Part shown: positions 1-64,000 of the stretch, piece after piece | How positions within the stretch are numbered: position 1 is the stretch's first letter | How the letters are laid out: every line of letters begins with the position of its first letter | Source of the DNA: Gemmatimonadaceae bacterium | Lineage (GTDB): Bacteria; Gemmatimonadota; Gemmatimonadetes; Gemmatimonadales; Gemmatimonadaceae | NCBI GenBank assembly: GCA_011525845.1 | Contig: WYBP01000017.1 | Span: forward strand, 124,001-188,000 | Length of the DNA: 64,000 nucleotides | Reading direction: 5' to 3' | Notes under the pieces: generated by a model | Seen by the model: the letters and a program-made list of their open reading frames with translations, nothing else | Told to the model about the DNA's origin: nothing | The model's database searches: none | Made by a program: the position numbers and the translations under genes

Positions 1-1
1 A

Positions 2-52
2 GAGGTCGTCGAGGAAGCGGACTTCGAGATCGTCGACGACAAGAAGGCATAG
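2..52 (+). CDS. dnaK: DnaK chaperone, C-terminal end only (partial)
   Basis: The window opens inside a plus-strand frame whose last 16 codons read EVVEEADFEIVDDKKA and then TAG. An acidic tail of this form (..DADFEVVDD-K) is the hallmark end of bacterial Hsp70/DnaK, the ATP-dependent chaperone that works with DnaJ and GrpE in the cytoplasm. Nothing else of the protein is visible, so the call rests on the tail alone. The next gene is an HtrA protease, so this end of the window would be a protein-quality-control neighbourhood, which fits. Confidence 0.7.
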   Translation, partial: EVVEEADFEIVDDKKA

Positions 53-167
53 CTTCAGGAGTGACGGGAAACCTTCGGCCGCCCGGATGGTACTGAATTC
101 CGGGTGGCCGTCGGCTCCCGCCGACCGCCGCAGACGGATGCACCGACTCGAACCAGATTCGGAGACC

Positions 168-1718
168 ATGCGCTTCTCACTCAGCAGGACCAGGATCGTC
201 GTCTTCGCCGGGCTCGCCTTCGCGCTCGGCGTGCTCTTCGCCTCCTCGATGGACTGGACCAGCAGCGTCTTCGCGCAGCAGCAGACGGCGCCCAAGCCGC
301 GCACGGAGGAAGTGAAGACCCTGGCGGACGCGAGCAACGCGTTCGTCTCCATCTCCGAGCACATCACGCCGGCCGTCGTCTCCGTGCAGGCGGAGCGCGA
401 CGCGCGCGCGCGCACCACGCGCCCGCGCAGCCAGCAGCAGATCGTGCCCCCGGGCTTCGAGGAGTTCTTCCGGCAGTTCGAGGGGCCCCAGCAGCAGCCG
501 CGCACCCAGCAGTCGTCGGGCTCGGGCTTCATCGTCTCGCGCGACGGCTACATCCTCACGAACAACCACGTCGTCGAGGACGCGGACCGCGTGCAGGTCG
601 CGATGCAGGACCGCCGGGTCTACGACGCGAAGGTCGTCGGCCGCGACCCGACCACGGACGTCGCCGTCCTGAAGATCGAGGGGAAGAACTTCACCGCGGT
701 CTCCTTCGGCGATGACGAGAGCCTCCGCATCGGCGAATGGGTGCTCGCGATCGGCAACCCGCTCGGCCTCGACTTCACCGTCACGGCCGGCATCGTGAGC
801 GCCAAGGGGCGCGGCCTCCCGGGGCTCCAGCGCACCCAGTACGACATCTCCGACTTCATCCAGACCGACGCGGCCATCAATCCCGGCAATTCGGGGGGTC
901 CGCTCGTGAACGCCCGCGGCGAGGTCGTCGGCATCAACTCCGCCATCGCCTCGCAGACCGGCTTCTACTCGGGATACGGCTTCGCCATCCCCATCTCGCT
1001 CGCCAAGCAGGTGATGGACGACCTGATCCAGCACGGCGAGGTGCGCCGCGCGGTGATCGGCGTCGGCATCAACGAGGTGACGCCGGAGGACGCGGCGGTC
1101 GCGGGGCTCAAGCAGATCGCCGGCGTGAAGGTCGGCAGCTACTCCGGCGACGACTCCCCGGCGCTCAAGGCGGGGATCGAGCCGGGGGACATCATCACCA
1201 AGGCCGACGGCAAGGCCGTGGACCGGGTGAGCGCGCTGCAGCGCGTGATCCGCGCCAAGAAGCCGGGCGACACCGTCGAGATCGAGGCGATGCGCTACGG
1301 CACCAGGAAGACCTTCCGCGTGAAGCTCACCTCGGCCCCGAAGGAGGGCGCGGTGGTGGCGGCCGCCGGCGAGCAGCCGCTGGAGTCGGCCTCTCCGACC
1401 AACTCGCGGCTCGGCATCAGCGTGGAGCCGCTCACCGCGGAGATCATCCAGGCCGCGCGCGTGCCCGACCAGTACCGGGGACTCCGGGTCGCCGAGATCG
1501 AGCCGGGGAGCCCCGCCGAGGGGCGGCTCCTGGTGAATGACGTGATCGTGCAGATCCTCCCCGAGAAGAAGAAGATCTCGAGCCACGCGGACCTCACGCG
1601 CGCGCTCGAGGCCGTGAAGCGCGGCGACTACGTGAGCCTCCTCGTCTACCGGCCGGTGCGCGGTGGGGGTGGCACGACGGCGGTGGTGAACCTGAAGACC
1701 GCTGACGACGCCCGCTGA
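168..1718 (+). CDS. HtrA/DegP-type periplasmic serine protease with two PDZ domains
   Basis: This S1C-family protease degrades or refolds damaged envelope proteins. I chose the ATG at 168 (516 aa) because the protein then begins with a short basic segment and a hydrophobic anchor at about residues 8-26; the frame stays open back to 87, but that extension is poorly hydrophobic. The catalytic triad is visible as H134 (TNNHVVED), D164 (TTDVAVLK) and S242 (NPGNSGGPL). PDZ domains follow at about 287-380 and 407-508. A Q/R-rich linker lies between the anchor and the protease domain. DegP, DegQ and MucD cannot be told apart from sequence alone, so no symbol is given. The gene follows dnaK and ends at a strong terminator. 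Confidence 0.92.
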   Translation: MRFSLSRTRIVVFAGLAFALGVLFASSMDWTSSVFAQQQTAPKPRTEEVKTLADASNAFVSISEHITPAVVSVQAERDARARTTRPRSQQQIVPPGFEEFFRQFEGPQQQPRTQQSSGSGFIVSRDGYILTNNHVVEDADRVQVAMQDRRVYDAKVVGRDPTTDVAVLKIEGKNFTAVSFGDDESLRIGEWVLAIGNPLGLDFTVTAGIVSAKGRGLPGLQRTQYDISDFIQTDAAINPGNSGGPLVNARGEVVGINSAIASQTGFYSGYGFAIPISLAKQVMDDLIQHGEVRRAVIGVGINEVTPEDAAVAGLKQIAGVKVGSYSGDDSPALKAGIEPGDIITKADGKAVDRVSALQRVIRAKKPGDTVEIEAMRYGTRKTFRVKLTSAPKEGAVVAAAGEQPLESASPTNSRLGISVEPLTAEIIQAARVPDQYRGLRVAEIEPGSPAEGRLLVNDVIVQILPEKKKISSHADLTRALEAVKRGDYVSLLVYRPVRGGGGTTAVVNLKTADDAR

Positions 1719-1741
1719 GCGGGGTACTCCTGCCGGTACGC

Positions 1742-1769
1742 AACGGGGCCCTCTCGCGGGGGCCCCGTT
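1742..1769 (+). terminator. Rho-independent terminator after the HtrA gene
   Basis: Perfect 10-bp arms AACGGGGCCC (1742-1751) and GGGCCCCGTT (1760-1769) enclose an 8-base loop. They are followed by a T-rich run (TTTCGTATTATT). The hairpin lies 24 bases past the protease stop codon and isolates it from the tRNA gene. Confidence 0.85.
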
Positions 1770-1803
1770 TCGTATTATTCATGCTTGAAGGCCCGCAGGA
1801 CAC

Positions 1804-1885
1804 GCGAAAGTGGCGGAACTGGCAGACGCGCAGGACTTAGGATCCTGTGCCGCAAGGCGTGTGGGTTCGAGTCCCACCTTTCGCA
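1804..1885 (+). tRNA. tRNA-Leu (anticodon UAG)
   Basis: The 7-bp acceptor stem is GCGAAAG (1804-1810) paired with CTTTCGC (1878-1884), followed by discriminator A1885. The anticodon stem CAGGA/TCCTG (1831-1835/1843-1847) encloses the loop CTTAGGA, which places the anticodon TAG at 1838-1840. A long class II variable arm and a T-arm (GTGGG, TTCGAGT, CCCAC) complete the cloverleaf. The 3' CCA is not encoded, so it must be added after transcription. A UAG anticodon reads CUA and probably other CUN codons. Confidence 0.96.
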
Positions 1886-1896
1886 TCCGATCCCTC

Positions 1897-1917
1897 CCCT
1901 CGCGGGAACCGCGAGGG
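1897..1917 (+). terminator. Hairpin just after tRNA-Leu, probable terminator
   Basis: Perfect 9-bp arms CCCTCGCGG (1897-1905) and CCGCGAGGG (1909-1917) close a GAA loop 11 bases past the tRNA. Only a weak T content follows, so it may act in 3'-end formation or as a bidirectional stop facing the minus-strand gene that ends at 1950. Confidence 0.55.
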
Positions 1918-1949
1918 TCCTGCGCGGGACCGATGACACGTGCGGCCGG

Positions 1950-2729
1950 TCATCCGGCCCCGGCCCGCGGGCCGCGCCAGCCGAGCGCGATGGAGAGGAG
2001 GAGGCCCGCCGCCAACAGCGCGAAGGCGTCCCAGACTGGTGAGATCGATTCGCACGGGTGCGGCCGCTGCACGGGTTCCCAGAATGGGTGCACGATCGCC
2101 AGCGCGATGAGCGCCGCAACGGGAGTCCAGGGCACTGCGATCGCCCCGCCCCCAGGCCGTCGCGGACGTCGCAGGAGCAGCACGATCCCCGAGACCATCA
2201 GGAGCCCGAGGTAGGCGATCCCGGCCAACAGGTGGCCTCCGGCGATCGGGTACGGGTCGCACTGGGGCCCATCACGGATCCGGCTCGAATCGATGACGTG
2301 GACCGGATTCGGACCCACCGCGATCGCGCAGCGCATGCCGTCGCCGTCCTTCCCCGCCAGCGCAGTGTTGCCGAGGACCGCGCTGAAGCCCGCGGGTGTG
2401 CTGGCGAAGCCGAGCACGACGACTCCCGCGCCGGCGCTCGGCCACGCGGAGCGGAACGTGAGCTCCGGGAGATCGCCGTATCGCCCAGTGGAGTCGCGGA
2501 GCGCGGCCTGCGCCTCGGCGAGCACGAGGAGGTCCGAACGCATCACCGTCAGTCGCATGGTGAGTTCGGTGCTGCAGGCGCAGAGCGGGGCGGGGCGCGA
2601 CAGGAGCGTGCCGACGGCGACCAGGGCGCACGCGAGGAGCGCCGGGGTCCGGCGCACGTGCCCGCGGCCGCCTCCCGTGCCTCGTGGGCATTGCCAGAGC
2701 CGTCGCAGAAGGCCAGACCACATGGTCAC
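1950..2729 (-). CDS. Hypothetical pilin-like membrane protein
   Basis: This 259-aa protein has no recognised family. It has a basic N-terminus and a hydrophobic segment at about residues 30-47. Next comes a stretch (about 55-150) that resembles the globular half of type IV pilins and pseudopilins: a helix with LVLAEAQAALRDSTGRYGDL, then short beta-like segments and C/G motifs such as DGMRCAIAVG. The C-terminal third has two or three membrane segments (about 165-185, 200-220 and 230-250), which ordinary pilins lack. ATG codons at 2729 and 2723 are both possible starts. It stands alone, divergent from tig and convergent with tRNA-Leu. Function unknown; I am fairly sure only that it is coding. 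Confidence 0.6.
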   Translation of the reverse strand: MTMWSGLLRRLWQCPRGTGGGRGHVRRTPALLACALVAVGTLLSRPAPLCACSTELTMRLTVMRSDLLVLAEAQAALRDSTGRYGDLPELTFRSAWPSAGAGVVVLGFASTPAGFSAVLGNTALAGKDGDGMRCAIAVGPNPVHVIDSSRIRDGPQCDPYPIAGGHLLAGIAYLGLLMVSGIVLLLRRPRRPGGGAIAVPWTPVAALIALAIVHPFWEPVQRPHPCESISPVWDAFALLAAGLLLSIALGWRGPRAGAG

Positions 2730-2785
2730 GCTCCCGTCCGATGATCCGTTCTGACGGACCGTGCCTCGCCCGCAATGGGGCGCCC

Positions 2786-2814
2786 TTGGCCACGGCAGTG
2801 CGAAGGGCTAGTTT
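2786..2814 (+). promoter_or_regulatory. Candidate promoter of tig-clpP
   Basis: TTGGCC (2786-2791), a 17-base spacer and TAGTTT (2809-2814) form a sigma-70-like promoter in the divergent gap before the trigger factor gene. A CT-repeat and a second -10-like TATAGT (2830-2835) follow, so a second start site is possible. The prediction is from sequence only. Confidence 0.4.
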
Positions 2815-2902
2815 TCGATTCTCTCTCTCTATAGTTGTCCCCGCTGCCCGGTACCCGGCGGCGGGGTTATTGCCCTACATGACCTTTCGCACCACTCTCG
2901 CA

Positions 2903-4147
2903 ATGGACATCCAGATCACCGCGACCAAGAACGAGGGCGTCGAGCGTCGACTCCAGGTCGCCGTTCCCCCCGAGCGCGTGGCCGCCGCCCGCTCCAAGGC
3001 CGTGAGCCGCGTGGCCAAGCAGGTCCGCGTCCCCGGCTTCCGCCCGGGGAAGGCCCCCGTCGCGATGATTCGCAAGAAGTACGCCGAAGCGATCGACCAG
3101 GAGGCCGTGGAGGCGCTCCTGCGTGAGGCGTTCGAGACCGTGCTCGCCAAGGAGGACCTCAAGCTCGTCACGCAGCCCCACGCCCACGACGTGAAGTTCG
3201 GCGAGGACGATGGCCTGAGCTTCGAGCTCCACTGCGAGGTGCGCCCGGAGATCACCCTCGACCGGCTCGAGGGGTTCCGCGTGATGCGCCCCAAGGACAG
3301 CGTGAGCGACGAGCAGGTGCAGGAGCAGATGGACCAGCTCCGCGACCAGCGCGCCACCTGGGCCCCCGTCGAGGGGAAGCCGCAGGAGGGTGACCTCGTC
3401 ACCGTCATGCTCGCGACGGCCGGGGAGGACGGCGTGATCCCGGAGGGCCAGGAGTACCGCCTGGTGATGGGGGCCGGCCAGGCCATCGCCGCGATAGAGG
3501 AAGTGATCCTCACGCTCGACCAGGGGGGCTCCACCGAGGCGCCGGTGAAGTGGCCGGACGACTTCCCCGACGAGGCGCAGCGCGGGAAGACCAAGACGGT
3601 CCGCGCCTCCCTCAAGGAGGTGAAGCGGAAGTCCCTCCCGGCGCTCGACGACGCGTTCGCGCGCGAGATGGGGGATTTCGACTCCCTGGAGGCCTTCACC
3701 AAGGTCGTGCGCGAGGACCTCACCAGCTCCGCCGCGCGCGAGGCGGACTCGGCGGCGCGCACGCAGCTGCTCGACGAGATCGTCGGGGCCAACCCCTTCG
3801 AGATCCCGCCCAGCTGGGTGAAGCAGATGATCCACGCCTACGCCGAGGCGTACAAGATCCCCGAGGAGGAGATCGTCAAGTTCTCGGACGAGATCCGGGG
3901 GATGGCGGAGCGCCAGGTGCGCCGCGACCTGATCCTCGACACCATCGCCGAGCGGGAGAAGCTGGCCGCCTCGGAGGGGGACGTGGACGACAAGGTGGCC
4001 GAGCTCGCGGCGAAGCGCGGGATGGAACCGGGGGCGCTCTACGCGTCCTTGCAGAAGGCGGGACGGCTCCGCGAGCTTGAGCGGAGCATCACGGAGGAGC
4101 GGGTGTTCAGCTGGCTCCTCGCGAAGAGCACCATTGAGCAAGCGTAG
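2903..4147 (+). CDS. tig: Trigger factor, ribosome-bound chaperone/prolyl isomerase
   Basis: Trigger factor docks at the ribosome exit tunnel and shields nascent chains. I chose the ATG at 2903 (414 aa) because MDIQITATKNEG is the typical start; upstream in-frame codons to 2684 add unrelated sequence, and an ATG at 2879 is a second choice. The ribosome-docking signature GFRPGKAP is at residues 45-52. An FKBP-like domain lies at about 150-240 (GDLVTVML ... GQEYRLVMG) and an all-helical C-terminal domain follows. Length is normal for the family. It sits 27 bases upstream of clpP in the common bacterial order tig-clpP-clpX. Confidence 0.97.
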   Translation: MDIQITATKNEGVERRLQVAVPPERVAAARSKAVSRVAKQVRVPGFRPGKAPVAMIRKKYAEAIDQEAVEALLREAFETVLAKEDLKLVTQPHAHDVKFGEDDGLSFELHCEVRPEITLDRLEGFRVMRPKDSVSDEQVQEQMDQLRDQRATWAPVEGKPQEGDLVTVMLATAGEDGVIPEGQEYRLVMGAGQAIAAIEEVILTLDQGGSTEAPVKWPDDFPDEAQRGKTKTVRASLKEVKRKSLPALDDAFAREMGDFDSLEAFTKVVREDLTSSAAREADSAARTQLLDEIVGANPFEIPPSWVKQMIHAYAEAYKIPEEEIVKFSDEIRGMAERQVRRDLILDTIAEREKLAASEGDVDDKVAELAAKRGMEPGALYASLQKAGRLRELERSITEERVFSWLLAKSTIEQA

Positions 4148-4174
4148 TCCCAGGCCGAGACTCAGGAGAATCCC

Positions 4175-4819
4175 ATGCCCATGATCCCGAATCCCTACGT
4201 GATCGAGCGTTCCAGCCGCGGCGAGCGGAGCTACGACGTCTACTCTCGCCTGCTGATGGACCGCATCATCTTCCTCGGCACGCCGATCAACGACGACGTG
4301 GCGAACATGATCATCGCCCAGATGCTCTTCCTCGAGGCCGACAACCCGGGGCGGGACATCCACCTGTACATCAACTCGCCGGGGGGCAGCGTCTCGGCGG
4401 GGCTCGCGATCTACGACACGATGCAGTTCCTCAAGTCGCCGGTGAACACCATCTGCATGGGGCTGGCGGCGTCGATGGGCGCCTTCCTGCTCGCGGCGGG
4501 GCACCCCGGCAAGCGCTCGGCGCTCCCGCACGCGCGGGTGATGATCCACCAGCCCTCCGGCGGCACGCAGGGCACGGCGTCGGACATCGAGATCCAGGCG
4601 CGGGAGATCATCTACCTCCGCGCGAAGATGAACGAGCTGATGGCCAAGCACACGGGGCGGGCGCTCGAGCAGATCGAGCGCGACGTGGACCGTGACCGCT
4701 TCATGAGCGCGGAGGAGGCCAAGGCGTACGGCATCCTCGACATGGTGGTGAAGAACCGCGAGGAGGCCGAGGCGAACGCCGCCGCGGCCGCCGCGGGCAC
4801 GCTGACGTCGACCAAGTAG
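4175..4819 (+). CDS. clpP: ClpP, ATP-dependent Clp protease proteolytic subunit
   Basis: This is the 214-aa serine peptidase that forms the tetradecameric chamber used by ClpX. The triad is S100 (GLAASMGAF), H125 (VMIHQP) and D174 (VDRDRF), spaced exactly as in the E. coli enzyme. The GGSVSAG oxyanion region is also present. The C-terminus ends in an alanine-rich tail (NAAAAAAG) beyond the usual fold. It follows tig by 27 bases and is separated from clpX by a hairpin and a candidate promoter. Confidence 0.98.
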
Positions 4820-4830
4820 GGGGCGGGCGC

Positions 4831-4862
4831 GCGGGGCTTGTGACGGATTTCACGAGCCCCGC
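4831..4862 (+). terminator. clpP-clpX intergenic hairpin
   Basis: The arms GCGGGGCT (4831-4838) and AGCCCCGC (4855-4862) enclose a second dyad GTGA/TCAC, giving an almost continuous stem with a CGGATT loop. It is followed by GTCGCGTTTCTT, a weak T tract. It may attenuate read-through into clpX. The inner part also reads TGTGA-N6-TCACG, the spacing of a CRP-type site, but that may be chance. Confidence 0.5.
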
Positions 4863-4872
4863 GTCGCGTTTC

Positions 4873-4901
4873 TTGACCACCCCCGCACCCGCTGTTACAC
4901 A
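4873..4901 (+). promoter_or_regulatory. Candidate clpX promoter
   Basis: TTGACC (4873-4878), 17 bases and TACACA (4896-4901) lie directly after the clpP hairpin and about 85 bases before the clpX start. The -35 is good; the -10 is weak. Confidence 0.4.
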
Positions 4902-4985
4902 TCTGAAGGTGGGGCGTCGTTCGGAAGCGTGCTTCCGGCCCGGCACCCCGGTCAGTCCCCTGCTCCCTCACCGGTACCGTTGCTG

Positions 4986-6226
<1,241 letters not shown>

Positions 6227-6230
<4 letters not shown>

Positions 6231-6898
6231 GCCGCGAGGCGGCGGCGCGCGGCGGCCCGCCCCCGGGCGAGCCCGCCACCCCCCCGGACCCCCTGGTGGT
6301 CCGGTCGCTCGAGTTCCTCGGGCCGATGGCCACCGCGGACGGGTGGCGCCCCACGCACGAGCTCCCCGAGATCGCCTTCGCCGGCCGGTCGAACGTGGGC
6401 AAGTCGTCCCTCCTCAACGCACTGGTGCGCCGGAAGGCGCTCGCCCGGGTGAGCAAGACCCCGGGGCGCACGCGCGAGATCAACTTCTTCAAGGTGAACG
6501 ACGCCTTCGTGCTCGCCGACCTCCCGGGGTACGGCTATGCGCGGATCTCCAAGGAGCGGCAGGCCGAGTGGCGCCCGCTGATCGAGGGGTTCCTGCGCCG
6601 CTCGCCGGCCCTGCGAGGGGTGGTGCAGCTCCTCGACGTGCGACGCGACCCCACTGAGGACGACCGGCTGATGCTCGACCTGCTGGCGGAGATCGGCGTG
6701 CCGACGATCGTCTGCGTGACCAAGACCGACAAGCTGACGAAGGCGGCAGCTGCCGCGCGCGTGCGCGAGATCGCGAGGGAGCTCGCGCTCGACGAGGACC
6801 AGATCCTCCCGTTCAGTGCGACGACCGGCGCCGGCCGCGACGACCTTGCCGGCTCGCTCATGGCCCTGCTGGCGCAACCCTCCTGGAGGGAGGAGTGA
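6227..6898 (+). CDS. engB: EngB/YsxC ribosome-assembly GTPase
   Basis: This small GTPase is needed for 50S ribosomal subunit maturation. The G motifs are all visible: G1 GRSNVGKS (53-60), G2 TPGRT, G3 DLPGYG (98-103), G4 TKTD (165-168) and G5 SATTG. The GTG at 6227 overlaps the clpX stop (GTGA). An AAGGAGG sequence lies almost against it, so translation may be coupled, or a later GTG near 6294 may be used. The first 25 residues are P/G/A-rich and probably disordered. The clp-engB order is common in bacteria. Confidence 0.93.
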
Positions 6899-6902
6899 CC
6901 GG

Positions 6903-7742
6903 ATGGTGAAGATCCCCCTGCAGCAGCTCCCCCCCGTGCCGTCGCGCCCGCTGGCGGACCGCTGGCTCGCGGAACTCGAGGCACGCCTCGCGGACCCGGC
7001 GGCCGACCGCGTCGCCATCTGCCGCGACACGCTGGTGGCGCTCGCCTTCCCGGAGTACGCCGGCCGGTTCGACGCGGCGCTGGCGGACGAGGCGGTCCCG
7101 CTCGCGACGCGGCTCGCCCTCTCGGCCTGCGACCCGCGCAACGTCACGCTCGAGCCCGAGGCGTACGGGGACTGCGACCAGGAGCGCTTCCAGCGCGTGA
7201 AGCCCCTGCTCTGGCTCTGGTACTCGTTCGACCGGCTCCCGATCGGCGGGCAGAACATCGACCTGGGCATCCGGCTCCGTCGGGTGCTGGCGCCGCACAT
7301 CTTCAAGCGCGTCGGGAAGAACTTCAAGTGCTTCCAGCACGTGGAGTTCTCGTTCGGCTACAACCTCGAGGTGGGGGACGACGTGGTGATCCACCGCCAC
7401 GTGCTGCTCGACGACCGGGGCGGGATCCGGCTCGGCAACAAGGTGAGCGTGAGCGACTACGCGAACATCTACTCCCACACCCACAGCATCGTGGAGCAGG
7501 TGGACGTGACGAACGCGACGACCGTGCTCCACGACGGCGTGCGGATCACCTACCACGCGACCGTGCTGGCCGGCGTGCACGTCGGCGAGCAGGGGATGGT
7601 GGGCGCGGTGGCCGTGGCGACCAAGGACGTGCGCCCGTACCACGTGAACGTGGGGATCCCGGCGAAGAGCGTGCGGGTGAAGCCGAACGCGCCGGCGGAC
7701 GCGGGGGACCGGCTCAGGACGAGCACGGAGCGGCAGAACTGA
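6903..7742 (+). CDS. Left-handed beta-helix acyltransferase (hexapeptide family)
   Basis: The 279-aa protein has an alpha-helical N-terminal 110 residues. A left-handed beta-helix of hexapeptide repeats follows at about 130-250 (for example [27 protein letters not shown]), with the catalytic-type histidine region YSHTHS. Proteins of this type, such as maltose O-acetyltransferase and WbbJ relatives, transfer acetyl groups to sugars. Substrate unknown. The ATG at 6903 lies 4 bases past engB and suits an operon. The gene ends inside the first copy of the intergenic repeat family. Confidence 0.75.
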
Positions 7743-7858
7743 ACTACGGATGTGACATGTGAGGTGGGAGGGGCGCGGCGGGTACTGCTGCCGCGCCGGT
7801 CCGTTCCGCGGGCGCGTTCCCCTCACATCTCCCCTCTCCCATCTCACATCTGCAGTTC
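7741..7858. repeat. Intergenic inverted-repeat element, copy 1
   Basis: The element lies between two convergent genes. The left arm starts GAACT and carries GATGTGA and GAGGTGGGAGGGG. The right arm (7812-7858) read on the other strand starts GAACTGCAGATGTGAG and carries GATGGGAGAGGGGAGATG. The centre is a hairpin with perfect 8-bp arms GGCGCGGC (7772-7779) and GCCGCGCC (7790-7797). Related copies are at about 30.62, 32.11 and 41.46 kb. The right arm supplies the last codons (LQM and stop) of the NUDIX gene, which suggests insertion at a gene end. Confidence 0.75.
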
Positions 7859-8350
7859 GAGCACATCCCACACGGCCGGCGTCCCGAGCAGCACCCGCGC
7901 GTCGTCCAGCGCTCGCCGCTCGTGCGGCCAGGTGAGCCGGCGCCGCGCCTGGCTCGGCGTGAGCCACGCGTGCTTCACGTGCTCGTCGCTGAGCGTGACC
8001 CGGGCGTCCGGTGCGACGATCGCCGCGAAGACGGCGGCCAGCTGCACGGTCCGCGCGGGGACCAGGTAGAACGGGTGCATCGTGATCGAGAGGAGCCGCT
8101 CGGGGGTGAGGCCCGTCTCCTCGCGGAGCTCGCGGAGCGCCGCCCGCTCGAGGGGCTCCCCCGGCTCCACCTTGCCATGCACCATCTCCCAGGTGCCCGG
8201 GCAGCGGACGCCGGCGGCGCGTTCGAGGGAGAGCACCTGCCAGCCACGCGCCACCCGGCGCCACGCGAGGACATCCACCACCCCGACCTCGACCGGCGTG
8301 CCGGGACGGAGTCCGCCGGCGCCCCCGGGCCCCGCGGGCCCCGCGCTCAC
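7844..8350 (-). CDS. NUDIX hydrolase
   Basis: NUDIX enzymes hydrolyse nucleoside diphosphates linked to another group. The full Nudix box is present at residues 59-81 (GKVEPGE ... RELREETGL) in a 168-aa protein. The fold resembles dATP or diadenosine pyrophosphohydrolases, but the substrate cannot be told. The start is GTG at 8350, which overlaps the stop of the upstream ATPase gene (GTGA), so the two are probably co-translated. The last three codons belong to the intergenic repeat. Confidence 0.85.
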   Translation of the reverse strand: MSAGPAGPGGAGGLRPGTPVEVGVVDVLAWRRVARGWQVLSLERAAGVRCPGTWEMVHGKVEPGEPLERAALRELREETGLTPERLLSITMHPFYLVPARTVQLAAVFAAIVAPDARVTLSDEHVKHAWLTPSQARRRLTWPHERRALDDARVLLGTPAVWDVLELQM

Positions 8351-10638
8351 GGGGCGGACTTCGCCTTGCGGTCGAGGAGCGAGTGGATGCGCGCCGAGAG
8401 GGCGCGGGCGCGGAACGGCTTGGTCAGGTAGTCGCTCGCCCCATACTCGAAGACCCGCACCTCGCTCTCCTCATCCCCCTTGGCGGTGAGCACGATCACC
8501 GGGAGCCGCTGCGTGGCGGCGCGCGCGCGCAGGTGACTCAGCACGCCGTAGCCGTCGAGGCGCGGGAGGTTGAGGTCGAGCACCACGAGGTCGGGGGCGA
8601 GGCGGTCGATCTCGTCGAGCGCGACCACGCCGTCCACCGCCTCGTTCACCACGAACCCCTCGCGTTCGAGGAGGTCCTTCATCACGCGGCGGAGCGACTC
8701 CTCGTCCTCGACCAGGAGCACGCGCCGCGCGGCCGGCTTCTTCGCCTTGCCGTCCTCCACCAGTTCGAACGAGTCGCCCGTGAAGGCGCTCGGCGCGGAG
8801 TGCCGCGTGCCACTCCGCCGCCCCCTGGCACCCGTGACCTCCTCGTCGTCGGTCGCCGGGAGCGCACCCGCCGGCGTGACACGGACAGGGGGAGCGATCT
8901 CGGATGTGCTCGTCCGCGCCGCCGTGGACGAACGCGAGACCGGCTGCTCGATCGGCGCCTCGAGCACGCGCAGGAGCTCCTCGATCGTCGTCTCCCCCTG
9001 CCGGACGTGCTGCACCCCCGACTCCCACAGCGAGCGCATCCCGCCCTCGCGCGCGGCGTCGTTGATGCGGTCCACGCTCTCGTCCCCGGCGATCCGGCGT
9101 TCCACCTCGTCGGTGGCGATCAGGACCTCCTCGATCGCCAGCCGGCCGCGGTACCCCGTCATCGAGCACTCGGGGCACCCCACGCTGCGATAGAGCGTCC
9201 CCTGGTCGGGGAACCACTTCTGCATCCGGTCGGGCACCTGGCCCACCGCGAGCTCGCGGCAGTGCGTGCAGAGCCGGCGCATCAGGCGCTGGGCCACGAC
9301 CCCCTTGAGCGCGGCCGCGATCTTGTAGCTCTCGATCCCGATGTCCACGAGGCGCGTGACCGAGCTCGCGGCGTCGTTCGTGTGGAGCGTGGAGAGCACC
9401 AGGTGGCCGGTGAGCGAGGCCTGGATGGCGATGTTCGCCGTCTCCTTGTCGCGGATCTCGCCGACCAGGATCACGTCCGGGTCCTGGCGCAGGATCGAGC
9501 GGAGCGCGGCCGGGAAGGTCAGCCCCGCCTTCTCGTTCACCTGCACCTGCACGATCCCCTGGAGCCGGTACTCCACCGGGTCCTCGACCGTCACGATGTT
9601 CACGCCGCGCCCGTGCACCGAGCGCAGCATCGAGTAGAGCGTGGTCGTCTTGCCGGAGCCCGTGGGCCCCGTGACCAGCACGATCCCCTCGCGCGCCTGC
9701 AGCAGCTCGTGGATCCGCTGGTGCTCGTCGGGGAGCAGGCCCAGCGAGTCGAGCGAGAGGATGGTGGCCCGCTGGTCCAGGATGCGGATGACGACCTTCT
9801 CGCCCTGCGACGCCGGGAGCGTCGAGACGCGGAGGTCCACGCGGTTGCCGCTCACGGCGACGCGCGCGCGCCCGTCCTGCGGCCGGAGGCGGTCCGCGAT
9901 GTCGAGCTGCGCCATGATCTTCACGCGGCTCACCAGGGGCACGCCCGCGGCCTTCGGGAGCACCATCACCTGCCGGAGCACGCCGTCGATGCGGTAGCGC
10001 ACCGCCACCCCGCTCTCCTCGGGCTCCAGGTGGATGTCCGACGCGCGCGACTGGATCCCCTCGGCGAGGATCCGGTCCACCAGCTGGATGACGGGACGCT
10101 CGCCGGCACGCGTGGCGTTGATGTCGACGTCGGCGTCGTCGACCGTCTCGCTGATGTTCTCGAGGTCGTAGCTCCCCTGCACGTTCTCGAGGATCTTCTC
10201 GATCACGTTCTCGGGCCGGTACACCTCCTCCAGCCGCTCCAGGATCCGGCGCGGCGAGGCGATCTGCATCCGCACCGTGCGCCCGAGCGCGAACGCCATG
10301 GTGCGCTCGCAGTCGAGGTCCAGCGGATCCGACGTGGCGATGTCGAGGACGGAGTCCGAGATCGAGAGGGGGAGCACCCGGTACTTCCGGGCGAGGGCCT
10401 CCGGCACCAGCTCGCGGGCCTGCTGCGTCACGCTGCCGAGGTCGGCGACGCGCATGCGGAACCGTGCCGCCACGGCCTCGATCACGGCCTGCTCGGTGAC
10501 GAACGCGCGGCGCACCACCTCGTCCCAGAGGCTCTCGACCGGCTTCTCCTTCAACGCCTCGACCTGCTCGACGGACAGGAGTCCCTCGAGCGTCGCGAAG
10601 AGCCACTCGTCACGCGCTGGCTTTGCCGAGCTTCCCAT
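8347..10638 (-). CDS. GspE/PilB-type secretion ATPase fused to a C-terminal receiver domain
   Basis: Hexameric ATPases of this family drive type IV pilus or type II secretion assembly from the cytoplasmic face. The ATG at 10638, preceded by CAGGAGAGGA, gives 763 aa. Order: an N-terminal MshEN-like domain (about 1-140); the ATPase core with Walker A GPTGSGKT (324-331) and Walker B around DPDVILVGEIRD (386-397); the tetracysteine zinc site C457, C460, C488 and C491; an S/T/P/A-rich linker (about 560-635); and a complete CheY-like receiver (639-760) with phospho-acceptor D688 and conserved K740 (LTKPF). The fused receiver suggests that pilus or secretion motor activity is controlled by phosphorylation. 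No other pilus gene is adjacent. Confidence 0.9.
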   Translation of the reverse strand: MGSSAKPARDEWLFATLEGLLSVEQVEALKEKPVESLWDEVVRRAFVTEQAVIEAVAARFRMRVADLGSVTQQARELVPEALARKYRVLPLSISDSVLDIATSDPLDLDCERTMAFALGRTVRMQIASPRRILERLEEVYRPENVIEKILENVQGSYDLENISETVDDADVDINATRAGERPVIQLVDRILAEGIQSRASDIHLEPEESGVAVRYRIDGVLRQVMVLPKAAGVPLVSRVKIMAQLDIADRLRPQDGRARVAVSGNRVDLRVSTLPASQGEKVVIRILDQRATILSLDSLGLLPDEHQRIHELLQAREGIVLVTGPTGSGKTTTLYSMLRSVHGRGVNIVTVEDPVEYRLQGIVQVQVNEKAGLTFPAALRSILRQDPDVILVGEIRDKETANIAIQASLTGHLVLSTLHTNDAASSVTRLVDIGIESYKIAAALKGVVAQRLMRRLCTHCRELAVGQVPDRMQKWFPDQGTLYRSVGCPECSMTGYRGRLAIEEVLIATDEVERRIAGDESVDRINDAAREGGMRSLWESGVQHVRQGETTIEELLRVLEAPIEQPVSRSSTAARTSTSEIAPPVRVTPAGALPATDDEEVTGARGRRSGTRHSAPSAFTGDSFELVEDGKAKKPAARRVLLVEDEESLRRVMKDLLEREGFVVNEAVDGVVALDEIDRLAPDLVVLDLNLPRLDGYGVLSHLRARAATQRLPVIVLTAKGDEESEVRVFEYGASDYLTKPFRARALSARIHSLLDRKAKSAP

Positions 10639-10681
10639 TCCTCTCCTGACAGGGCCCAACGATCCCGGGCCGAACCTTGGC

Positions 10682-10710
10682 AATCTACCCGTGGTGCAGC
10701 GCCCGGCCAG
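10682..10710 (-). promoter_or_regulatory. Candidate promoter of the GspE-receiver gene
   Basis: Read on the minus strand: CTGGCC (10710-10705), 17 bases, TAGATT (10687-10682), then a leader of about 40 bases with a good ribosome-binding site. The TCTGG ... TAGATT pair recurs at guaB and gpmI in this window. Confidence 0.4.
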
Positions 10711-10758
10711 ACGATCCGCCGCGAGCCGTCACCTCTCGCCGCTCGCGCCCAGACAGGC

Positions 10759-12834
10759 TCAGAGCACCCGCCAGAACGCGCGCGTGACGTCCACCGAGAA
10801 CAGCCATCCCTTGCCGCGCAGGGGACGTGCGACATCCACGCGCAGCAGGTCGAACACCGACAGCACACCGAGACCTGCGGACGGGTACGCCCGCATCTCC
10901 CCGGCCGTCCCGGGCGTCGCCCACACCCCGTGAAGGTAGGGGGCGAGCAGGAGACTGGAAGGCACGCGCCCGAACCTTCCTAAGTTCATTGACACGAACG
11001 GGATACGCAACTGGTACTCGACGCGTTGAGCGACCCCGGCACGACCCCGGATGGAATGGAACGCATACCCGGGCGCGGTGACCGGACCGCCGAAGAGCAC
11101 CAAGTATTGGGACGGTAGAGCGGCTCCGCCCGTCACGCCGCCGCCGAGGGTGCGGAGGCGCCAGGCACCGCCGGTGCCGGGGAAGTGGAACTCGGCGTCG
11201 AAGGCCGCTCGCGTGAAGCGGTCCGCGGCGGTCGCCGTGGGGCGTGTCGCGCTGATCCCCTCGACGACGAGGTGGGACGACCAGCGCGCGTCCCTTCCGC
11301 GCAGGGTACCGCCCGCCGACCAGGAGAGCGCGGCGCGGTCCACGGTCGCGGCCGTGGCGGGGAAGGCCGGCGCGTAGCGCCCGGACGATGGGACCGCGTG
11401 CACGGCGAGCGGGCGGTGGGATTCCCGGGCGAGCTCGAGCGAGAGGGAGTTCCCCCGGTGCGCGCGCGCCGTGATGCCGAGGGAGGCGCCGCGCACGCCG
11501 TACGTGTCGGTCCAGTCCGACCCGAACTCCTGCGCGGCGATCGAGTTGCGGAGGCCACTGACCTCGGGAACGAGGCCGACCGCCGCGACGTCGTTCCGGC
11601 CCGCGACCGAGACACCCACACCGCGCGCCGACGACCACGCGAGCGCCCCGCGCACCTTGCCCCGCTCGTCGGCGGTGCCGTAGCGGGCGGTGACGGTGGC
11701 CGAGATCCCCGCCCCGAACGCCTGCGTGAGTCCGGCCCCGAGGGCGAGTCCCTCGGTGCGATCGACCCGTACGAGATCGGTGACCGAGCGCGACGCGAGC
11801 ACGGTGCGCCGCGCGCGCGCGAGCGCCCCGGCGCGCACCAGCGTGCGCGCCTCCTCCTGCACGCGGCGCACGTCCTCGGCGTCGAACGCGCGCACCTCCT
11901 CGGGGAGGCCACTCAGCACCGAGCCCTCGAACCGGTGGCGCTCCAGGACCTCGCGTGGCGCCGACTCGATCTCCGGTCCGCGGAAGGTGATCGGGGCGAG
12001 CCCGACGTTCGCCTCGATGCAGCAGATCTCCCAGCGCCCGCGGATGATCCCGCGCGCGGGGAAGTCCATCCAGCTCGCGGTGCGGCGGATCTCGATCTCC
12101 TGCCGGCGCGGGAGCCAGAAGCGCCCCTCGACGAGCCCGTTCTCCAGGATCACCGAGACGTCCTCGAGCTGGCGGTCGCGGAGCGCCGCGCGCGTGAACG
12201 AGAAGGTCATCCGCACCACGCTCGACGAGACGCGGTCGATGTAGACGGCACCGACGGCGGCGGGCTGTCGGTCGTCCTTCGGGCGCACGCTCACCATCAT
12301 CACGTCGATCGCCCGGTCGCCGGCGCGGATCGCGAGCGAGTCGGCGATGCGGTAGTCGTAGGTGGCGAGGCCGGCGATGGAGAGCGGGTGCGGCACGTCG
12401 CGCACCTCGTCGCCGTCGCCGAGCCGGATGATCGCGGGGAAGTTGTTCTGGACCACCCCGAGGTGGTCGCGGTGGTAGTTGATGTCGGTGGGGAGGAGGA
12501 GCGTGTCGCGGCGGCCGACGATCCGTTGCTTGCTCCGGTCGGGCGCGCCCCAATAGACTTCGAGCATCAACTCATCGGACTTGATGACGGCCGGCGGGTC
12601 GGGGAACCCGTCGCCCAGCTGCGCGAGGAAGGTGAGGTACCCGTGCGCGCGGGCGGTGTAGTCGGTGAGTCCCGTATCGGCGAGCTGGATGGTCCGGCGC
12701 TCGATGGCGGCCGCCACGAGCGCGCGGGTGCGCGCGTCGTTCCAGCCGTCCTGGGCGGCCGCCGCATGCGGCGCGACGGCGAGTGAGGCGAGGGACACCA
12801 GGGCCGCGGCGCCCGCGGCACGCAGAGGACGCAT
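10759..12834 (-). CDS. Secreted outer-membrane beta-barrel protein of unknown function
   Basis: The 691-aa protein starts with a signal peptide (MRPLRAAGAAALVSLASLAV ... AAAAQ). About 320 mixed residues follow. The C-terminal half (about 340-691) shows alternating short hydrophobic strands typical of a barrel and ends ..VDVTRAFWRVL, similar in style to surface-antigen (Omp85/D15-like) barrels. No POTRA repeats are obvious, so I would not call it BamA or TamA. The start codon is only 36 bases from the divergent trpE start at 12871. Function unknown. Confidence 0.65.
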   Translation of the reverse strand: MRPLRAAGAAALVSLASLAVAPHAAAAQDGWNDARTRALVAAAIERRTIQLADTGLTDYTARAHGYLTFLAQLGDGFPDPPAVIKSDELMLEVYWGAPDRSKQRIVGRRDTLLLPTDINYHRDHLGVVQNNFPAIIRLGDGDEVRDVPHPLSIAGLATYDYRIADSLAIRAGDRAIDVMMVSVRPKDDRQPAAVGAVYIDRVSSSVVRMTFSFTRAALRDRQLEDVSVILENGLVEGRFWLPRRQEIEIRRTASWMDFPARGIIRGRWEICCIEANVGLAPITFRGPEIESAPREVLERHRFEGSVLSGLPEEVRAFDAEDVRRVQEEARTLVRAGALARARRTVLASRSVTDLVRVDRTEGLALGAGLTQAFGAGISATVTARYGTADERGKVRGALAWSSARGVGVSVAGRNDVAAVGLVPEVSGLRNSIAAQEFGSDWTDTYGVRGASLGITARAHRGNSLSLELARESHRPLAVHAVPSSGRYAPAFPATAATVDRAALSWSAGGTLRGRDARWSSHLVVEGISATRPTATAADRFTRAAFDAEFHFPGTGGAWRLRTLGGGVTGGAALPSQYLVLFGGPVTAPGYAFHSIRGRAGVAQRVEYQLRIPFVSMNLGRFGRVPSSLLLAPYLHGVWATPGTAGEMRAYPSAGLGVLSVFDLLRVDVARPLRGKGWLFSVDVTRAFWRVL

Positions 12835-12870
12835 GACCGGAAGATCGTGGACGGCACCGCAGGGGACAAC

Positions 12871-14391
12871 GTGGGCGGCATCCTGACGTACGAGGCCTTC
12901 CGGGCGCGGCTCCGCGCCGGCGCGCTCGTCCCCGTCTGGCGCGACTGCCTGCTCGACACGGAGACGGCGGTCTCCGCGTTCCATCGCCTGCGGCAGCCCC
13001 CCTTCGCGTTCCTCCTCGAGTCCGCCCCCGCGGGGAGCGAGACCTGGGCGCGCTACACCTTCATGGGCACGGCGCCGCGCGCGGCGTGGCGGTTCAGGGA
13101 CGGCGTGGTCGAGGCGTGGAGCGCCGAGCGCGGCTGGCACGGCGCGCGCGCGGTGGACGATCCCTTCGCCGACCTGCGCGCGATGCTCACCGCGCACCCG
13201 CCGGTCGATGCGCCGGAGCTCGGCGTCTTCTGGGGCGGGGCCGTGGGCTACTTCTCGTACGACATGGTGCGCCACATCGAGCGCCTGCCCGGTGCGCCGC
13301 CGCGCGGCATCGACGCCCCCGACGCGCTCTTCCTGATCACCGGCACGGTGGTGATCGTGGACAACCTGCGCGCCCAGGCGCGCGTGGTGGCGAGCGTCGT
13401 CTCCCCGGATCCCGCGGACGAGGCGGCGTGCCGCCGCGCGTGGGAGGCGGCGCAGGCGGAGATCGACGAGACGGTCGCGCGGCTCCGTTCCGGCCCATCG
13501 CTCCCGCCGCTCGCGCTGGATGACACCGCGGCGCCGGCGGTGGGCCGCTCCTCGTACGAGCGCGATCGGTTCCTCGCCGACGTGGCGCGCATCAAGGAGC
13601 ACATCGTCGCGGGGGACACCTTCCAGACGCTGCTGGCGCGGCGGATCTCGGTGCCGCGCGATTTCAGCGGCACGGCGCTCTATCGGGCCATCCGGGTGCT
13701 CAATCCGTCCCCGTACATGTTCCACCTCGTGCTCGAGGACCTCGAGCTCGTGGGCTCCTCGCCGGAGCTGCTCGTGCGCGTGGCGGACGGGCGCGTGGTG
13801 GTGCGCCCGATCGCCGGCACGCGCCCGCGCGGCGCCACGCCTGAGGCCGATGCGACGCTCGCCGCGGACCTCCTCGCCGACGAGAAGGAACGGGCCGAGC
13901 ACATCATGCTCGTGGACCTCGGGCGGAACGACGTGGGGCGGGTGGCGCGCTACGGGAGCGTGGAGGTGACGGAGCTGATGCAGGTGGAGCGGTACTCGCA
14001 CGTGCTGCACCTGGTGAGCCAGGTGGAGGGCGCCCTCCGTGACGACGGTTCCGCGCTGGACACCTTCCGCGCGGTGTTCCCGGCGGGCACGATGACGGGC
14101 GCACCCAAGGTGCGCGCGATGGAGATCATCGACGCGCTGGAGCCCGAGCGGCGCGGTCCCTACGCGGGTGCGCTCGGCTACCTCGCGTGGGGCGACCGCC
14201 GCATGGACCTCGCGATCACCATCCGCACCTGCGTGCTCGCGGGGGACGAGGCCTCGGTGCAGGTCGGCGCGGGGATCGTGGCCGACTCCGACCCGGCGCG
14301 CGAGTGGGAGGAGACGGAGAACAAGGCACGGGCGATGCTGACCGCGATCGGACGGGTGCGGGCCGCAGCGGAGGCGGTCATATTCCCCTGA
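12871..14391 (+). CDS. trpE: Anthranilate synthase component I
   Basis: TrpE converts chorismate to anthranilate, the first step of tryptophan synthesis, with ammonia from TrpG. It is TrpE rather than PabB because it carries PIAGTRPRG (PabB has PIKGT) and the LLES feedback-site motif near the N-terminus. DLGRNDVGRV and GTMTGAPKVRAME complete the active site. I chose the GTG at 12871 (506 aa), which follows AGGGGACAAC; an ATG at 12847 in frame is the alternative. There is no trpG here: its stop overlaps the next gene by one base (TGATG), joining it to a signalling gene. Confidence 0.9.
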   Translation: MGGILTYEAFRARLRAGALVPVWRDCLLDTETAVSAFHRLRQPPFAFLLESAPAGSETWARYTFMGTAPRAAWRFRDGVVEAWSAERGWHGARAVDDPFADLRAMLTAHPPVDAPELGVFWGGAVGYFSYDMVRHIERLPGAPPRGIDAPDALFLITGTVVIVDNLRAQARVVASVVSPDPADEAACRRAWEAAQAEIDETVARLRSGPSLPPLALDDTAAPAVGRSSYERDRFLADVARIKEHIVAGDTFQTLLARRISVPRDFSGTALYRAIRVLNPSPYMFHLVLEDLELVGSSPELLVRVADGRVVVRPIAGTRPRGATPEADATLAADLLADEKERAEHIMLVDLGRNDVGRVARYGSVEVTELMQVERYSHVLHLVSQVEGALRDDGSALDTFRAVFPAGTMTGAPKVRAMEIIDALEPERRGPYAGALGYLAWGDRRMDLAITIRTCVLAGDEASVQVGAGIVADSDPAREWEETENKARAMLTAIGRVRAAAEAVIFP

Positions 14392-15986
14392 TGCACTTTC
14401 GACTCGTCGGCGTCGGGAACGAGCATCGGTTCGACCTCACGGGGAACGCCCCGCTCAGCGTCGGCCGCGCCGTGACGAACGACTGCCCCGTCGTGGACCC
14501 GACCATCTCGCGCAAGCACGCCGAGCTGCGGCTCACGCCCCAGGGCGTGGAGGTGACCGACGCGGGCTCGAGCAACGGCACCTTCGTGAACGGCGTGCAG
14601 ATCGAGCACTCGCTCGTCGTGCCGGGGGACCAGGTCACGTTCGGCAAGGTGGCGTTCAAGCTCGAGGCGGTGACCCCGGTGCGACCGGTGGCCGCCCCCG
14701 CCCCCGCGGGCGCACCGGCCCGGCCGGGGGCGCCGAAGGGGGGCGCGACCATCGTGCGCCAGATCCCGAAGACGGGCGAGTCCTTCGCGATGGGGCTCTC
14801 CGCGATCGTGGACCCGAACGCCTCCGCGGCGGGCCAGGCGCAGCAGGACAGTCGCCGGCTCTCGATCCTGCTCGAGGTCTCCAAGGGCCTCACGCGGGCG
14901 GCGGACATCGACGCGCTCCTCGACAAGATCGCCGGGTACGCGTTCCAGGTGCTGGAGACGGACCGCTGCGCGATCCTCCTGATGGACGAGTACCGCCAGC
15001 TGCAGCCGAAGATCTCGCGCGACCGGCGCGGCGACAACGCCTCGAGCGAGATCCCGCAGTCGATCGCGCGGATGGCGGTGGACGACAAGGTGGCGGTCCT
15101 CTCGGACGATGCGGGCGAGGACCAGCGCTTCACCGGGCAATCCGTGCTGCTGCAGAAGGTGCGCTCGGCGATGTGCGTGCCGCTCGTCGGGAGCGAGGAC
15201 CGCGCGCTCGGCGTGCTCTACGTGGACAACTTCTCGCTCAAGCGCTTCACCGAGAGCGACCTCGACTTCCTGATCGCGTTCGCGGGGATCGCCGCGGTGG
15301 CGCTCGAGAACGGCCAGTTCGCGGAGCGCATCAAGCGCGAGGCGCTGGCCCGCAGCAACTTCGAGCGCTTCTTCACCCCGCACCTCGCCGCGCGCATCGC
15401 CTCGAGCCCGGACGCCGTGAAGCTCGGCGGCGACAAGCGGCGCGTGGCCGTGCTCTTCTCCGACATCCGCGGGTTCACCGCGCTCTCGGAGACGATGAAC
15501 CCGGACCAGATGGCCGCGCTCCTCACCGAGTACTTCACCGAGATGGTGGAGTGCGTGTTCCGGCACGGGGGCACGCTGGACAAGTTCATCGGCGACGCGG
15601 TGATGGCGCAGTGGGGGGCGCCGATCGGCGAGCACGACGACTGCGACCGCGCGATGCAGGCCGCGCTCGACATGATGGCCGAGCTCGACCGGCTGAACGC
15701 GCGCTGGCGGGTCGAGGGGCGCCCGACCGTCGAGATCGGGATCGGCCTCAATGTCGGGGACGTCTTCGCCGGGAACATCGGGAGCGACCGGCGCCTCGAG
15801 TACACGGTGATTGGCGACCCCGTGAACGTCTCGAGCCGGCTCTGCGGGGCCGCGGAGAAGGGGGAGATCCTCCTCTCGGAGCCCTTCCGCGCGGGGCTCG
15901 GCTCCCCGCCCCCGCTCGAGCCGCTCCCGCCGATGGAGTTCAAGGGCAAGAGCCAGGCGCTCCCGGTCTTCCGCGTCAAGCGGTGA
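14391..15986 (+). CDS. FHA-GAF-adenylate cyclase (class III)
   Basis: The 531-aa cytoplasmic protein would make cAMP in response to phosphothreonine partners and a GAF ligand. An FHA domain occupies about residues 20-90 (SVGRA, SRKHAEL, SSNGTFVNG), a P/A-rich linker follows, then a GAF domain (about 165-310) and the cyclase domain (about 345-520). The metal ligands are D358 (FSDIRGF) and D402 (IGDAV). The base-selecting pair K398/D476 is of the adenylate type. The transition-state residues N479 and R483 are intact. All catalytic residues are therefore present. It is coupled to trpE upstream and to the kinase gene downstream by overlaps. Confidence 0.9.
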   Translation: MHFRLVGVGNEHRFDLTGNAPLSVGRAVTNDCPVVDPTISRKHAELRLTPQGVEVTDAGSSNGTFVNGVQIEHSLVVPGDQVTFGKVAFKLEAVTPVRPVAAPAPAGAPARPGAPKGGATIVRQIPKTGESFAMGLSAIVDPNASAAGQAQQDSRRLSILLEVSKGLTRAADIDALLDKIAGYAFQVLETDRCAILLMDEYRQLQPKISRDRRGDNASSEIPQSIARMAVDDKVAVLSDDAGEDQRFTGQSVLLQKVRSAMCVPLVGSEDRALGVLYVDNFSLKRFTESDLDFLIAFAGIAAVALENGQFAERIKREALARSNFERFFTPHLAARIASSPDAVKLGGDKRRVAVLFSDIRGFTALSETMNPDQMAALLTEYFTEMVECVFRHGGTLDKFIGDAVMAQWGAPIGEHDDCDRAMQAALDMMAELDRLNARWRVEGRPTVEIGIGLNVGDVFAGNIGSDRRLEYTVIGDPVNVSSRLCGAAEKGEILLSEPFRAGLGSPPPLEPLPPMEFKGKSQALPVFRVKR

Positions 15987-16750
15987 GCGCGCTCGACGTC
16001 GTCGCACCCACGGGGTACGAGCGACTCGAGATCGGCTCGACGGTCGCGGTGGCGCGCACCGCGGCCGTCGCGAGCATCCGCGCCGCGCTCGCCGAGGCCC
16101 CGTCGCTCCACGAGTGGGCCGCCCGGGTGCCGGGCGCGGTCTCGTTCCAGGGGCGAGCGACCGCCTGGGGCGTGCGCCTGCCGGGCTCCGCGCTGGACGT
16201 GGTGGTGCGGCATGCCCGGCGCGGCGGCGTCTTCGCCGCCGTCCGCGGCGACCGGTACGTCTGGCCGGGCCGTGCGCCGTGGGAACTCGAGGCCTCCCTC
16301 CGCCTGCAGCAGGTGGGAGTCCGCACGCCGGACGTGGTGGCGTACGCGCTCTACCCCGCCGGCCGCGGCTTCTGCCGGTGCGACGTGGTGACACGGCGGC
16401 TCCCCGAGGGCGCCGAGTTCCCGGTGGCGTGGCAGCAGCTGGAGGAAGGGGTGCGGGAGGCGCTGCTCGAGGCGGTGGCCGCGCTGCTCCGCGACCTCCG
16501 CGCGGCCGGTGCGCAGCACGCCGACCTCAACGCCAAGAACCTGTACGTCGCACGCGACGCCGGGCGCTGGCATGCCTGGGTGCTCGACGTGGACCGCGTG
16601 CGCTTCCGGCGCGCGAACGACCCGTCCGTCGGCGAGCAGAACCTCGCGCGGCTCGACCGTTCCCTGCGCAAGCGGCGCGACCGGCACGCGCTCGACATCT
16701 CGGAGGCACAGCTCGCACGCCTCGCGGCCCTCGTCTTGGGAGACGCGTGA
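15983..16750 (+). CDS. Kdo/WaaP-family lipopolysaccharide core kinase
   Basis: The 255-aa protein has the protein-kinase-like fold of KdkA/WaaP, which phosphorylates the inner LPS core. Visible landmarks are the HADLNAKNLYV catalytic loop, the VLDVDRVRF metal-binding segment and an N-lobe region PWELEASLRLQQVGV. The start is GTG at 15983, overlapping the cyclase stop. It is followed, again with a GTGA overlap, by a heptosyltransferase, which supports a role in LPS core building. Exact substrate (Kdo or heptose) not determined. Confidence 0.75.
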   Translation: MSALDVVAPTGYERLEIGSTVAVARTAAVASIRAALAEAPSLHEWAARVPGAVSFQGRATAWGVRLPGSALDVVVRHARRGGVFAAVRGDRYVWPGRAPWELEASLRLQQVGVRTPDVVAYALYPAGRGFCRCDVVTRRLPEGAEFPVAWQQLEEGVREALLEAVAALLRDLRAAGAQHADLNAKNLYVARDAGRWHAWVLDVDRVRFRRANDPSVGEQNLARLDRSLRKRRDRHALDISEAQLARLAALVLGDA

Positions 16751-17790
16751 GCCGCGTCCCGATGGACCGAGTCTGCATCGTGATGATGTCCGCGGTGGGG
16801 GACGCGGTGCACGTGCTGCCGCTGCTCACCGCGCTCAAGCGCGCGCACCCGGCGATGCACGTGACCTGGGTGCTGCAGGCCGGTCCCGCGATGCTCGTGC
16901 GGGGCCACCCGGCGGTGGACGAGATCCTGATCTTCGACCGCACCAAGGGATGGCGCGGGTTCACCGAGATCCGCCGCGCGCTGCGCGCGCGCCCCTTCGA
17001 CCTGGTGATCAACCTCCAGGTGTACCTGAAGGCGGGCGTGATCACGAGCTTCACCATGGCGCCCGTGAAGCTCGGATTCGACCGCGCGCGCGCGCGGGAC
17101 GCGAACTGGCTCTTCACGACGCACCGGATCCCGCCGCGCCCGATGCAGCACGTGCAGGACCAGTACTTCGAGTTCGCGGAGTGGCTCGGCGTGCCGCACG
17201 AACCGGTGACCTGGGCGCTCGGCCCATGGAACGACGCCGAGCGGGGGTGGCAGCGCGACTTCCTCGCGCGCTTCGACCGGCCGATCGCACCGATCGTCGT
17301 CGCCACGAGCAAGCCGCAGAAGGACTGGCTCCCGGAGCGGTGGGCGGAGGTCTGCGACGCGCTGCACCACGACTTCGGCCTGCAGCCGGTGCTGGTCGGG
17401 GCGCGCTCCCCGCGCGAGGTGCACGCGGAGTCGGTGATCCTCGAGCGGACGCGGGTGAAGCCCTACAGTGCGCTCGGGGAGGGGGGGCTGCGCGGCCTCG
17501 TCGGCATCATCGACGGTGCCGCGCTGGTGCTCACGCCCGACACCGGCCCCCTGCACATCACGGTCGCGCTCGACCGGCCCGTGGTCTCGCTCATCGGCTA
17601 CTCCAACCCGAAGCGCGTGGGACCCTACCGGAAGTACCGCGACCTGATGATCGACGCCTACGGCGATCCGGGCGAGGAGTACCCGCTCTCGATGGAGAAC
17701 CGGTACGACCGGATGCCACGGATCACCGTCCAGCAGGTGCTCGACAAGGTCGAGCGCTGGCGCGCCGCCTACGCGGTCACTTCGCCATGA
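16747..17790 (+). CDS. Glycosyltransferase family 9 (heptosyltransferase)
   Basis: GT9 enzymes add heptose to the LPS inner core in the cytoplasm. The N-terminal segment RVCIVMMSAVGDAVHVLPLL and the C-terminal donor-site motif LTPDTGPLHI ... RPVVSLIGYSNPKR are typical. I use the GTG at 16747 (347 aa) because it overlaps the previous stop; an ATG at 16762 would give 342 aa. The last 14 bases overlap the end of the convergent cytochrome gene. Confidence 0.85.
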   Translation: MSRVPMDRVCIVMMSAVGDAVHVLPLLTALKRAHPAMHVTWVLQAGPAMLVRGHPAVDEILIFDRTKGWRGFTEIRRALRARPFDLVINLQVYLKAGVITSFTMAPVKLGFDRARARDANWLFTTHRIPPRPMQHVQDQYFEFAEWLGVPHEPVTWALGPWNDAERGWQRDFLARFDRPIAPIVVATSKPQKDWLPERWAEVCDALHHDFGLQPVLVGARSPREVHAESVILERTRVKPYSALGEGGLRGLVGIIDGAALVLTPDTGPLHITVALDRPVVSLIGYSNPKRVGPYRKYRDLMIDAYGDPGEEYPLSMENRYDRMPRITVQQVLDKVERWRAAYAVTSP

Positions 17791-18319
17791 GCGGCTTGAG
17801 CAGCTCGGCGGTCATCGCACCGGAGTGACCCTTGGTCGCCTCGCGCTCGCGGGCGACATCCTCCGCGGTGACGGCGCTGGCCGACGCGCCCCACGAGGAG
17901 CGGATGTAGGTGAGCACCGCGGCGACCTCGGCGTCGCTCATCACGATGCCGATGCCGTAGGCCGGCATGAGCGAGTTGTACTCGGTGCCCTTCACCATGA
18001 TGGGGCCCTGCAGGCCGTGCAGGACGATCCGGATCGGCACCGCCACGTTCGCGTTGTCGGCGTACTCCGAGCCCGCGAGCGGCGGGAAGACGCCGGGCGT
18101 GCCGAGCCCGTTCACCTGGTGGCAGCTCACGCAGCGCTGCTGGTAGATCTTCTCGCCGGACGGCCCGGACGCGACCGCCGCCGCCTTCGTCGCGCCGCCG
18201 GCCACGGCGGCGTTGGACGAGGCGCCGGCATCGGCCGAGTCCCCGCCGCCGCCGCAGGCGGCGACGAGGAGCGCGAGGGAGGCGACGATCGGGGCGGCGG
18301 AACGGCGGATGGTCGGCAT
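17777..18319 (-). CDS. Nos-cluster c-type cytochrome lipoprotein
   Basis: The 180-aa protein has a lipoprotein signal (LALLVAAC, lipid Cys22) and one heme-binding CVSCH motif (C63, C66, H67). M118 in SLMPAYG is a likely distal heme ligand. Monoheme cytochromes of this kind pass electrons to clade II nitrous oxide reductases. It is the last gene of the nos run, 26 bases after nosY, so it is probably co-transcribed and an electron donor for NosZ. Confidence 0.85.
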   Translation of the reverse strand: MPTIRRSAAPIVASLALLVAACGGGGDSADAGASSNAAVAGGATKAAAVASGPSGEKIYQQRCVSCHQVNGLGTPGVFPPLAGSEYADNANVAVPIRIVLHGLQGPIMVKGTEYNSLMPAYGIGIVMSDAEVAAVLTYIRSSWGASASAVTAEDVAREREATKGHSGAMTAELLKPLMAK

Positions 18320-18345
18320 GGTGGTCGGAGTGTTGGGGTGGGAAC

Positions 18346-19137
18346 TCAGAAATCGCGGCGGAGGAAGCGGCGGCGGGCGACGAGCACGGGGATCGCGGCC
18401 CAGGCCGAGAGCGCGGCGACCGCGACCGCGGGACCGAGCGCCGAGCCGAACACGCGCCGGAACAATGCTCCAGTGTAACCGAGGAGCGCGCTGGCGTCGA
18501 GCGCCGTGAGGACGAGGACGCGGGCGACGTCCACGGGGTTCAGCAGCATGAGGGCGAGCAGCGGGCGCTCCAGCGGCCAGTCGCCCATCGCGCTCACCAG
18601 CACGAGCACCGCCCCGTCGTACGCGAGCGTGAGCACGAACCAGGCGCCGAGGGCGAGCATCATCCCGCGGAGCCGGTCGTCGGTGGCGAGCGCGATCACC
18701 ATCGCGAGCGCGGCGAACGTGAGGGTGAGCAGCGCCCCGCCCGTCGCGAGGAGGACGAGGGCGAGCCGCGGCGCGTCGGCGGCGGCGCCGTGCAGGAGCA
18801 GCGGCACGCCCGCGCCGAGCAGGAACGCGGCCGTGAGCGGGAGCGCGAGGCCGAGGTAGAGGCCGGCGAAGACGGAGCGCCGCGAGAGCGGCTGCGAGAG
18901 CAGCATCTCGATGAACTCCCGCGACGCGTGCACGTGCGCCGTGCCGAAGACGAGCGCCACGAGCGGCACCACGAAGAGCACTGCGTTCAGCAGGCTCAGG
19001 ATGACCTGCGGCCCGGAGCCGCCGAAGTAGAAGAGCGCCTCGGTCACGGCCCAGAAGCCGGCCGCGTAGGCGATCAGCCAGCGGTTCCGCGCCAGGTCGC
19101 GCGCGCTCGCGCGCAGGACGAGTCCGATGGTGCTCAT
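18346..19137 (-). CDS. nosY: NosY, membrane subunit of the Nos ABC transporter
   Basis: The 263-aa protein has about six hydrophobic segments, with FGTAHVHASREFIEMLLSQP and PLSRRSVFAG loops typical of NosY. With NosF and NosD it forms the ABC complex needed for assembly of the CuZ cluster of NosZ. The ATG at 19137 overlaps the nosF stop (ATGA). Confidence 0.88.
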   Translation of the reverse strand: MSTIGLVLRASARDLARNRWLIAYAAGFWAVTEALFYFGGSGPQVILSLLNAVLFVVPLVALVFGTAHVHASREFIEMLLSQPLSRRSVFAGLYLGLALPLTAAFLLGAGVPLLLHGAAADAPRLALVLLATGGALLTLTFAALAMVIALATDDRLRGMMLALGAWFVLTLAYDGAVLVLVSAMGDWPLERPLLALMLLNPVDVARVLVLTALDASALLGYTGALFRRVFGSALGPAVAVAALSAWAAIPVLVARRRFLRRDF

Positions 19138-19877
19138 GCGCGCACCCTCGACCGCGGCGCCCCGCCCTGCTCCACGCGCAGGCCGCGCAGCAGCGCGGCC
19201 ACCGCGGGCTCCAGCCGGCGCATCCCCGTCTCCTCCAGCAGCCCGCTGATTGGACCGGAGAACCGGAACTGGCCGTCGGAGAGGAACGCGATGTCGTCCG
19301 CGATCTCCTCGAGCTCGCTCAGGATGTGCGAGCTGATCAGCACGGCGCGCCCCGCCTCGCGCGCGGCGCGCAGCTGCGCCTTGAGGAGCCCCGAGGACAC
19401 GGGGTCGAGCCCCGCGGTCGGCTCGTCGAGCAGGAGCACGTCCGGCGCGAAGAGGAAGGCGCAGGCGCTGCTCAACTTCTGCCGCCACCCGCCCGAGAGC
19501 GTGCCCACCCGGGTCTGCCACTCGCCGCGCAGGCCGAAGTCCTCGATCAACCGCTCGTCGAGCGCGGCACCGGGGCGGAGCGCGCGCAGCATCGCGAACA
19601 CCTCGCCCACCGCGAGGTTCTCGGGAAGCCGCGGCGCCTGCGGCGCGTAGCCGATGCGTGCGCGATACGCGCCGTCGTCGTCCACCGGCTCCCCGTCCAG
19701 CAGGAGCCGGCCGGCGTCGGGACGCGTGAGGCCGAGGATCACCTTGATCAGCGTGGTCTTCCCCGTCCCGTTGGGTCCGACGAGGGCGGTGATGCGGCCC
19801 GGCTCGAGCGCGAGCGAGACGCCGTCGAGCACGGAGCGGCGGCCATAGGCCTTCCGGATCCCTTCGAGCGCGATCAT
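19134..19877 (-). CDS. nosF: NosF, ATPase of the Nos ABC transporter
   Basis: This 247-aa ABC ATPase powers the NosDFY complex that matures the copper centre of nitrous oxide reductase. Walker A is GPNGTGKTT, the Q-loop region is YAPQAPRLP, the signature is LSGGWRQK, Walker B is VLLLDEPTAGLD and the switch histidine is in SSHIL. The start overlaps the nosD stop (ATGA). Its place between nosD and nosY fixes the function. Confidence 0.93.
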   Translation of the reverse strand: MIALEGIRKAYGRRSVLDGVSLALEPGRITALVGPNGTGKTTLIKVILGLTRPDAGRLLLDGEPVDDDGAYRARIGYAPQAPRLPENLAVGEVFAMLRALRPGAALDERLIEDFGLRGEWQTRVGTLSGGWRQKLSSACAFLFAPDVLLLDEPTAGLDPVSSGLLKAQLRAAREAGRAVLISSHILSELEEIADDIAFLSDGQFRFSGPISGLLEETGMRRLEPAVAALLRGLRVEQGGAPRSRVRA

Positions 19878-21142
19878 CGGGGGGCCCTCATGAGTGGACG
19901 TGGGTCGGCGAGCGCCGGCGTGAGGACGGGGAAGACCCGCTCCGCGGCGTCGAGCACGGAGGTGATGGGACTGCGCAGGAGGAGCAGTGCCTCGGGATGC
20001 TTCTCGACCACGAGCGCGAAGAGGCGGACGGGACGGAAGGGCACGTCCCCCGTCCCGTCGCGGTCCAGGTCGTAGCCCCGGTACGCGTCCCACCAGTTGC
20101 CCTCGAAGTCGCTGCGCAGCGTGCGGCTGTTCGTCGAGACGTCGAACGCGTTGCCCGCGAAGAGGTTGCCGCGGAAACGGCTGTCCTCGGCGTCCGCCAT
20201 CAGGCGGACGGCCCAGCCGTTGCGCCGGAAGTCGTTGTCCCGGATGTCGAGGCGCGAGGCGCCCTCCAGGAAGAGCCCGGTGGAGTTCTCCTCGAACCGG
20301 TTCCGGGAGATCGAGCCGTCGGTGATGTCCTTGAGCAGGAGGCCGTACCCCGTGCTGCCATCGGCCCCGAGGAAGGCGTTCTCCTCCATGGTGATGACCT
20401 TGCTGTACATCACCGCGACCCCCGCGCCGTTGTCGCGGAAGGTGTTCCGCTCGTAGCGGCAGGAGTCGCTGAACATGAAGTGGAGCCCGTAGCGCCGGTT
20501 CCCCTCGCTGAGGTTCCCGCTGGCGACCGCGCCGCGCGAGAACTCGAAGTAGATCCCGTCGCGCTGGCCGCGCACCTGGTTGTCCTCCACGCGGTTGTAC
20601 GGCGAGTACCAGAGGTGCACGCCGTTGCCGTTGCGCGTCTCGACGCCCCCGGTGCCGCGGATGTCGTTCCCGCGCACCAGGCAGCCGGTCGAGCGCTCGA
20701 GGTAGATCGCGAAGAGGGCGTCGCGGAAGCGGTTGTCGGCCAGCACGCACCCGACGGACTCCGTCACCCGGAGCGCCGAGCGGTCCTCCATCTGGCTGAT
20801 CCCGGTGTTCGCGAACTCGAGCCCGCGCACGGTCACGGAGTCGGCGCGGATCACGAGGATCTCGTGTGCGCCCTCGCCGTCGAAGCGCGGCCAGTCCTCG
20901 CCGATGATCGTGAGGCGGGGGACCCGCACCACGACGGTGGGCTCGGCGTAGCGGCCCGGGGTGACACGGATGGTCGCGCCCGGGGTCGCGGCCGCGACCG
21001 CCGCCCCGAGCGTGGCGAAGCGCGCACCGGCGCCCACGACGAGGTCCTGCGCCCCGCCGGCGGTGCCGCTCACGGCGCCACCGACGACGGCCGCGAGGCC
21101 GCCGGCGAGGAGGCGCGATGCGCGACGCAGGCGGGCCCGCAC
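19874..21142 (-). CDS. nosD: NosD, periplasmic copper-site assembly protein
   Basis: NosD is the periplasmic beta-helix protein that works with NosFY to build CuZ in NosZ. The 422-aa protein has an N-terminal signal region (ASRLLAGGLAAVVGG), then right-handed parallel beta-helix repeats rich in N and G (SVTVRGLEFANTG, GIYFEFSRGA, GYGLLLKDITDG). The chosen GTG at 21142 lies 1 base after nosL; a GTG at 21154 is another option. Start uncertain, identity clear. Confidence 0.9.
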   Translation of the reverse strand: MRARLRRASRLLAGGLAAVVGGAVSGTAGGAQDLVVGAGARFATLGAAVAAATPGATIRVTPGRYAEPTVVVRVPRLTIIGEDWPRFDGEGAHEILVIRADSVTVRGLEFANTGISQMEDRSALRVTESVGCVLADNRFRDALFAIYLERSTGCLVRGNDIRGTGGVETRNGNGVHLWYSPYNRVEDNQVRGQRDGIYFEFSRGAVASGNLSEGNRRYGLHFMFSDSCRYERNTFRDNGAGVAVMYSKVITMEENAFLGADGSTGYGLLLKDITDGSISRNRFEENSTGLFLEGASRLDIRDNDFRRNGWAVRLMADAEDSRFRGNLFAGNAFDVSTNSRTLRSDFEGNWWDAYRGYDLDRDGTGDVPFRPVRLFALVVEKHPEALLLLRSPITSVLDAAERVFPVLTPALADPRPLMRAPR

Positions 21143-21143
21143 C

Positions 21144-21596
21144 TCAGTGACCACCGTGCGTGCCCGAGACGCTGTCGGCGAGGATCTCCCGCCAGGTGGC
21201 GAGGGTTCCGCCATACGTGGCCTGCGCCGCACGCGCGGCCTCCGGCGAGGCGAACGCCACCGTCTGGCCCATCGGGCCGCGCAGCGAGCTCTCGCGCAGG
21301 AAGCCCGCGTCGTCCACGGGCACCCAGGTGCCGGGCTGGTCGGCGTCCGTGACCCAGAGACCGTGCAGCGTCTCGCGGTCCACCCCGCGCGCGTACCCGG
21401 CGAGGCACTCGATCGAGTCGAACACGTTCACCTTCCCGGTCCGCGTCACGGCCTCGGACGCGAAGCGTGCGTCCGTGACCTCCATGCGGCAGAAGCCGCA
21501 CTGGTCCTCGTTCAGGACCACGGCGCGGGGGCCCGCGGGTGCACAGGCCGAGGCCGCCAGGAGCAGGCCGGCCAGGGCGCGCGTGGCGACGCTCAC
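21144..21596 (-). CDS. nosL: NosL, copper chaperone lipoprotein
   Basis: NosL binds Cu(I) and delivers it to the Nos machinery. The 150-aa product has a lipoprotein-like signal (LLLAASAC) followed by the copper-site motif QCGFCRMEV, and then the NosL fold segment KVNVFDSIECLAGY. The start is GTG at 21596, overlapping the upstream gene (GTGA). A GTHGGH tail could add metal ligands. Confidence 0.88.
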   Translation of the reverse strand: MSVATRALAGLLLAASACAPAGPRAVVLNEDQCGFCRMEVTDARFASEAVTRTGKVNVFDSIECLAGYARGVDRETLHGLWVTDADQPGTWVPVDDAGFLRESSLRGPMGQTVAFASPEAARAAQATYGGTLATWREILADSVSGTHGGH

Positions 21597-22177
21597 CCTT
21601 CCACCTTCCGCCGCGCGGTCGAGACCACGGCGGCCGCCATGAGGCCCGCGGCCACGCCCATCGCGATCCCGCCCCCCGACGGCCACGACGTGGCCGTGAA
21701 GTTCAGCAGCTTCTTCCGCCCGATCAGGGGCGGCTGGTACGTCATGCCGGGCACCTTGATGATGGCGTGCTCGTAATCGAGGTTGTGGCCGTAGTCGTAG
21801 CCCCACCTCCAGTAATCCCAGAGCCCGATGGCGAACAGCGCCACGAGCGACGCCCCCCAGATGTAGAGCGGGAGACGTCGCCCGAGCGCGGCCACCCCGA
21901 GGCCGGTGACGATGAGCCCGCCGAGGATCCAGGGCATCCACTTCAGCTCCGGGATCGCGTCGGGCTCGATCGTCTTCATGCCGATGTAGTGGTTCAGGTT
22001 GTTGATGCTGTTCAGGTCGTTCTCCTTCAGCCCGTCCACGCCGTCGATCCGGATCAGCATCCCCAGCCCCTCCGGGTACTGCGGCGCGATCAGGTCGACG
22101 CGCCACAAGGGGAGGACGTAGCCGGTGGCGAGGAGCGCCACCGCGACCAGGATGAACCAACGTGCGCGGACGGTCAT
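21593..22177 (-). CDS. nosB: NosB-like membrane protein of clade II nos clusters
   Basis: The 194-aa protein has an N-terminal membrane segment, a periplasmic-looking loop (about 28-80, with LNSINNLNHYIGMKTI) and three more membrane segments. Clade II nosZ operons characteristically carry a membrane protein of unknown role downstream of nosZ, named nosB. Position (7 bases after nosZ) and topology support that name, but I cannot confirm homology without a search. Confidence 0.65.
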   Translation of the reverse strand: MTVRARWFILVAVALLATGYVLPLWRVDLIAPQYPEGLGMLIRIDGVDGLKENDLNSINNLNHYIGMKTIEPDAIPELKWMPWILGGLIVTGLGVAALGRRLPLYIWGASLVALFAIGLWDYWRWGYDYGHNLDYEHAIIKVPGMTYQPPLIGRKKLLNFTATSWPSGGGIAMGVAAGLMAAAVVSTARRKVEG

Positions 22178-22184
22178 CGGGACC

Positions 22185-24176
22185 TCAGTTGGGACCGCGG
22201 GAACCAGCGCTCGGCCCCTTGGAGTTGTTGGCCTTCAGCGCCACCGTGGAGCCGCGCGGCGACACGCGGACGTATCCCTGCATCTCCTGGTGCAGCGCCG
22301 AGCAGAAGTCGGTGCAGTACATCGGGTAGACGCCGGGCTTGGTGGGGATCCACTTCAGCGTGCGCGTCTCGCCCGGCATGATCAGCAGCTCGGCGTTGTT
22401 CGCCCCGAGGATCGCGAAGCCGTGCGGCACGTCCCAGTCCTGCTCGAGGTTGGTGACGTGGAAGAGCACGGTGTCGCCGACCGTTACGCCCTCGATGTTG
22501 TCGGGCGCGAAGTGCGACCGGATCGCCGTCATCCGCACGTGGACCATCTTGCCGTTGCGCTCCACGCCCGCCTCGCGCTCGGCGCGCGACACGCGCGGGT
22601 GCCGGTTCTCGGCCAGCTTGTAGAACTTCACCTGGCGGTCCTTCACGAGCTTCGCGTCGATCGCGTTGGCGTAGTGGGGCTCGCCCTGCGTCGGGAAGTC
22701 GAGGAGGAGCTTCATCTTGTCGCCGGTGATGTCATAGAGCTGCGCCGAGTGCGTCAGCTCGGGGCCGGTCGGGAGGTAGCGGTCCTTGGTGATCTTGTTC
22801 ATCGCCAGGACGTACTTGCCGTACGGCTTGCGCGTGCCGCCGCCCGGAACCATCAGGTGGCCGACCGCGTAGTAGGTCGGCGCCCGGTCCACCACCTCGC
22901 GGGTGGCGACGTTCCACTTCACGACCTCGCTGGAGATGAACATCGAGGTGTACGCGAAGCCCTTGCCGTCGAACTCGGTGTGGAGGGGGCCGAGGCCCGG
23001 CTCCTGCACCTCGCCGGCGAGCGTGGACTCGTACTTGAGCACCGGGATGCCCTCCAGCTCACCCTCGAACGCCTTGTCCTTGATCGCCTGCAGCATCTTC
23101 ACGGTGGAGTGCACCGGGATCACCGTGGCGAGCTTGCCGCCGGCCACCACGAACTCGCCGGTCGGGTCGACGTCGGCGCCGTGCGGGGACTTCGGCGTGG
23201 GGAGGAAGTAGACGACGCCCGGGCAGTCGGCGGGCTGCAGCTGCAGGACGCTCGTCTTGGTCTCCGAGCGGGCCACGCGCGAGAACTCATCCATGAAGTT
23301 GTGGCGATACTCGACCGTCGCGCGCCGCCCCTTTCCGGAGCTGGCACACGCCTCGGCCGCCTTGTAGTTCACCGCGGCGATGTAGTCCTTGTCATTCTGG
23401 GAGGCGTTGACCTCGAGCAGCGAATAGGCCTGCTCGGAGTTGTACGACGTGAAGAACATCCAGCCGGCCGAGGGACCCTTGCCTGCGCGCGCCAGGTCAT
23501 AGTTGAAGCCCGGCATGATCAGCTGGAACTTGATGTCCATCTTCCCCGGCTGGTCCGCCGTGATGAAGGAGATCTGCCCCTTGAAGTGCTTCTTGTACTC
23601 CTCGATCGGCACGTCGCGGTTCGGGCTCGGGATGCTGAACCGGGTGGACGAGACGATGTACTCGGAGTTCTCGGTGACGAAGGGCGAGGCGTGGTTGCCG
23701 GCCGCGTTCGGGATCTCGAGGATCTCGGTCGTCTCGAAGTGCGTGAGATCCACGCGCGCCACGCGGGGCGTGTTGTTGCCGTTCACGAAGAGCCAGCGGC
23801 CGTCGTCCTCGCCGTTGGTCTGCGAGAGCGCGGTGTGGTGCAGGTCGTCCCACGGGATGAAGCCGTAGGAGGTCTCGAGCATCGGCTTGGTCTCCTCGGA
23901 GTACCCCCAGCCGTTCTCCGCGTGCTGCGAGAAGACGGGGATGGTGCGGAGGAGCCGGCCGCTCGGCAGGCCGTAGACGCCCACCTGGCCGCCGAAGCCG
24001 CCGGAGAGGAAGGCGTAGAGCTCGTCATGGTCGCCCGGGGCGACGTAGACGCGCTGGGCCATGTCGGCGGTGCCGGCCAGCGACGCCGTGCGCGTACCAC
24101 CGCAGGCGTAGCCGAGCCCGAGCACCGTGACGGCGCCGGCGCCGAGCAGGAAGCGGGATCGTGTGAGGACGGACAT
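22185..24176 (-). CDS. nosZ: Nitrous oxide reductase, clade II
   Basis: NosZ reduces N2O to N2 in the periplasm, the last step of denitrification. The 663-aa protein begins MSVLTRSRFLLGAGAVTVLG, a Sec-type signal without a twin arginine, which marks clade II (atypical) enzymes. The CuA site is complete: C621, C625, H629 and M632 in CTDFCSALHQEM. CuZ-site histidine regions are seen in DDLHHT, GNHASP, SPHGADVDP and QGEPHYANA. The gene heads the nosZ-B-L-D-F-Y-cytochrome run. No nosR is present, as is usual for this clade. Divergent from an NsrR-like repressor. Confidence 0.96.
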   Translation of the reverse strand: MSVLTRSRFLLGAGAVTVLGLGYACGGTRTASLAGTADMAQRVYVAPGDHDELYAFLSGGFGGQVGVYGLPSGRLLRTIPVFSQHAENGWGYSEETKPMLETSYGFIPWDDLHHTALSQTNGEDDGRWLFVNGNNTPRVARVDLTHFETTEILEIPNAAGNHASPFVTENSEYIVSSTRFSIPSPNRDVPIEEYKKHFKGQISFITADQPGKMDIKFQLIMPGFNYDLARAGKGPSAGWMFFTSYNSEQAYSLLEVNASQNDKDYIAAVNYKAAEACASSGKGRRATVEYRHNFMDEFSRVARSETKTSVLQLQPADCPGVVYFLPTPKSPHGADVDPTGEFVVAGGKLATVIPVHSTVKMLQAIKDKAFEGELEGIPVLKYESTLAGEVQEPGLGPLHTEFDGKGFAYTSMFISSEVVKWNVATREVVDRAPTYYAVGHLMVPGGGTRKPYGKYVLAMNKITKDRYLPTGPELTHSAQLYDITGDKMKLLLDFPTQGEPHYANAIDAKLVKDRQVKFYKLAENRHPRVSRAEREAGVERNGKMVHVRMTAIRSHFAPDNIEGVTVGDTVLFHVTNLEQDWDVPHGFAILGANNAELLIMPGETRTLKWIPTKPGVYPMYCTDFCSALHQEMQGYVRVSPRGSTVALKANNSKGPSAGSRGPN

Positions 24177-24248
24177 ACGGACCTCGAAGGGAACGGGGGT
24201 GGGACGCGCGGCAGCAGGCCGGTCCCGCCACTTGCGTCGGGACGTTCA

Positions 24249-24273
24249 AAAGGTGAATCCTCCGTGCACCTTT
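24249..24273. promoter_or_regulatory. Candidate NsrR operator between nosZ and nsrR
   Basis: Perfect 7-bp arms AAAGGTG (24249-24255) and CACCTTT (24267-24273) are separated by 11 bases in the 157-base divergent gap. The overall size (25 bp) fits an Rrf2/NsrR dimer site. Position suggests joint control of the nos operon and autoregulation of the repressor. The motif does not match the E. coli NsrR consensus closely. Confidence 0.5.
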
Positions 24274-24333
24274 GAGAGTCGGCCCTTCCCCCGAACCCGA
24301 ATCGGGGTTTCCCCGACACCAACCGAGACCCTC

Positions 24334-24765
24334 TTGCGACTGACCCGCTTCACCGACAACGCGCTGCGCACCCTCACCTACCTCGCGCTGCACGACGAGG
24401 CGCCCGCCCGGATCACGGACGTCGCGCGACGCATGGGGATGTCGGAGGACCACGTGGCGAAGGTCGTCGCGCGGCTCGCCGACCTGGGCTACGTCACCAC
24501 GCTCCGCGGGCGCTCGGGGGGCGTCCGGCTCGCGCGGACCCCCGAGCGGATCAACATCGGCGAGGTGGTGCGGGCCACGGAGGACAACATGGTGCTGGTC
24601 GAGTGCTTCGACCCGGCCACCAACCAGTGCCCCATCGCCCCGGCCTGCCGGCTCGCCCGCGCGCTGGACGAGGCGCTGGTGGCCTTCCTGGCCGTGCTCG
24701 ACCGCTATTCCGTGGCCGACCTCGTCGCCAAGCCACGCACCCTCACCCGGCTCCTCCACGCATGA
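24334..24765 (+). CDS. nsrR: NsrR-like Rrf2-family [Fe-S] repressor
   Basis: NsrR senses nitric oxide through a [4Fe-4S] or [2Fe-2S] cluster and represses nitrogen-oxide genes. The TTG at 24334 (143 aa) gives the family start LRLTRFTDNALR. A winged helix lies at about 10-75 (ITDVARRMGMSEDHVAKVV). Cluster ligands are C91, C99 and C105 (ECFDPATNQCPIAPAC), and D8 matches the Asp ligand known in Streptomyces NsrR. IscR-like function is less likely because the Cys pattern and CPIAP motif are NsrR-like. Divergent from nosZ and overlapping the next gene (ATGA). Confidence 0.85.
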   Translation: MRLTRFTDNALRTLTYLALHDEAPARITDVARRMGMSEDHVAKVVARLADLGYVTTLRGRSGGVRLARTPERINIGEVVRATEDNMVLVECFDPATNQCPIAPACRLARALDEALVAFLAVLDRYSVADLVAKPRTLTRLLHA

Positions 24766-25223
24766 TGGACTGGTTCGTGAAGGCCTTCCTCAAGGCCAGC
24801 CTCCTCTGGTTCTCGCTCGCCATCGCCCTCGGGGTCTCGATGGCGCTCCTGCCCGCGCTCACGATCCTCCGCACGGCGCACCTGCACCTCGCGCTGCTCG
24901 GCTTCGTCACGCAGATGATCTACGGCGTGGCCCTGCACGTCATCCCGCGCTTCTTCGGCCAGCCCCTGCTCCACCCATGGCTCGCGGAGGTGCAGTTCTT
25001 CTCGGCCCAGGCCGGGCTCGCCGGACTCGTGCTCGGGTTCGTGCTCCGCGCGCTGGGCGCGACGTCGGCCGGCGGGATGCTCGCCATCGGCGGGACGCTC
25101 TCGGCGGTCGGGGCGGCGTGCTTCGTCGTGAACCTCTGGCGGACGATGGACGCCAGCCAGATGCGGACGGTCAACGCGACGGGGCGCGCGGTGCCGGTGC
25201 TGCCGCAGGAGGACGCGCACTGA
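24762..25223 (+). CDS. Small membrane protein with heme-copper-oxidase-like histidines
   Basis: The 153-aa protein has four predicted membrane helices. The region around H40, H42 and H59 (RTAHLHLALLG, ALHVIPRFFG) resembles the heme-ligand helix of COX1/NorB subunits, but it is far too short to be a whole oxidase. It overlaps nsrR by four bases and so is likely controlled by NO. It may be a heme-binding sensor, an assembly factor or a NO-related electron carrier. Its last 53 bases overlap the end of convergent maf. Confidence 0.6.
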   Translation: MMDWFVKAFLKASLLWFSLAIALGVSMALLPALTILRTAHLHLALLGFVTQMIYGVALHVIPRFFGQPLLHPWLAEVQFFSAQAGLAGLVLGFVLRALGATSAGGMLAIGGTLSAVGAACFVVNLWRTMDASQMRTVNATGRAVPVLPQEDAH

Positions 25224-25818
25224 CGCCCGCGGCGAAGTCGTAGCGGAGCCCGAGCCGCTCGAGCAGCGCGACGAGCCGGCGCAGCCCGAGACCCATCACG
25301 CTGAAGTAGTCCCCGTCGATCCGCTCCACGATCGTCGCGCCATACCCCTGGATGCCGTACGCGCCCGCCTTGTCCATCGGCTCGCCGGTGGCCACGTAGG
25401 CCGCGATCTCCTCCGCGTCGAGCGCCCGGAAGGTCACGGCCACCGACTCCACCGCGCTCTCCGTGCGCCCGCCGAGCGCGACGGCGATGGCGGTGTGCAC
25501 CACATGGGTCCGGCCGCTGAGCCGGGCGAGCGTCGCGCACGCCTCGGACGCGTCCGCGGGCTTGCCGAGGATCGCGTCGTCGAGCACCACGATCGTGTCC
25601 GCGGCGATCACGAGCGCCGCCGGGTGGCGTTCCGCGAGCCGGTGCGCCTTCTCGCGCGCCAGCCGCTCGACATGGGGCACCGGCGCCTCTCCCGGGAGCT
25701 CGGACTCGTCGATGTCGGCCGGCCTGACGACGTGGCGGATGCCGACCAGCGTGAGCAGCTCGCGCCGCCGGGGGGACTGTGACGCGAGGATCACCTCGAG
25801 GGGGGCGCCGGCGCTCAT
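25171..25818 (-). CDS. maf: Maf-family nucleotide pyrophosphatase
   Basis: Maf proteins hydrolyse non-canonical or excess nucleoside triphosphates (dTTP/UTP type) and influence septum formation. Visible motifs: ASQSPRR near the start, [12 protein letters not shown], and [13 protein letters not shown]. At 215 aa it is longer than usual because of a P/A/R-rich C-terminal tail, which is also the part that overlaps the convergent membrane-protein gene. It overlaps dtd by four bases. Confidence 0.9.
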
Positions 25819-26252
25819 CGCTCGAGCCAGAGCGTCACGGGTCCGTCGTTCACGAGTTCCACGTCCATCATCGCGCCGAACTCCCCGGTCTCGACCGTCA
25901 GCCCGCGCTCCCGCAGAGCGCGGACGAAGGCCTCATAGAGCGGGATCGCCAGCTCCGGACGCGCCGCGGCGATGAAGCTCGGGCGGCGCCCCTTCTCGGC
26001 ATCGCCGTAGAGCGTGAACTGGCTCACGACCAGCACCGCCCCGTCCACGTCGGCGAGGGCGAGGTTCATCTTGCCGTCCGCGTCCGCGAAGAGCCGGAGG
26101 CCGACGACCTTGTCCGCCATCCACGCGACCTGCGCGTCGGTGTCCGTGCCGGTGAAGCCCACCAGGAGGCAGAACCCGCGGTCGATCCGGCCGGTGATGC
26201 GCTCCCCGACGCGCACCTCCGCGCGCGAGACGCGCTGCAGCAGGACGCGCAT
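25815..26252 (-). CDS. dtd: D-aminoacyl-tRNA deacylase
   Basis: Dtd frees tRNA from wrongly attached D-amino acids and glycine. The 145-aa protein begins [15 protein letters not shown]. It carries both active-site motifs, SQFTLYGD and the Gly-cisPro motif within NDGPVTLW. Length and motif spacing are typical. It ends with an ATGA overlap into maf and starts 3 bases after the M28 peptidase gene, so the three may share a transcript. Confidence 0.95.
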
Positions 26253-26255
26253 GCG

Positions 26256-28709
26256 CTACCGCACGTCCGCTCGCGCCCAGTCCCACCCTTCGAGACCGGC
26301 CGCGTTCACCGCCTTGACGGCGACCTTCCATCCCGGCTGCGCCCCGGTGAGCGTCGCGCGCGGGGAGGTCACGGTGGCCGTGTGGCGCGCCGGGTCGTCC
26401 GCCGGTCCCCAGCGCACGAGGTAGCGCGTCACGCCCCGCTCCGGCGAGGCCGCCCAGCTCGCCTGCGTCCCCGCGGCGGCGAGACCGGCCAGGCGCGAGG
26501 GGCTCGAGGCCAGGAGCATGATCGTCGCCACCGTGGTGCGGGAGGTCTCGGCCAGCTGCTGGTGGTTGATCGTCTCCAGCACGTCGTGCGGCTGGTGGTA
26601 GTGCGGATTGCCGAGGATCGGGTACGACCCGATGCCGCCGACGATGTCCCCCCAGGCGTCGTAGAGCGCGTGGGCGTCGGTGCTCTTGTAGTAGAACGCG
26701 TCGTAGGTGATCAGCCCGGAGAACTGCATCGCCGCGGCGTGCTGGATGTCGCGGATGCCGGGGTTGGAGTAGCGGATGGTGTTGTCCATGCGCTGGTCGT
26801 TCGACCACCCCATCATGTCGTTGTTGAGCGCGCCGACCACATGGATCGAGTCCTTCATCCGTCGCGCGAACTCGCGTGCGCCGCGCAGCCCCGCCTCCTC
26901 GCCGGTGAAGGCGACGAACATCACCGTGGCCGGGAGCGGCCGCGTGGCCAGCACGCGCGCGGCCTCGAGGATCATCGCCGTGCCCGAGGTGTTGTCGTCG
27001 GCGCCGGGACCCTCGGCGCGGGAGTCGAAGTGCGCCCCCACCACGTAGACGAGCTCCGGGTTCACCGTCCCCTTCACCACCGCGACCACGTTCGCGACCT
27101 CGATCTCGCGGCCGACGTTCGTCGTGAAGCGCTGCAGGTGCGCGTCGAGCCCGTGGCCCCGGTACCTGGCGAGCAGGTACTCGGTCGCCTTCCAGTTCCC
27201 GGGCTGCGTGATGTGCTTGGAGTCGAATGCGAAGAGGTCGCGCTCGGTCGCGTAGATGCGGTTCACGTCGACCGCCGCGGTCGCCTCCCGCACGGCGTCC
27301 GCGATCGGAGCGAAGACGCGCGCTCCCTCGATGCGCCGCGTGCGCTCGGCCGCGAGGTTCGAGTCGACGCGCGCGACGAGCGCCGCGCGCGTGACCTTCG
27401 TGGAGAGGTCGGTGAGGTACAGGTGGCGGTGCGGCGTGACCGTGTCGCCGTCCCGTTCCGAGACGATGGCGATGCGCGTGCCGTCGGGCGATGGCACCCA
27501 CTCGTACTCCGGCGCGACGGTGCGCACGGAGTTGTTGTGGAAGAGGCGCGTCCGCTCGCCCGACGGGAGCGCATAGAGGTGCGACCGCCGGTGCCGCGCC
27601 TCGCCGATCACGGCCAGCAGGCGGTCGGGACCGAGGAACTGCGGGAAGAGGTCGTGCTGGATCTCGCGAGTGAGGCGTGCCGGCGTCTCTCCCGCACGGT
27701 TCGCCACCGTCATCAGCTCCCAGTCCTCACGCAGCATCGTCTGCCAGGACAGCCGGCTGCCGTCGGGCGCGATCGCCAGGCTCTGGACGGGCGTCGCGCT
27801 CACATGCACCTGGACCGGAGCCCCGTCGCCGCGCTGCGTGACGATGGTCGTGAACCGCCCCTCGGCCGAGCGCCAGGCGAGCGTGGAGCCGTCGCGCGAG
27901 AGGACCGCTCCGGTGCCCCCCACGCGCGGGCCGAGCCCCATCGCGCCCAGGAGCGCGAACCCCGTGGGCACGCCCGTGACCTGCGCGCCCTCCGCCGCTC
28001 GCGCGGCGATCGTGACCAGGAGGCGCGAGCCGTCGGCGGAGCGCTCGAGTGCGACGGCCTGACCGTCCTCCACCGGCACCGTGCGCCAGGCGGCCGACGC
28101 GTCGTCGAGCGCACGCTCGAGGAGTGCCGTCGGGCTCCCCGGCGCCGCGCGCGAGAGGAGCGCCGCGCGCAGGGGCGAGCCGCCGAAGAGCTGGAGTCCG
28201 GCGAACGATCCCGTGCCGAGCGGATACTCGCGGACCCCCGAGCCGTCGAGGGCCGCGACGCGGAGCGCCGGTGGGGATCCCGGTGCGAGCCAGCCGATGC
28301 TGCGGCTGTCGGGCGAGAAGGACGGCGTCAGCCCGTCCACCTCGAGCACGGTGGGGAACCCGGGCTCGGCGCGCACCACGCGCACCTTGCGGGCCGCCGC
28401 CGTCCCCAGCTCGAAGGCGAGATAGCGGCCATCCGGCGACCATTGCGGTGCGCGCGCGTCCTTCGCGACCTCGGAGGTCTGCCAGACCTCGCCCGTGAGC
28501 TCAGCGACGCGGTCGTGGAAGTCGCTCGCGTCCGGCGCGCGGAGCACGCGCTGCAGCCCGAGAAGCGCCTCCTCGTACTTCCCGGCCTCCCACGCGAACC
28601 GGGCGCGGTCCATCTCCTCGGCGGCGGCGAGTGGCGCGCGCGGTGCCTGGGGCGACTGGGCCACGAGGACCGCGGGCAGGAGCGAAAGCGTCAGGAGGGC
28701 TCGGCGCAT
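26256..28709 (-). CDS. Secreted M28-family zinc peptidase with beta-propeller and C-terminal Fn3-like domain
   Basis: The 817-aa exported protein has a signal peptide (RALLTLSLLPAVLVAQ). Residues about 85-430 contain repeated SPDG/APDG segments of a TolB-like propeller. The M28 domain (about 490-760) has metal ligands H560, D571, E605, D631 and H705, and catalytic base E604 (FTGEEAG). The last 85 residues look like a fibronectin-type sheet. M28 enzymes remove N-terminal amino acids; here peptide scavenging outside the cytoplasm is likely. Signal, fold and ligands are clear; substrate unknown. Confidence 0.85.
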   Translation of the reverse strand: MRRALLTLSLLPAVLVAQSPQAPRAPLAAAEEMDRARFAWEAGKYEEALLGLQRVLRAPDASDFHDRVAELTGEVWQTSEVAKDARAPQWSPDGRYLAFELGTAAARKVRVVRAEPGFPTVLEVDGLTPSFSPDSRSIGWLAPGSPPALRVAALDGSGVREYPLGTGSFAGLQLFGGSPLRAALLSRAAPGSPTALLERALDDASAAWRTVPVEDGQAVALERSADGSRLLVTIAARAAEGAQVTGVPTGFALLGAMGLGPRVGGTGAVLSRDGSTLAWRSAEGRFTTIVTQRGDGAPVQVHVSATPVQSLAIAPDGSRLSWQTMLREDWELMTVANRAGETPARLTREIQHDLFPQFLGPDRLLAVIGEARHRRSHLYALPSGERTRLFHNNSVRTVAPEYEWVPSPDGTRIAIVSERDGDTVTPHRHLYLTDLSTKVTRAALVARVDSNLAAERTRRIEGARVFAPIADAVREATAAVDVNRIYATERDLFAFDSKHITQPGNWKATEYLLARYRGHGLDAHLQRFTTNVGREIEVANVVAVVKGTVNPELVYVVGAHFDSRAEGPGADDNTSGTAMILEAARVLATRPLPATVMFVAFTGEEAGLRGAREFARRMKDSIHVVGALNNDMMGWSNDQRMDNTIRYSNPGIRDIQHAAAMQFSGLITYDAFYYKSTDAHALYDAWGDIVGGIGSYPILGNPHYHQPHDVLETINHQQLAETSRTTVATIMLLASSPSRLAGLAAAGTQASWAASPERGVTRYLVRWGPADDPARHTATVTSPRATLTGAQPGWKVAVKAVNAAGLEGWDWARADVR

Positions 28710-28729
28710 GGGTCGGCGAGGAAGTGGAA

Positions 28730-28760
28730 GGGGGCGGGTCCGTCATGCGGACCCGCCCCC
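28730..28760 (-). terminator. Terminator after glmS
   Basis: Perfect 13-bp arms (28730-28742 and 28748-28760, GGGGGCGGGTCCG and its complement) enclose a 5-base loop. On the minus strand it is followed by CTTCCACTTCC. It lies 33 bases beyond the glmS stop and about 20 bases before the M28 start, so it separates the two. A TTAACTT sequence just before it could start the M28 transcript, which would put the hairpin in its leader. Confidence 0.7.
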
Positions 28761-28792
28761 AAGTTAACGCCCGACCGCGCGGGTGAGCGCGG

Positions 28793-30619
<1,827 letters not shown>

Positions 30620-30623
30620 AGGG

Positions 30624-30703
30624 GCAGAGGGGAGATGGGAGAGGGGAGATGTGAGGGTGACCGGCGGACCGGTGGGTGCCGCTCCCCTCTCACATCTCCC
30701 GGT
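30624..30703. repeat. Intergenic inverted-repeat element, copy 2
   Basis: Left arm GAGGGGAGATGGGAGAGGGGAGATGTGAG runs from about 30628; the right arm (CCCCTCTCACATCTCCC, about 30683-30700) is its partial complement. The core ACCGG-CGGA-CCGGT forms a small hairpin. It fills most of the gap between glmM and glmS on the minus strand, so it would be transcribed in the glmM-glmS message. Confidence 0.7.
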
Positions 30704-30706
30704 GCT

Positions 30707-32074
30707 TCAGGTCAGCTTCGCCAGCAGTTCACGTCCTTGATCGACCAGCGCCTGCGCGCCCGCAGGCGTTGGCGCCTCCGCGATCACCCGCACGATCGGC
30801 TCGGTGCCGGACGGCCGGACGTGGATCCAGCGGTCCTTCCACCCGAGCCGGAGTCCGTCCTGCGTGTCGGCCTCCGCATCCGGGAACGCCTGCGTCAGCG
30901 CCGCGTACACCGCGTCCAGCGGCTTCGAGGGCCGGTCGAGCTTGTCCTTGATGATCGCGTACCTGGGGAAACGCCCGATGATCCGGGAGAGCGGCTCCCC
31001 ATCCTCGTGCAGCAGTTGCAAGAGGAGTGCCACGCCCAGCGGCGCATCACGCCCCAGGTGCAACTCGGGCAGGATCACCCCACCATTCCCCTCCCCGCCG
31101 ATCACCGCACCCTCGGCCCGCATGCGGAGGGCCACGTTGACCTCGCCGACCGGCGCACGGATCACCCGTGCCCCGCGCTCGGCCGCCATGTCATCGACGA
31201 TCCGGCTGGTGGAAAGATTCGTCACGACCGGCCCCGACCGGTGTCGCAGCACGACACGTGTCGCAAGCGCGAGCGTGTAGTCCTCGCCGATCGCGACGCC
31301 CGCATCCGAGACCAGGGCCAGCCGGTCCACGTCGGGGTCGGTCGCGAAGCCGATCTGCGCGCCCGTGCGCTTCACGAGCTGCTCCAGCGCACCGAGGTTC
31401 TCGGGGACCGGCTCCGGGGGACGTGGGAACCGGCCGTCCGCCTCGAGTTCGATCGCCTCCACCGTGCAGCCCAGGAGCTCCAGGAGATGCGGGATCACCG
31501 CTCCGCCGGCCCCGCGGCAGGCGTCGTACGCCACCCGGAAGCGGCGGGCCCGGATGCCCGGGATGTCCAGGAAGGGGAGCGCGAGGACCCGGTCGAGGTG
31601 GCGCGCGATCGCGTCCGCGTCGAACCGGGTGGTGCCGAGCGCGTCGTAGGTGGCGTAGGGGATGCCGCGGTCGACGAGTGCCCGCATCTCCGCGCCCTGT
31701 GCGGCACTCAGGAACAGCCCGTCCGGACCGATGAACTTGAGGGCGTTCCACTCGATCGGGTTGTGGCTCGCCGTGATCCCGAGTCCACCGGCCGCGTGGT
31801 GGTGCTCCACCGCGAGCTGGATGGTCGGCGTCGTCGTGAGGCCGATGTCGATCACGTCGGCGCCGACGCTCTCGAGCGCCGCGCGCGTGACGGTGTGGAA
31901 GAGGGGGCCGGTCACGCGGCTGTCGCGGCCGAGCACGATGGCCTTGGACTGGCCGCGGGCGATGGCCCAGGCGCCGAAGGCGGCGGCGTAGCGGGCGACG
32001 ACCTCGGGGGTGAGGCCGAAGCCGACGCGTCCCCGGATGCCGGAGACGCCGATCATCAGGCGGGGGTCTGTCAC
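30707..32074 (-). CDS. glmM: Phosphoglucosamine mutase (phosphohexomutase family)
   Basis: This alpha-D-phosphohexomutase converts GlcN-6-P to GlcN-1-P. The phosphoserine is S103 (TASHNP), metal ligands are D246, D248 and D250 (TDPDVDR), the sugar-binding loop is GGEGNGG and the phosphate-binding loop is RPSGTEP. 455 aa from a GTG start. The neighbour glmS supports GlmM over a general phosphomannomutase, though the sugar loop differs from the E. coli GlmM type. Confidence 0.85.
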   Translation of the reverse strand: MTDPRLMIGVSGIRGRVGFGLTPEVVARYAAAFGAWAIARGQSKAIVLGRDSRVTGPLFHTVTRAALESVGADVIDIGLTTTPTIQLAVEHHHAAGGLGITASHNPIEWNALKFIGPDGLFLSAAQGAEMRALVDRGIPYATYDALGTTRFDADAIARHLDRVLALPFLDIPGIRARRFRVAYDACRGAGGAVIPHLLELLGCTVEAIELEADGRFPRPPEPVPENLGALEQLVKRTGAQIGFATDPDVDRLALVSDAGVAIGEDYTLALATRVVLRHRSGPVVTNLSTSRIVDDMAAERGARVIRAPVGEVNVALRMRAEGAVIGGEGNGGVILPELHLGRDAPLGVALLLQLLHEDGEPLSRIIGRFPRYAIIKDKLDRPSKPLDAVYAALTQAFPDAEADTQDGLRLGWKDRWIHVRPSGTEPIVRVIAEAPTPAGAQALVDQGRELLAKLT

Positions 32075-32083
32075 GATATGGGG

Positions 32084-32111
32084 AAGCTAGAGGGCGCGCG
32101 GGTGGGTTCAA
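32084..32111 (-). promoter_or_regulatory. Candidate glmM promoter
   Basis: On the minus strand: TTGAAC (32111-32106), 16 bases, TAGCTT (32089-32084). The expected start point falls about three bases before the GTG at 32074, so the transcript would be almost leaderless. Confidence 0.5.
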
Positions 32112-32160
32112 GAGATGGGATGGGAGGTGGGAGGTGGGAGATGGGAGATGGGAGGCGGGC
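32110..32160 (+). repeat. G-rich tandem segment (repeat copy 3), potential G-quadruplex
   Basis: A purine run built of GGGAGAT, GGGAGGT and GGGAT units gives eight GGG tracts with loops of 2-4 bases. It resembles one arm of the intergenic repeat family; a pyrimidine partner (CGCCTCCCACCCCACACC) lies near 32240. It sits in the divergent gap between glmM and the AMP-ligase gene. Confidence 0.65.
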
Positions 32161-32208
32161 GACTCCGGATCCGTACCCGCCTTCGCGGTGCTCCGGATGG
32201 ATTCGGCG

Positions 32209-32224
32209 TGTGACTTCGGTCACC
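32209..32224. promoter_or_regulatory. CRP-like dyad upstream of the AMP-ligase gene
   Basis: TGTGA (32209-32213), six bases, TCACC (32220-32224): the spacing and half-sites of a CRP-family operator, with only one mismatch to TGTGA-N6-TCACA. It can also form a UUCG-loop hairpin. It lies 39 bases before the GTG of the next gene. The window encodes an adenylate cyclase, so cAMP control is possible, but no CRP gene is visible here. Confidence 0.35.
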
Positions 32225-32262
32225 TTTCGCACTCCTTCGCGCCTCCCACCCCACACCTGACC

Positions 32263-33717
32263 GTGGATCTCCTCTCACTTCGCGCGGCCGCCGGCGGCGG
32301 TTCCGTCGACGGCATCGATGCCGCCGCACTCGTGTCCGCCGGCTTCACGCTGCTGCAGCGCAGCGCGCCGCTGGTGCGGGCGCTGGCGGGGAAGCGCGCG
32401 GCGATCCTGCTCCCCACGTCACCGCAGTTCCTCGTCGCGCTCGCCGCGAGCGACGGCCGGGGCGCGGTGCTCGTCAATCCGCTCGCCACGCCGAGCGAGG
32501 TGGCGCACCAACTGGAGGATGCCGGCGTCGGCGCGGTGTTCACCAACGCATCCCTCGCGTCGCGGCTGCCGGCGGGCACCACGCGCGTGATCCTCGACGA
32601 GGCACCGGCTCGTGCGCTGGTCGTCTCCACCGCCGGCGCGGCGGGCACGGTCGTCGACCTCGGCTCCCACTTCGGCCTGTCGATCGAAGGTGACGCGGAA
32701 GCGCCGGGTCGCGACGAGGAGTGCGCGATCGTCTACACCTCCGCGATGGCAGGCACCGCGCTGGGTGCGATCCTCACCCATCGCAACCTGATCGCCAACG
32801 CACGCCAGACCGTCCAGGCCGGTGGCATCACGCGGGACGACCACGCGCTCGCGGTGCTGCCCTTCGCGCACCTGTTCGGACTGACGGTCTCGGGGATCGC
32901 GCCGCTCATCGCCGGCGCCCGCGTGACCACGATGGAGCGGTTCAACCCCGTCGGTGCCGTGGACGTCGTGCTCCGCGGGCAGGTGACGATGCTGGTCGGA
33001 GTGCCCGCGATCTTCGGCGCGATGCTCGGCGCCATCGGCCGTCGCGGCGGGCGATTGCCGGACACCAGCCTCCGCGTCTGCATCTGCGGAGGGGCCGTGC
33101 TCGATCCCGTGCTGCAGGACCGCTGGTTCGAAGCGACGGGAGTGGAGCTGCGGCAGGGTTACGGACTCACGGAGGCCTCACCCGTGGCCCTCTTCAATGA
33201 CGTGCGGCACGCCAATCGCCGCGGCACGCTCGGCGTGCCCATGCCCGGCGTGCGCGTGAGCATCCGCGACACGGAATCGAGTGAGGAACTCGGCCAGGAC
33301 GCGGTCGGCGAGATCTGCGTCGCCGGTGACACCGTGTTCCGCGGCTATGTCCGCGGTGGCGAGAGCGGGCTGCAGGTCCGCGACGGCTGGCTGCACACCG
33401 GCGACCTGGGCCTCCGGCGCGCCGACGGCGTGTTCGAGTTCCGCGGCCTCCTCAAGCGGATGTTCACGCGGAACGGGTTCAACGTGTACCCGGCGGAGGT
33501 CGAGCGGGTCTTCCGCGCGCTGCCGGGCGTCGCGGACGTCCGCGTCTCGGCGGTGCCCGACGCGGCGTCCGAGCACGCCGTGCACCTGTCGTTGAGCGGC
33601 ACGGTCAGCGAAGCGGAGGTGCGCGCCTGGGCCGACGCCCGGCTCTCGCCCTACAAGCGGCCCTCCTCGGTGGAGCTGCGCGGGCGTGCCCCGGCGCGCG
33701 GTATCCTGGACCCATGA
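32263..33717 (+). CDS. AMP-dependent ligase-like protein with degenerate catalytic motifs
   Basis: The 484-aa protein has the acyl-CoA-synthetase fold: A5-like QGYGLTEASPVALF, A7/A8-like LHTGDLGLRR and VYPAEVERVF. The phosphate loop, normally YTSGTTGxPKG, reads YTSAMAGTALGA. The end, normally with the catalytic lysine in TGKILR, reads APARGILDP and stops, so the lysine is absent. It may have lost adenylation or may bind substrates only. I chose the GTG at 32263; the frame is open upstream into the repeat. The stop overlaps the next start (ATGA). Confidence 0.75.
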   Translation: MDLLSLRAAAGGGSVDGIDAAALVSAGFTLLQRSAPLVRALAGKRAAILLPTSPQFLVALAASDGRGAVLVNPLATPSEVAHQLEDAGVGAVFTNASLASRLPAGTTRVILDEAPARALVVSTAGAAGTVVDLGSHFGLSIEGDAEAPGRDEECAIVYTSAMAGTALGAILTHRNLIANARQTVQAGGITRDDHALAVLPFAHLFGLTVSGIAPLIAGARVTTMERFNPVGAVDVVLRGQVTMLVGVPAIFGAMLGAIGRRGGRLPDTSLRVCICGGAVLDPVLQDRWFEATGVELRQGYGLTEASPVALFNDVRHANRRGTLGVPMPGVRVSIRDTESSEELGQDAVGEICVAGDTVFRGYVRGGESGLQVRDGWLHTGDLGLRRADGVFEFRGLLKRMFTRNGFNVYPAEVERVFRALPGVADVRVSAVPDAASEHAVHLSLSGTVSEAEVRAWADARLSPYKRPSSVELRGRAPARGILDP

Positions 33718-34856
33718 CGCGCGCCTTCTTCGCCGGAGCCCTGGCGCTCGTCGCCTTCGAGGTGGCGAGCGTGTACTTCATCATGCCGATGCCGGGCAGC
33801 CAGCGGATGCGGAGTCTCGAGCTCGCATATCTGCTCTTCCACTGGCGCTGGCCGGTCCGGATCGCCCTGACGATGCTGATCGTCGCCGGGGTCCCCGCCG
33901 TCTGGCGAGGGGGACGCGGACGGCGGGTCATCGCGGGCCTCACCCTGGCCGCGGCGCTGGCCGTCGCTGCGGTGTTCAAAATCCGGCTCTCCGCCGACCG
34001 GATCTTCCTCCCGCCCCGCACGCTCGTGATGGCCCCTGCCGCCGCGAACGACGTGGCGCTCGACCGGCTTGTGGTCGGGATCGAGATCCGCGGTGAGGCG
34101 CGCGCCTACCCGCTCCAGTTCATCGGGTACCACCATCAGGTGCGCGACGTCGTGCAGGGGATGCCGGTCCTGGTCAGCTACTGCACCGTCTGCCGCACCG
34201 GGCGCGTGTTCGAGCCCGTCGTCGATGGGGAGGTGGAGACATTCCGTCTCGTGGGCATGGATCACTTCAACGCGATGCTCGAGGACGCGACGACCGCAAG
34301 CTGGTGGCGCCAAGCGAACGGCGAGGCCGTGGTCGGGCCACGCACGGGGCTCGTGATGCCGGAGATCCCGAGCCGCCAGGTGACGCTCGCGCAGTGGCTC
34401 GCCCTCTATCCGGCGAGCCTCATCATGCAGGCCGACCCCGCGTTCGCTGCGGAGTACGCGCGCGATTACGCCTTTGAGCGCGGCACCAGCCGCGCGCGAC
34501 TCACCGGCACGGACCCGCGCTCCTGGGAGGACAAGTCGTGGGTCGTCGGGCTCCGAATCGGCGAGGCGGAGCGCGCGTACGACTGGAACGAACTCCTCGC
34601 CGAAGGCGCGATCAACGACACGCTCGGCGGGCGCCCCGTGGTCCTGGTGGTCGCCGCGGACAGCGCGAGCTTCTTCGCGTTCGAACGCCCGGACGAGGCG
34701 ACGCGGTTCACGGTCTCCGCGGACTCGCTCCGTGCGGGGGAACGCGCCTTCGCGTTCAACGGCCGCGGACCGGGCGGTGAACTGCGCCCGATCACCGCGA
34801 GCCAGGAGTTCTGGCACAGCTGGCGGACGTTCCATCCGCGGACCACCCGCCATTAG
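33714..34856 (+). CDS. DUF3179 membrane-anchored protein
   Basis: The 380-aa protein has N-terminal membrane segments (about residues 5-25, 48-65 and 72-88) and then a DUF3179 domain with the usual AYPLQFIGYHHQVRDVV and YCTVCRTGRVFEP motifs (two cysteines as C-x2-C). The biochemical role of DUF3179 is not established. It overlaps the AMP-ligase gene by four bases and precedes a two-component pair. Confidence 0.8.
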   Translation: MTRAFFAGALALVAFEVASVYFIMPMPGSQRMRSLELAYLLFHWRWPVRIALTMLIVAGVPAVWRGGRGRRVIAGLTLAAALAVAAVFKIRLSADRIFLPPRTLVMAPAAANDVALDRLVVGIEIRGEARAYPLQFIGYHHQVRDVVQGMPVLVSYCTVCRTGRVFEPVVDGEVETFRLVGMDHFNAMLEDATTASWWRQANGEAVVGPRTGLVMPEIPSRQVTLAQWLALYPASLIMQADPAFAAEYARDYAFERGTSRARLTGTDPRSWEDKSWVVGLRIGEAERAYDWNELLAEGAINDTLGGRPVVLVVAADSASFFAFERPDEATRFTVSADSLRAGERAFAFNGRGPGGELRPITASQEFWHSWRTFHPRTTRH

Positions 34857-34869
34857 GCGGGTTTCCGAC

Positions 34870-36624
34870 GTGCCATCGATCCCCGACCTGAACGCCGGCG
34901 CACCGCTCTTGCAGGCCGCGGTGACGCTCGGCCTCGCGCTGCTGCTGCTCCACCTGCACCGGCGCCACGGCAAGTCGCACTTCCTCTGGTGGGCGGTCGC
35001 GCTCCTCGCGCGCGTGCTGAGTGTCGCCGCGATCGTGAGCTTTATGCTGACCGGGCAGGAGCCGTTCCTCTTCCTGCACCAGGTCTTCCTCGGCTGGACG
35101 GCGCTCGGCTTCGTCTATGCCGCGCAGGTCTTCTCGCGGCAGCTCGCCTGGAGCCCGCGGTTCCTCCTCCTCGTCGCGGTGCCCGTCGGCTGGTCGTACG
35201 TCGCGATCTTCGTCCTCGAGAGCTTCGCCCTCGCAGCGGGGACCGCCGTGGTCCTCCTCGCGCTCGCGACGGCGTGGGCGGGGATCGTGTTCGTCCGCTA
35301 CCGGCGGCGCACGGGGTCGCCCGCGGCCGGCTTCCTCGCCGGGGTGATGCTCCTCTGGGCGGTGCATCACCTCGACTACCCCCTGCTCCGGGCGCGCGGC
35401 GCCTGGGACCCATGGGGCTACTATCTCGACATCCTCTTCGTCCTCGCGATGGGGGCGGGGATCCTCCTCCTCGTGATCGAGGAGCAGCGCGAGGGCCTGC
35501 TCACGCTGACCGCGCTCTCCGGTGACCTTCGCGGCGACGCCAGCGCCGACTCGCGCAACGCGCTGCTCACGCGGCCGCTCGGACTCCGCGGCGTGCGCGG
35601 TGCCGCGCTCTTCCGCGCGCACGCCGGGGTCATCGCTCCCGTCCGCGGTGTCGGCGACTGCGCCGGCTGGGGCGTGGATGGCGTACCCCGGGAGATCCAC
35701 GCACTGGTCGCCGCCGCCGCGACTGCGGGACGCACGCGGCTCGAGGGACGGGCGAGTGTGGGATCCGAGGCACCGGCCTTCGCCGCGGCTCTCCCCCTCC
35801 GCGCCGATCCTGAGGCGACGGACCTCCTGGTCATCATCGGCGACGTCGCCGCACCCTTCGCCGCGCTCGATGACGCGATCCTCGACGTCGTGGGGGAGCA
35901 GGTGGGGCACGCCCTGGAGCACGCCGACCTGAGCGCGCGCCTCGCCGCGCGCACCCACGACCTCGAGCGACTCTCCCTGCGGATGCTGCAGGAGCACGAG
36001 GAGCAGCGCCGCCGCCTCGGCCGCGAGCTGCATGACGAGACGGCGCAGATCTTCTCGGCACTCAAGCTGCAGCTCGGCCTGCTCCGCGAGGAGGTCGCCC
36101 CGGAGGTGCAGGAGCGCATCGACCGCCTCATCGCATGGGTCAACCGTGGCACGGGGAGCGTCCGGACCGCCACCGAGGGGCTCCGCCCCGCGTTGCTCGA
36201 CGACCTCGGACTCCTGCCCGCCCTGCGCGCCCTCGCCGCGGAGGTGCGCGAATGGGGTGGACTCGAGGTCGAGTTCGACGCATCCGGCTGGCCGGCGACG
36301 GCGCGCGGACGGCTCGCGCACGACGCAGAGGTCGCGCTCTTCCGCGCGCAACAGGAGGCGCTCTCGAACGTCGTGCGCCACGCGCACGCCTCGCGCGTCG
36401 GACTCTCCCTCGCCATCCGGGACGGCCGGGCCCACCTTCGGATCCATGACGACGGCGTCGGACTCGCCCCGGAGCTCCTCGTGCGCGCGGCCAGCGGTCC
36501 CGGCCGGTCGGGACTGATCGGGATGCGGGAACGCCTCGCGGCGGTCGGCGGCGGGCTCTCGCTCACCGTCCCGGAGGGCGGCGGCCTCCTCGTCGAGGTC
36601 CACGTGCCGGTGCGCGACCGATGA
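34870..36624 (+). CDS. NarL-type sensor histidine kinase with a seven-helix membrane sensor
   Basis: The 584-aa protein starts with about seven membrane helices (residues 12-205). A GAF-like cytoplasmic stretch (about 220-350), a HisKA_3 domain with phospho-acceptor H388 (GRELHDETAQ) and a C-terminal HATPase domain (EALSNVVRHAHA, HDDGVGL, GMRERLAAVGG) follow. The chosen GTG at 34870 is the best fit; no ATG lies nearby. It overlaps the response-regulator gene (ATGA), so they form a pair. The membrane sensor shares the H-x-LWW pattern with the membrane protein at 39563. Confidence 0.9.
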   Translation: MPSIPDLNAGAPLLQAAVTLGLALLLLHLHRRHGKSHFLWWAVALLARVLSVAAIVSFMLTGQEPFLFLHQVFLGWTALGFVYAAQVFSRQLAWSPRFLLLVAVPVGWSYVAIFVLESFALAAGTAVVLLALATAWAGIVFVRYRRRTGSPAAGFLAGVMLLWAVHHLDYPLLRARGAWDPWGYYLDILFVLAMGAGILLLVIEEQREGLLTLTALSGDLRGDASADSRNALLTRPLGLRGVRGAALFRAHAGVIAPVRGVGDCAGWGVDGVPREIHALVAAAATAGRTRLEGRASVGSEAPAFAAALPLRADPEATDLLVIIGDVAAPFAALDDAILDVVGEQVGHALEHADLSARLAARTHDLERLSLRMLQEHEEQRRRLGRELHDETAQIFSALKLQLGLLREEVAPEVQERIDRLIAWVNRGTGSVRTATEGLRPALLDDLGLLPALRALAAEVREWGGLEVEFDASGWPATARGRLAHDAEVALFRAQQEALSNVVRHAHASRVGLSLAIRDGRAHLRIHDDGVGLAPELLVRAASGPGRSGLIGMRERLAAVGGGLSLTVPEGGGLLVEVHVPVRDR

Positions 36625-37286
36625 GCGCGGCCATCCGTCTCGTGGTCGTGGACGACCACCCACTCGTGCGTGAGGGGATCCTGCAGGCCCTCTCCGTGCG
36701 GGGCTTCCAGGTCCTGGCCGACGTGGGGAGCGCCGAGGAGGCGCTCGCCTGCGTCGCGGAACTCGGGCCGGACGTGGTCGTCATGGACATCTCGCTGCCG
36801 GGCATCTCCGGGATCGAGGCCACCGAGCGGCTGCGACGCGATCATCCCGCGACGCGCGTCCTCATGCTCTCCGTGCACGACCATCCGGAGTACGCGCTCG
36901 AGAGCGTCCGCGCGGGCGCGAGCGGCTACCTGCGTAAGGACTCCCTCCCGGCCGAGCTCCGGTCCGCGGTCCAGGCCGTGCACGCCGGCCATACCGTCTT
37001 CCCCCTGCCCCGCCCCTCGGCGCCCGACGCGACGGCGCCGGTCCTCGCCGCGGCGGCCACGCGACTCGAGTCGCTCACCCGGCGCGAACGCGACGTCCTG
37101 GTGGGCATCGCGAGCGGGAAGTCGAATCGCGAGATCGCCGCGGACTTTCGCCTCAGCGTGCGCACCATCGAGTCCTACCGGGAGACGCTGATGGCGAAGC
37201 TCGGCATCCACTCGACCGCGGGCCTCACCCGCTTCGCGATCGCCTCGCACCTCCTGGGCGAGGACGGCGCGCGCGACGACCCGTAG
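36621..37286 (+). CDS. NarL/FixJ-family response regulator
   Basis: The 221-aa protein has a receiver domain (DDHPLV, phospho-acceptor D56 in VVMDISLPG, K in YLRKD) and a LuxR-type helix-turn-helix (LTRRERDVLVGIASGKSNREIA). It is coupled to the kinase gene by a four-base overlap. Adjacent placement suggests that it controls the TonB-dependent receptor downstream. Confidence 0.95.
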   Translation: MSAAIRLVVVDDHPLVREGILQALSVRGFQVLADVGSAEEALACVAELGPDVVVMDISLPGISGIEATERLRRDHPATRVLMLSVHDHPEYALESVRAGASGYLRKDSLPAELRSAVQAVHAGHTVFPLPRPSAPDATAPVLAAAATRLESLTRRERDVLVGIASGKSNREIAADFRLSVRTIESYRETLMAKLGIHSTAGLTRFAIASHLLGEDGARDDP

Positions 37287-37309
37287 AACTACGGGGACGC
37301 GCGCCCCGT
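37287..37309. terminator. Hairpin after the response-regulator gene
   Basis: The arms CTACGGGG (37287-37294) and CCCCGTAG (37302-37309) begin directly at the stop codon. There is no T tract, so it could equally be a dyad operator before the receptor gene. Confidence 0.4.
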
Positions 37310-37395
37310 AGCGCTTCGGTGCAGGACGTCGAAGCGTCGATGGAGTTTCCGGGATCGCGCCACTCGGCGCGTTCCTTCCTTCCCGCGAACTCCCG

Positions 37396-39555
37396 ATGCT
37401 CCCAAATCATCTTCGATCCGCCGGCGTTGCGGCCGCACTCCTGCTCGCCGCATCCCCCCTCATCGCGCAGCAGTCGGACACCACCGCCGCGTCGCGGCGG
37501 CTCGCACCCGTGGCGATCACCGCCACGCGACAGGAGACCGCCACGCTCCGCACCGCGGTGCCAGTGCTCGTGATTGATTCGAGCCAGATGCGCGCCGAGT
37601 ATCCGAACGGCGCGGGCGACCTCTTCCGGAACCTCCCCGGCGTGGACGTCACGGGCGTCGGCACCAACCAGCTCCGCCTGATGATCCGCGGCCAGCGCGG
37701 GCAGCGGATCCTCCTCACCGAGGACGGGATGCGGATGAACAACGCGCGCCGGCAGCAGGATTTCGGCGAGCTCCCCGCCCTCACCGACATCAACGCCCTC
37801 GGCCGGGTGGAGGTCGTGCGCGGGCCCGCATCGGTGCTCTATGGCTCCGACGCGATCGGCGGCGTGGTGAACCTGCGCACGCTCGCGCTCCCCGCGCGTG
37901 GATCCTCGGGGATGACCGGCACGGCGTTCTACCGGCGCAGCGAGGCGGACGGCCAGGACGCCGGGCACCTCCGCGTCGCCGGGCGCGAGGGACGCTTCGC
38001 GTTCGCGCTCTCGAGCACCGAGCGGAGCGCCACGACCTACTACGCCCCGGCGGGGCGTTTCGGCGACCTGCGGCTCGCCGCCCCGGCGGAGGTCCACGAC
38101 TCCGGCGTCCGCGACGGCAGCTACGCCGCGCAGTTCTCCCTCGACCTCTCGGCCGCCTCGAGCGTCGACCTCCGGTACTCGCGTTACGACGCGCGCGCGG
38201 CGGGCTTCGGCTATGTGGATCCCCGGGCCTGGGGCGACTCCAGCGGTACGTTGGTCCGGCTCCACTATCCCACCCAGACGGTCGATCGCCTCACCGCCAC
38301 CTGGCAGCACACCGCCCTCTCCACTCCAGTCGCCGACCGTGTGAGCGTCACCCTCGCCGGTGCCTCGAACGACCGCGTCTTCCGCCAGCAGGTCGACATC
38401 CCGTTCACCCCGACGGCGGGGATGAACATCCGCGCCGAGAACGTCACGGACATCGGCAGCCTCGCGCTGCGCGCCGAGGCGACGAAGGTGCTCGCCGGAC
38501 GGCACCTCCTCGTCTGGGGTCTCGACTTCCATCGTGACCGGTCGACGAACACCGACTCGTCGGAGACGCGGATGTACGGATTCGGCCCGCCCTCGACCCG
38601 GCAGAACACGACGCCCAACCTGCCGAACGCGAGCTACACGACGGGAGGCGCCTTCGCGCAGGCCCAGCTCTTTCTCGGCGACCGGGCGGAACTCGGCGCG
38701 GGCGTCCGAGGGCAGGCGATCCAGAGCGCGACCCGCGAGACCCCGGGCCTGCCGCCGGAGCGCGCGGGAGTGCGCGCCCGGGATGCGGCGTTCGTCGGGC
38801 AGGTGAATGGGCGGTGGGAGGTGCGCCAGGGCGTGCATCTCGTCGCGGCGCTCGGCCGCGCCTTCCGCGCGCCGAACCTCATCGAGCGCTTCTTCGAGGG
38901 GCGCACGGCGGAGGGGAACGGTTACCAGCTCGCCAGCCCGGACCTCGCGCCGGAGACCAGCCTGAACCTCGACCTCGGCGTGAAGGTCCGGCGTGGGGCC
39001 TTCAGCGGCGAGGTGACGGTCTTCACGAACCGCATTAGCGACGGGATCCGGGTGGTCGCCCAGGACTCGACGGTCGGCGGATTCGACGCCTTCCGCAATG
39101 AGAACATCGAGCAGCTCCGGGATCACGGCGTCGAGGCGGTCGCAGAACTCCAGCTGGGCCGCGGCTTCAGCCTGCTCGGGATGGTCACGACGCTCGACTC
39201 AGAGAACGTCGACAGCAGGAACCCCGTCGGCGACAGCTACGGCAACAAGGTCGCGGCCGAGCTGGGATGGCGCGACGCCCGCGGCCGCGGCGGCGTCCGC
39301 TACGCGCTGCGTCACCAGGGAGCGCGCCGCGACCTCGCGCTCGGCGCCGGGCCCGTGGGAGACGACCTTCCGGCGTTCACCGTGCAGTCCGTCCGCGGGG
39401 AGCTGCTCCTGCCCCGCACCGGCAGCGTGCGTCCGACGCTCACGCTCGCCGTCACGAACCTCGCGAACACGCTCTACTCCGAGGCCTCGAACACCTCGTT
39501 CTTCCGACCGGAACCCCCGCGCAGCGTGATGGCGGCGCTCCGCTTCGACTTCTGA
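37396..39555 (+). CDS. TonB-dependent outer-membrane receptor
   Basis: The 719-aa protein has a signal peptide (HLRSAGVAAALLLAASPLIAQ) and a TonB-box-like segment PVAITATRQE. The plug domain (about 45-165) includes LRLMIRGQRGQRILLTEDG and VEVVRGPASVLYGSDAIGG. A 22-strand-type barrel follows and ends in LRFDF, with the terminal aromatic residue needed for BamA recognition. Such receptors import siderophores, heme, cobalamin or other metal chelates. Ligand unknown. It lies between a two-component pair and a multi-pass membrane protein, so it may be under phospho-relay control. Confidence 0.93.
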   Translation: MLPNHLRSAGVAAALLLAASPLIAQQSDTTAASRRLAPVAITATRQETATLRTAVPVLVIDSSQMRAEYPNGAGDLFRNLPGVDVTGVGTNQLRLMIRGQRGQRILLTEDGMRMNNARRQQDFGELPALTDINALGRVEVVRGPASVLYGSDAIGGVVNLRTLALPARGSSGMTGTAFYRRSEADGQDAGHLRVAGREGRFAFALSSTERSATTYYAPAGRFGDLRLAAPAEVHDSGVRDGSYAAQFSLDLSAASSVDLRYSRYDARAAGFGYVDPRAWGDSSGTLVRLHYPTQTVDRLTATWQHTALSTPVADRVSVTLAGASNDRVFRQQVDIPFTPTAGMNIRAENVTDIGSLALRAEATKVLAGRHLLVWGLDFHRDRSTNTDSSETRMYGFGPPSTRQNTTPNLPNASYTTGGAFAQAQLFLGDRAELGAGVRGQAIQSATRETPGLPPERAGVRARDAAFVGQVNGRWEVRQGVHLVAALGRAFRAPNLIERFFEGRTAEGNGYQLASPDLAPETSLNLDLGVKVRRGAFSGEVTVFTNRISDGIRVVAQDSTVGGFDAFRNENIEQLRDHGVEAVAELQLGRGFSLLGMVTTLDSENVDSRNPVGDSYGNKVAAELGWRDARGRGGVRYALRHQGARRDLALGAGPVGDDLPAFTVQSVRGELLLPRTGSVRPTLTLAVTNLANTLYSEASNTSFFRPEPPRSVMAALRFDF

Positions 39556-39562
39556 GCCGCCG

Positions 39563-40276
39563 ATGCTCGCACCGTCCGCCGTCCACTACCTGCCGATCCT
39601 CACCACCCTCCTCTCGGCGGTCTTCGCGGTGGTGGTCCTCCGTCGCTACCACGCCCGCGGCGGCACGCACCTGCTCTGGTGGGGGCTGGGGATCTTCGCG
39701 TACGGCGCGGGCACGCTCACCGAGTCCCTGACGACGCTCTTCGGCTGGCAAGAGGGCGTCTTCAGGGCGTGGTACATCACGGGGGCGCTCCTCGGCGGGG
39801 CGCCACTCGCACAGGGCACCGCGTACCTCCTCTTCCCGAGGCGGCTCGCCCACGCATCCGCGGCCCTGCTCTCCCTCGCGATCGCCGCCGCCGCGGTCGC
39901 CGTGCTGCGGGCTCCCGTGGATGCTTCGCTTTCCGAGGCCTACCGGCTCAGCGGCGCCGTGTTCACCACGCAGGAGGTGCGGATGTACAGCCCCTTCATC
40001 AATGCGTACGCGGCGATCGTCCTGATCGGCGGGGCGATCGTCTCGGCCGTGCGATGGGCGGGCGTCGCGGGACAGCGGCATCGGATGTGGGCGAACGTCG
40101 CCATCGCGATCGGCGCGATCCTTCCGGGGATCGGGGGAGCCTCGGCACGGTTCGGGCACGTCGAGGTGCTCTACGTGACCGAGCTGCTGGGTCTCCTGCT
40201 GATCGCCTGGGGGTTCGCCCTGAGCACGCGAGAGCGGAGCGCCCCCTCTCCTGCGATGCAGGGGGCTGCCGGGTAG
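39563..40276 (+). CDS. Multi-pass membrane protein related to the neighbouring kinase sensor
   Basis: The 237-aa protein has about seven membrane helices and no soluble domain. Its second helix region ARGGTHLLWWGLGIFAYG resembles the kinase segment RHGKSHFLWWAVALLARV in sequence and position. It starts 7 bases after the receptor gene, so it is probably co-expressed with it. It could be a partner sensor, a TonB-receptor accessory or a permease; no known family recognised. Confidence 0.65.
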   Translation: MLAPSAVHYLPILTTLLSAVFAVVVLRRYHARGGTHLLWWGLGIFAYGAGTLTESLTTLFGWQEGVFRAWYITGALLGGAPLAQGTAYLLFPRRLAHASAALLSLAIAAAAVAVLRAPVDASLSEAYRLSGAVFTTQEVRMYSPFINAYAAIVLIGGAIVSAVRWAGVAGQRHRMWANVAIAIGAILPGIGGASARFGHVEVLYVTELLGLLLIAWGFALSTRERSAPSPAMQGAAG

Positions 40277-40284
40277 ATTCCGGC

Positions 40285-41454
40285 ATGACCAGGATCTTCC
40301 CCGACGACCGCTCCGCGCGCTTCTCCACGCGCGCCATCCACGCCGGCCAGCGCCCCGACCCCACCTCGGGCGCGATCATGCCGCCCATCTACCAGACCTC
40401 CACCTACGCGCAGGAGGGGCTGGGCATCAACAAGGGGTACGAGTACGCCCGCGGCAAGAACCCCACGCGCGAGGCGCTCGAGCGGAACGTCGCCGCGCTC
40501 GAGAATGCGATGCACGGCTTCGCGTTCTCCTCGGGGATGGGGTGCCTCGACTCGATCATGAAGCTCTTCAAGGCCGGCGATCACATCGTCGTCGGGTCGA
40601 ACGTCTACGGCGGCACCTTCCGGCTCTTCGACAAGATCCTCCAGAACTTCGGGCTCCAGTTCTCCTGGGTGGACACGCGCGATGTGCAGCGCATCCAGGA
40701 CGCGATGCAGAAGAACACCGTCGCTGTGCTCCTCGAGACGCCGACCAACCCGCTGATGCACCTGACCGATCTCGCCGCGGCCGCCGCGATCGCGAAGAAG
40801 GGCGGCGCGCTCACGATCGTGGACAACACCTTCGCCTCGCCCTACTTCCAGAACCCGCTCGACCTCGGCGCAGACATCGTCTGGCACTCGAGCACCAAGT
40901 ACCTGAACGGCCACTCCGACGTGATCGGGGGCGTGGCCGCGCTCAACGACGACGGCCTTGCCGCACGCCTCCAGTTCAACCTGAACTCCGCGGGCGCCGT
41001 GCCGGGCCCGATGGACTCCTGGCTCACGCTCCGCGGCACCAAGACGCTCGCCCTCCGCATGCGCCAGCACGACGCCAACGGGCGCAAGGTCGCCGAGTGG
41101 CTCGCGAACCGCGTGGGGGAGAAGCAGGTGTTCTATCCGGGGCTCGCCTCGCATCCGCAGCACGCACTCGCCAAGAAGCAGATGCGAGGGTTCGGCGGGA
41201 TGGTCTCGGTCGAGACGGGTTCCAAGGAGAAGGCCGCGCAGGTCGTGAAGCGCGTCAAGGTCTTCACCCTCGCGGAATCGCTCGGCGGCGTGGAGTCGCT
41301 CGTCTGCCAGCCCGCCGGCATGACGCACGCGTCGGTGGCCCCCGAGATCCGCAAGGAGATCGGAATCACCGACGGCCTGCTCCGATTCTCTTGCGGCGTG
41401 GAGGATGTGGAAGACCTGATCGAGGATCTCGACCAGGCCTTCAAGGGACTGTGA
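40285..41454 (+). CDS. Cystathionine gamma-synthase/gamma-lyase (PLP enzyme)
   Basis: The 389-aa Cys/Met-metabolism enzyme carries PLP lysine K205 (SSTKYLNGHSD), the phosphate-binding region SSGMGCLDS and the catalytic-site motif PTNPLMHL. It makes or splits cystathionine, linking cysteine and methionine; MetB, MetC and MccB types cannot be separated from sequence alone. A TAGATT hexamer lies 5 bases before the ATG and overlaps the previous stop codon, so a leaderless start is possible. Confidence 0.9.
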   Translation: MTRIFPDDRSARFSTRAIHAGQRPDPTSGAIMPPIYQTSTYAQEGLGINKGYEYARGKNPTREALERNVAALENAMHGFAFSSGMGCLDSIMKLFKAGDHIVVGSNVYGGTFRLFDKILQNFGLQFSWVDTRDVQRIQDAMQKNTVAVLLETPTNPLMHLTDLAAAAAIAKKGGALTIVDNTFASPYFQNPLDLGADIVWHSSTKYLNGHSDVIGGVAALNDDGLAARLQFNLNSAGAVPGPMDSWLTLRGTKTLALRMRQHDANGRKVAEWLANRVGEKQVFYPGLASHPQHALAKKQMRGFGGMVSVETGSKEKAAQVVKRVKVFTLAESLGGVESLVCQPAGMTHASVAPEIRKEIGITDGLLRFSCGVEDVEDLIEDLDQAFKGL

Positions 41455-41456
41455 AC

Positions 41457-41566
41457 GAACGGCAGATGTGGGATGGGAGATGGGAGATGTGAGGGAACTC
41501 AGCGAATGGGATAGGGCGGCCCGCAAGGGCCGCCCCCTCCCATCTCCCATCTCTCATCTGCAGTTC
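41457..41566. repeat. Intergenic inverted-repeat element, copy 4 (best preserved)
   Basis: The left arm runs from GAACGAACGGCAGATGTG through tandem GGGAGAT units to GATGTGAG. The right arm, read on the other strand, starts GAACTGCAGATGAGAG and carries two GATGGGAGAT-type units. The core is a perfect 9-bp hairpin GGGCGGCCC (41514-41522) / GGGCCGCCC (41527-41535) with a GCAA (GNRA) tetraloop. Arm pairs plus GC core are the signature of the family. Confidence 0.8.
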
Positions 41567-41623
41567 AGAGACACCTGACGCGCGCCCGACCCGTAGGTAC
41601 CGGCACCACCCCAAGGAGCATCC

Positions 41624-42601
41624 ATGCCCCGCACCATCCTCACCGACATCTCCTCCCTCACCTGGGAGCACCCCGCCGACCGCGCCGCGCTCAACACGCT
41701 CCGCGCGATCCCCGGCTTCCAGCAGGTCGTGAACAAGATCGCCAGCGTCTTCGGCGAGCGCGGCATCCGGCACCTCTTCACGGCGAGCGCCGTCCGCGTC
41801 GGGCCCACCCAGCGTCCCGACCTCGACGCGCTCTGGACCGAGGTGCTCCAGACGATGGACTGGCCGACCCGTCCGCAGCTGTACGTCACCCAGACCCCGA
41901 ACGTGAACGCGGGCGCCGTCGGTTTCGGCGATCCCTTCGTCGTGATCAACTCGGCGAGCATCGAGCACCTCACGCGCGAGGAACTCCGCGTGCTGCTCGC
42001 GCACGAGCTCGGCCACATCATGAGCGGGCACGTCACCTACCGCACCATCGCGCAGATCATCCTGCTGGTGGGCGTGCAGAACCTCCCCTTCCTCGCCGGC
42101 ATCGCCCTCCTGCCGTTCCAGATGGCGATCCTCGAGTGGTACCGGAAGAGCGAGCTCTCCTGCGACCGCGCGGCCCTGCTCGGAACGCAGGATCCCGACC
42201 TCGTGCTCGTCACCTTCATGAAGCTCGCCGGCGGCCGCGAGTTCGGGGACACGCTCGACCTCGCCGCGTTCAAGGAGCAGGCGAAGGAATACGAGACCGA
42301 CGGCAGCGCGTGGGACACCGTGCTCAAGATCTTCAACACCGCTTTCCGCGAGCACCCGTTCTTCACCGTGCGCGCGGGCGAGCTGCAGCGGTGGATGGCC
42401 TCGGGCGCCTACGAGCGGATCCTCGCCGGCGAGTACACCCGGCGCGCCGACGTGAAGCCCGGCGAGCACCTCGGCGACGACGTGAAGGAGGCGTCGGGCT
42501 ACTACACCGACCAGGCCAAGGCCGCGATGGGGAAGGTCGGCGACACGCTCGGCCGCGCGAAGGACGCCTTCACCGACGCCTTCAAGGGCGCGGCGCGATG
42601 A
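41624..42601 (+). CDS. M48-family zinc metalloprotease
   Basis: The 325-aa protein has the zinc motif HELGH (H127, E128, H131) in LLAHELGHIMSGH and the third ligand E177 in SELSCDRAA. One hydrophobic region at about 140-170 may insert in the membrane. The C-terminus is a long polar helix rich in D/K/A. M48 enzymes (HtpX and Ste24 relatives) clear damaged membrane proteins. The stop overlaps purD (ATGA). Confidence 0.87.
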   Translation: MPRTILTDISSLTWEHPADRAALNTLRAIPGFQQVVNKIASVFGERGIRHLFTASAVRVGPTQRPDLDALWTEVLQTMDWPTRPQLYVTQTPNVNAGAVGFGDPFVVINSASIEHLTREELRVLLAHELGHIMSGHVTYRTIAQIILLVGVQNLPFLAGIALLPFQMAILEWYRKSELSCDRAALLGTQDPDLVLVTFMKLAGGREFGDTLDLAAFKEQAKEYETDGSAWDTVLKIFNTAFREHPFFTVRAGELQRWMASGAYERILAGEYTRRADVKPGEHLGDDVKEASGYYTDQAKAAMGKVGDTLGRAKDAFTDAFKGAAR

Positions 42602-43905
42602 AGGTGCTGATCGTCGGCGGCGGAGGCCGCGAGCACGCGCTCGCCTGGAAGCTCCGTCGCGACGATCCCACCTGCGAGATCGTGGCCGCACCCGGGAACC
42701 CGGGGATCGCGGCGCTCGGCCGCTGCGCGAACGTGAAAGTCTCCGACATCGACGGACTCGTCGCGCTCGCGAAGGTCGAGCGCGTGACCTTCACGGTCGT
42801 CGGTCCCGAGGGTCCGCTGGAGGCGGGACTCGTGGATCGCTTCCGCGCTGAGGGGCTCGCGGTGTTCGGACCGACCAGTGCGGCCGCGCGGATCGAGACC
42901 TCCAAGCGGTACGCGAAGGAGCTGATGCTCGCGGCCGGCGTGCCGACGGCGAGTGCGCGCACCTTCACGGAGCCCTCGGCGGCGAAAGCCGAGGCGCGCC
43001 GACTCGGCGCGCCGGTGGTGGTGAAGGCCTCCGGGATCGCTGCGGGCAAGGGCGTGATCGTCGCGATGACCTTGGACGAGGCCGAGTCGGCGATCGACGC
43101 GATGCTGGTCGACAACGCCTTCGGGGCGGCGGGGGCCGAGGTGCTCGTGGAGGAGTTCATGGAAGGGGAGGAGCTCTCGCTCTTCGCCATCACCGACGGC
43201 ACGCACCTCCTGCCCTTCATCGCCGCGCAGGACCACAAGCGGATCGGCGAGGGGGACACCGGACCGAACACGGGCGGCATGGGCGCGTATGCGCCGGTCT
43301 CGATCGCGCCGCCCGAGCTCGTGGACGAGGCCGTCCAACGCGTCTTCGCGCCGACGCTCCGGGCGATGCGGGACGAGGGGTGTCCGTTCACCGGGCTGCT
43401 CTACGCGGGGCTCATGCTCACGAGGCAGGGACCGAAGGTGGTGGAGTTCAACTGCCGCTTCGGCGATCCGGAGACGCAGGCGCTGCTGCCACTGCTCGAG
43501 TCGAACCTCCTCGAGCCGATGCGCGCGGTGGCCGATGGACGCTCGCTCGCCGGAGCGGCGCCACTGGCGTGGAAGACCGGTGCGTCGGTCACCACCGTGG
43601 TGGCGGCCGCAGGGTATCCGGGCACGGTGAAGCCGGGCGCGGCGATCACGCTGCCTGCCGACACCGCGAGCGTCTCCATCTTCCATGCCGGCACCGCCCG
43701 CGACGGCTCGGGCGCGCTCGTCACGGCAGGCGGTCGCGTGGTGGCGGTGACCGCGCTCGCGCCCACGATCGCCGCGGCGCAGGCGGCGAGCGCGGCCGCG
43801 GCCTCCCAGGTCACGTTCACCGGCAGCCAGTACCGCCGCGACATCGGGTGGCGGGAGCTCACGCGCGCGCCCGTCACGGGCGTGACTCCGCCCGCGCCCG
43901 TGTGA
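42598..43905 (+). CDS. purD: Phosphoribosylamine-glycine ligase
   Basis: PurD performs the second step of purine synthesis: phosphoribosylamine plus glycine and ATP gives GAR. The 435-aa protein begins MKVLIVGGGGREHALAWKL. It has the ATP-grasp motifs VVVKASGIAAGKGVIVA, DHKRIGEGDTGPNTGGMGA and EFNCRFGDPETQ. Length and motif order are standard. The ATGA overlap with the M48 gene implies shared translation. Confidence 0.97.
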   Translation: MKVLIVGGGGREHALAWKLRRDDPTCEIVAAPGNPGIAALGRCANVKVSDIDGLVALAKVERVTFTVVGPEGPLEAGLVDRFRAEGLAVFGPTSAAARIETSKRYAKELMLAAGVPTASARTFTEPSAAKAEARRLGAPVVVKASGIAAGKGVIVAMTLDEAESAIDAMLVDNAFGAAGAEVLVEEFMEGEELSLFAITDGTHLLPFIAAQDHKRIGEGDTGPNTGGMGAYAPVSIAPPELVDEAVQRVFAPTLRAMRDEGCPFTGLLYAGLMLTRQGPKVVEFNCRFGDPETQALLPLLESNLLEPMRAVADGRSLAGAAPLAWKTGASVTTVVAAAGYPGTVKPGAAITLPADTASVSIFHAGTARDGSGALVTAGGRVVAVTALAPTIAAAQAASAAAASQVTFTGSQYRRDIGWRELTRAPVTGVTPPAPV

Positions 43906-43938
43906 GCCGCCGCCGCGGCCAAGCAGCCCCGCCTCCGG

Positions 43939-44760
43939 ATGCCCGAACTCCCCGAGACCGAGACCATCGCGCGTGACCTCGACGGCGCCCTCCGCGGCGC
44001 CGTCGTCCGTTCCGTGCGTGTCGCGCGCGCCGACGTGCTCCGCGGAGCCGGTCCCCGGGCGCTCGCCGCTCGGCTCTCGAGGCGCACGGTCGAGCGAGTC
44101 TGGCGCCGCGCGAAGAGCGTCGTGATCGCGTTCGACGAGGGGCGGCGACTCGTGGTGACACCGCGCTTCACCGGCACGCTGCTGATCGGCGAGCCACAGG
44201 AGGATGCGTACACCTGCCTCCGACTGGCACTCGCCGACGACCGCGAACTCCGCTACCGCGACGTCCGGCGCCTCGGCACCGTGACCCTCCTCGACGACCG
44301 CTCGTTCCAGGAATGGAGCGCCTCGCTCGGCCCCGAGCCGCTTGACCCGGGGCTCACCGCCGAGCGAGTTTCGGGAATCCTTCGGGGGTCGAGACGCGCG
44401 GTGAAGAGCATCCTGATGGACCAGCGCCGGCTGGCCGGTGTCGGCAACATCTACGCGAACGAGGCGTGCTGGCTCGCGGGCGTGCGGCCGGCGCGCCGCG
44501 GCGCGTCGCTGACGCACGCCGAGTGCGCGCAGCTCCTCGAGGAGCTGCGCGGCGTGCTGCGCGCGTCGATCGCCGTGCGGGGGACCACCTTCCGCGACTT
44601 CCGCGACGCGTATGGCGCGCGCGGCGGGTTCGCCGCACAGCTCAAGGTCTACGGTCGCGAGGGAGAGCCCTGTGCGCGCTGCGGAGCGACGCTCCGCGCG
44701 ACGCACGCCGTCGAGGGGCGCCAGACCGTCTGGTGCCCGGACCGCGCGTGCCAGCGATGA
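43939..44760 (+). CDS. mutM: Formamidopyrimidine-DNA glycosylase (Fpg/MutM family)
   Basis: This base-excision repair enzyme removes oxidised purines. The catalytic N-terminus PELPETETIARDL is intact; the H2TH region RAVKSILMDQRRLAGVGNIYANEAC is clear. The C-terminal zinc finger has CARC and then CPDRAC, so the second pair is spaced C-x4-C and not the usual C-x2-C. 273 aa. Nei or another relative is possible but the PELPE start favours MutM. Confidence 0.9.
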   Translation: MPELPETETIARDLDGALRGAVVRSVRVARADVLRGAGPRALAARLSRRTVERVWRRAKSVVIAFDEGRRLVVTPRFTGTLLIGEPQEDAYTCLRLALADDRELRYRDVRRLGTVTLLDDRSFQEWSASLGPEPLDPGLTAERVSGILRGSRRAVKSILMDQRRLAGVGNIYANEACWLAGVRPARRGASLTHAECAQLLEELRGVLRASIAVRGTTFRDFRDAYGARGGFAAQLKVYGREGEPCARCGATLRATHAVEGRQTVWCPDRACQR

Positions 44761-44800
44761 CAGGTCCGCATAGCATGAGCGCAGCAGCGGGGCGTCGGCC

Positions 44801-45943
44801 GTGAGCCCGCGCCGCCGCCGTCGCCGCCCCGTCGCGCCGCCCAAGGACGTCGAGATGCGGATCGACAACATGCTCGCGCTCGTGAAGGACACGGCGCGCG
44901 ACGTGCCTGGTGTCTACCGCATGACCTCGGCCGACGGCGAGGTGATCTACGTCGGCAAGTCGAAGCAGCTGCGCACGCGACTGCTCAGCTACTTCCGGGC
45001 GCGGTTCCCGCGCGACAAGGGCGCTCGCATCCTGCGCGAGGCGGCCACCCTGGAGTGGGAGGCGCTGCCGAACGAGTTCGCCGCCCTCCTCCGCGAGCTC
45101 CGGCTCATCAAGCAGCTCCGGCCGCGCTACAACGTCTCGATGAAGCGCGACGCGCGGTACCACGCCTTCGTGCGCGTCTCCAAGGGCGCGGCGCCCCGCT
45201 TCCACGTGGTGCGGGGCGCGGGCACCGACGAGACGGGGCTCTACTACGGGCCCTTCCGCGGCGCCCTCCAGCTCGAGGAGGCGCTGCGCGAGTTGAACGA
45301 CGTGCTGGGCCTCCGCGACTGCCGCCTCGACCAGCCGATGTACTACGCCGACCAGCCCGACCTCCTCCCCCTGCCCACGCGCACGCCGGGGTGCATCCGC
45401 CACGAGATCGGGAAGTGCCTCGGCCCCTGCATCGCCGCCGTGCGCGAGGAGGAGTACCTCGCGCGCTTCCGCGCGGCGCGCGAGTTCCTCGAGGGGGCGC
45501 ATGAGTCGCCGCTCCTCCCACTCCGCGCGCAGATGGAGGCGTCGAGCGATGCCCTGGATTTCGAGCGCGCGGCCGTGATGCGCGACAAGATCCGACGGCT
45601 CGAGGCGCTGCGCGAACAGTTCGGGCGGATCCGCTTCGCGCTCGAGTCGCTCTCGTTCGTCTACACCGTGCCGGGATCCTCCGAGGAGGAGGGTCGCAGC
45701 TACATCGTCCGCCGGGGTCGGGTGCGGGACGAACGCCCGGTGCCACGGACGGCGGCCGAGCGGCGGGCGCTCGACGCGGCGGTCCACGACATCCTCGCGC
45801 CCGTGGAGCGTGCGCCCGCGGTCGTTCCCGGGCACGAGGTGGACGAGATCCTCCTCGTGGCCGCGTGGTTCAGGAAGCATCCGCAGGAGTTGGAGCGCAC
45901 GCACTCGCTCGACGTCCCCACGAAGAAGTCACGCACGGCCTGA
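44801..45943 (+). CDS. GIY-YIG nuclease, UvrC N-terminal-half homologue
   Basis: The 380-aa protein has a GIY-YIG domain (PGVYRMTSADGEVIYVGKSK, then R in TRLLSYF), a UvrC-like middle part with four cysteines (DCRLDQ, PGCIRHEIGKCLGPC) and a UVR-like helical hairpin (ALDFERAAVMRDKIRRLEAL). It lacks the RNase H-like nuclease and HhH domains of full UvrC (about 600 aa). Its plan is that of Cho, which incises 3' of lesions. The GTG at 44801 is the chosen start. Confidence 0.85.
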   Translation: MSPRRRRRRPVAPPKDVEMRIDNMLALVKDTARDVPGVYRMTSADGEVIYVGKSKQLRTRLLSYFRARFPRDKGARILREAATLEWEALPNEFAALLRELRLIKQLRPRYNVSMKRDARYHAFVRVSKGAAPRFHVVRGAGTDETGLYYGPFRGALQLEEALRELNDVLGLRDCRLDQPMYYADQPDLLPLPTRTPGCIRHEIGKCLGPCIAAVREEEYLARFRAAREFLEGAHESPLLPLRAQMEASSDALDFERAAVMRDKIRRLEALREQFGRIRFALESLSFVYTVPGSSEEEGRSYIVRRGRVRDERPVPRTAAERRALDAAVHDILAPVERAPAVVPGHEVDEILLVAAWFRKHPQELERTHSLDVPTKKSRTA

Positions 45944-45962
45944 TCGCACGGCCTGATCACTC

Positions 45963-45990
45963 GGCGCCCCGCGGTGACCGCGTCGGCGCC
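45963..45990. terminator. Hairpin between convergent genes
   Basis: Nested dyads: outer GGCGCC (45963-45968 and 45985-45990) and inner CGCGGT/ACCGCG (45970-45975 and 45977-45982). It lies between the UvrC-like gene and the phosphoesterase gene. There is no T tract, so factor-independent termination is uncertain. Confidence 0.4.
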
Positions 45991-45997
45991 CGCCGGG

Positions 45998-46477
45998 TCA
46001 CTCCGCCAGCGTCATCAGCTCCGCGTCCGCCGTCCCGTCATGGATGGTCAGGACCGCCACCGACGGCACCAGGTCGAACCGCCGCGGCCCCGCCGCCCCC
46101 GGATTGATCACGAGCCGCTCCCCCACCCGTTCGATCAGCTGCCGGTGCGTGTGCCCGTACACGCAGACATCCGCGTCATACGCCGCCGCCACCTTCGCCG
46201 CCCCTGGCCGCCCGAGCTCATGCCCGTGCGACACATGGATCCGCACGCCCCCGACCTCGAGGTCGAGCCGCTCCACGAGCCGCGTGTTCCACGGCTCGTC
46301 GCAGTTCCCGAACACCGCGTGCGTGGGCGCGATCAGGTTGAGTTCGTCGAGGATCTCGTCCCCGCAGACGTCTCCCGCGTGGAGGATCATCGAGACCCCC
46401 GCGAACGCACGATGCACGTCGGGCCGGAGGAGGCCGTGCGTGTCGGAGATGAGGCCGATGCGGACCGGGGCCGCCAT
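45998..46477 (-). CDS. YfcE/MJ0936-type metallophosphoesterase
   Basis: The 159-aa single-domain enzyme has all five family motifs: GLISDTHG, HAGDV, GNCD, VSHGHELG and YGHTH. Members hydrolyse phosphodiesters in vitro with Mn2+ or Ni2+. The physiological substrate is unknown. The start touches the ubiX stop (1-base overlap), making it the last gene of the menaquinone operon. Confidence 0.9.
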   Translation of the reverse strand: MAAPVRIGLISDTHGLLRPDVHRAFAGVSMILHAGDVCGDEILDELNLIAPTHAVFGNCDEPWNTRLVERLDLEVGGVRIHVSHGHELGRPGAAKVAAAYDADVCVYGHTHRQLIERVGERLVINPGAAGPRRFDLVPSVAVLTIHDGTADAELMTLAE

Positions 46478-47106
46478 CAGGCCTCCGAGCCACCCCAGCG
46501 CGGCGCCAGCTCGTTCGGCACGCCCAGGTGGTCGAGCGCACGTGCGACGATGAAGTCCACCAGATCGCTGACCCTCTCGGGCCGATGGTAGAACCCGGGA
46601 GCGGCGGGCATCACGACGGCGCCCGCGAGCGTCACCCGCCGCATGTTCTCCAGGTGGATGAGCGAGAGGGGCGTCTCGCGCGTGACCATCAGCAGGGGGC
46701 GGCGCTCCTTGAGCGCCACGTCGGCGGCGCGCTCCACCAGCGAGCGCGAGGTCCCCGCGGCGATGCTCGCGAGCGTCCCCATCGAGCAGGGGCAGATCAC
46801 CATCCCGCCGGCGAGGGAGGAGCCCGAGGCCGGCGCGGCGCCGCGGTCCTTGTCGTCGAACACCGTCACCAGCGCGTCGAACCGCCTGGCACCGACGGCC
46901 CTTCTCAGCCCGGCCAGGTCCTTCACCTCGCTCTCCGTCTCGAGCAGCCGGTACCCGTGCGACGAGACGATCAGCGACACGCGGCGCCCCGCCACGAGCA
47001 GCTGCTCGAGCAGCCGGATCCCGTACGGGGCGCCGGAGGCCCCCGTGATCGCCATCACGATCGGCGCAGTCGCCGGCGCCCGGGAGGGCGACTTCGCGCG
47101 GCTCAT
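46477..47106 (-). CDS. ubiX: Flavin prenyltransferase UbiX (possibly MqnM role)
   Basis: UbiX makes prenylated FMN, the cofactor of UbiD decarboxylases. The 209-aa protein has MAITGASGAPYGIRLLEQL near the start, ICPCSMGTLASIAAG, and RRPLLMVTRETPLS, all in the family order. It overlaps the ubiA gene (ATGA). Together with ubiA, ubiD and ubiE it forms a quinone set; in the futalosine route these roles are called MqnM, MqnP, MqnL and MqnG. Confidence 0.93.
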   Translation of the reverse strand: MSRAKSPSRAPATAPIVMAITGASGAPYGIRLLEQLLVAGRRVSLIVSSHGYRLLETESEVKDLAGLRRAVGARRFDALVTVFDDKDRGAAPASGSSLAGGMVICPCSMGTLASIAAGTSRSLVERAADVALKERRPLLMVTRETPLSLIHLENMRRVTLAGAVVMPAAPGFYHRPERVSDLVDFIVARALDHLGVPNELAPRWGGSEA

Positions 47107-48023
47107 CCGAACACCCGGTCCGCGAGGATGAACGCGAAGAAGGTCAGCGAGATCACGCCGTTCACCGTGAAGAAGGCCGAATCGAGCTTCGAGAGGTCGT
47201 CCGAGGAGACGAGGGAGTGTTCGTACGCGAGGATCGCCGCGGCGACCAGCACGCCGACCCAGGCCAGCATCCCCGCGCCCGCGGTCCAGACCGCCACGGA
47301 GAGCGCGGCCACGGTCACGAGGTGCAGCGCGCGCGAGACGCCGATCGCGCGCGGCACGCCGAGCGCCGCGGGGATCGAGTGCAACCCCTGCGAGCGGTCG
47401 AACTCGATGTCCGGGAGCGCATACAGGATGTCGAACCCGCCCGACCAGGTCATCACGGCCACGGTGAGCGCGACCAGGAGCCACCACGGGTCGCTCCACG
47501 CCCCCGTCACGGCGAGGTACCCGCCCACGGGCGCGATCGCGAGCCCGAGGCCGAGCACGAGGTGCGCATACCGCGTGAAGCGCTTCGTGAACGAGTAGAA
47601 GCAGACCCAGGCGAGGGCGACCGGGGAGAGCGCGAAGCAGAGCGGGTTGAGTTCGTACGCGGCCCAGACGAAGAGGGCCGCCGCCACGACGACCGTGGCC
47701 CACGCCTCCGCGACGCCGATCACGCCGCGCGGGATCTCGCGCCCTGCCGTCCGCGGGTTCCGCGCGTCGTACTCGCGGTCGACGATCCGGTTGACCGCCA
47801 TCGCCACCCAGCGCGCGCAGGTGAAGGCGAGCACCACCCAGCCGACGGTCGCCACGTCCACGGGCGCGACGCGCGTGGCGAAGGTGACGCCCACGAGCGC
47901 GAACGGGAGCGCGAAGACGGTGTGCGGCAGCTTCACGAAGCTCGCCCAGCGCGCCAAGCCCCCCTCGCCCGCGAAGGTCTGCCCCTCGCGCGGCGCGCCG
48001 CCGGCCGGTCGCGGCGCGGTCAC
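47103..48023 (-). CDS. ubiA: UbiA-family polyprenyltransferase (menaquinone, MqnP-like)
   Basis: This 306-aa membrane enzyme attaches the isoprenoid tail to the quinone ring. It has about eight helices and both aspartate-rich motifs: NRIVDREYDARNPRT and DILYALPDIEFDRSQG. The first form is common in MqnP/MenA-like branches, so 4-hydroxybenzoate is not the only candidate substrate. The GTG at 48023 overlaps the ubiD stop. Confidence 0.9.
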   Translation of the reverse strand: MTAPRPAGGAPREGQTFAGEGGLARWASFVKLPHTVFALPFALVGVTFATRVAPVDVATVGWVVLAFTCARWVAMAVNRIVDREYDARNPRTAGREIPRGVIGVAEAWATVVVAAALFVWAAYELNPLCFALSPVALAWVCFYSFTKRFTRYAHLVLGLGLAIAPVGGYLAVTGAWSDPWWLLVALTVAVMTWSGGFDILYALPDIEFDRSQGLHSIPAALGVPRAIGVSRALHLVTVAALSVAVWTAGAGMLAWVGVLVAAAILAYEHSLVSSDDLSKLDSAFFTVNGVISLTFFAFILADRVFG

Positions 48024-49501
48024 CGCGGCCCCAGACCGAGGGTCGGCCACATGGTGTCCACCTTCGCCTTGGTCTCCGCGTCCATCTCGATCACCCGGGG
48101 CCAGTCGCGAGTGAACCCCTCCTCGGGCCACTTCTTCGTCGCGTCGATCCCCATCTTCGAGCCGTAGGTGAAGGTCCGGCTCGCGTGGTCGAGCACGTCC
48201 ATCGGACCCATCGTGAAGCGCGTGTCACGCTCGGGGTCGATGTTGTTGAGCGCCACCCACCACGCCTCCTGCGTGTTCCGCACGTCCACCCAGTCGTCCA
48301 CCACCACCACGACCTTGGCGAGCGACATCAGCCCGGCCCCCCAGAGCGCGTTCATCACCTTGTACGCCTGCCCCGGGTACGACTTCTTGATCGAGACGAA
48401 GACGAGGTTGTGGAAGATGCCCTCCGCGGGCATGTGGTAGTCCACGATCTCGGGCGTGGTGAGCTTGAGGAGCGGGAGGAAGATCCGCTCGGTGGCGTGG
48501 CCGAGGTAGAAGTCCTCCATCGGCGGTCTCCCGACGATGGTCGCGCAATACACGGCGTTCTCCCGCATCGTCACCGCGGTCACGTGCACGCGCGGATACA
48601 GGTCCGCCTCCGAGTAATAGCCGGTGTGGTCGCCGAACGGCCCCTCGGTCACCAGCGCCTCGGCCGGGTCGATGTACCCCTCGATCACGATCTCCGCGTC
48701 CGCCGGCACCTCGAGGTCGCAGGTGAGCGCCTTGGTCAGCTTCACCGGCGCCTTCCGCAGGAACCCCGCGAAGATGAACTCGTCCACGTTGGGCGGGAGC
48801 GGGGCGCTCGCCGAGTACATCGAGGCTGGGTCAGCGCCGATCACGATGCAGACCGGCATCCGCTCCCCCTTCGCCGCCATCTCGCGCCAGTGCGCCGCCC
48901 CGGTCTTGTGCCGCTGCCAGTGCATCGCGACGTGCCGCTTGCCGAGCTGCTGCACGCGGTACATCCCGACGTTGCGGATGCCGCGCGCAGGGTCCTTGCT
49001 CACCACGGCGGTCATCGTCAGGAAGGGTCCGCCGTCCTCGGGCCAGGTGGTGAGCACCGGCAGCTTGTCGAGGTCGATCTCGTCCCCCTGCCAGACCACT
49101 GCCTGGCAGGCCGGCCGCCCGCTCGCCATCCGCGGCGGGAACTTCGCGATCTCCATCAGCCGCGGCAGGAGCTGCAGCTTGCCGAGGAACCCCTCCGGCA
49201 CCTTGAGGTCCATCAGCTTGGTGATGCGGTCGCCGTGCTCGTCGAGCTTCGTGACGCCGAGCGCGAGCGCCATCCGCGACATCGATCCGAAGAGGTTGAT
49301 CGCGACGGGGTACGCCGCGACGGAGCCGTCGCGCAGCACCGGCTTCTCGAAGAGGAGCGCGGGCCCGCCGCCGGGCATCTTCATCACCCGGTCGGTGATC
49401 TCGCACATCTCGAGCTCCACCTTCACGGGCTGCGTGATGCGGCGGAGCTCCCCCGCGCGCTCGATCGCCGCGATGAAGTCCTGCAGCGTGTCGATCGTCA
49501 C
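48020..49501 (-). CDS. ubiD: UbiD-family decarboxylase (menaquinone, MqnL-like)
   Basis: UbiD enzymes use prenylated FMN to remove a carboxyl group from aromatic rings. The 493-aa protein has INLFGSMSRMALALGV, EGPFGDHTGYYSEAD (with the conserved acidic residue) and VDDWVDVRNTQEAWW. The GTG at 49501 overlaps the ubiE stop. Placed with ubiX, ubiA and ubiE, it most likely acts in ring decarboxylation for menaquinone. Confidence 0.92.
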   Translation of the reverse strand: MTIDTLQDFIAAIERAGELRRITQPVKVELEMCEITDRVMKMPGGGPALLFEKPVLRDGSVAAYPVAINLFGSMSRMALALGVTKLDEHGDRITKLMDLKVPEGFLGKLQLLPRLMEIAKFPPRMASGRPACQAVVWQGDEIDLDKLPVLTTWPEDGGPFLTMTAVVSKDPARGIRNVGMYRVQQLGKRHVAMHWQRHKTGAAHWREMAAKGERMPVCIVIGADPASMYSASAPLPPNVDEFIFAGFLRKAPVKLTKALTCDLEVPADAEIVIEGYIDPAEALVTEGPFGDHTGYYSEADLYPRVHVTAVTMRENAVYCATIVGRPPMEDFYLGHATERIFLPLLKLTTPEIVDYHMPAEGIFHNLVFVSIKKSYPGQAYKVMNALWGAGLMSLAKVVVVVDDWVDVRNTQEAWWVALNNIDPERDTRFTMGPMDVLDHASRTFTYGSKMGIDATKKWPEEGFTRDWPRVIEMDAETKAKVDTMWPTLGLGPR

Positions 49502-50253
49502 CTGGTCCCCACGTGCACGGCGGCGATGCCGAAGGTGAGGGTCTCGAAGCGCACGTCGCGGAACCCCGCGGTCCGCATCGCCTCGGCGAGCGCGCCCGTC
49601 TCGGGGAAGTTCGCCACGGAGCGCGGGAGGTAGGTGTACGCTGTCCGGTGCCCGCTGACCAGCCGGCCGATGAGTGGCAAGATGCGATGGAAGTAGAAGA
49701 GGTATCCCGCGCGGACCAGCGGCACGCGCGGCGTGGAGAACTCGAGGATCACGAAGCGCGCGCCGGGCCTGAGGACGCGGTGCACTTCGCGGAGTCCCGC
49801 GTCGAGCCGGGCGACGTTCCGGATGCCGAAGGCGACGATCGCCCCGTCCATCACCCCGTCGCGGATCGGCAGCGCGAGCGCGTCGGCCACCACGGGCGCC
49901 AGCACCTCGCGCGGCGCCTTGCCGAGTCCCGCGCGCAGCATCGGCTCCGCGAAGTCGGCGCCGAGGATGGTGCCGCCGAACCCCTTCCGGCGGCTCAGCT
50001 CCGCGCCCACGTCGAGCGTGCCCGCGCAGAGATCGAGGTAGGCACCCGCGGGCGCCTGCTTCCAGCCCAGCGTCTCGATGGCGCGCGCGCGCCAGCGGCG
50101 GTCGATCCCGAGCGAGAGCAGGCGGTTGAGCAGGTCGTACCGGGGCGCGATCTCGGAGAAGATCCGCTGCACATAGAGGCGCTTCCCGGCCGCCGACGCA
50201 CCCTCGGCGGCCGCTTCGGCCTCGAGGACCTCCGCATCGAGCGCGTTCGACAT
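49498..50253 (-). CDS. ubiE: UbiE/MenG quinone C-methyltransferase
   Basis: This SAM-dependent enzyme methylates demethylmenaquinone (MenG) or the equivalent ubiquinone precursor. The 251-aa protein has RIFSEIAPRYDLLNRLLSLG, SAM motif LDLCAGTLDVGAELS and the post-motif GIRNVARLDAGLREVHRVLRPG. It is the first gene of the operon ubiE-ubiD-ubiA-ubiX-phosphoesterase. Its promoter is part of the palindrome shared with the sigma gene. Confidence 0.95.
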   Translation of the reverse strand: MSNALDAEVLEAEAAAEGASAAGKRLYVQRIFSEIAPRYDLLNRLLSLGIDRRWRARAIETLGWKQAPAGAYLDLCAGTLDVGAELSRRKGFGGTILGADFAEPMLRAGLGKAPREVLAPVVADALALPIRDGVMDGAIVAFGIRNVARLDAGLREVHRVLRPGARFVILEFSTPRVPLVRAGYLFYFHRILPLIGRLVSGHRTAYTYLPRSVANFPETGALAEAMRTAGFRDVRFETLTFGIAAVHVGTR

Positions 50254-50260
50254 AGTACTG

Positions 50261-50294
50261 AAAGTTGCCCGCCGTCTCCCATGCGGGCAAGTTT
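50261..50294. promoter_or_regulatory. Palindromic divergent promoter between ubiE and the ECF sigma gene
   Basis: The arms AAAGTTGCCCGC (50261-50272) and GCGGGCAAGTTT (50283-50294) match at 11 of 12 positions around a 10-base centre. Plus strand: TTGCCC (50265-50270), 17 bases, CAAGTT (50288-50293), serving the sigma gene. Minus strand: TTGCCC (50292-50287), 17 bases, CAACTT (50267-50262), serving ubiE. Each arm thus holds the -35 of one promoter over the -10 of the other. An operator is the alternative reading. Confidence 0.5.
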
Positions 50295-50306
50295 CCCCCC
50301 GATCGA

Positions 50307-50909
50307 ATGCCGCCCCCACTCGACCTCCCGAATCTCCCGGACGCCGACGTCGTCGCGCTCGCCCAGAAGGGACGGGAGGCGGCGTTCCGCGAGCTGATCC
50401 GCCGCTACGAGCGGCCGGTCTTCTCGCTCATCTATCGCATGGTGCGCGACAGCACCCTCTCCGAGGACCTGGCGCAGGACGCCTTCATCAAGGTCCTCAA
50501 CCACCTCGACAAGTACCGGCCCGAGTTCAAGTTCTCGAGCTGGCTCTTCAAGATCGCCAACAACGTCGCGATCGATCACCTCCGGCGGCGCCAGCTCCCG
50601 ACCGTCTCGATCGACGGCTCCCCGCACGCCCGCACCGCCGCCGACGTCGAGGCCACCTCGTTCGACATCCCCGACACGGGGGAGAACGCCCTCGACGAGC
50701 TCGCCTCCCGCGAGCTCGGCACGGCGATCGAGGTGGCCATCGGCAAGCTCCGCCCCGAGTACCGGAACTGCATCATGCTCCGGCACGTCGAGGGGCGGAG
50801 CTACGAGGAGATCGCCGCCACCCTCGACCTGCCCCTGGGCACCGTCAAGACCTACATCCACCGCGCGCGCCACGAGCTCCGGGACGCGCTGGAGCACCTG
50901 CGCGAATAG
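50307..50909 (+). CDS. ECF-family RNA polymerase sigma factor
   Basis: The 200-aa protein has sigma region 2 (FRELIRRYERPVFSLIYRMV ... AQDAFIKVLNHLDKY, SSWLFKIANNVAIDHLRR) and region 4 (RPEYRNCIMLRHVEGRSYEEIA, GTVKTYIHRARHELRD). No region 1 or 3. The acidic linker between them (about 110-140) is normal. The gene has almost no leader (-10 about 13 bases before the ATG). It precedes a ZAS anti-sigma gene and a sigma-W-like promoter, so it probably controls its own operon. Confidence 0.95.
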   Translation: MPPPLDLPNLPDADVVALAQKGREAAFRELIRRYERPVFSLIYRMVRDSTLSEDLAQDAFIKVLNHLDKYRPEFKFSSWLFKIANNVAIDHLRRRQLPTVSIDGSPHARTAADVEATSFDIPDTGENALDELASRELGTAIEVAIGKLRPEYRNCIMLRHVEGRSYEEIAATLDLPLGTVKTYIHRARHELRDALEHLRE

Positions 50910-50976
50910 GGGCGCGGGACCACCGGGCACCGCGCTTCCACGGCGACGGACACCCCGGTCCCCGCACCCCGGCACC

Positions 50977-51002
50977 TGAAACCAGATCGATCCCCCGCCG
51001 TA
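50977..51002 (+). promoter_or_regulatory. Sigma-W-like ECF promoter before the anti-sigma gene
   Basis: TGAAAC (50977-50982), exactly 16 bases, CGTA (50999-51002): an exact match to the known B. subtilis sigma-W consensus. It lies 19 bases before the anti-sigma ATG; a good ribosome-binding site (TAGGAG) follows. It implies that the sigma factor just upstream drives its own inhibitor and the next gene. Confidence 0.6.
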
Positions 51003-51021
51003 AGACCGCTAGGAGAGCCAG

Positions 51022-51612
51022 ATGAACGACCCACACCTGCTTCCAGACCAGATCGACCTGTTGGTCGATGGCGACGCCGGACCCGATGTGACCGCCTTGC
51101 GTTCGCACCTGGACGGCTGCGAGCCCTGCCGCGCCCGCTACGACGCCGCGCGCCGCTCCGCGGAGGCGGTCGAGGCCCTCCCGCACTTCACTCCGCGCCT
51201 CCCGTTCGCCGACCAGATCATGTCCAAGGTCGAGCGGCGCGAGCCCTGGCACGAGACGGTCGCCGCGCGCGCGACGCGGCTGGTGCCGCCCCGCGGGCCG
51301 CTCCGGCTCGTCTCCATGCTCGGCGCCGGCGTCGGCGCGCTCGGCATCTCGGCAGTCGCCTTCTGGATGCTCCTCCGTTGGGACCTCACCGCCTGGCTCG
51401 TGAACCTCGGGATCGAGCAGGGGCGCAGAGTCGCCGTCGCCGGCGTGAGCGGCTTCGCGGCGGAGGCCCTCGGGGCGCCCGCCTCCGCGGCGCTGGCGCG
51501 GGGAGAGCTGTGGCCGGTGCTGCTGACCGTCGCGCTGCTCGCGCTCTCCGTACTCCTCGCCGGCCTGGGATTCCGCCGGCTCGCGGCCACCGCTCGCGCG
51601 AAGCGGGGTTGA
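51022..51612 (+). CDS. Membrane anti-sigma factor with zinc-binding (ZAS) domain
   Basis: The 196-aa protein starts with a ZAS-type motif H-x3-C-x2-C (HLDGCEPC), which binds zinc and holds an ECF sigma factor in the inactive state. A central membrane segment (about 93-115) and a second one near the C-terminus (about 165-187) place it in the inner membrane. RsiW-type regulated proteolysis is known for relatives; here the release signal is unknown. Partner: the sigma factor upstream. Confidence 0.88.
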   Translation: MNDPHLLPDQIDLLVDGDAGPDVTALRSHLDGCEPCRARYDAARRSAEAVEALPHFTPRLPFADQIMSKVERREPWHETVAARATRLVPPRGPLRLVSMLGAGVGALGISAVAFWMLLRWDLTAWLVNLGIEQGRRVAVAGVSGFAAEALGAPASAALARGELWPVLLTVALLALSVLLAGLGFRRLAATARAKRG

Positions 51613-51614
51613 CC

Positions 51615-52712
51615 ATGCGACGCATCGTCCGCTCCCTCGCCGCGTTCGGGCTCGCCCTCGCCCTCCTCCCGACGGCCGCGCGCGCCCAGACCGCGGCGCC
51701 GGCCACGCCCGCCGTCCTCCCCGACAGCGAGCAGGTCGCGCTCTCCGCCTTCGCGCTCAGCGCGGAGGGCATCGAGATGAACGGCCGCTTCGTGCGCGGG
51801 AACTCCTCGGTGGCGGCCGGCGACACGCTGCGCGGCCCGCTCGTGGTGATGAGCGGCACCGCCGAGGTCTTCGGGGTCGTCGCCGGCAACGTCTACGCCC
51901 TCTGGGGCGACGTCGTCATCCACGATGGCGCCGACGTCTACGGGAGCGCGAACGCCTACCGTGGCCGGGTGATCCTCGACGGTGGACGCGTGCGCGGTTC
52001 CCTCTCCGCCACGCCCACCGACGCCGCCGCGCTCGCGCCGGCACCCGCGCCCATGACCCGCGCGCGCGCGCTGCAGCTCAGCGCCGGCTGGACCGCCATG
52101 TCGGTGATCATCGGCCTCCTCGTGCTCGTGCTCCTCTCCTCGAACCTCGAGGCCACGGCGCGCACGCTCGAGCAGGAGTTCGGCCGCTCGTTCTTCGCCG
52201 GCGTCCTCGGGCAGCTCGGTTTCCTCCCGCTCCTCCTCTTCATCTGCGTCGCGCTGGCCGTGACGGTCGTCGGCATCCTCCTGATCCCCTTCGCACTCGT
52301 CGCCGCCCCGATCGCGCTCGCCGGGTTCGTCACGCTCGGCTGGCTCGCACTGGCGCTCGTCTCCGGGCGTGCCATCCTGCGCGCGCAGAGCGCGGGGAGC
52401 TCGCGCGCCGACGCGCTGCGCGCGCTCACCGCCGGTGTCGTGCTGCTCATGCTCCCCTGGGTGATCGTCTCGCTCATCACCGGCACGGGCACCGTGGCGG
52501 CGCTGGCCAAGCTGGTGGCCATCGCGATCACCTGGGTCGCGGCGACCGCGGGGCTCGGCGCGGCGGTGCTCTCGAAGGCCGGCACGCGGCAGAAGCGGGC
52601 ACCGGGGGCATCTGCACCCAAGCTCCAGGGGTGGCAGACGCCCACGCCGGTGGCGGGCGTGGCGGCCGCGCGGCGGCCGATCCCGGCGCGGCCGGGGGCG
52701 GCGCCCAAGTAG
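51615..52712 (+). CDS. Bactofilin-like membrane protein in the ECF operon
   Basis: The 365-aa protein has a signal peptide (SLAAFGLALALLPTAARAQ), then a short bactofilin-like beta-helix (about 45-130: LRGPLVVMSGTAEVFG, GNVYALWGDVVIHDG), then about four to five membrane helices (about 160-310). The tail is basic and proline-rich. It starts 2 bases after the anti-sigma gene and is probably part of the sigma regulon, perhaps an envelope-stress or curvature-sensing protein. Function inferred only. Confidence 0.7.
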   Translation: MRRIVRSLAAFGLALALLPTAARAQTAAPATPAVLPDSEQVALSAFALSAEGIEMNGRFVRGNSSVAAGDTLRGPLVVMSGTAEVFGVVAGNVYALWGDVVIHDGADVYGSANAYRGRVILDGGRVRGSLSATPTDAAALAPAPAPMTRARALQLSAGWTAMSVIIGLLVLVLLSSNLEATARTLEQEFGRSFFAGVLGQLGFLPLLLFICVALAVTVVGILLIPFALVAAPIALAGFVTLGWLALALVSGRAILRAQSAGSSRADALRALTAGVVLLMLPWVIVSLITGTGTVAALAKLVAIAITWVAATAGLGAAVLSKAGTRQKRAPGASAPKLQGWQTPTPVAGVAAARRPIPARPGAAPK

Positions 52713-52739
52713 CTCGGCGCGCCGGCCGCACGGGTTCGC

Positions 52740-52768
52740 TTGCGTCCGCCTCCCGGAAGCGCTAACTA
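52740..52768 (+). promoter_or_regulatory. Candidate promoter of the SnoaL-like gene
   Basis: TTGCGT (52740-52745), 17 bases and TAACTA (52763-52768), followed by a leader of about 30 bases with GAGGGATCCAG before the ATG. Sequence match only. Confidence 0.4.
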
Positions 52769-52801
52769 GGCGGTCTACCCCACATCCTGCGAGGGATCCA
52801 G

Positions 52802-53287
52802 ATGCGCACACGGCCGGTCGTTCTCGTCGCGGCCGCCGCACTCGTTGCGGCGTGCCAACCTTCGAACACCACGCGCGACGTGAAGGCGGAGGTGGAGGCG
52901 GCGAACGCCGCGTTCTCCGCCGCCGTCGCCGCGCAGGATGCCGCCGCCGTCTCGAGGCTCTACACCGAGGACGGCTGGCTGATGGCGCCCAACGGCCCCA
53001 CCGCCAAGGGACGCGCGGCGATCGCCGAGGCGTTCACGGGGATGCTCGGCTCCGGGATCGCGGGCGTCACGCTGACCACCGAGGAGGCGCAGGGCACCGA
53101 CAGCTCCGCGACGGAGGTCGGGCGGTACGCGCTGACGAACGCCGCGGGCGAGACCGTCGACGAGGGGAAGTACCTCGTCTGGTGGCGGCGCACGGCCGAC
53201 GGCTGGCGGCTGCACCGGGACATCTTCAACAGTGACCGGCCGCTCCCACCGCCACCCGCCGCACCGACCGCGACCAAGCGGCGCTAG
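52802..53287 (+). CDS. SnoaL/DUF4440-like lipoprotein
   Basis: The 161-aa protein has a lipoprotein signal (VAAAALVAAC) followed by an NTF2-like fold: AANAAFSAAVAAQDAAAVSRLYTEDG, the stretch GRAAIAEAFTGML and a terminal WRLHRDIFNSD. Members of this fold are small binding or hydrolytic proteins of diverse function. Own promoter; convergent with mrp. No substrate can be assigned. Confidence 0.8.
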   Translation: MRTRPVVLVAAAALVAACQPSNTTRDVKAEVEAANAAFSAAVAAQDAAAVSRLYTEDGWLMAPNGPTAKGRAAIAEAFTGMLGSGIAGVTLTTEEAQGTDSSATEVGRYALTNAAGETVDEGKYLVWWRRTADGWRLHRDIFNSDRPLPPPPAAPTATKRR

Positions 53288-53302
53288 GGCCCCGCGCGCC
53301 AT

Positions 53303-53339
53303 GTGGCGCTGCCGGTGATCAACGCGCCGGCAGCGCCAC
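53303..53339. terminator. Bidirectional terminator-like hairpin
   Basis: Perfect 13-bp arms GTGGCGCTGCCGG (53303-53315) and its complement (53327-53339) with an 11-base loop lie between two convergent genes. The right arm is inside the last codons of mrp. No T tract. Confidence 0.55.
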
Positions 53340-54458
53340 CAGTTCGCGCACGACCGCGTTCGCCACTTCCGTGAGCTTCTTCGCCGCGGTGCACCCCGGG
53401 TCCGCCGCGACGATCGGTGTGCCCGCGTCCCCGCCCTCGAGCACCGGCGGATGGAGGGGCACCTCGCCCAGCAGCGGGACCTGCAGCTCGTCGGCGAGCC
53501 GCTTCCCGCCCCCCGTCCCGAAGATCGCCATCGGCTTCCCCGTCTCCGGCGACTCGAAGTAGCTCATGTTCTCGACGATGCCGAGCACCGGCACGCCCAC
53601 GCGCTGGAACATCTTCGCGCCGCGGAGCGCGTCCCCCACCGACATCTCCTGCGGTGTGGTGACGATCACGGCGCCCGTCACCGCCGTCGCCTGTACGAGC
53701 GAGAGCTGCGCATCGCCGGTGCCCGGGGGCATGTCCACGAAGAGGTAGTCGAGCGTCCCCCACTCCACGTCGCGCAGGAACTGCGTGATGATCTTCATCA
53801 CGATGGGGCCGCGCCAGATGGCCGGCTGGTCGCGCTCGATCAGGAAGCCGAGGGAGATCACCTTCACGCCGTGGGCGGCGAGGGGCTGGATCTTGTCGTT
53901 CTTGACCGGCGGCGCCTCGTTCACCCCCATCATGCGCGGGATGTTCGGCCCGTAGATGTCGGCGTCCATGATCCCGACGCGATGCCCCGCCTTCGCGAGC
54001 GCGATGGCAAGGTTCGTGGTCACCGTGGACTTGCCGACACCCCCCTTCCCCGACGAGACGGCCACGATCCGGCCGAGGCCGGGATACGTCACCGGCGTGG
54101 GCGCGGCGGGCGGCTTGGGCGCCGGTGCCGCGTTCATCACGGGGAGGGCACGCGAGCCGGTCTTCGCCGCACCGCCCGTTGCCGGCGGGGCCTGGGGCGC
54201 CTGCGCGCCGGGCTCGGCCGCGTCCTTCACGTCCACCCGCACGTCGGTGACTCCGTCCACCTTCTCGAGGGCCAGCCGCACCTGCCGCGCCAGCGTGGGA
54301 TCGTCCTGCGCGCCGAGGAGGAGGGTGACGCGCACCTTCCCGTCGGTGGTCGTGGCGATGTCGCGCACCTGCTGCGTCTGGTAGACGGAGGCGCCGGTGC
54401 GCGGGTTGGCGATGGGAGCGAGCGCCGCCGCGAGGCGCGCCTGGAGCGTATCGGTCAT
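53319..54458 (-). CDS. Mrp/ApbC-type P-loop ATPase lacking the Fe-S CxxC motif
   Basis: Mrp proteins carry and deliver Fe-S clusters. The 379-aa protein has an N-terminal MIP18/DUF59-like part, an A/P-rich linker and the deviant Walker A SSGKGGVGKST (136-145 region). The usual CxxC in the ENMSxxxCxxC segment is replaced: the segment reads ENMSYFESPETG with S303 and T306 in the cysteine positions. Other motifs (DADIYGPNIPRMMG, PPGTGDAQL) are intact. It may bind a cluster with a partner or have another role. Confidence 0.88.
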   Translation of the reverse strand: MTDTLQARLAAALAPIANPRTGASVYQTQQVRDIATTTDGKVRVTLLLGAQDDPTLARQVRLALEKVDGVTDVRVDVKDAAEPGAQAPQAPPATGGAAKTGSRALPVMNAAPAPKPPAAPTPVTYPGLGRIVAVSSGKGGVGKSTVTTNLAIALAKAGHRVGIMDADIYGPNIPRMMGVNEAPPVKNDKIQPLAAHGVKVISLGFLIERDQPAIWRGPIVMKIITQFLRDVEWGTLDYLFVDMPPGTGDAQLSLVQATAVTGAVIVTTPQEMSVGDALRGAKMFQRVGVPVLGIVENMSYFESPETGKPMAIFGTGGGKRLADELQVPLLGEVPLHPPVLEGGDAGTPIVAADPGCTAAKKLTEVANAVVRELVALPAR

Positions 54459-54504
54459 CGGTGGTGTGTGGCGAGGAACGGACAGCGGGTGCCCCGGAAC
54501 GTAA

Positions 54505-55533
54505 TCAATCCGCCAGGGAACCCGCCTCGAGCTGTCGGCGCGCCTCGGCCAGCACGCGCTCCGTGACGTCCGCGATCCCGCCGGCGATGAGGGCGCCCGA
54601 GGCGCGCGCGTGCCCGCCCCCGCCGAAGGCGCGGGCGAGGGTGTTCACGTTCACGCCGGCGATGCTCCGGAACGAGACCTTCACCTTGCCGTGTCCCAGG
54701 TCGCGGAAGAGCATCGCGAGGCGCACCCCCGCGATCGAGCGCGGGTGCTCGACGACGCCGTCGAGGTCCTCCGACGACACCCCGTGCTTCTCGAGCGCCC
54801 CGGCCTCGATCGTCACCCAGGCCATGCCATGCGCCATGTCCACGGCCAGCGTGTCGAGCGCGTCGCGCAGGAGATGGAGTCGGCCGAGGGGCACCGAGCT
54901 GTAGATCCGGGCGTACATCTGCTCCGGGTCGACGCCGGCCTGCAGCAGCTCGGCCGCCACCGCGAGGCAGCGCGGCGAGGTGTTGCCGAACCGGAAGCCC
55001 CCCGTGTCCGTCACGAGCGCGGTGTAGAGCGACTTCGCGATCGGGGTGGTGATCGTCAGCCCGCACTCGCGGGCGAGGTCGAAGACGAGCTCCGCCGTCG
55101 CGCAGGCCGCGGTGTCGGAGAGCATCGTCTTCCCCGGCGGTTCGTCGCCGGGCAGGTGATGGTCGATCACCAGCGCGTCCTGCGGCAGCGCGCGCACCGC
55201 CGCGGCGAGCGTGCCGAGCCGGCCGAGGTCGCTGATGTCGAGGACGATCAACCGGTCGACGCCCTTGAGCGCGGCAGCGCCCTGCGCCGACCGGTCCTCG
55301 ACATCCTCCCCGAGGAGCCAGCGGAAGAGCTCCGGCCAGGGGGTGGGGTTCACGATGAACGCCCGCACGCCCATCTGCCCAAGCAGCCGGGCGAGCGCCG
55401 TCTGCGACCCGCAACCGTCGCCGTCGGCGTTGATGTGCGTGGAGAGTGCGACCGTCATCCCCGGGCGCAGCGCGGCAGCTATCCGTTGGATCGCCTCACG
55501 CCGCGCCGCGGGGACCGCGAGCAGTTCAGTCAC
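54505..55533 (-). CDS. DHH-family phosphoesterase (NrnA-like)
   Basis: The 342-aa protein fits the bifunctional oligoribonuclease/pAp phosphatase NrnA: motif I THINADGDGCGSQ, the DHH motif VIDHHLPG and a DHHA1 domain with GGGGHARASG. It degrades nano-RNA or 3',5'-ADP in the cytoplasm, using Mn2+. The GTG at 55533 overlaps the end of the permease gene by 8 bases. Confidence 0.88.
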   Translation of the reverse strand: MTELLAVPAARREAIQRIAAALRPGMTVALSTHINADGDGCGSQTALARLLGQMGVRAFIVNPTPWPELFRWLLGEDVEDRSAQGAAALKGVDRLIVLDISDLGRLGTLAAAVRALPQDALVIDHHLPGDEPPGKTMLSDTAACATAELVFDLARECGLTITTPIAKSLYTALVTDTGGFRFGNTSPRCLAVAAELLQAGVDPEQMYARIYSSVPLGRLHLLRDALDTLAVDMAHGMAWVTIEAGALEKHGVSSEDLDGVVEHPRSIAGVRLAMLFRDLGHGKVKVSFRSIAGVNVNTLARAFGGGGHARASGALIAGGIADVTERVLAEARRQLEAGSLAD

Positions 55534-56995
55534 CGTGCTCCGCGAGCTTCGAGTGCGTGCGACCGTAGAGGAAGTAGATCGCAAGGCCGAGCGCCATCCA
55601 GACCGCGAGCCGCAGCCAGGTGTCGACCGGGAGGTTGTACATGAGCCACCCGCACATCGCGATGCCGCCGAGCGGCACGAAGGGCACGAAGGGCGTGCGG
55701 AAGGGGCGCTCGAGCTCGGGGCTCCGGTAGCGGAGCACCAGGATCCCCGCGCAGACGATCACGAACGCGAAGAGCGTCCCGATCGAGACGAGGTGCCCGA
55801 GGATCCCAATCGGGAAGACGCCGGCGAAGAACGACGCCGCCACGCCGGTGATGATCGTCGCGAGCCAGGGCGTCTTGTACTTCGGATGCACTTTGCCGAA
55901 CACGGGCGGCAGGAGCCCGTCGCGCGACATCGCGTAGAAGATGCGCGGCTGGCCCATCAGCATCACCAGCACCACCGAGGCGAGGCCGGCCACCGCGCCG
56001 ATCGTCGCCATGATCTTGAGCCAGTTGAGCGCCGGCGCCGCGTCGAGCGCCACGTACACCGGTTCCGCGACGTTGAGCTGCGGGAAGGGCACGAGCCCCG
56101 TCATCACGAGCGCCATCAGGATGTAGAGGATCGTGCAGACCGTGAGCGAGGCCAGGATGCCGATCGGGAGGTCGCGCTGCGGGTTCTTGGCCTCCTGTGC
56201 CGCCGTGGAGACCGCGTCGAAGCCGATGTAGGCGAAGAAGATCACGCCCGCGCCCGCGAAGATCCCGCTCCAGCCGAACTTTCCGGCGATCGGGATCCCG
56301 GTGGCCGGGTCGGTGAGCTGCTCCGGGATGAACGGCACCCAGTTCGCGGTGTCCACGTAGAACGCGCCGAAGGCGATCACCGCCAGCACGATCGAGACCT
56401 TCAGGTAGACGATGAAATTGTTGAGCCGGGCCGACTCCTTGATGCCGACGACGAGGAGCGCCGTGAGGGCCAGCACGAGGAGCACGGCGGGGAGGTTGAT
56501 GATCGCGCCGGTTGCGTGGAAGGTCGTCCCCTCCACGGTGAGCGGGGCGTTCACGAACGCGTGCGGGAGCTCGATCCCCGCGATGCGCAGCATCTGGGTG
56601 AAGTATCCCGACCAGCCGACCGCGACGGTGGATGCCGCGAAGAGGTACTCGAGGATCAGGTCCCAGCCGATGATCCAGGCGAGCAGCTCGCCGAGCGTCG
56701 CGTAACCGTAGGTGTACGCCGACCCCGCGATGGGGATCATCGACGCGAACTCCGCGTAGCAGAGCCCCGCGAAGGCGCAGCCGAGTCCCGCGAAGACGAA
56801 CGAGAGCACGATGGCCGGCCCCGCGTGCTCCGCGGCGGCCGTGCCCGTCAGCACGAAGATCCCTGCGCCGATGATCGCCCCGATGCCCAGGAGGGTGAGG
56901 TTCATCGCGGTGAGGCTGCGCTTGAGCGAGTGCTCGCCTTCGTCGCTCGCCTCCGCCATCAGGATGGCGAGGGGTTTCCGGGAAGAGAGTCCCAT
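55526..56995 (-). CDS. APC-superfamily amino-acid permease
   Basis: The 489-aa transporter has about 12-13 membrane helices and the CAT-family features LLGIGAIIGAGIFVLTG in helix 1 and FFAYIGFDAVSTAAQEAKNP in helix 6. It takes up amino acids (cationic type most likely) with protons. The ATG lies 4 bases after guaB, and the 3' end overlaps the phosphoesterase gene. Substrate not determined. Confidence 0.88.
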   Translation of the reverse strand: MGLSSRKPLAILMAEASDEGEHSLKRSLTAMNLTLLGIGAIIGAGIFVLTGTAAAEHAGPAIVLSFVFAGLGCAFAGLCYAEFASMIPIAGSAYTYGYATLGELLAWIIGWDLILEYLFAASTVAVGWSGYFTQMLRIAGIELPHAFVNAPLTVEGTTFHATGAIINLPAVLLVLALTALLVVGIKESARLNNFIVYLKVSIVLAVIAFGAFYVDTANWVPFIPEQLTDPATGIPIAGKFGWSGIFAGAGVIFFAYIGFDAVSTAAQEAKNPQRDLPIGILASLTVCTILYILMALVMTGLVPFPQLNVAEPVYVALDAAPALNWLKIMATIGAVAGLASVVLVMLMGQPRIFYAMSRDGLLPPVFGKVHPKYKTPWLATIITGVAASFFAGVFPIGILGHLVSIGTLFAFVIVCAGILVLRYRSPELERPFRTPFVPFVPLGGIAMCGWLMYNLPVDTWLRLAVWMALGLAIYFLYGRTHSKLAEHGD

Positions 56996-56999
56996 GGGG

Positions 57000-58526
<1,527 letters not shown>

Positions 58527-58898
58527 TCACCCCGGCGGCTTCGGCTCGCCGGGCGCCTTCTGGTCCGGCGCGGGACGCGGCGGCTCGCTCGCACGCGGCT
58601 TCCCGGTGCCCGCGATGTCGGACGCCACCGACTTCCCGGCAGCCGCGACCCCGCTGAGCACCCCCATCGCCTTGCTCATGAACCCCATCGCCTCGGCCAC
58701 GGTGCTCGCCGAGACGTTCCCGGCGCGGAGCGTGTCCTCCACCCCCTCGGCGAAGCGCTGGAAGACGTTCGGTCCGGGCGCCTGGCGCTCGGCGTACTTC
58801 GACTCGAGGAACTCGATGTAGTCGAGGACCTGGTACAGCCGGTCCTCGGGAAGGGTCTCCAGCCGGCGCAGGATCCGGTCCTTCATCACCTCGTGCAT
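58527..58898 (-). CDS. Small hypothetical protein
   Basis: The 123-aa protein has a helical N-terminus ([34 protein letters not shown]) that resembles DUF2281-type antitoxin-like N-termini. A hydrophobic helix (about 65-90) and a proline-rich tail ([20 protein letters not shown]) follow. No family is certain. It lies between guaB and the M15 peptidase gene, all on the same strand. It may be a small cell-envelope protein. Confidence 0.6.
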
Positions 58899-58922
58899 GC
58901 CACGGTCCTCGGGTGCTACGGG

Positions 58923-59915
58923 TCAGGGCACTCCCCAGCGGGCGCGTTCGCCGCGTGCATCAACATGCACGAAGGGACCGTGCCCCGGCACCACCCGGTA
59001 GAGCCCCACCCCGCCCACCAGCTCCGGATACTTGGCCTCCACGCGGTCCACGATGCGGGCGAAGGCGAGGGCGTCGTTGATGTCGATCCGGCCATCGAAG
59101 TTGAGGTCGTCCATGCGCCCGTCGCCGTCCGCGTCCACGAACACGTCGGCGGCGTCGCCGTACTGGTGGCGGCTGTCGGAGGCCAGGCCGGCGCTCTTCC
59201 CACGGGCGTTGTACTGCGGGGTGCGGAACCCCGAGAGCACCGTGAGCCCCTGGGCGCGGTGCCCCATGAGGCGCAGCTCCGAGACGATGAGCTCGAGCTT
59301 GTCGACGAGCCGCTCGTCGAGCACCAGGAACTTCGGCCAGACGGCCCGCTGGTCCTTGGTGAGGAACTGGCCGAGCGTGAAGTGGTCGGAGACCGGGATC
59401 GACTGGTCGGCCTCGTGCACCTGGATGAAGCCCGCCGGTGCGCGGTACGCCTCCGACCGCGGCTTCCGCACCTCGGCCGGCCACCGGCCCACGCGGTAGA
59501 CGCCGACGCGGCCGTCCTGCTTCTCGGTGAGTGGCACCAGCGTCACGAACCGGAAGAGCTGCGAGGCCAGCGAGTCGTGCACGGCGATGATGGATGGCTC
59601 CGCCGGGGACTCGGTGTCCGGCAGGAACTCGGCGAACGACTCGTGCGGCTGCAGCACGTGGAGGCGGAGGCGGCCGCTGCGGCCGCGGAGCGACTCCGGG
59701 ATCTCGACGGTCGGCTCGCCGGCCGCGCGCGGGGCTTGGGCCGCGGCGGCCCCCACGTGGAGGAACGCGCCGGCGGCGAGCGCCACGAGGAGGGACCCGG
59801 CACAGCGGGCGGCGGCAGCGCGGCGCACTGCTGCCGCGGCGGAATCGACGATCGTTCGGCTCAACTCGGGATGGGTTCGCGTGAGATCGGGACGCGGGCG
59901 CATCGGGGGGTGCAC
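58923..59915 (-). CDS. M15-like peptidase with EF-hand insertion
   Basis: The 330-aa exported protein has an N-terminal hydrophobic region (about 36-59). The zinc site is HQYGDAAD (H250, D257) plus HVDARG (H317), as in D-Ala-D-Ala carboxypeptidases of the M15/YcbK type. Between these ligands is a loop of about 45 residues, DADGDGRMDDLNFDGRIDIND (with two EF-hand or dockerin-like calcium loops). It probably cuts peptidoglycan; calcium may control it. A second ATG lies at 59903. Confidence 0.75.
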   Translation of the reverse strand: MHPPMRPRPDLTRTHPELSRTIVDSAAAAVRRAAAARCAGSLLVALAAGAFLHVGAAAAQAPRAAGEPTVEIPESLRGRSGRLRLHVLQPHESFAEFLPDTESPAEPSIIAVHDSLASQLFRFVTLVPLTEKQDGRVGVYRVGRWPAEVRKPRSEAYRAPAGFIQVHEADQSIPVSDHFTLGQFLTKDQRAVWPKFLVLDERLVDKLELIVSELRLMGHRAQGLTVLSGFRTPQYNARGKSAGLASDSRHQYGDAADVFVDADGDGRMDDLNFDGRIDINDALAFARIVDRVEAKYPELVGGVGLYRVVPGHGPFVHVDARGERARWGVP

Positions 59916-59997
59916 CCCCAGTTTACCGAGTCAGTATCGGTCGCCGAACCGTGTCTATCACTTTTTGACAGTCGGTGAGTCTGACCGTTTGGCCAGT

Positions 59998-60027
59998 GCT
60001 TCTCCTGACCATTCGGTCACTAGAAGC
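59998..60027. promoter_or_regulatory. 30-bp nested palindrome upstream of the M15 peptidase gene
   Basis: GCTTCT (59998-60003), TGACC (60006-60010), ATTC, GGTCA (60015-60019) and AGAAGC (60022-60027) form nested perfect dyads. A related TGACC-GTTT-GGCCA site is at 59982-59995. The AT-richer gap (59916-60041) also contains possible promoter elements, but none is strong. It is likely an operator or a 3' hairpin of the SH3-protein gene. Confidence 0.5.
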
Positions 60028-60041
60028 CAAACCCTTTGATA

Positions 60042-61133
60042 TCAACGCTTGACAAGCGAGATGACGTCGAGGATCGGGGCGCCTGTCGGGTCGGACCGCC
60101 CGGTGCGCACGCGCGCGGTCACCGTCACCTCCGACAGCGGAGGCAGTGCTCGCGCCTGCGAGACAAGGGAGGGAGGGAGTGCGAGGTAGAGGATCGCGTT
60201 CTCCCCGCCAGGCCCCATCGCGAGGAGGTAGGGCTCGTCGGGGGCCATGTCCCGGCGCAGCGGGTCGGCGAGCTGCAGCCCGACCACCTGCACGTTCCAG
60301 CGTACCGTGCGCCCCTTGAGCCCGACCGGATCCATGCGCAGCTCGGCCGCGGTGAGCGACGCACGGTAGCCGGTGTCGGCCGGGACGAGGAGCGACTCGG
60401 GCATCCAGGCATCGACGCGCACCCGCACCCAGCCTCGGTCGCGGGCGATGGGCTCCACGATGGCCCCTGCCTCCACCCTCCCGAACGCGGGCGCGCCCGG
60501 CGCGTTGCGCAGCTCCGCATCGCGCGAGGCACGCATCGCACGGCTCGACCCGGTCCGCTGCGCCTCCTCGCGCGCGGAAGTGTCCACTCCCGTGTCCGCC
60601 GCCGCACTCGCGGCCTGGCGCGCCGGTTCTCTCGTGGTCGCGCGCGCCGGCGGCGTGCTGGCCACGGCGGGAACGCCCGTCAGCGCGGTGGTCAGCACCC
60701 ACCCGTCGCGCCGCACACGCGCCCAGGTGCCGCGGCGCTCGAGCACGCGCACGCCCGCGCCCGCCTCGAACACCCCCAGGATCCGTCCGCTGAGGGACGG
60801 CTCCGCGCGCATCCGGAGCGTCCCCGTCCCCCCGATGCTCTCGGGGAACGAGTCGCGACGGCCCGCGAAGCGCGTCGCGTCCACCCACACCTCGAGGGTC
60901 ACGAGCGTGAACCCCGCGCGCACCGTGCCGGTCGGCCAGGTGGTGCCGCCGATCACCGTCGCGATCAGCGTGCCGTCGGGCGTCGCGCGGACGCCGGCAT
61001 CGCGCAACACGCGCGACTGTGCGCCGGCGGGCGTGGCACCGGCCGAGACGACCAGCACGGCCGCGAACGCCGTGACGAGCGCCGTGACGAGCGCGCGGAG
61101 CGTGGGCGGAGCGAATGAGCGAAGCTCGTGCAT
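60042..61133 (-). CDS. Secreted protein with two SH3-like domains
   Basis: The 363-aa protein has a signal peptide (PTLRALVTALVTAFAAVLVV). It carries an SH3b-like domain at about 80-155 (RMRAEPSLSGRILGVFEAG) and a second at about 205-265 (AELRNAPGAPAFGRVEAGA). The rest is A/R-rich. Bacterial SH3 domains commonly bind peptidoglycan. I chose the ATG at 61133. Function unknown; divergent from gpmI. Confidence 0.75.
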   Translation of the reverse strand: MHELRSFAPPTLRALVTALVTAFAAVLVVSAGATPAGAQSRVLRDAGVRATPDGTLIATVIGGTTWPTGTVRAGFTLVTLEVWVDATRFAGRRDSFPESIGGTGTLRMRAEPSLSGRILGVFEAGAGVRVLERRGTWARVRRDGWVLTTALTGVPAVASTPPARATTREPARQAASAAADTGVDTSAREEAQRTGSSRAMRASRDAELRNAPGAPAFGRVEAGAIVEPIARDRGWVRVRVDAWMPESLLVPADTGYRASLTAAELRMDPVGLKGRTVRWNVQVVGLQLADPLRRDMAPDEPYLLAMGPGGENAILYLALPPSLVSQARALPPLSEVTVTARVRTGRSDPTGAPILDVISLVKR

Positions 61134-61136
61134 CGT

Positions 61137-61166
61137 CTGGTAGGGGGCCGGTTGCGTGGATAGATT
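61137..61166 (+). promoter_or_regulatory. Candidate gpmI promoter
   Basis: CTGGTA (61137-61142), 18 bases, TAGATT (61161-61166). A leader of about 65 bases follows before the ATG at 61238. It shares the layout of the guaB promoter. Confidence 0.35.
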
Positions 61167-61237
61167 GCGCGGGCGCGCGCGTATCGTCTGAGCGGCGTGC
61201 CTCATCGAAGGTATACCCCACATCCGACCCGGCCAAG

Positions 61238-62797
61238 ATGGCGCTGCAGGTGGATCGTCCCGTGGTCCTCGTCGTGCTCGACGGCTGGGGGCACCGGGAG
61301 TCGACGGAAGGGAACGCGATCGCGATGGCGCAGACGCCGACGTGGGACCGGCTCTGGGCGCGCGCGCCGCGTACGCTCCTCGAGGCCAGCGGCCGGGCCG
61401 TCGGCCTCCCGGAGGGGCAGATGGGGAACAGTGAGGTCGGGCATCTCAACCTCGGCGCCGGCCGCGTGGTGATGCAGGACCTCGTGCGCATCGGCGAGAG
61501 CATCCGCACCGGCACGTTCCGGTCGAACGACGCCCTGCGCGCGGCGTGCGCCCACGTGCGCGCACGCGCGGCGGACGGCGCGACCCTGCACCTGGTCGGC
61601 CTCGTCGGGGACGGCGGCGTGCACGCGCACGACGACCACCTCCTCGCCCTCGTGGACCTCGCCGAACGCGAACGCGTGCCGCGCGTGGCGCTCCACCTCC
61701 TGCTCGACGGCCGCGACACCCTCCCCACCTCGGCGCTCGCCTTCGTGCGCGCGCTCGCCGCGAAGGTCGGGGCACGCGCCACGATCGCGAGCGTGAGTGG
61801 CCGCTACTACGGCATGGACCGCGACCAGCGCTGGCCGCGCACGGAGCGCTGGTACGACGCGGCGGTGCGCGGCACCGGCCCCTCCACCTCCGACCCGATC
61901 GCCCACATCGAGGCCGAGTACGCGCGGGGCGTCACCGACGAGTTCCAGGAGCCGGTGGTCGTGGTGCGGGACGGCGGCCCCGTGGCGCCGATGCGCGACG
62001 GCGACGCGGTGATCGCCTGGAACTTCCGCTCCGACCGGATGCGCCAGATCGTCCGCGCGATGGCCATCGACGGGTTCGACGGGTTCGACGTCCGCGACCG
62101 TCCGCGCCTGCACGTGGCGACGATGACGCAGTACGACCAGACCTTCGGCCTCCCGGTGGCCTTCGAGCCCTTCTCCATGACCCGGATCGTCGCCGAGGTG
62201 CTGCAGGAGGCGCGGATGACCACGCTGCGCACCGCCGAGACCGAGAAGTACCCGCACGTGACCTACTTCTTCAATGGCGGGAACGAGGTGCCCTACCGCG
62301 GCGAGGACCGCCGGCTCGTCCCCAGCCAGAAGGTCGCGACCTACGACCTGATGCCGGAAATGAGTGCGCCGGGTATCACGGATGTGCTCTGCCAGGCGAT
62401 CGAGGCGCGCTCGCACCATTTCACGCTCTGCAACTACGCCAACGGCGACATGGTGGGGCACAGCGGCAACCTCGCGGCCACGATCAAGGCGTGCGAGGTC
62501 GTGGACCAGCAACTGGCGCGCATCCTGGCGGCGGCCGGGCGTTCCGGCGCGCGGCTGCTGATCACGGCGGACCACGGCAACTGCGAGATGATGATCGACC
62601 CCGAGACCGGTGGGCCCCACACGGCCCACACCACCAACCCCGTGCCCCTCGTGCTCGTCGACGAGGGCGTCACCCATCCGTTGCGCGCCGGCGGCGCGCT
62701 GTGCGACATCGGACCCACCGTGCTGGCGATGCTGGGCGTCGACGCCCCGGCAGAGATGACCGGCCAGGACCTGAGACTCATCGGAGTGACCGCGTGA
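61238..62797 (+). CDS. gpmI: 2,3-bisphosphoglycerate-independent phosphoglycerate mutase
   Basis: GpmI interconverts 3- and 2-phosphoglycerate with two Mn2+. The 519-aa protein starts MALQVDRPVVLVVLDGWGHR (metal-binding D15), carries the nucleophile S65 in QMGNSEVGHLN, and has the distal metal site TADHGNCE. The frame continues upstream, but the ATG at 61238 is the family start. The stop overlaps the next gene (GTGA). Confidence 0.97.
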   Translation: MALQVDRPVVLVVLDGWGHRESTEGNAIAMAQTPTWDRLWARAPRTLLEASGRAVGLPEGQMGNSEVGHLNLGAGRVVMQDLVRIGESIRTGTFRSNDALRAACAHVRARAADGATLHLVGLVGDGGVHAHDDHLLALVDLAERERVPRVALHLLLDGRDTLPTSALAFVRALAAKVGARATIASVSGRYYGMDRDQRWPRTERWYDAAVRGTGPSTSDPIAHIEAEYARGVTDEFQEPVVVVRDGGPVAPMRDGDAVIAWNFRSDRMRQIVRAMAIDGFDGFDVRDRPRLHVATMTQYDQTFGLPVAFEPFSMTRIVAEVLQEARMTTLRTAETEKYPHVTYFFNGGNEVPYRGEDRRLVPSQKVATYDLMPEMSAPGITDVLCQAIEARSHHFTLCNYANGDMVGHSGNLAATIKACEVVDQQLARILAAAGRSGARLLITADHGNCEMMIDPETGGPHTAHTTNPVPLVLVDEGVTHPLRAGGALCDIGPTVLAMLGVDAPAEMTGQDLRLIGVTA

Positions 62798-63489
62798 CCC
62801 GTCGTCTGCTCGTTCCCAGCATCGCGTTCCTGATCGCCGGCCCGCTCGGCGCACAAGTCGGCTACCCGCCCGAGAAGAGTCCCTACGAGGACCTGCTCGG
62901 CAAGCAGGCCGTGACCTATGGCGTGGGGCTCTTCGTCCCCGGCGGCGACCCCGCCGGCGTCGGGCCCGGCAACGCCATCATGGTCAGCGGCCGCTACGAG
63001 CTCAAACTCTCAAACGCCCTCTGGCTGAACACCAGGCTGGGCTACGTGCCGAGCGCGATGCGCGTGGTGAAGGACCCGCTCTTCTCCGACGCGCTCCGCA
63101 TCTACGGGGCGCAGATCGACCAGTACGTGATCGGGGACGCCTCGTTCGGGGTGAACCTCACCGGGAACAAGTCGTGGCGGCGCGTCGTGCCACAGGTGCA
63201 CGGCGGGTTCGGCTTCATCTCCACGCTCGGCGAGGAGTACGACCTCGGCGCCTACCGATTCGGCACCAAGTTCCAGCTGAACTACGGCCTCTCCGCGCGC
63301 ATCGTCACGCGCGGCGCGTGGGAGGTGCAGGCCGACCTCACGCACATGTTCTGGAAGTACAAGTACCCGGCGGACTACGCGGGCGACGGCGGTACCACGG
63401 ACACCAGCATCCTCGGTGACCGCTCCACCTCGCCCTGGAAGGGGAACGCGATCCTGACCTTCGGCGTCAGCCGGTTCTTCTTCCGCTGA
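62794..63489 (+). CDS. Outer-membrane barrel protein of unknown function
   Basis: The 231-aa protein has a signal peptide (LLVPSIAFLIAGPLGAQ). Short alternating hydrophobic strands and terminal FGVSRFFFR follow, as in small eight-stranded barrels. GTG start. It is coupled to gpmI and to the queD-like gene by overlaps. No function can be given. Confidence 0.7.
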   Translation: MTRRLLVPSIAFLIAGPLGAQVGYPPEKSPYEDLLGKQAVTYGVGLFVPGGDPAGVGPGNAIMVSGRYELKLSNALWLNTRLGYVPSAMRVVKDPLFSDALRIYGAQIDQYVIGDASFGVNLTGNKSWRRVVPQVHGGFGFISTLGEEYDLGAYRFGTKFQLNYGLSARIVTRGAWEVQADLTHMFWKYKYPADYAGDGGTTDTSILGDRSTSPWKGNAILTFGVSRFFFR

Positions 63490-63914
63490 TGACGCCGCGC
63501 GCCTCGCTCACCCGGCGCGTGACCTTCTCGGCGGCGCACCGCTACCGCCGGCCGGAGTGGGACGACGCGCGCAATGAGGCGACCTTCGGACCCTGCGCGC
63601 GGAAGAACTGGCACGGGCACACCTACGTCTGCGACGTGACCGTCTCGGGCGCCGTGGACCCGGTCACCGGATTCTGTGCCGACCTGGGTGCGCTGGACCG
63701 TGTGCTGCGCTCGCGCGTGGTGGAGGTGCTCGACCACCGGAACCTCGTGCTCGACGTCCCGGCGTTCGCGGAGGGGAAGCTCATCCCGACCACCGAGAAC
63801 CTGGCCTGGTGGATCGCGCGAGAGGTGCAGGACGCGCTCGGCGCCTCGGCCCGCGTCTCCCGCGTGCGCGTGGCCGAGGAGCCCGGGCTCTGGGCCGAGG
63901 TCGAACCGGCGTGA
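63489..63914 (+). CDS. queD: 6-carboxytetrahydropterin synthase family (QueD-like)
   Basis: The 141-aa enzyme has the zinc ligands H17 (FSAAHRY), H42 and H44 (WHGHTYV), catalytic-type C36, LDHRNL and PTTENLAWWI. QueD makes 6-carboxy-5,6,7,8-tetrahydropterin for queuosine; the PTPS enzyme of biopterin synthesis is the alternative. Position after a barrel gene gives no further hint. The stop overlaps the next start (GTGA). Confidence 0.85.
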   Translation: MTPRASLTRRVTFSAAHRYRRPEWDDARNEATFGPCARKNWHGHTYVCDVTVSGAVDPVTGFCADLGALDRVLRSRVVEVLDHRNLVLDVPAFAEGKLIPTTENLAWWIAREVQDALGASARVSRVRVAEEPGLWAEVEPA

Positions 63915-64000
63915 CGCGGTTGCGGGAGGGCGCGGCGAGCCTCGACGCGGTGGATGAGGTCCCCGTCTGGCTCGAGGTGAACGGCGAGCCGGCGGTGACC
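63911..64000 (+). CDS. fdhD: FdhD-like protein, start only (partial)
   Basis: A GTG overlaps the queD stop (GTGA), and the frame stays open to the end of the window. The 30 residues include DEVPVWLEVNGEPAVT, which resembles the N-terminal EVPVALVYNG segment of FdhD, the sulfurtransferase for formate dehydrogenase. With so little sequence, this remains tentative. Confidence 0.45.
   Translation, partial: MTRLREGAASLDAVDEVPVWLEVNGEPAVT

Follow-up and report, generated by a model that had tools for sequence, protein, structure and literature searches.

A palindrome conserved between ubiE and an ECF sigma factor gene in Gemmatimonadaceae probably holds two coincident divergent promoters

Features of the locus

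Gemmatimonadaceae is a family of soil and freshwater bacteria. In the window, which is the whole 64-kb stretch of Gemmatimonadaceae DNA that was analysed, ubiE and an ECF sigma factor gene were divergently oriented across an intergenic gap of 53 bases (50254-50306), with the ATG of ubiE on the complement of 50251-50253 and that of the ECF gene at 50307 (Table 1). ubiE was the first gene of an ubiE-mqnL(UbiD)-mqnP(UbiA)-ubiX group, whose later genes matched TIGR03701, TIGR01475 and TIGR00421, and this group suggests the futalosine route of menaquinone synthesis. The group was co-directional on the minus strand (46528-50253), and it encoded UbiE, a UbiD-family menaquinone decarboxylase (TIGR03701), a UbiA-like prenyltransferase and UbiX.

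None of the listed equivalog models reached its cut-off for the ECF sigma factor, so the "stress" label that the original prediction attached to it is a guess. The probable anti-sigma factor encoded downstream carried a cysteine-rich N-terminus and hydrophobic stretches, as seen in its translation.

A dyad of 36 bp, GAAAGTTGCCCGC-CGTCTCCCAT-GCGGGCAAGTTTC, occupied most of the 53-base gap, at 50260-50295. Its two arms of 13 bp each were separated by a 10-nt core and paired throughout except for a single G/G mismatch (50264 versus 50291). A dyad had been predicted at this place and does lie there, while the predicted length of 34 bp was too short. The two described patterns, TTGCCC-N17-CAAGTT on the plus strand and TTGCCC-N17-CAACTT on the minus strand, were both exact (50265-50293 and 50290-50262, respectively). 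The dyad is far from chance. The pattern TTGCCCGC-N6..14-GCGGGCAA matched once in the 64 kb and never in 100 shuffles, and with the spacer widened to N4..16 it matched once in the 3.58 Mb genome, with no match of the reversed control.

Table 1. Features of the ubiE/ECF locus, in positions of the window
Feature	Position	Strand	Basis
ubiE/menG, demethylmenaquinone methyltransferase	49498..50253	-	TIGR01934, 215 bits
Imperfect palindrome GAAAGTTGCCCGC-N10-GCGGGCAAGTTTC	50260..50295	.	Sequence, and conservation with variable spacer in relatives
Predicted ubiE promoter -10, CAACTT, 8 nt before ATG	50262..50267	-	16.5 bits; position kept in the family
Predicted ECF promoter -35, TTGCCC	50265..50270	+	Leave-one-out promoter model
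Predicted ubiE promoter -35, TTGCCC, with C before TTG	50285..50290	-	Model and family conservation (CTTGC)
Predicted ECF promoter -10, CAAGTT, N17 from the -35	50288..50293	+	13.9 bits
ECF sigma factor, sigma-70 regions 2 and 4	50307..50909	+	PF04542, PF08281, TIGR02937
Probable anti-sigma factor, downstream of the ECF gene	51022..51612	+	Weak match to NF052375 (25 bits, cut-off 100)

Promoter model of the genome

Nothing useful was found in the literature on Gemmatimonadota promoters or start-site maps. A sigma-70 scan over the dyad with the E. coli consensus, which is not this organism's own, gave no promoter, and this failure reflects the consensus more than the site. A promoter model was learned from the genome itself, with a sample of about 800 kb, read as stretches, in which genes were predicted and upstream regions extracted. 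Unsupervised expectation-maximisation (EM) with two blocks and a variable gap was run on 353 upstream regions from three seeds, one of them without any -35, and all three led to the same motif, T(T/G)G(C/A)C-N17/18-(T/C)ANNTT(T/C)C. TANNTT alone was present in 55 of 175 upstream regions, compared with 10.4 after shuffling; in same-strand gaps it occurred 23 times forward versus 6 times in reverse. The first base of the -10 element (position -12) was T in 103 and C in 45 of the 168 strong sites. These sites ended 5-8 nt before the start codon in 40 cases, while further out about 6 were counted per 4-nt bin in the same genome. This Gemmatimonadota genome has many genes with no leader or almost none, and with -10 elements peaking 5-7 nt before start codons, the near-leaderless placing at the dyad is normal here.

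The consensus of Bacteroidetes promoters is TTG/TANNTTTG. The learned -10 element (T/C)ANNTT(T/C)C, preceded by TTG at a distance of 20 bases, is similar, but differs in a last base that is mostly C and a first base that is often C, in a genome of 70% G+C.

The -35 and -10 elements of ordinary one-way promoters were complementary at 1.96 of 6 positions, versus 1.94 after re-pairing (116 promoters), so the palindrome is peculiar to the ubiE/ECF site, and its origin as a by-product of a general -35/-10 complementarity was not supported. Among the divergent gaps of the genome with at least 10 bits in both directions, four promoter pairs (raw count) had an offset of +2 between their -10 hexamers, which is perhaps another preferred close arrangement.

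Promoters predicted in the dyad

The model was retrained without the two dyad genes before the dyad was scored (leave-one-out). A promoter of the organism's own consensus was then found on each strand, with 16.5 bits towards ubiE and 13.9 bits towards the ECF gene. For reference, the 95th and 99th percentiles of shuffled upstream regions were 11.1 and 13.4 bits, the 90th percentile of real regions was 14.3 bits, and the top 1% of antisense sites began at 14.4 bits. Two points count against the promoter reading: the score in the ECF direction is just level with the top 1% of shuffled regions, and both -10 elements are without T at -12. No better promoter site was found in either direction when 130 bp around the dyad were scanned with the leave-one-out model. 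The original prediction of two overlapping divergent promoters is thus supported at the level of sequence, with good scores both ways.

The two predicted -10 elements were 20 bp apart, and each -35 overlapped the opposite -10 by three bases. Read on the opposite strand, the base pairs of the ECF -35 (50265..50270) also contain the start of the ubiE -10 (CAA) and the GGG upstream of it. Because TTG is complementary to CAA, each arm would serve one promoter as its -35 and supply the opposite promoter with the first half of its -10 and the part upstream, so that core base pairs are shared, as expected of a coincident divergent pair. The distance from -10 to start codon was 8 nt for ubiE and 13 nt for the ECF gene. 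Transcription would start near 50253-50256 for ubiE, about 0-3 nt before its ATG (leaderless or nearly so), and near 50300 for the ECF gene, about 7 nt before its ATG, which places the predicted starts about 45 bp from each other and, as had been expected, within a few bases of the start codons.

The actual dyad scored 16.46 and 13.86 bits, compared with 15.70 bits each or 14.62 bits each for the two perfect palindromes. The mismatch at 50264/50291 hands ubiE both the CTTGC form of the -35 and C as the fourth -10 base, with the ECF direction losing. The ubiE direction is predicted to be stronger than the ECF direction, because at the non-palindromic position both its -35 (CTTGC) and its -10 (CAACTT) come out better. 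In terms of the model, the conserved mismatch is explained by a polarity that would favour ubiE.

Conservation in relatives

Ten relatives of the genus with an orthologous ECF gene beside ubiE had the dyad at the same place, with arms nearly invariant, an inner distance of exactly 14, the asymmetric G kept and spacers saturated. A search of genome collections added 80 loci, so that 119 loci were read in all. TTGCCC-N14-GGGCAA was found between the two genes in 34 of the 119 loci, some of them the same species from two collections, giving 27 distinct sequences in the family; the conservation in relatives, which had been named as a check, was thus borne out. In a tree of the two proteins a single supported clade held nearly all dyads; L031 and the broken pair of L018 were placed outside it. 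When 26 clade members were anchored on TTG...CAACTT of the ubiE strand alone, they gave GAAACTTGCCCG and CGGGCAACTTTC, with sharp edges to variable flanks, and the two predicted promoters coincided exactly in 25 of these 26 loci. Over all compact loci the promoters were at the exact dyad offset in 25 of 44, and long-gap loci had them at this offset or one off in 4 of 64.

One locus, L141 (CALQGY020000057.1), was titled Candidatus Kuenenia stuttgartiensis, while its ubiE/ECF locus was of Gemmatimonadaceae type and lay deep inside the Gemmatimonadaceae tree. It is probably from a mislabelled or contaminated bin.

A ubiE promoter of the form CTTGC-N17/18-(C/G/T)ANNTT, 5-10 nt before the ATG, could be recognized at most family loci, including long gaps without palindrome, and the C before TTG was nearly universal. 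The long-gap loci carried a separate ECF promoter, GCTGG(T/C)-N17/18-TANNTT, besides a ubiE promoter that was usually CTTGC(C/T)-N17-(C/G)ANNTT, and both agreed with the model learned from the present genome. For ubiE of another family in the order, the motif 8 nt before the ATG was TATCTT, TACATT, TAGGTT or TACGTT. Since it is kept without the palindrome in the long-gap loci and in the other family, the predicted ubiE promoter is older than the palindrome and independent of it. The putative promoters can outlive the palindrome in some relatives: in L018 the pair stands at the same offset with two different -35s (TTGACT and TTGCAC), and both promoters persist in L130 and L036/L039/L040, where the spacer is 18 bp or the arms differ.

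L036-L040 came from small genomes of the same genus, with a much diverged ECF factor (53-55% identity) and a longer gap. Most of them had TTGTCC/TTGCC pairs with 18-bp spacing, 78-104 nt from the ECF gene, and the promoter pair may be decaying alongside genome reduction.

Proposed explanation and alternatives

The dyad probably represents two coincident, divergent promoters of housekeeping type, and the sequence evidence for two opposed promoters in the 36-base palindrome is strong. TTGCCC would act as the -35 on each strand, and CAA(G/C)TT 17 bp further on as the -10. RNA polymerase would be held in one orientation at any time; from the geometry, simultaneous binding in both orientations would be sterically excluded, because polymerase bound one way must lie over the core elements of the opposing promoter. 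Leftward transcription would yield a leaderless or near-leaderless message of ubiE and the menaquinone operon, and rightward transcription the message of the ECF sigma factor, with a leader of about 7 nt. We infer from this arrangement transcription itself, its start sites, mutual exclusion and a regulatory competition, in which ubiE and the ECF gene would be the competitors by virtue of the geometry.

The palindrome might in addition bind a dimeric transcription factor that represses or switches both overlapping promoters, in the way that BirA acts at bioO, which is compatible with the two-promoter explanation and which we hold to be a real possibility while leaning against it. The ubiE-strand -35 was CTTGCCCG in all 26 clade loci, each of the four bases before the ubiE -10 (CGGG) was kept in 23-26 of them, and the inner spacing was fixed in 25. 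The inner arm bases CCG/CGG were invariant or nearly so in the 26 loci, yet they have little weight in the promoter model and are variable in ordinary ubiE promoters; two light constraints acting together may be enough for this, and a dimeric protein reading the palindrome is possible as the simpler account. A second exact TTGCCCG-N12-CGGGCAA was also present in another divergent gap of the genome (C8:51469). On the other side, the palindromic match ends sharply within the arms, inner complementarity was below that of re-paired controls, and L018, as described above, lost the palindrome and kept both promoters. The full dyad occurred once per genus genome and always at ubiE/ECF, and in most genomes the counts of one-mismatch cores were close to those of the reversed control. 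The regulon search with the palindrome gave chance-level numbers apart from the C8 copy, so no conserved regulon was seen; neither further conserved operator sites in the genome and its relatives nor a regulator gene adjacent to the dyad were found. The C8 copy itself (G000:C8:51468-51495, identical to L172:1969-1996) is flanked by genes for an ABC exporter and a lipoprotein-like protein, and it had a promoter score in the lipoprotein direction only, where its 15.2 bits make a good one-way promoter. Relatives lack its palindrome, and several of them retain a one-way TTG-N20-.A..TT promoter at that place.

Palindromes of such size between divergent genes are usually operators, and the dyad could be a regulator site only, with the real promoters elsewhere. 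We consider this unlikely, as the gap is merely 53 bp, the 130-bp scan offered no better site either way, and the ubiE promoter is found at about the same distance in loci without palindrome. Autoregulation, with the ECF sigma factor recognizing the right-pointing promoter of its own gene, is quite unlikely: many ECF genes are autoregulated and GAAAGTT/GAAACTT at the arm ends resemble ECF -35 motifs, but the bases where an ECF -10 should be are either part of the variable spacer or unlike CGT-type motifs, and the dyad and the separate ECF promoter forms both fit the model learned from all genes. The ECF-type reading of GAAAC/GAAAG was rejected because the matching -10 would fall in the variable spacer. 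It is very improbable that the repeat forms a hairpin in one transcript (attenuator, terminator or leader structure). Folding of the plus strand gave -18.8 kcal/mol (z -3.9), but the predicted starts are downstream of the repeat, so that the hairpin would be in neither message; it has no T-run and no compensatory changes, with invariant arms and a varying loop, and no Rfam family was found for the dyad. An RNA hairpin or riboswitch was rejected on the fold and Rfam results.

Comparison with known systems

The BirA operator bioO of E. coli bioA/bioB is a large palindrome over overlapping divergent promoters, and the dyad is similar in this respect. bioO is a regulator site with different arms, whereas the dyad has no known regulator.

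In the published account of the Pc/Pr promoters of Bacillus subtilis plasmid pLS20, each -10 box is inferred to fall exactly on the -35 box of the opposing promoter (PMC4207663). The cross-over geometry of Pc/Pr and its pairing of a strong with a weak direction are like those predicted for the dyad. Pr requires the activator/repressor RcoLS20 and DNA looping, whereas both directions of the dyad fit the housekeeping model. In the portion of that account dealing with Pc/Pr a conserved palindrome is not described, whereas the dyad is a near-perfect palindrome kept across a clade, with both genes predicted to be near-leaderless. The exchange of -35 and -10 was thus already put forward for Pc/Pr; the conserved palindrome and the predicted near-leaderless genes on both sides are new.

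Warman, Grainger and colleagues described bidirectional promoters in which pseudo-symmetric DNA takes up RNA polymerase in two orientations and gives divergent messages (PMC12825309, PMC10268837). The dyad, too, is pseudo-symmetric DNA able to hold polymerase either way. Those promoters share a single -10, their starts being separated by 18 (also 10 or 23) bp, whereas in the dyad, which showed neither a shared -10 nor any of these spacings, the -35 and -10 are exchanged and the predicted starts are about 45 bp apart. Five bidirectional promoters tested in E. coli had a basal activity insufficient for competition, which set in when one side was activated (PMC12825309), so the relevance of exclusion at the dyad would depend on occupancy.

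In the sister family f3 (L019-L025), TAGATT on the plus strand and TAATCT on the minus strand overlap as one -10 (offset -6) just upstream of the ECF gene, for example at about 1475-1495 of L019 with the shared sequence TAGATTA. This overlap would put the divergent starts about 18 bp apart, which seems to be the classic bidirectional promoter type.

Significance

We propose only tentatively, and with considerable doubt, that Gemmatimonadota hold conserved promoter palindromes with -35 and -10 exchanged, selected for coupled and mutually exclusive expression of the menaquinone operon and the ECF gene, possibly with a dimeric regulator contacting CCG/CGG. The analysis also gives a working promoter model (TTGCC-N17-(T/C)ANNTT, with many near-leaderless genes) for a phylum without promoter data found in the literature, and it cautions against taking every palindrome between divergent genes for an operator. 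The ubiE/ECF dyad would be a clean natural case for the question whether competition of polymerases for a single DNA segment can regulate genes in its own right, and with an unchanged gene pair that has separate promoters, coincident -35/-10 elements or a shared -10 in different relatives, the effect of the overlap could be compared.
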